A stretch of 23,024 bases of DNA. Origin: Spirogloea muscicola (taxonomy: Eukaryota; Streptophyta; Zygnematophyceae; Spirogloeales; Spirogloeaceae). The DNA is taken from NCBI GenBank assembly GCA_009602725.1, contig WELB01000100.1, positions 397,512 to 420,535 on the forward strand. Direction: 5' to 3'. Position numbers and translations under genes: made by a program. Positions 1 through 23,024 of the stretch are shown here, in pieces; the stretch's first letter is position 1, and every line of letters starts with the position of its first letter. The notes beneath the pieces were generated by a model, which made no database searches, was not told the origin of the DNA, and saw only the letters and a program-made list of their open reading frames with translations.

Positions 1-154
1 TATGCGTTTGTCTATGTCGCTACAGCGTTCCCAAGCGCTTGCTTTGCATCGCCGCGCTGGTCGTGCCCTTGCAGCAGCCTCTGGCTTGCGCAGCGGGGTT
101 GCTCTTCCTCCCCTCAGCTCATCTGACTTCCTACTGCTGACACGGGGTTACTAA
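1..154 (+). mobile_element. LINE ORF C-terminal tail (5'-truncated copy)
   Basis: The frame from position 2 runs 50 codons from MRLSMSLQRSQ, through RAGRALAAASG, to the conserved end SDFLLLTRGY, with TAA at 152-154. An independent copy at 9545-9697 has the same length from MRL to stop and the same pattern (MRLSLSLQRSQ...LTRGY-stop). At least ten other partial copies of this ending lie in the window in both orientations. It reads as the last part of a retrotransposon ORF truncated on its 5' side, which here is also the window edge. The RAGRAL and LTRGY blocks have no function I can name. Confidence 0.7.
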
Positions 155-310
155 GAGCGCCCTGGCTGTCTAGCCTGTGGCTCCGTCATGAACACCTGTA
201 TGCATCTGGCTGGCTTTCACAGCCGCTCTTTTAATATCAGCAGCCGCTTCCTCTGCCATAGCTTCTTCAGGCCCCTTCGTAGCTGCTAAGCGTTTTTGGC
301 CCCGACGAAA
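155..310 (+). mobile_element. LINE 3' region following the tail at 1-154
   Basis: After the stop come short blocks also found downstream of other tail copies, notably CTTCAGGCCCCTTCGTAGCTGC (given here in two parts: CTTCAGGCCCCTT then CGTAGCTGC) near 265-290, also seen near 6260 and 14725. It leads directly into the hairpin unit starting near 311. No gene is seen. Confidence 0.5.
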
Positions 311-438
311 CTTTGTCAATTCTTTTCGGGCTGGCGTCTCACAGCCCTTGTCCCCATTGGGAGAGAAGTGGAAGTGGTAGTGGCACTTCCAATGGGGACA
401 AGGGCTGTGAGAAGCCAGCCCGAAAAGAATTGACAAAG
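311..438. repeat. 50-bp near-perfect inverted repeat of two LINE hairpin units
   Basis: Left arm 311-360 and right arm 389-438 are reverse complements at 49 of 50 positions; the one mismatch is G at about 336. The spacer is 28 nt (361-388). Each arm contains the common unit seen elsewhere: TTTGTCAATTCTTTTCGGGC, then TGGC..TCACAGCCC, then a TTGTCCCCATTGG block. Two units lie head to head, so one strand could fold into a long hairpin. It may come from insertion of one element copy next to another in opposite orientation. Confidence 0.8.
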
Positions 439-768
439 GTTCGAAGGGCCAAATGACGGAGGGGCCTAAAGCTACAATGACGGAGGGGCCTGAAGATGCT
501 ATGTCAGAACGGGTGGAGGATGGAGGATGGAAGAGAGAAGAAGGGCTCGCCCATTGAGGATAGGGGCTCGGAAATGCCAGCCCAAAGAAGATTGAACGAA
601 GTGCGAGAATGGGCCAGGGAAAGCACTAAGCAAAATAAGCACAAAAAGAAGCAGCTACGAAGCACTCAGTAACCCCTGCTAGGCAGCCTCAGGTCAGAGA
701 AGCTAAGCTCCTGCAACCGAGTCCCCTGCCCAGAGCCAGAGGCAGCACCGAGGGCTCTTCCGGCATGC
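439..768 (-). mobile_element. LINE tail and 3' region, minus orientation
   Basis: On the minus strand a degenerate tail (HAGRALGAASGSGQGTRLQE, then SDLRLPSRGY) ends with TGA at 668-666. It is followed by a 3' region with a TTCTTTGGGCTGGCATTT...GAGCCCC hairpin unit around 600-550 and CTTCAGGCCCC blocks near 500-460. The same tail and following 120 bp recur on the plus strand at 15240-15450, and the following 120 bp also at 6555-6670. This is a decayed copy. Confidence 0.65.
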
Positions 769-1455
769 AGGTGCAGAGAGAAATCTCTAAAGTCACTTTG
801 GCCGCGCTTTTCTTCCTTTCTAAGACTCTCTCAGTAGAGGGCGATGGCTGTGATTGGCCAGCCCAGAAACTAATACTGTATTATGCAACTAGAGAGAGGA
901 GTCCGCGGTGCATCGCGCATGAGAGTGGCTCTCCCAATGGGGGCAAGGGCCGTGAAAAGCCAGCCCGAAAAGAATTGACAAAGGTTCGAAGGGGCCAAAT
1001 GACGGAGGAGCCTATAAGCGCTATGTCAGAACGGGTTGAGGATGGACCACTCAGTAGCCACGGGTGAGGAGCCTCAAATCGACACACCAGCAGCCGAAAA
1101 AGAATTCCCCTGACGAAAGCCAGAGGCTGCAGCGAGAGCACAGCCAGCACGCAGATGCAAGGCGTGGGCCATGGACCGCTGGAGGGACACTGAAAGACGC
1201 ATGCGATAAACCTGGGCCCACGAGCCAGCGGCGTTGAAGCCAGCCGGCTCACCTCGCCTTAGGGACACAGCGCATCGCGCAAGCCAGGCTAGCAGGTCGA
1301 GCCACTGGGACCCAAGAGCCCCGTGCACATCCACGGCCAGGGGTACGAACTCGTCTCCAGCCGGGTGGTCAGCATGTTTGGCCGCCTTGCTGCGAGCGGC
1401 CTTCGCCGCAGCATGGCCAGCCCGCGAGGCAGAGGCCCGCAAGGCATTAAATGAT
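769..1455 (-). mobile_element. LINE ORF 3' part plus 3' region, minus orientation
   Basis: Reading down from about 1455 on the minus strand, one frame shows ADHPAGDEFVPLAVDVHGA, then a WLDLLAWLAR block, FNAAGSWAQVYRMRLS and HLRAGCALAAASGFRQG. It parallels the plus copy at 14190-14400 (ADHPVGDEFAALAIDVHGA, WLDLLQRLAR, FNAAGSLAQVFRMR). A one-base loss near 1080 shifts the frame; after correcting for it, the ending SDLRLLTRGY and TGA at 1053-1051 are restored. Below the stop lie a hairpin unit (about 990-930) and a second, weaker one (about 880-835). It is a 5'-truncated retrotransposon copy. Confidence 0.75.
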
Positions 1456-1600
1456 TTGGGGCCCAATTCAAGCCAATAAATTGTTCAGGCAAACACTAGT
1501 GCAAGAACGTAAGGCTACATGAAACGAAGCCCGATGCTAAGGTGGCGAACGTAAAAGTGTGACGTTAGTACCCACGGGTGAGCACATACAACTAACGATG
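1456..1600 (-). mobile_element. LINE tail with TTGGCTTGAATTGG-type 3' end, minus orientation
   Basis: On the minus strand the remnant LYVLTRGY-stop (stop near 1570) is followed by a different 3' sequence from the hairpin type: CACCTTAGCATCGGGCTTCG, then GCACTAGTGTTTGCCTGAAC and ATTGGCTTGAATTGG. Relatives in minus orientation lie at 5750-5890, 13505-13605 and 15640-15735, and one in plus orientation at 9697-9760. This copy abuts the ORF fragment below 1455, so two LINE pieces are joined head to tail. Confidence 0.65.
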
Positions 1601-2732
1601 GAGAACACGGCAGTAATTGACGGGGGTGCCATCGAAGGTTTGCCCAGTTCATGCCGACAAGCCCCCAGCGCTTCGCCGAGCGACGATCCCCGTCGCGGTT
1701 CGTTCGGCCCCATCCCCGTGCCGTCGCGCCAACGGGTCGTGTAGCTGGTGGAGGCTGCCAGCTGCCGACGTAGGAGCGCTGCACTCAGTCGTTGAGCGTA
1801 TATATCCCGTCCCAGCCATCAGCAACATGGCTCTCTCGCACACTTCAGCGGACAATTGCCTTATCTGGCTTATAAGTTGCGGCCTTTGTCCTTGCAGTCT
1901 TCTTCCTGGCCACTTGCTCGGTACGCACGGTGGAGGTGTTGGCCTTGCAATCTACACAGATAAGCAACAGAGCAACTACCTTTCCCCCTTGGCAATTGAC
2001 AGCCATGGCGATGTGAAATTTCCGGAAGGAACTGAGTCTCCTCGCAGGTGGCAGGCCCTTGCCAACGAGCAGGCAGGCTCGCTTGCTCAAAGCATCGGCA
2101 TGAGGTCGTCTGTGTCCTGGCAGGGCTCGATGGGCCTTCCTTGCACTTGCAGACCATCACGTAGCAAGGGAGCCATTCGCGGATTGCTCCCTTGCACCAG
2201 TCCGTCTGACCCTTGCATTGAAAATGCATCCTACGTTTTTACGTTACAGTATAATTTCCGGTACAAGCTACATGGATTGTGGCTCTTGCGTTGCATGGTG
2301 GCACACGCTTGTGATTGCTGTGCTAGGAACCCACTGGCCTCAGCATGGGGCCTTCCCAGCAATGACATGAGCTCCACATTCGAGAGCTTCAGTGCTGCAA
2401 TCGCATGCTTACCAATTATCCACAGCTGCAGACAAACCATGTTCACTGCGATCTAATGTGCCATGTCATTCTTAGATCAACCTGCACAAACACGGATTGC
2501 CCAAAAAAAAATATGTAGGATTGGCTATCCTGGCAGCCAGCCAGCTATGACTAAATTCTTGGGCATGGTGAGCAATGCACTCATGTCATAGTACGGTCTA
2601 TGCAGCCAACACACAGCAAGTGAGTGCCTAAACTGAAAGGCAGCATTCGTACAGTACAAGCATTCTGTCTCCACTAGCACTGCTGCAAGGCCAGCTAGAT
2701 CCAGAAACAAGGAGGCACAAAGCAGACTGTCC
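1601..2732. other. Unassigned region; long open frame, no recognised gene
   Basis: The plus frame 1617-2456 stays open for 279 codons, but the product is rich in Cys, Ser and Trp and matches no family I know. On the minus strand, frames within 1845-2230 give a Cys-rich stretch (CKGQTDWCKGAIREWLP) and a basic ending (ARKKTARTKAATYKPDKA, stop near 1847). The latter could be the last exon of an unknown minus-strand gene (acceptor-like TGTGTAG just before ATTGCAAGGCC). Neither reading is secure. 2457-2732 would be the 3' flank of the oxidoreductase gene. Confidence 0.25.
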
Positions 2733-4993
2733 TCAAGCATGTCCATCTGAACGGTCCACTACTAGGACAATTTTGCCTATATGAGCACTTGACTCAAGGT
2801 GCTCATGTGCTTTTGCAGCCTCTGTGAGAGGAAGTATGCAGTCAATGACTGGCTTAATTTGTCCACTCTCAATCAATGGCCACACATTCTTGCGCACCTC
2901 CGACACTATCCGCGCCTTCTGGTCAAGTGGCCGAGCTCGGAGCCCTGCAGCTGGAGGACACGATTGCCCACAGCAAGTATTTGTTAGCATGCTTTGCCAT
3001 ACTGGGTACCATTGGAGTTATACAGACGTCAAGGGATTGGCAATGAGCTCAGCTACGTAGATATCCAACAACCTCACAAAGCAGCAGGCATACGAGATGT
3101 GATGCTCAGCGCAAGTCTTTCTGATACCACGGATAGGAGTAGACAGAAGCTTGCTGACATTGGATGGTCAAGCGCTTCTTGAATACTGGTGTCAAGTCCA
3201 GCTCGGCCTTTGAGCCCCCCGCAAAGTACAGGCAGAATAGTCTACCATCCTTCGCTAAGACATCCAGATTGTTTGCCAGATAAGGGCCGCCAATGTGATC
3301 CAGGACAACATCCACCCCTGCATCGTGCAGTCTGTGCTCAGTGTATACAGAGGGCCATCTTGACAAGTAGCAAATTTACTCATCTCTGAGTGCAATTGGT
3401 GGTTAAATATTATGTAAGGAGAGTCAGCTGCTATTTACCTTGGCCATTTGTAACCTCCTTGCAAACCTGGACAAAGTCTTCCTCCTTGTAATTGATGCCA
3501 ACTTCTGCTCCCAGCTTCTTCACTGCCTCTATTTTTACCTTGCTACCTGTCGCACTCAAAGTAATGTGATCAAATGGTAGCAGCAGAAACATCTCAGGAC
3601 TTTGCTCCACGCACTTCACATGTTCAGAATGAGTTCAGAGCTGATCAAGTCATGGGGCACAGACAGGATAGCAAGCAGAAGAGCATTCTTACCAGCGGTG
3701 ATAAGCACTCGGCATCCAAGTGCCACCGCAAGTTGGACCGCAAAAGTACCAACTCCACTAGAACCCCCGTGTATCTGCGTAGAGAATGTGATGTTGACAT
3801 CGTTCAGAATGCAGACTACTCGGCGCAGGCTAAGTCAGCAAGTCGACATAAAATCCTTGAGGTCTTGCAGAACATTCAAGGAGGCTTGCAGAACATTCAA
3901 GGAGGTACCTGGTTAGGATGCCTAATAGCGTACCAGAAGGGTCTCTCCACGCTTGAGCCTGGACATCTCGAAGATTGTGGACCACACAGTGCAGGCAACC
4001 TCAGGTAGTCCAGCTGCCTCGACCAGAGGCACATTCGTTGGCCTTGGCAGGACCTGCCCGGCCGGAACATTCACTTTCTCGGCATAACCGCCACCCGCAA
4101 GGAGCGCACAGACCTACGCAGTCATGGAAGAGAGCATTCATGAGGAGCCGCGCCATTTTGTCAAGCCATGCCAGCAATATGCAAGTTGGCTGCCAAGTTG
4201 CAGATTGATTGCTGAGGAGCTTTCTGAAGCGAGCTCGATACGAGCAGCTTAATGTGAATGGCACTGAGGTGCAGCGCATGCAGTCGGGGCTTGCCTCGTC
4301 TCCCACGTTCAAGCCTTCCACGCCTTCACCGAGCTGCTCGATCGTCCCGGAGCACTCCAGGCCCAGTATTGCCGACGCCCCCGGCGGAGGTGCGTACTTG
4401 CCTTGCCGCTGTACGCAACGGAACTTGCCAAGTTGCTCAGCATGGATCGTGGACACGCGCACAGCACACTTGGTCTGCTTGCAGTATGGCCCCTTCGAGC
4501 TTCTCTCACCATTTCCCTGGGCTGGCCACTCACAGCCACCGAGCTCTACTGAAAGCGTCTCCATATGGTGCTCGTAGAGCACTGTGCTGAGTGAGAGAGC
4601 CTCTGAGAATCTGAGATTCTGCTTCTGCAGCGACTCAAGACCTGGGAGCTATTGTGGCATTCCTTGGCGGCCGCGCTCATCAGAAGGAGCAGCCCCGACC
4701 TGCATCTTGTCCGCGCCGTTGAGGGCCGTGGCAGCCACCCGGATGAGGACCTCGCCAGGCGCCGGCACCGCGTCCGGCACGTCCCGCAGCTGCAGGACCT
4801 CCGGCCCGCCGGGCTGCGTGATCACGATGGCCTTCATCGGCGGCGGTGCTGCGCGGGCTCTGAGACCGTCCGGCGGCGAGCCTGCGACGCGAAGGGGCAG
4901 CGGCGGCGGAGGCGGCCGCGGCGGCGATAGCGGCAGGGACGACGAGACGCTGGGCGGCCGGGGACAAGGCCGAAGCTGCCGTGGCAGTGCCAA
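2733..4993 (-). CDS. NAD(P)H:quinone oxidoreductase, PIG3 / zeta-crystallin family
   Basis: Seven exons: 4993(or 4837)-4700, 4408-4295, 4113-3934, 3774-3693, 3546-3439, 3317-3159, 2950-2733. From the inner Met (MKAIVITQPGGPEVLQL) the product is 332 residues, a normal length for this zinc-free medium-chain dehydrogenase/reductase family. It reduces quinones or similar carbonyls with NAD(P)H. Visible blocks: PGASAILGLECSG (GroES-like part), AGGGYAEKVNVPAGQ, the Rossmann motif IHGGSSGVGTFAVQLA (residues 145-160), GVDVVLDHIGG, and the ending SSAHIGKIVLVVD. An in-frame upstream Met adds 52 residues rich in Pro, Arg, Ser and Leu, beginning MALPRQLRPCPRPPSVSSS, which could be an organelle transit peptide; start choice is open. 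Intron 2 has a GC donor (GAG/GCAAGC), supported by exact phase and by VGDE/VCALLAGGGY continuity. The last acceptor was chosen to restore TIQSAGLRARPLDQK. Confidence 0.93.
3864..3905. repeat. 21-bp tandem duplication in an oxidoreductase intron
   Basis: CTTGCAGAACATTCAAGGAG plus G occurs twice back to back (3864-3884 and 3885-3905), within the 3775-3933 intron. The copies are identical, so the duplication is likely recent. Confidence 0.85.
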
Positions 4994-5280
4994 GAGGGCG
5001 GGCGGTGCGTGACCTGGCGAGACGCCGACAGCTGACGTTGGAGTGCGGCCAGAGGGAAACCCAAGGCAAGACGCTTCCAGGAATGTGGCTCTCCCAATGG
5101 GGCTGTGTGTGAGAAGCCAGCCCGAAAAGCCAGCCCGGAATTGACAAGGTTCGAAGGGGCCAAACTACGGAGAAGAAACTGCGCGACCTCCAGAGGAGGG
5201 CGATGGCTTGGAGAGGCCAGCCCAAATGATAGAGAATGAGAATGAGCCAGGCGAGGAGTCAGGCGTTTAGAGAAAATGCG
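4994..5280 (-). mobile_element. LINE 3' hairpin units upstream of the oxidoreductase
   Basis: 5085-5165 carries a minus-oriented hairpin unit (CTCTCCCAATGGGG, GTGAGAAGCCAGCCCGAAAA, then GAATTGACAAGGTTCGAAGG), with GCCAGCCCG present twice in a row. A second unit, GGGCGATGGCTTGGAGAGGC followed by CAGCCC, lies at 5197-5225. No gene is seen, and the promoter of the minus-strand oxidoreductase must lie in or next to this repeat. Confidence 0.6.
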
Positions 5281-5520
5281 CTTCGTGAAGAGAAGAGAGA
5301 CATGGCCTTCTACCTGGGGTCTAGGCGGGGTGCCACTTTCTCAGCTGCGAGTTACTCCGACTTGCTGCTGCTCACTCGTGGTCACTAAGCTTCCATCTGC
5401 GGTAGTCTTGTGTCTAGCTGTGTGGTCATAGGCGCCTTCCGAGCTCTTTGGACCCTGTCCATTCTTTTTGGGCTGGCCTTTCCCAGCCCCTACCTTCAAT
5501 GGGAAAGCACTTTCTACCTC
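5281..5520 (+). mobile_element. LINE tail and hairpin 3' region, plus orientation
   Basis: The frame shows FSAASYSDLLLLTRGH, ending with TAA at 5386-5388; the usual Tyr is replaced by His. Downstream is a hairpin unit with a 7-bp stem, GGGCTGG 5470-5476 and CCAGCCC 5483-5489, loop CCTTTC, followed by CTACCTTCAATGGGAAAGC. Confidence 0.65.
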
Positions 5521-5739
5521 CAGTAGAGGTCAGCTTAGCAGCAGGTGATGTACATCTGTCAATGTGCTAGCCTTCGTACTTGGCCACTGAGGCCCTCCAT
5601 CAATCAATTCACAATCCAGTTCCCGATGTCTGTGACTGGCCGCCCAATTACCAAAGCTTGAAGGGGCCAGAAAAGCGCTGAAGCACACAGCAACTCAAAT
5701 GGCCAAAAGATGCTCACAAGAGAGACGGGCGCGGTGCGC
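5521..5739. other. Intergenic sequence with degraded repeat pieces
   Basis: It contains a weak minus-oriented block (GTGACTGGCCGCCCAATTACC, given as GTGACTGGCC and GCCCAATTACC) and a stretch, GAAAAGCGCTGAAGCACACA, that recurs at about 13380-13400. No gene is recognised. Confidence 0.4.
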
Positions 5740-5960
5740 ATGAAATGAAGGGTGGTCAATTCAAGCCAATGTATCAATACATTGTCCAGGCAGAAGCTAG
5801 TGCAAATAGTTGGGGCTAATGAAATGAAGCCCTATGCTAAGGTGGCTAAGGTAAAAGCGTGATAGGTACCCACCGGTGAGCAAATACAGATCCGACTGGC
5901 TCGTTCGGGGAGCGGGAGCGCTGTTACGGAAGCTGGTGGCCTGAAGGGCCGTGCACTTCC
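5740..5960 (-). mobile_element. LINE tail with TTGGCTTGAATTG-type 3' end, minus orientation
   Basis: On the minus strand SQSDLYLLTGGYLS replaces the usual SDxxxLTRGY-stop (Arg to Gly, stop lost). It is followed by CACCTTAGCATAGGGCTTC, then the CACTAG/GCTTCTGCCTGGACAATG block, TTGGCTTGAATTG and CATTTCATGCGCACCGCG. This matches the ends at 1456-1600, 13505-13605 and 15640-15735. Confidence 0.65.
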
Positions 5961-5972
5961 AAAAGGTGGCCG

Positions 5973-6700
5973 GTGGCTAGGCCTAAAAGCCAGAAAATTG
6001 GACGGCTATGGGGAAGCCCAGGCTCAAACACGGGACAATGTTTGTGGCGCGCATGGATTATCGTGTTATTTTGCGCTTTCCGGCCTTTTCAGGCCGGAAG
6101 GCGCCATGGCCCACGCCTTGCATCTGCGTGCTGGCCGCGCTCTCGTTGGGCCTCTGGCTTTCGTCAGGGGGATAGTTTTCCGGCAGCTAGTCTGTCGGAC
6201 TTGAGGCTCCTCACTCGTTACTACTGAGTGGTCCATCCTCCCCCGTTCTGACATAGCATCTTCAGGCCCCTTCGTAGCTGCCGAGCGCTTTAGGCACCCC
6301 CGTCACTTGGCCCCTTCGAACCTTTGTCAATTCATTTCGGGCTGGCTTTTCACAGCCCTTGCCCCCATTGGGAGAGCCACTTCTTCTTTCAGGCCTTGTA
6401 CAAAGCTTTGGGCTGGCCTCTCTCAGCCATTGCCTTGTATTGGAAGAGCAATTTGTTTGGGCTGACCTCGTTTTCTATGGGCGGGCAATTTCTTTCTCAC
6501 AGCCTCTTACAGCGTTGTTTCTTGTTACAGCCATTGCCTTACATCAAGAAGTGAGCTCTTCCAGCTCTTCTTGTGCTTGGTGTTCTTAGTGCTTCCCCTG
6601 GCTCCTTCTCGTCCTTTGTTCATTCTTCTTTGGGCTGGCTTTTTCGAGCCCCTATCCTCATGGGCGAGCCCTTCTTCTTCCGAAAGGGGGCGGGGGCGGT
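5973..6700 (+). mobile_element. LINE ORF tail with long hairpin-array 3' region
   Basis: The frame ending at 6227 shows SACWPRSRWASGFRQGDSFP, then AASLSDLRLLTRYY-stop. The stop is followed without a break by CTTCAGGCCCC (near 6260), GGCCCCTTCGAACCTTTGTC and at least four hairpin units: 6339-6358 (GGGCTG/CAGCCC), about 6409-6432, about 6459-6512 (weak), and 6632-6650. It is the clearest copy showing that the hairpin array belongs downstream of the LINE stop codon. Confidence 0.75.
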
Positions 6701-6840
6701 GAATTGCCAGCCCAGAAAGAATGGACAAGGTCCAAACAGCGCCAAAACCAGACAGCTATGCAAGAGACTACAGCAAAGGGGAGCTTAGTAACCCCGAGTC
6801 AGCAGCCGCATTGGCAGAGCTGTTTCCTTCCTGACTGAAA
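6701..6840 (-). mobile_element. LINE tail remnant, minus orientation
   Basis: On the minus strand the string MRLLTRGY is followed by TAA at 6787-6785, then by a GCCAGCCC-containing unit read from the other side at 6680-6720. Only the last ORF residues remain. Confidence 0.5.
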
Positions 6841-7168
6841 GGGCGGGCAAAAGCCCGCCAATACAGGTCGTGGAAGAAGCTAGTGCAATGCATTACTCTT
6901 CCCAGAAATGGATGCGGCTGCTGCTAGTAAAAGACCGGCTGTAAGAGGCCACCCAGATGCATACAGGTGTTCATGACGGAGCCACCAGGCAGTAAGGGGC
7001 GATAGCTGTGATGGCTGTGACCTCTTCCATAGAACGACAACGGCCAAGCCCGACGGCCGACCTGAACGGGACGCCCCACTCTCTATACCTCAAGGAGTGC
7101 TCGTCCCAGTCGCGACGGGGGCTGCGTAGGTTGCCCCACTCGGCACTCCGCTGCGTGGCGAAGGAGGC

Positions 7169-7208
<40 letters not shown>

Positions 7209-7632
7209 TGCCTCCGCCGCCTCNCCACCGCCGCGGCCGCCGCCGTCGCCGCCGCTGCGCTAGGCGGGGCACAAAGGACAGCGGGGGCGCCAAGGCGGGC
7301 CTGGCGGAGAGCGGCTCCTGGAATTGGGGTCGTAGGGTCATCCCTCTGCACGGCTGGGGCAGCCGGCGCGTGGGCCGGGGCGGCCGGGTCATGGCACCTC
7401 AGCTGCCGGCCAAAAGCTGAGCGGCTCTCAGCCGCTCCCTCGTCGCGCGCCACGCCGCAATGTGCCGCCGAGCCCTGCAAGGCTGCGCTCGCGACGCCGC
7501 CGTGGTGCGGTCCTGAGCTCTCTGGTCGCCAATTCGGCGAGGGTCCCGCGACAGAGCTTCGGCTGCTGTGCAATTCGACTGCTGCTACCGCCACACTCCT
7601 GCCGCCACGGGCGCCGCACTCCGATAGCTGAA
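6841..7632. other. Upstream region of PLMT, GC-rich, no gene called
   Basis: Open frames cross this region on both strands, but they are driven by a GCC trinucleotide tract and read as poly-Arg or poly-Gly. The part nearest the PLMT start is probably promoter and 5' UTR. The piece 6930-7030 resembles repeat material seen at 170-260 (ATGCATACAGGTGTTCATGACGG, split as ATGCATACAGG and TGTTCATGACGG). Confidence 0.4.
7169..7256. repeat. GCC trinucleotide tract with ambiguous base
   Basis: About thirteen uninterrupted GCC/CCG units (about 7169-7208) are followed by impure GCC-rich sequence with an N at 7224. It is a microsatellite and its length in the assembly is uncertain. Confidence 0.9.
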
Positions 7633-8501
7633 ATGGTGGAGGCGACCGAGCTCCTGTGGCGCGCTTACCATGTCCTGGAGATGGAGCTCGCGGCTGTCAA
7701 CCAGGCGCTGCTCTGCCTGGCGGTCGCTCTGCCCTTCTGCTTCTACTGGTACCTGTGGACGCACCCCCGCCGGTGGGTCGCCTGGTGTCGTGGGGCGGAC
7801 CCCTGCCGGACCATGGCCCGCACTGCGCACCTGCTCAAGCTCGTGCAGGCTGCCGCAGTACTAAGCCAGTCAACACTGCGGTGGCCACCTTGGTACTGCG
7901 TCCTTGCTATTGTCGCCGGTCAAGCCCTTAACATCAGGTAACACGGGCTCAGGGCCCCTGCAAGTTGCAACTTGACCAGGCTGCTGCAACTTGCTGACAG
8001 TTATACTACTGTCCACCTCTGCTTTGATGTCATTGTGCTAGTCCGTCGCTCAGCAGACGGGGCTGAAGAAATGTCATCAATTGCCTTTTAAAGCGTCTGC
8101 CTCATTGTACCTATCATGGATGAACTCTTTGGGTTGACAATCACGGAGTATTTGCAAGTTATATAATACACACGCGGGCCATGGGTGCATTCCTTCCACT
8201 GACGCTGTCATTGCTTGGGTGGTCTGCCAGAGTCTATCAGCTGCTAGGGGAATCTGGAGTATACTACGGTGTGCGCTTTGGCAAATATGTGCCTTGGGTG
8301 GTGGACTTTCCTTTCACCTATATACAAGACCCGCAGTACATTGGCTCCATCCTCACCCTCCTGGGCTGCCTGTGCTGGGCTCCTTGGCCCCTCATTGCCG
8401 TTTGGGCGGCAGGCTATTTCTTCATGATTGTTCTTGAGCGACACGAGGACGTCAAAACTCGAGCAAAACCACAGCCTCAACCACCCCAGGTGTACAGCTG
8501 A
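7633..8501 (+). CDS. PLMT: Phosphatidyl-N-methylethanolamine N-methyltransferase (PLMT)
   Basis: Two exons, 7633-7937 and 8231-8501, joined in phase 2 (AG/A gives Arg102), code for 191 residues. The enzyme adds methyl groups from S-adenosylmethionine to mono- and dimethylated phosphatidylethanolamine to give phosphatidylcholine, in the ER membrane. Family features: hydrophobic segments near residues 22-40, 77-96 and 148-170; a PFCFYWYLWTHPRRWV block; VYQLLGESGVYYGVRFGK across the splice; the signature DPQYIG at 135-140; and an ERHED-containing C-terminal end, as in the Arabidopsis protein. The N-terminus is about 25 residues longer than the plant protein. The Met at 7633 is the first that fits; the frame is open further upstream, but through low-complexity sequence. 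The intron is 293 nt with GT-AG ends. Confidence 0.93.
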
Positions 8502-9329
8502 AGTGCTACATCCATGGTCTCTTTATTACGAGCCACCTGCACCGGGCTGCGACGTGCTGGATGCATTAGTTGTGCATCGCATTTGGGTATCTGCTAGTTG
8601 TGCTTGAGAAAGTAGAAGAAAGCTGCGGGTATCAATGCTGCAGGGCTCCTTAGTTACTGCAAAAACACCCCAATGGCTGCAGACCAGTCAAGCAGCTTCG
8701 GTTATTGATCTAGCATTATCACATCAGAATGACAAAAGACCCGTGCAGTACCTGCGAGCTGCAAGCTCACCTCAGTAGGGTGATTTCTGATGACGGTCAA
8801 TCTTTGACTGCACATCTAGTATCTATACTCTGTCTTCTATCAATGAGAACGACCCAGTATTCCTTGCCTGTTGTCCACGAGGATCCGTTCTTGGCCTCAA
8901 GATACCATCCACCACCACGTCCTCCACTTTTTGCATTGCTGCAGGACCCGCCAGACAGCCTGCAAGCTCAGCAACTTTATGATACGGATATTGCCTTGTG
9001 TGGGCCTCGACTTGTTCATAGATTTTTTACATCATTTGGCAGAAGCACAGGTACTTGAGCATCTCCAGATGCAAGAAGCTTCACATTCGTCGTCCTAATT
9101 GGACCCTCATCGCCTGTCACCTGCTTAGGAGGAAGCACGAGAAGCAGCTGGACAGCACCTCTGTGTATCTGTTGGTAGGGTAACAATTGCTCAAAGTTGT
9201 GCGTCTAGCAGACAATTGATGCAGCTTCTTAATGATCACCTTCAAGTTGCACCTGGATAGCGGGCGTATGAAGACTGCTGACTCGGGAAAAATGAAACAG
9301 CCATTTGTAGTGGCCACTTACTTTGCCGA
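8502..9329. other. 3' flank of PLMT, no recognised gene
   Basis: A 109-codon plus frame at 8729-9058 and a 75-codon frame at 8871-9098 show no recognisable motifs. They lack a matching splice context and are treated as chance. Confidence 0.4.
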
Positions 9330-9760
9330 GTGGCTGCGCTTTCCAGCCCACTTCGGACCATGTCCATTTCTTCTAGGCTGGCCTTTCACAGGACTTCAGA
9401 GCTACTCAGTATATCACAGTACTCGCCCCCGTTTGGGAGCTGCTTCTCTGATGAAGAGGCACGCCGTGCGCATGATAGGAAAGGGAGGCCAAGCCGCGCC
9501 AGTACACTGTTAGCGTCCCGCAAGCCGTCATTGCATGCTATAGAATGCGGCTATCATTGAGTCTACAGCGCTCCCAGGCACTCGCGATACACCAGCGTGC
9601 TGGTCGTGCATTAGCACAGGCTAATGGCTTCCGTGGTGGTGGTTTGGCGCCTCAGCTTAGCTTGTCAGATATGCATGTGCTCACTCGGGGATATTAGTGT
9701 CCCCCTTAGCCAGCTCATTACCCAGTTAACAGGTCATTTGTAAGGCTTGAATTGGCCTCC
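9330..9760 (+). mobile_element. LINE fragments: 3' pieces, then an intact ORF tail and 3' end
   Basis: 9355-9395 holds a weak hairpin unit (CTAGGCTGGCCTTTCACAGG) and 9465-9510 a piece of the alternative 3' end. At 9545 begins a clean 50-codon tail, MRLSLSLQRSQALAIHQRAG to SDMHVLTRGY, stop TAG 9695-9697. It is followed by TGTCCCCCTTAGCCAGCTC, AACAGGTCATTTGTAAGGC and TTGAATTGGCCTCC, ending near 9760. The 3' end matches the minus-strand copy at 15640-15735 closely. Confidence 0.7.
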
Positions 9761-9960
9761 GCCGCCGGCATGCCCATCTTGGCTAGAAGCACATCCTCAC
9801 GTCGTGCATACCCTAGACTTGCGATGTTCTCAAGCAGGGTATGAAAGCGAGTACCCATGCAGCCAGAGGTGTATGATAAGGGGTCCAAGTAGCCGCTTCG
9901 CCTAGGAGCCGCTTGGAGCTCAGGTTGCTCTACTGAACCAAGGCTTAGCGTCGTTATGGT
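9718..9960 (-). pseudogene. Coding-like fragment of unknown gene, cut by a LINE 3' end
   Basis: The minus frame is open for 80 codons from just below a stop at 9961-9963 to TAA at 9718-9720. The part above 9760 reads smoothly (SVEQPELQAAPRRSGYLDPL, then GTRFHTLLENIASLGYARRE and DVLLAKMGMPAAE). The last twelve or so codons lie in the LINE 3' terminus, so the true C-terminus is missing. No start or family is recognised. It could be part of a gene broken by the LINE or part of another mobile element. Confidence 0.4.
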
Positions 9961-10456
9961 TCAACAGCCGCCGTTTAAGAAGGGAGCGGGCGCCACCCGC
10001 CGCCATCGTCGCGGCTGGCGGGCCAGCCCTGTGCCGGCAGGCGCGCGTCGCGCCGTCTGCCGTGGCTCATGGGCGTAAGAAGCAGCAGCCCTTGATGAGT
10101 CCTAGTGGCTCTTGAGGACGTATGGGTGGCCGCACTATCGCCGGCCCCTGCCCTTGCGCGGGCGGTCTGCAGCGCTGCCCCCAGCAGACCATCCACGTGC
10201 TTGCGACGGCCGCTGTGGCGGCAACGGTAAAAAGTGCCTCCCTGTTGAGGGCGTGCTTGGCCGTGGGGCCTACGCCTTTGAATACACGGAGAAGGCCGAC
10301 GATAAGGTGACTGTGGCTTATCTCTCGTCCACGCAAGCAAGTTGGATGGAGCCTCTGCTTGTGGAGGCTTGATCCAACTTTCTGTTCTGGCTTGCCTTCC
10401 GCTTTGTAGCAAGGGGCTAGACGTTCGACAACGTATCAGCGAGAGCTACTGAAGAG
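9961..10456. other. Upstream region of the GGCT-like gene
   Basis: GC-rich with overlapping open frames on both strands (for example minus 10412-9975 and plus 10112-10372), none with recognisable motifs. It likely holds the promoter and 5' UTR of the gene starting at 10457. Confidence 0.35.
10339..10380 (+). other. Compound hairpin in the presumed 5' leader
   Basis: AAGTTGGAT (10339-10347) pairs with ATCCAACTT (10372-10380). Inside it AGCCTC (10350-10355) pairs with GAGGCT (10364-10369) around an 8-nt loop. It lies 76 nt upstream of the ATG at 10457 and could fold in the mRNA leader or mark a regulatory site; no known motif is recognised. Confidence 0.5.
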
Positions 10457-12636
10457 ATGAATAGCAATCACGCTGAAAGGACCAGCGGAGCAATTGGTAG
10501 GCGGCCACGAGCTGGAGGTGTCCTGTCCGACGATCGACCAACCTCTCCCAATGCTGCTCCCTTTGAGATGGAGGATGCTCGCGCCTTCAGTACTATCGTT
10601 GACGAGGACGGGTACCTGTCCATTGCTGGCTTTGGGTCGTTGCTGTCAGGTATGTGGCGAAAGTCAAGTCAGCCGGCTGCAGCTGCTCTAGTCTTGCCTC
10701 CAAGTGGTCTGCTGCATGGCAAGATTTGGCTGCACTCCTGGCCTGCCTGTCGTCGAAGCTCGCTCGCTTCAGCTACACTTGCTGAGAGATGAGCTCCTCG
10801 TTGCTTGACAGAGAGAAGTGCGAAATATACTTTCCCGGAGCTGAAGAACTTCCGCACTGCTCGTGTCAGGGGCTTTCGCCGTGTCTTTGCACATGTGGCA
10901 CCGGTCTTCTTACAGCGGGGCATCGCAAATATGGACACTAGGGTACAAAACTTACTTCATGTGCCTCTGTACAGGCATGGGAGCTTGCTAGCAAAAGGAA
11001 GCAAATTGAAAGCAGTAAGGATTTTTCCAAAAGGAAGATGGCACCAAAGGCGGCTGCCCGCTGTTATTCCCTTGCTCTTTTGATTTTGCTTCTTTCCTCC
11101 TTACTAAAGTGGCTGTCCCTGCCTTCACTGCTGGTTGACAATCATCAATCAGGAGATGTCAAGTCTGAGTGCAGAAGCAGACAACAGCAACATAGTTGTG
11201 ACGGTCTTTGAGATTAAGGCGTCGGAGGTACTAATGTTTAAATGATAAATCAGATTCTACAGCTCTGTCTTTCCGCAAGATCAGCCCAATGCCAAATGAC
11301 AGACTTCTCTGTGCAGATTAGGCTTCTTAAGGCTTCACAGTCTCGTTTGAGCCGAGCATCATCCACAGCAGTAGCAGCAGATTAGCAGCTGTGCATAGTT
11401 GTGCATAGCAATGTCAGAGCTCCATTCAGGAAGTTCGCTTACCCCCATGGATTACCACAGGTACCTGCATTCATTGAGAGGGAGCATGAATTCCGCTATC
11501 TTGCTGTAAGGCTGCCCTTACCGTCATCAGCTTCTTCCTAGCGCAAGTCCTCAACATAGTCATCTTACCTGGTCAATATAAACTCCCTCTGCAAGTAGGC
11601 TTGCATGGGGCTCATTTGCATTTGTCAGATTGCCTGTTCAAGAGCAGTACCAGCAATTTGGAGACTGCTCTGTACTCTGGGAGTGCTTTCTCAAATCTCA
11701 TCACTGGGAACAATGGACGGTGATATCTCAGGTTGTGCCGGAATCCCTTGATGGCCAAGCCTTGGGGAGACGAGCAGTAAGTCATACAATATGTCATCGA
11801 AGCACCTGTTATCTGCTATCTGCTTCAAGGCATCTTGAGAAGCTTGGACATGCATTGCACGGCCTGCAGGGCTTCTTATGCTCCACCAAGTAAATCACGT
11901 GGATAGTACTACAGATGTGACCACACCCCGTCCTAAAGCTTCCACTTCAGTTGCTGACAAGTGATGCTGACAACAGTGTTAACAAACAGTTGTATATGCT
12001 TGTAAGGTGCTGTGCAGCCGTTACAGCAATGAAGAGTACCGTTCAGTACGCTGCCAAGGTGTGCAGATCATTTTGGCCATTTCTTGCGAGGTCTTGATTG
12101 ACCAAAGCACAGCATACACAGGTTGCTTTGTGTAGTTGATAAAACGGAGTGATGGTATGGCGGCATGCATGCTTTCAAACCACAAACCCAGCAAGTAAAG
12201 CCTATGTGAGCGGTTGCAGGCAGCGAGGACGAATACCACAGGAGATATGGTCGGTATGGCATTAACAAAATCTGGATTGACGACATACTTCCATGCCGTG
12301 TTTACCTCCGCCACTGGTGAGCAGGGTACATTGCTGCCAGGGAGCCTTCCTTCTACCCTAAGTTGGACTCATCCGTCAGTTGTGCCCTGACATGGTAGAG
12401 GTGTCCTGACATATCAGAGTGAATGCCTGGATTGTACTCCTAATTTTTGCAGAAGGGGGCTGTGTTTGTGCAGCGTCCTTGCAGCTGAAACTCTTGGTAA
12501 GGAGGCCTGCGACTCATTCTTGGATGCCACATTCCTGGCTGATCGCACCACTACCATTCGCCAGTACTTGGACAGCAACCCCTCCATCATGACTGAGCTA
12601 CCACCTCCTGCACTGCAAGAGCGTTATGGTGGTTAA
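10457..12636 (+). CDS. Conserved plant/algal protein, possible gamma-glutamylcyclotransferase-like fold
   Basis: Nine exons: 10457-10649, 10812-10942, 11153-11227, 11461-11505, 11732-11776, 11870-11889 (a 20-nt microexon), 12018-12058, 12220-12316, 12474-12636. All have GT-AG borders and consistent phase, giving 269 residues. Conserved blocks: GYLSIAGFGSLLSERSA (52-68), VRGFRRVFAHVAPVFLQRGI, VVTVFEIKASEVPAFIEREH followed by EFRYLA, RYSNEEYRSVRC, RRYGRYGINKIWIDDILPCR (191-210) with VYLRHC after it, FLDATFLADRTTTIRQYL, and the ending PPPALQERYGG. I recognise this as a protein family of plants and algae without an assigned function. The FGSLLS loop and the FIEREHEF glutamates resemble GGCT/ChaC-type proteins, but that is inference. 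The first 40 or so residues are low-complexity and may be disordered. Confidence 0.88.
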
Positions 12637-13129
12637 GACGCCAGTCCTCAATGTGCCACAACCAGGGCCCTTCACGCATCAACCAATGAAGGGCTTTACA
12701 TCCATGCATACCTGCCCCTGTGGTAGCAGGCACTGCGTCTGCTTGTGACACTTGGATGACACAGGTGCACACTGAAGCAGGGACTGTGTCGGACACTGAC
12801 TAGACTGACTTTGACAATGCCACTTTCGCCGGCTGGCCCGTGGCCTAAGGCAAAGCCCCTGGTTCGTTCTGTGGGACAGAAGTCGTGTTTATTGGAACGA
12901 GGCATAGAACTGGGACACAGTAACCGGGTGCTCGCTTCCAGTAGCACAAAGAGTGACCTGGCTGGGCCTCTCATAGTCGCACTCTCCAACTGCCGGAGCG
13001 CAGGCGACGCCAGGCGGGAATGTGCTGCTGGTCCTGTCAACCCAAGAGTTTGGGGTCTTCAGGCCAGGGCAGGGGTCGCACCATGCAGGAGCACGACTGG
13101 CGGCCTGCGACGGCAGTTTTCTGGGCCTG
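12637..13129. other. 3' flank of the GGCT-like gene, no recognised gene
   Basis: Overlapping frames on both strands (plus 12811-13218, minus 13040-12696) have no recognisable motif and look like chance frames. Confidence 0.4.
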
Positions 13130-13610
13130 GTTCAGTACGTTGGGCTGGCCTCTCACAGCCCTCGCCACCTTCAAATGAGCTTACTTTCCAATTTCTCACA
13201 GCCTTTGCCTTACCTTGACAGAGCTATTTCTGTCTTTGGAGACGAAACAGCTCTTCCAATATAAGGCAGTGGCTGTGAAAGTCCAGCCCAAAGGAGTGTA
13301 CAGGGCCGGTAGAGACTAAGTAGAGGGCGATGGCTGTGATTGGCCAGCCCAGAAAAAGGGGGATGAGAAAGGTAAGGGGTCAGAAAAAGCGCTGAAGCAC
13401 ACAGCGACTCATGTGGCCACTGAGTCTCTGGGCGGACTTCGACGAGGAATAACAAAGTGTCGATGCGGGGATAGGAAGATAGAGAGAAGGCCCGCAGTGC
13501 ACACGAAATGAAAGGGAGGCCAATTCAAGCCAATACATTGTTCATGCAGAGTCTAGTGCAAACTAAACAAGGCAACATGATACGGAGCCTTATGCTAAGG
13601 TGCCTCCTCC
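13130..13610 (-). mobile_element. Mosaic of LINE 3' pieces, mostly minus orientation
   Basis: A plus-oriented hairpin unit (TTGGGCTGGCCTCTCACAGC, 13140-13159) is followed by minus-oriented ones at 13265-13295 and 13318-13355. Then comes the alternative 3' end (GAGGCCAATTCAAGCCAATA, TTCATGCAGAGTCTAGTGCA, CTTATGCTAAGGTG) at 13517-13602. These are fragments of several insertions. Confidence 0.6.
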
Positions 13611-14545
13611 CCTGCGGCGGCGGCGTGGTTATCAGCGCTCCCACTCCACGCGGCCCTCACCATGCCCGATGAGGTCTTCAGGACTGGCTCTTGGGCCTCC
13701 TCCCTCCCTGCCTCGTGGGCGTCACGCAGTGCGAGTGCGGTGCCCGTCACGCTGACCCTGCGGAGCTGGCTGCGTATATGCTCCTCTGCGCACACGGGGG
13801 CGAGTGGACCGCTTCCCACGATCTCCTGCGAGACGGTATGCAGGGGGTGTTTACGGAGGCTGGCTTCAAGGTGGCTGTGGAGAACTCCTCCATTATAAGG
13901 CCCCTCCATCACTTGGCCCCTTCGAACCTTTGTCAATTCTTTTTCGGGCTGGCTTTTCACAGCCCTTGCCCCCATTGGGAGTGCCACTTTCTGTTCCATA
14001 ATGCCCATCCAGCTGGGCGCGGACGGCCAGCCCCATACACGACGCGCCGACCTGGTCGCCATCCCGCCCGGCGGCGGTCCCTGCATAATTGCCGATGTGG
14101 TGACAATTGACTGCATCGACTCCTCCAATCCCACCAGATCGGCGTCGTTTGAAGGGCACGCGGTCGGCCTAGCGGCCCGGGGCAAGGAGCGAGAATATGC
14201 TGATCACCCGGTTGGGGATGAATTCGCGGCCCTGGCGATAGATGTACACGGGGCTTTCGGCAGCCGCTGGCTGGATCTCCTTCAGCGGCTTGCCCGCCAG
14301 GCCATTGACCGGCCGGGTCTGCCAGGGGCGATGCCCGGCTTCAACGCCGCCGGTTCGCTCGCCCAAGTCTTCCGCATGCGCCAGCGGTATCGTTTCAACG
14401 CTCCCTTGCCCGCGCCGTCCACACGCGAGCAGGGATGCTATGGCAACCGCCTCTGGGTCTCGGCGGAGTGCCTCTTTCCCTGCAGCGAGCTACTCAGACC
14501 TGATGTTGCTCACGCGTGGGTACTTTCCCTCTGCATCGTCTATGT
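13611..14545 (+). mobile_element. Longest LINE ORF fragment with RLE-like C-terminal domain (decayed)
   Basis: Read across at least three frames: WLSALPLHAALTMPDEVF; then LGLLPPCLVGVTQCECGA followed by AYMLLCAHGG, SHDLLRDGMQGVFTEAGFKV and AVENSS; then, after an inserted repeat, RRADLVAIPPGGGPCIIADV, EYADHPVGDEFAALAIDVHG, WLDLLQRLAR, FNAAGSLAQVFRMRQRY; and, after a frameshift, ATASGSRRSASFPAASYSDL and MLLTRGY without a stop. The layout (an alpha-helical lead, CxC...C cluster, xHDxxRD, Glu, xAD-X14-D) follows the C-terminal domain of LINEs with a restriction-enzyme-like endonuclease. His of the Cys/His cluster appears as Tyr and Pro of the PD motif as Ala, so it is surely inactive. The domain assignment is by pattern only. 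Confidence 0.7.
13892..13998 (+). repeat. Hairpin unit inserted in the LINE ORF
   Basis: A roughly 100-bp block (GGCCCCTTCGAACCTTTGTC, TTTTTCGGGCTGGCTTTTCA then CAGCCC, GCCCCCATTGGGAGTGCC) interrupts the ORF between AVENSS and the MPIQLGADGQPHTRRADLV segment (in parts MPIQLGADGQ and PHTRRADLV). Flanks read CTCCATTATAAGG on the left and TTCCATAATGCCC on the right, which might be an imperfect 7-bp target duplication. The block also changes frame. Confidence 0.6.
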
Positions 14546-15745
14546 GTTTTGCAGTCTTTTGTAGTGTAGTCCTTTCTCCGGCTCCTCTTTCTTTGGCTTT
14601 GGACATTGTCCATTCTTTTTAGGGCTGGCTTTGCCAGCCCCTCTTCTCTATAGGCGAGCACTTTCTATGAGAAGGTGCTTAAGGCAATAGGGGGACATTA
14701 GTACCCAGTCATCCTCCCCAGCATCTTCAGGCCCCTTCGTAGCTGCTTAGCGCTTTTTAGAAGAAGAAGTGGCTCTCCCAATGGGGGCAAGGGCTGTGAG
14801 AAGCCAGCCCGAAAAGAATTGACAAGGTTCGAAGGGGCCAAACTACGCTAAGCAGCGACTGCGGGAGCCTGAAGAAGGCAAGCGCGGCCAGATTAACTGG
14901 TGGCTGGGAGAGGCCAGCCCAAAAGAATGGACAAGGTCTGAAGGAGTCGGAGTGCTAAGGACGGAGACAGCAAGAAGAAGTGGCTCTCCCAATGGGGGCA
15001 AGGGCTGTGAGAAGCCAGCCCGAAAACAGTTGACAAGGTTCGAAGGGGCCAAACTACGAGCTAAGCAGCGACTGCGGGGCCTGAAGAGGCTACGGCAGAA
15101 CGGGGGAGGATGGACCACTTAGTAGTTACGAGTGAGGAGCCTCACATCCGCCTGTGGAATGAGCGGGCTTTTTAGGCCCCTCCGTCATTTGGCCCCTTCG
15201 AACCTTTGTCAACTCTTTTCGGGCTGGCGATTCTTTGGCTCTGGCTCTCTGGCTCTGGCCAGGGGACCCGCTTCCAGGAACCAAGTCTCTCTGACCTGAG
15301 GCTGCTTAGCAGGGGTTACTGAGCGCTTCGTAGCTGCTTCGTTTCTATTTTTGTGCTTGTTGTTCTTCGTACTTCCCCTGGCCCCTTCTCGTCCTTTGTT
15401 CATTCTTCTTTGGGCTGGCTTTCTCCAGCCCCTATCCTCAATGGGCGAGCCCCTTCACTTTTCACAGCCCTTGCCCCCATTGGGAGTGCCACTTCTCACG
15501 GGTGAGCACAAAGTGACAAGCTAACTTGTGGAGATTAGGCGCGCGGTGCGCATGATTTAAAAAATCCTATCTTCCTCAATGGGCGAGCCCTTTCTTTCTG
15601 TCTTCCCCAAGGGAGAAGGCGCGCGGTGCGCATGAAACTGAAATGGAGGCCAATTCTAGCCTTACAAATGTCCTGTTAACTAGGTAATGAGCTAGCTAAG
15701 GGGGACACGAATATCCCCGAGTGAGCACATGCATCTCTGACATGA
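14546..15745. mobile_element. Mosaic of LINE 3' hairpin units and tails in both orientations
   Basis: Plus units: 14605-14665, with a perfect 8-bp stem GGGCTGGC (14622-14629) and GCCAGCCC (14633-14640); 15170-15235 (truncated); 15398-15450 (7-bp stem 15412-15418 with 15425-15431); and fragments near 15465-15495 and 15570-15595. Minus units: 14770-14842, 14895-14935, 14981-15055. An ORF tail on the plus strand (SGSGQGTRFQEPSLSDLRLL then SRGY, stop TGA 15320-15322) and one on the minus strand at 15745-15705 (SEMHVLTRGYSC, stop lost) with its alternative 3' end at 15640-15705 complete the block. Confidence 0.65.
14761..15083 (-). repeat. Direct repeat of about 110 bp, offset 211-213 bp
   Basis: AAGAAGAAGTGGCTCTCCCA followed by ATGGGGGCAAGGGCTGTGAG and on to CTAAGCAGCGACTGCGGG begins at 14761 and again at 14972. 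Differences are few (for example GAATTGAC versus CAGTTGAC). Both are minus-oriented LINE hairpin units, so the array may have grown by local duplication. Confidence 0.8.
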
Positions 15746-16063
15746 TATGCCCCAAGCACTTTCTTCTTTCTATCTTGATGCTCTGACGAGAAGAAGCGGA
15801 CGGCAGACAACGGCGTTCATGGGGGTTCGCTCGTCGGGGGGGGGCATCGCGACGGCTTTGCAACAGCCCCCGGAAAAAGTGATTTCTTGTTAACCATCGC
15901 TGCCCGGGAGGTCCGCTGCGCCGGCCTCGCCGGCCCCCTCGCACGCCCGCCGCCTCCANGGGGGGGGGGCGGGCATGCTCGTCGCGAGCCCGCTCATCTC
16001 GAGCCCCTGCGTGGGTGGCACCTTCCCGCACACGAGCTGGCTGCCACCATCTCACTGTAGACG
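15746..16063. other. Upstream region of the mannosidase gene
   Basis: It runs from the LINE block to the mannosidase ATG and becomes GC-rich after 15890. It contains an N at 15959 next to a poly-G run. The promoter and 5' UTR presumably lie here; no defined element is seen. Confidence 0.4.
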
Positions 16064-21507
<5,444 letters not shown>

Positions 21508-22409
21508 CTGCGCTCCCTAGTGGTGCATTTCACACTGGGCCGCTTCGCCGACCTGTTGGACTAAATATGGCTGAGCCACCTCGAAGCCTGCGCTGCAGCA
21601 ATCTCTGCTGCAACGTGATGGCTGTCTCTTCTCGCCACTATTGCAGCTATTATACTGATTCTTTTGTTACAGTTGCAGTCTATTGCCTTGCCCTCCAAGA
21701 AGGCGTGCTTACCACCGAGCATCTCTTGCAAGCTCGTTTGCTTGAATGAACTGCTGCCACATATGAGAAGTTAAGACCAGAGGAGCACTCGCAACACGCA
21801 TCACTAAACAAGTGTATGCTGCCAATTACAACGTGCGTGCAGTACTATGTAGGTAGCTACTCATTGACTTAGTGGAACAGGGGTTGATGCGGCCTTACAT
21901 TGGCTCTTGACCAAAAACAGAGTGTGGATGGGCCCACAAGCAAATCATCCCATTGGTCACTTGCCATGAGGAAGCAAAGCACAAAGTTTGACTTTGAGCA
22001 TGTGCCAAAGTTTGTGGATGTTCTGACGTGAATGATGCAAATAATGAAGCATTGTCTTCATCCGTATGTACTTGGAAAGGGAAGGATCCGATAAAGTACA
22101 GTACATGGACGCTGGTCAACCAGAATGGCGACTGGTGATTCTGCAACAAGCACAGGGACTCTCGTCCAGGCCCATCCAGCAAGGCATAGCAGAGGGCCTA
22201 ATGCAGAAGGTTTCTGAGAGTGGCGTGGCAGCGACACCAGCTTAAGCACAGCCATTGACAGCCAATGCTGAATGATGGGGGGAGCTTTAGGCTGTGCCAC
22301 TCATTGCCAGCCAAAGCTTGCGCGAGCACAGCTCAGAAATTGCCCTGGTGGTAGAATATGACAAGGTACGCAACAACAAGAAGCAGGACGAGCGCCTGGC
22401 CAGCATATA
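21508..22409. other. Intergenic region between convergent gene 3' ends
   Basis: It contains the 3' flanks of the mannosidase (plus) and SNARE (minus) genes. Short frames (minus 22182-21895, minus 22300-22058) have no recognisable motifs. A TGTAA-type string on the minus strand near 21893-21897 could be a polyadenylation signal for the SNARE, but it is far from the stop. Confidence 0.4.
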
Positions 22410-22887
22410 TCACCCATAGAACACCAGCACGATGAGGGACACGAGTAGCATGACCAGGAAGACAATCATGAGCAGCTGACCCTTCACGCCAGCCTTCTTG
22501 ATCACCGCCGCCATCTTCTTCTGCGGGCATCAAGCAGCCAGACGATTGAGAAAATGGCTAACGTCAACCAATCCTTTCATGCGAGTTCACAGATCAGCCG
22601 GAGCCCCAGGATAGCACCAGAAGAGCTAGCAGGTAGCCTCTATACAAGTCACAGCATTGTAGCAGGCCCTTGCAATGGGTGGCAGTGGGCCACGCCTGCT
22701 GACGCCCTGCTAATGCTCAACCCCAACATAGACTGAGGGGCACGATGCCATCAGTGCTCAGGTTGTGACGTGCTTCTTGTTGCCATTCAGAAAGCGGGGC
22801 ATAACGCAAGCAGAAGGTCACCTGGACATAGTCCAAGCGGCTGCTGGTCACATCCATCTCGGAGGCGAGCTCGTCCAGAATTCTGTC
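22410..22887 (-). CDS. SYP61: SYP6 / syntaxin-6-type Qc-SNARE, C-terminal exons (partial)
   Basis: Two exons are clear: 22887-22822 (DRILDELASEMDVTSSRLDY, then VQ) and 22520-22410 (KKMAAVIKKAGVKGQLLMIV, then the rest of the anchor and TGA at 22412-22410), joined in phase 0 over a 301-nt GT-AG intron. The first is the second half of a SNARE helix and the second holds the linker and a single C-terminal membrane anchor ending LVFYG. This matches SYP61-type proteins, which act in trans-Golgi/endosome fusion. The central-layer Gln and the N-terminal domain would lie upstream. A possible donor (TTGCAG/GTAGGG at about 22931) is present, but the preceding sequence does not read convincingly as SNARE, so upstream exons are not called. 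Confidence 0.85.
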
Positions 22888-22995
22888 CTGAAACATGCAC
22901 CACCCACGGTGTCCGCGCTTAAACCCCCTACCTGCAAGCCTTGACAACAAGCGCCACTTGCAGTATCTGACATTTGCCGTGCAATTTTGAAAGGT

Positions 22996-23012
22996 GGGGG
23001 GGGGGGGGGGGG
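22996..23012. repeat. 17-base G run
   Basis: An unbroken run of G followed by AGGGGGAGG lies near the window edge. Homopolymer length is unreliable, and the run may explain why the SNARE gene cannot be followed upstream. Confidence 0.9.
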
Positions 23013-23024
23013 AGGGGGAGGATT

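Follow-up and report, generated by a model that had tools for sequence, protein, structure and literature searches.

The stretch of DNA analysed here, referred to as the window, comprises 23,024 bases with 53.9% G+C. It contains eukaryotic gene fragments that score above the Pfam cut-offs, namely those of a phospholipid methyltransferase, a zinc-binding dehydrogenase and a family 47 glycosyl hydrolase, and because of these genes we assign the window to a eukaryote; as a guess, the host may be a green alga. A CCG triplet repeat of about 29 units (7169-7255), which contains an N, lies about 0.9 kb upstream of the phospholipid methyltransferase fragment, and the segments 9047-9144 and 21049-21145 form an inverted repeat pair (100-nt alignment, 73% identity) that is free of the hairpin unit described below. 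Parts of a LINE-like element make up the features listed in Table 1. Only 3′ parts of this element were recognised, and no reverse transcriptase was found within the window; the label 'LINE' therefore rests on the structure of the copies and on the motifs at their ORF ends.

The hairpin unit GGGCTG-N(2-12)-CAGCCC occurs 11 times in exact form in the window, whereas 100 dinucleotide shuffles gave 0.05 occurrences on average and 2 at most. An iterated profile started from 15 seeds gave 26 matches at E<0.01 on both strands of the window; these include one split unit, counted twice through its halves at 15191 and 15459, and one degenerate match (5668). The original prediction had counted about fifteen units; the units are real, but that number is too low. 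The individual hairpins that it had placed were all recovered, i.e. 14622-14640 (8 bp, loop TTT), 5470-5489 and 15412-15431 (7 bp each) and 6339-6358 (6 bp). When matches up to E 0.2 are included, 27 have a recognisable 5′ arm, of which 16 are located between 0.2 and 7.0 kb, 10 between 13.1 and 15.5 kb and one at 9.4 kb. A covariance model built from 25 of these 27 matches recovered all 25, together with the left half of the split unit and a weak chance match at 16406. For counting stem pairs we used a hand-anchored set of 25 units, without the degenerate match and the split unit but with both units of family 6, scored by the profile at only E 0.12 and 0.065.

The 25 hand-anchored units and the split unit were sorted by eye into six subfamilies (families 1 to 6). 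A CC(A/T)-type block had been thought common to all units. This CAATGGG block varies by subfamily, reading CCCCATTGGG in family 1 and CTCAATGGG or TTCAATGGG in most of families 2 and 3, but it was not seen in the window units of families 5 and 6. One family 1 unit (5085-5163) has a partly duplicated 5′ arm, with GGGCTGGC present twice, and a longer loop. Rfam yielded no match at the gathering score. No relatives were detected in viral contigs, prokaryote genomes, phages or plasmids, a result of little weight since eukaryote genomes lie outside these collections. Likewise, a literature search found no work joining Trebouxiophyceae, a non-LTR retrotransposon and a hairpin, although the element may be described under another name.

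Table 1. LINE-like copies and hairpin units in the window; numbers in brackets after 'hairpin' or 'unit' give the hairpin position.
Feature	Position	Strand	Evidence
Family 6 ORF end (LLTRGY stop) and hairpin (208)	2-251	+	173-251 at 89% to 6910-6990 minus; hairpin 74 nt from LLTRGY start; profile only E 0.12
Family 1 copy, hairpin 328-347, tail to tail with the 379-524 copy	252-366	+	Inverted repeat, self-comparison
Family 1 copy truncated just after the stop, hairpin (421)	379-524	-	151 nt at 87% to 6232-6381
Family 2 copy: ORF-end region, 3′ UTR, hairpin (582)	530-741	-	219 nt at 83% to 15247-15463; ORF end missed by motif search
Family 1 copy: ORF C-terminal region in two frames, 3′ UTR, hairpin (969)	924-1484	-	Self-comparison, ORF-end search
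Family 5 unit (5223) then family 1 unit (5123)	5085-5229	-	Profile, self-comparison, neighbour analysis
Family 3 ORF end (LLTRGH stop), 3′ UTR, hairpin 5470-5489, 3′ end	5317-5516	+	219-nt alignment, 70%, to 14455-14667; hairpin 102 nt from LLTRGH start
Family 1 copy: ORF C-terminal end (LLTRYY stop 6207-6227), 3′ UTR, hairpin 6339-6358, 3′ end CCACTTCTTCTT	6104-6391	+	280 nt at 81% to 924-1174 minus; hairpin 132 nt from first base of LLTRYY
Family 4 unit, hairpin from 6410, directly behind family 1 tail	6378-6454	+	Profile E 1.3e-13; 63 nt at 83% complementary to 13245-13307; subfamily differs from those of neighbours
Family 2 5′-truncated copy: 3′ UTR and hairpin (6632)	6565-6671	+	108 nt at 92% to 15345-15452, itself behind its own ORF stop
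Family 3 ORF end and hairpin (6713), tail to tail with family 2 copy	6675-6810	-	LLTRGY stop at 6805, hairpin 92 nt on; 74% to 5363-5490
Family 5 unit (13350) then family 4 unit (13289)	13248-13382	-	Profile, neighbour analysis
LINE-like ORF C-terminal fragment, two frames, possible restriction-like endonuclease region	13673-14561	+	RADLV and KEREY motifs; no Pfam or PDB match
Short 5′-truncated family 1 copy (hairpin 13946-13965) inside LINE ORF fragment	13893-13992	+	92-93% to 921-1017 minus and 6292-6382; ORF frame differs before and after
Family 3 ORF end (LTRGYF, without stop codon), 3′ UTR, 8-bp hairpin 14622-14640	14455-14667	+	Motif, self-comparison, ORF-end search
Family 1 copy (1b), truncated, hairpin (14810)	14761-14877	-	117 nt at 96% to 14972-15087
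Family 3 unit (14920) between both family 1b copies	14882-14952	-	Profile E 1.6e-11
Family 1 copy (1b): ORF end (LLTRNY stop), 3′ UTR, hairpin (15021)	14972-15150	-	Self-comparison, ORF-end search
Family 2 fragment in family 1 hairpin loop: ORF end LSRGY stop, 3′ UTR, hairpin 15412-15431	15229-15458	+	Joined flanks 15165-15228 and 15459-15500 match five family 1 units at 94-96%, no indel at junction

The placement of the hairpin in the 3′ region of a LINE-like element, as proposed originally, is borne out both by the ORF ends and by the shared ends of matches between copies, which locate it in the 3′ UTR and near the 3′ end. Behind eight of the 11 recognised ORF ends a hairpin begins 53-111 nt past the stop codon, the first hairpin being counted and, in the copy at 14506, which lacks a stop codon, the distance being taken from the place where the stop would fall. 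The distance from the first base of the LLTRGY-like motif to the hairpin is 74, 92, 102, 102, 107, 116, 118 and 132 nt in these eight cases. An initial translation search for LTRGY- or LTRYY-like endings, carried out with the hairpin disregarded, had found nine ORF ends, namely six of the eight with a hairpin and all three without. The 11 ends result from a wider motif that was written after reading the sequence and gave 14 hits, three of which (9275, 15673 and 15893) were discarded by context; the hit at 9275 nevertheless has a hairpin 100 nt behind it. The hairpin-linked ends at 15139 and 15305 stem from this wider motif, composed after inspecting the sequence upstream of those hairpins.

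The three ORF ends without a unit (1582 minus, 9680 plus and 15725 minus) are followed by another 3′ UTR. Such unit-less LINE-like 3′ UTR types lie at 1445-1590, 5720-5888 and 13480-13605 on the minus strand, at 9655-9760 on the plus strand and at 15645-15750 on the minus strand, partly behind the same LTRGY ending. One branch of them has a GGGCT...AGCCC-like helix in three copies, with one pair appearing as G-C, G-U and A-U; this helix is not beyond chance, as 316 of 500 shuffles equal it.

Self-comparison of the window revealed matches that span the ORF end and the 3′ UTR, for instance a 280-nt match at 81% between 924-1174 minus and 6104-6381 and a 219-nt match at 83% between 530-741 minus and 15247-15463. 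Measured from the hairpin start in 152 comparisons, matches between copies extend in the 3′ direction by a median of 41 nt (middle half 34-44 nt) and in the 5′ direction by a median of 30 nt (middle half 16-42 nt, maximum 205 nt), a contrast that is clear mainly within families, since local alignments also end where families diverge. Six of the 152 3′ extensions reach 99-180 nt and belong to copies standing tail to tail. As judged by eye, several family 1 and 2 copies, though not all, end in CTT-rich sequence. A common 3′ end combined with a variable 5′ extent is the pattern of 5′-truncated LINE copies, and it is clearest within families.

Facing copies could also suggest an origin of the units as terminal inverted repeats, belonging to a MITE or a foldback DNA transposon. 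Two facing family 1 tails, 291-363 and 386-458, indeed form a 73-nt inverted repeat (88% complementary, 22-nt spacer), and there are four tail-to-tail pairs (328/421, 6632/6713, 13142/13289 and 14622/14810), two of them within one subfamily. Yet the spacing of the facing hairpins varies (93, 81, 147 and 188 nt), two of the four pairs join different subfamilies, and the units run on upstream, to a varying extent, into an ORF end, so that we regard this origin as highly improbable. It is also quite unlikely that some of the short units are SINEs borrowing the 3′ tail of a LINE. ORF sequence is missing from many units, and PMC3747384 lists Chlamydomonas SINEs with a shared LINE 3′ tail. On the other hand, ARAGORN identified no tRNA gene in the window, a search within whose reach degenerate or other heads do not fall, and the sequence upstream of short units in families 1 to 3 matches LINE 3′ UTRs; family 5 has no ORF-linked copy here, so its units might still be of this kind.

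The original prediction regarded the copy at 5973-6700 as one element whose stop codon is directly followed by hairpins in series, several of them belonging to each element. A hairpin does lie behind the stop, albeit not directly, as the one at 6339 begins 111 nt after it, and the later units belong to other subfamilies. An element of this kind, with a multi-hairpin 3′ UTR offering repeated binding sites, would account for same-strand series behind ORF ends, such as the hairpins at 6339, 6410 and 6632 after the stop at 6227. Against it, the nearest same-strand neighbour within 250 nt belongs to another subfamily in all 11 pairs among the 26 assigned units, and the subfamily orders of these 11 ordered pairs are all different, none recurring. 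This count left out weak partial matches, of which 13194 (E 0.013) and 6522 (E 0.16) look like family 4 and stand behind family 4 units; they could be same-family neighbours and, in that case, second units of one element. Within the 5973-6700 series, the family 1 unit at 6339 shares 96% identity with the unit at 14810, and family 1 and family 2 are only 74% identical to each other (6308-6391 with 15379-15464), compared with 96% and 92% to other loci. Moreover, the family 2 unit of the series has an ORF-adjacent 3′ UTR of its own elsewhere. Considering also the three of 11 ORF ends that lack a unit, the claim of several copies per element is not supported, and a true multi-hairpin 3′ UTR appears unlikely. 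It is unlikely that the hairpin units form a modular array belonging to a single element; what looks like an array can best be explained by broken copies that inserted beside and into each other. One clear empty site was found (15228/15459), where a family 2 fragment sits in a family 1 hairpin loop with a target duplication of 0-1 nt.

It had further been argued that pairing is preserved while the loops drift. An alignment of 10 representatives of the six families gave mean column identities of 0.97 for the 5′ arm, 0.80 for the 3′ arm, 0.56 for the loop, 0.34 upstream and 0.41 downstream, values in which arm conservation is inflated by anchoring on the arms and by ungapped flanks. The arms are mostly complementary, as stated, in that 135 of 150 cells (six pairs in the 25 hand-anchored units) pair; however, all six pairs are intact in 13 of the 25 units and at least one is broken in the other 12. 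Eighteen of the 150 cells deviate from the consensus, and three of these keep the pair whereas 15 break it. Counted as types of change, 2 of 10 keep pairing, compared with 6 of 36 for a random single substitution.

Covariation was likewise not beyond chance. With a plain alignment of 25 matches (all 27 except 6427 and 15189), in which MAFFT misplaced the two rows 14590 and 5085, 125 of 500 shuffles reach the observed score for a six- or seven-pair stem. With a model-fitted alignment of 27 rows, which includes the spurious match at 16406 and the split unit, 85 of 500 do so. The claim of preserved pairing is not supported by the arm changes, most of which break a pair, or by these shuffles, and the outcome named beforehand as refuting, no excess of compensatory changes in the stems, was observed within the window, although with so few changes in the stems this test is weak. 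RNAalifold applied to the plain, uncorrected alignment predicted zero pairs.

Folding of single units (15 of the 25) gave z-scores from +0.75 to -2.89, two of them at or below -2, and the canonical stem is present in the best structure of nine of the 15 and missing in six. The paired share peaks in the proposed register, with 77.7% compared with at most 64.0% when the arms are slid, the register being derived from these same sequences. Some single-sequence folds contained an outer helix between upstream TTTGTCAAT and downstream ATTGGGAGAG. We rejected this candidate, as the downstream block of the same unit is no better a partner for an upstream block than downstream blocks taken from other units (permutation shares 0.50 and 0.60 among units, 0.13 and 0.30 among families; 24 of 25 units, 5123 dropped).

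These data bear on the alternative that the conservation of GGGCTGGC and CAGCC reflects a role as a protein-binding or DNA motif, their inverted symmetry being incidental. It would agree with the arm changes, which mostly break pairs (15 of 18 cells, 8 of 10 types) about as random substitutions do, and with the absence of covariation in the shuffle tests. Nonetheless, a linear motif is unlikely to yield, as a by-product, an inverted repeat of 6-8 bp around a variable loop, all six pairs are formed in 13 of the 25 units, and the pairing share is highest in the proposed register. We therefore consider a purely linear motif somewhat unlikely. Pairing, as predicted from the unit sequences, is possible in many units, and its conservation is so far inseparable from that of the sequence.

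As to the identity of the element, the C-terminal ORF fragment has no Pfam or PDB match, and its predicted structure is poor (mean pLDDT 43). KEREY and KAAKH, in two copies, resemble the KX2KY catalytic motif, which a passage of PMC5678591 gives as that of LINEs with a restriction-like endonuclease. The spacing of CECGARHADPAELAAYMLLC differs from that of the CX2-3CX7-8HX4C zinc knuckle, which precedes the endonuclease in such LINEs, in a single degenerate copy that is the only one to reach this far and, being broken, need not be representative of the family. From these motifs, the ORF may possibly encode a putative endonuclease of the restriction-like type. LINEs of this type are often target-specific, with targets that include microsatellites and transposons, according to the relevant part of PMC4640811, and such specificity would suit a self-targeting element.

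Taken together, we propose, with a probability of roughly 0.6, that the window contains about six subfamilies of one LINE-like element, each with one 3′ recognition hairpin, and that the series were made by nested insertion. The units would be the 3′ ends of these subfamilies, with a single GGGCTG...CAGCCC hairpin in each 3′ UTR, and the element would terminate about 40-50 nt beyond the hairpin start in CTT-rich sequence. Its own reverse transcriptase would recognise the RNA of the 3′ tail and start target-primed reverse transcription there; because of this presumed recognition, even short 5′-truncated copies would retain the hairpin. New copies would often insert into or beside old ones, in either orientation, and nested insertion rather than a multi-hairpin element would yield the series at 5973-6700. 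By analogy, a role of the hairpin as the site bound by the reverse transcriptase, already suggested in the original prediction, is plausible as a candidate role: the arms are the best conserved part between diverged subfamilies, as would be expected of a recognition tail, but no selection for pairing was seen. One may go further and suppose that the hairpin serves twice, as an RNA tag for the reverse transcriptase and as a DNA landing site, so that the element homes to its own older loops and tails. The family 2 insertion in the family 1 loop (15228/15459, 0-1 nt duplication) and the frequent neighbours of different subfamily are compatible with such homing, to which we assign little probability.

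Several known systems resemble parts of this picture. Proteins of stringent LINEs bind an RNA stem-loop located in the 3′ tail, and retrotransposition requires this tail (PMC4176376). Like the tails of UnaL2, ZfL2-1 and ZfL2-2, the element has a potential stem-loop in its 3′ tail, here within about 50 nt of the common 3′ end, although six of 15 units fold best otherwise. By this comparison, a single 3′-terminal hairpin kept in the shortest copies would fit a stringent-type LINE. In contrast to these elements, the arms are nearly invariant between subfamilies, the role is predicted from sequence alone, and the ORF end may hint at another LINE group. An L1 lineage of maize and sorghum also has a conserved 3′-end hairpin (PMC3747384, section 4.3). 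There the last 45-50 nt are conserved with the hairpin while the rest of the element diverges, which is the likeness, but that section reports compensatory changes in the stem, whereas none beyond chance were found here.

The nested-copy pattern is already known from algae. In Chlorella and Coccomyxa, nested insertion of Zepp into existing copies gives tandem arrays mostly of 3′ ends, according to the passages on this element in PMC8226300 and PMC3446292. Zepp is listed as an L1-clade element with (A)n repeats, unlike the CTT-rich end and hairpin seen here, and the clusters in the window are short and interspersed with gene fragments. The RandI/Dualen elements of Chlamydomonas are likewise algal LINEs; they have simple 3′ repeats and a 3′ tail in common with SINEs, their SINEX partners, and one SINE has (CTTT)n; as the present element is known without its reverse transcriptase, this likeness is not a clade placement.

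The analysis adds a LINE-like group whose 3′ tail is symmetric and well conserved and which has several diverged subfamilies within a single genome. This natural series of subfamilies is useful for studying which features of its template a LINE reverse transcriptase recognises. The analysis also calls for caution, because hairpins in series after the stop codon of a LINE may have arisen by nested insertion and need not represent a modular UTR.
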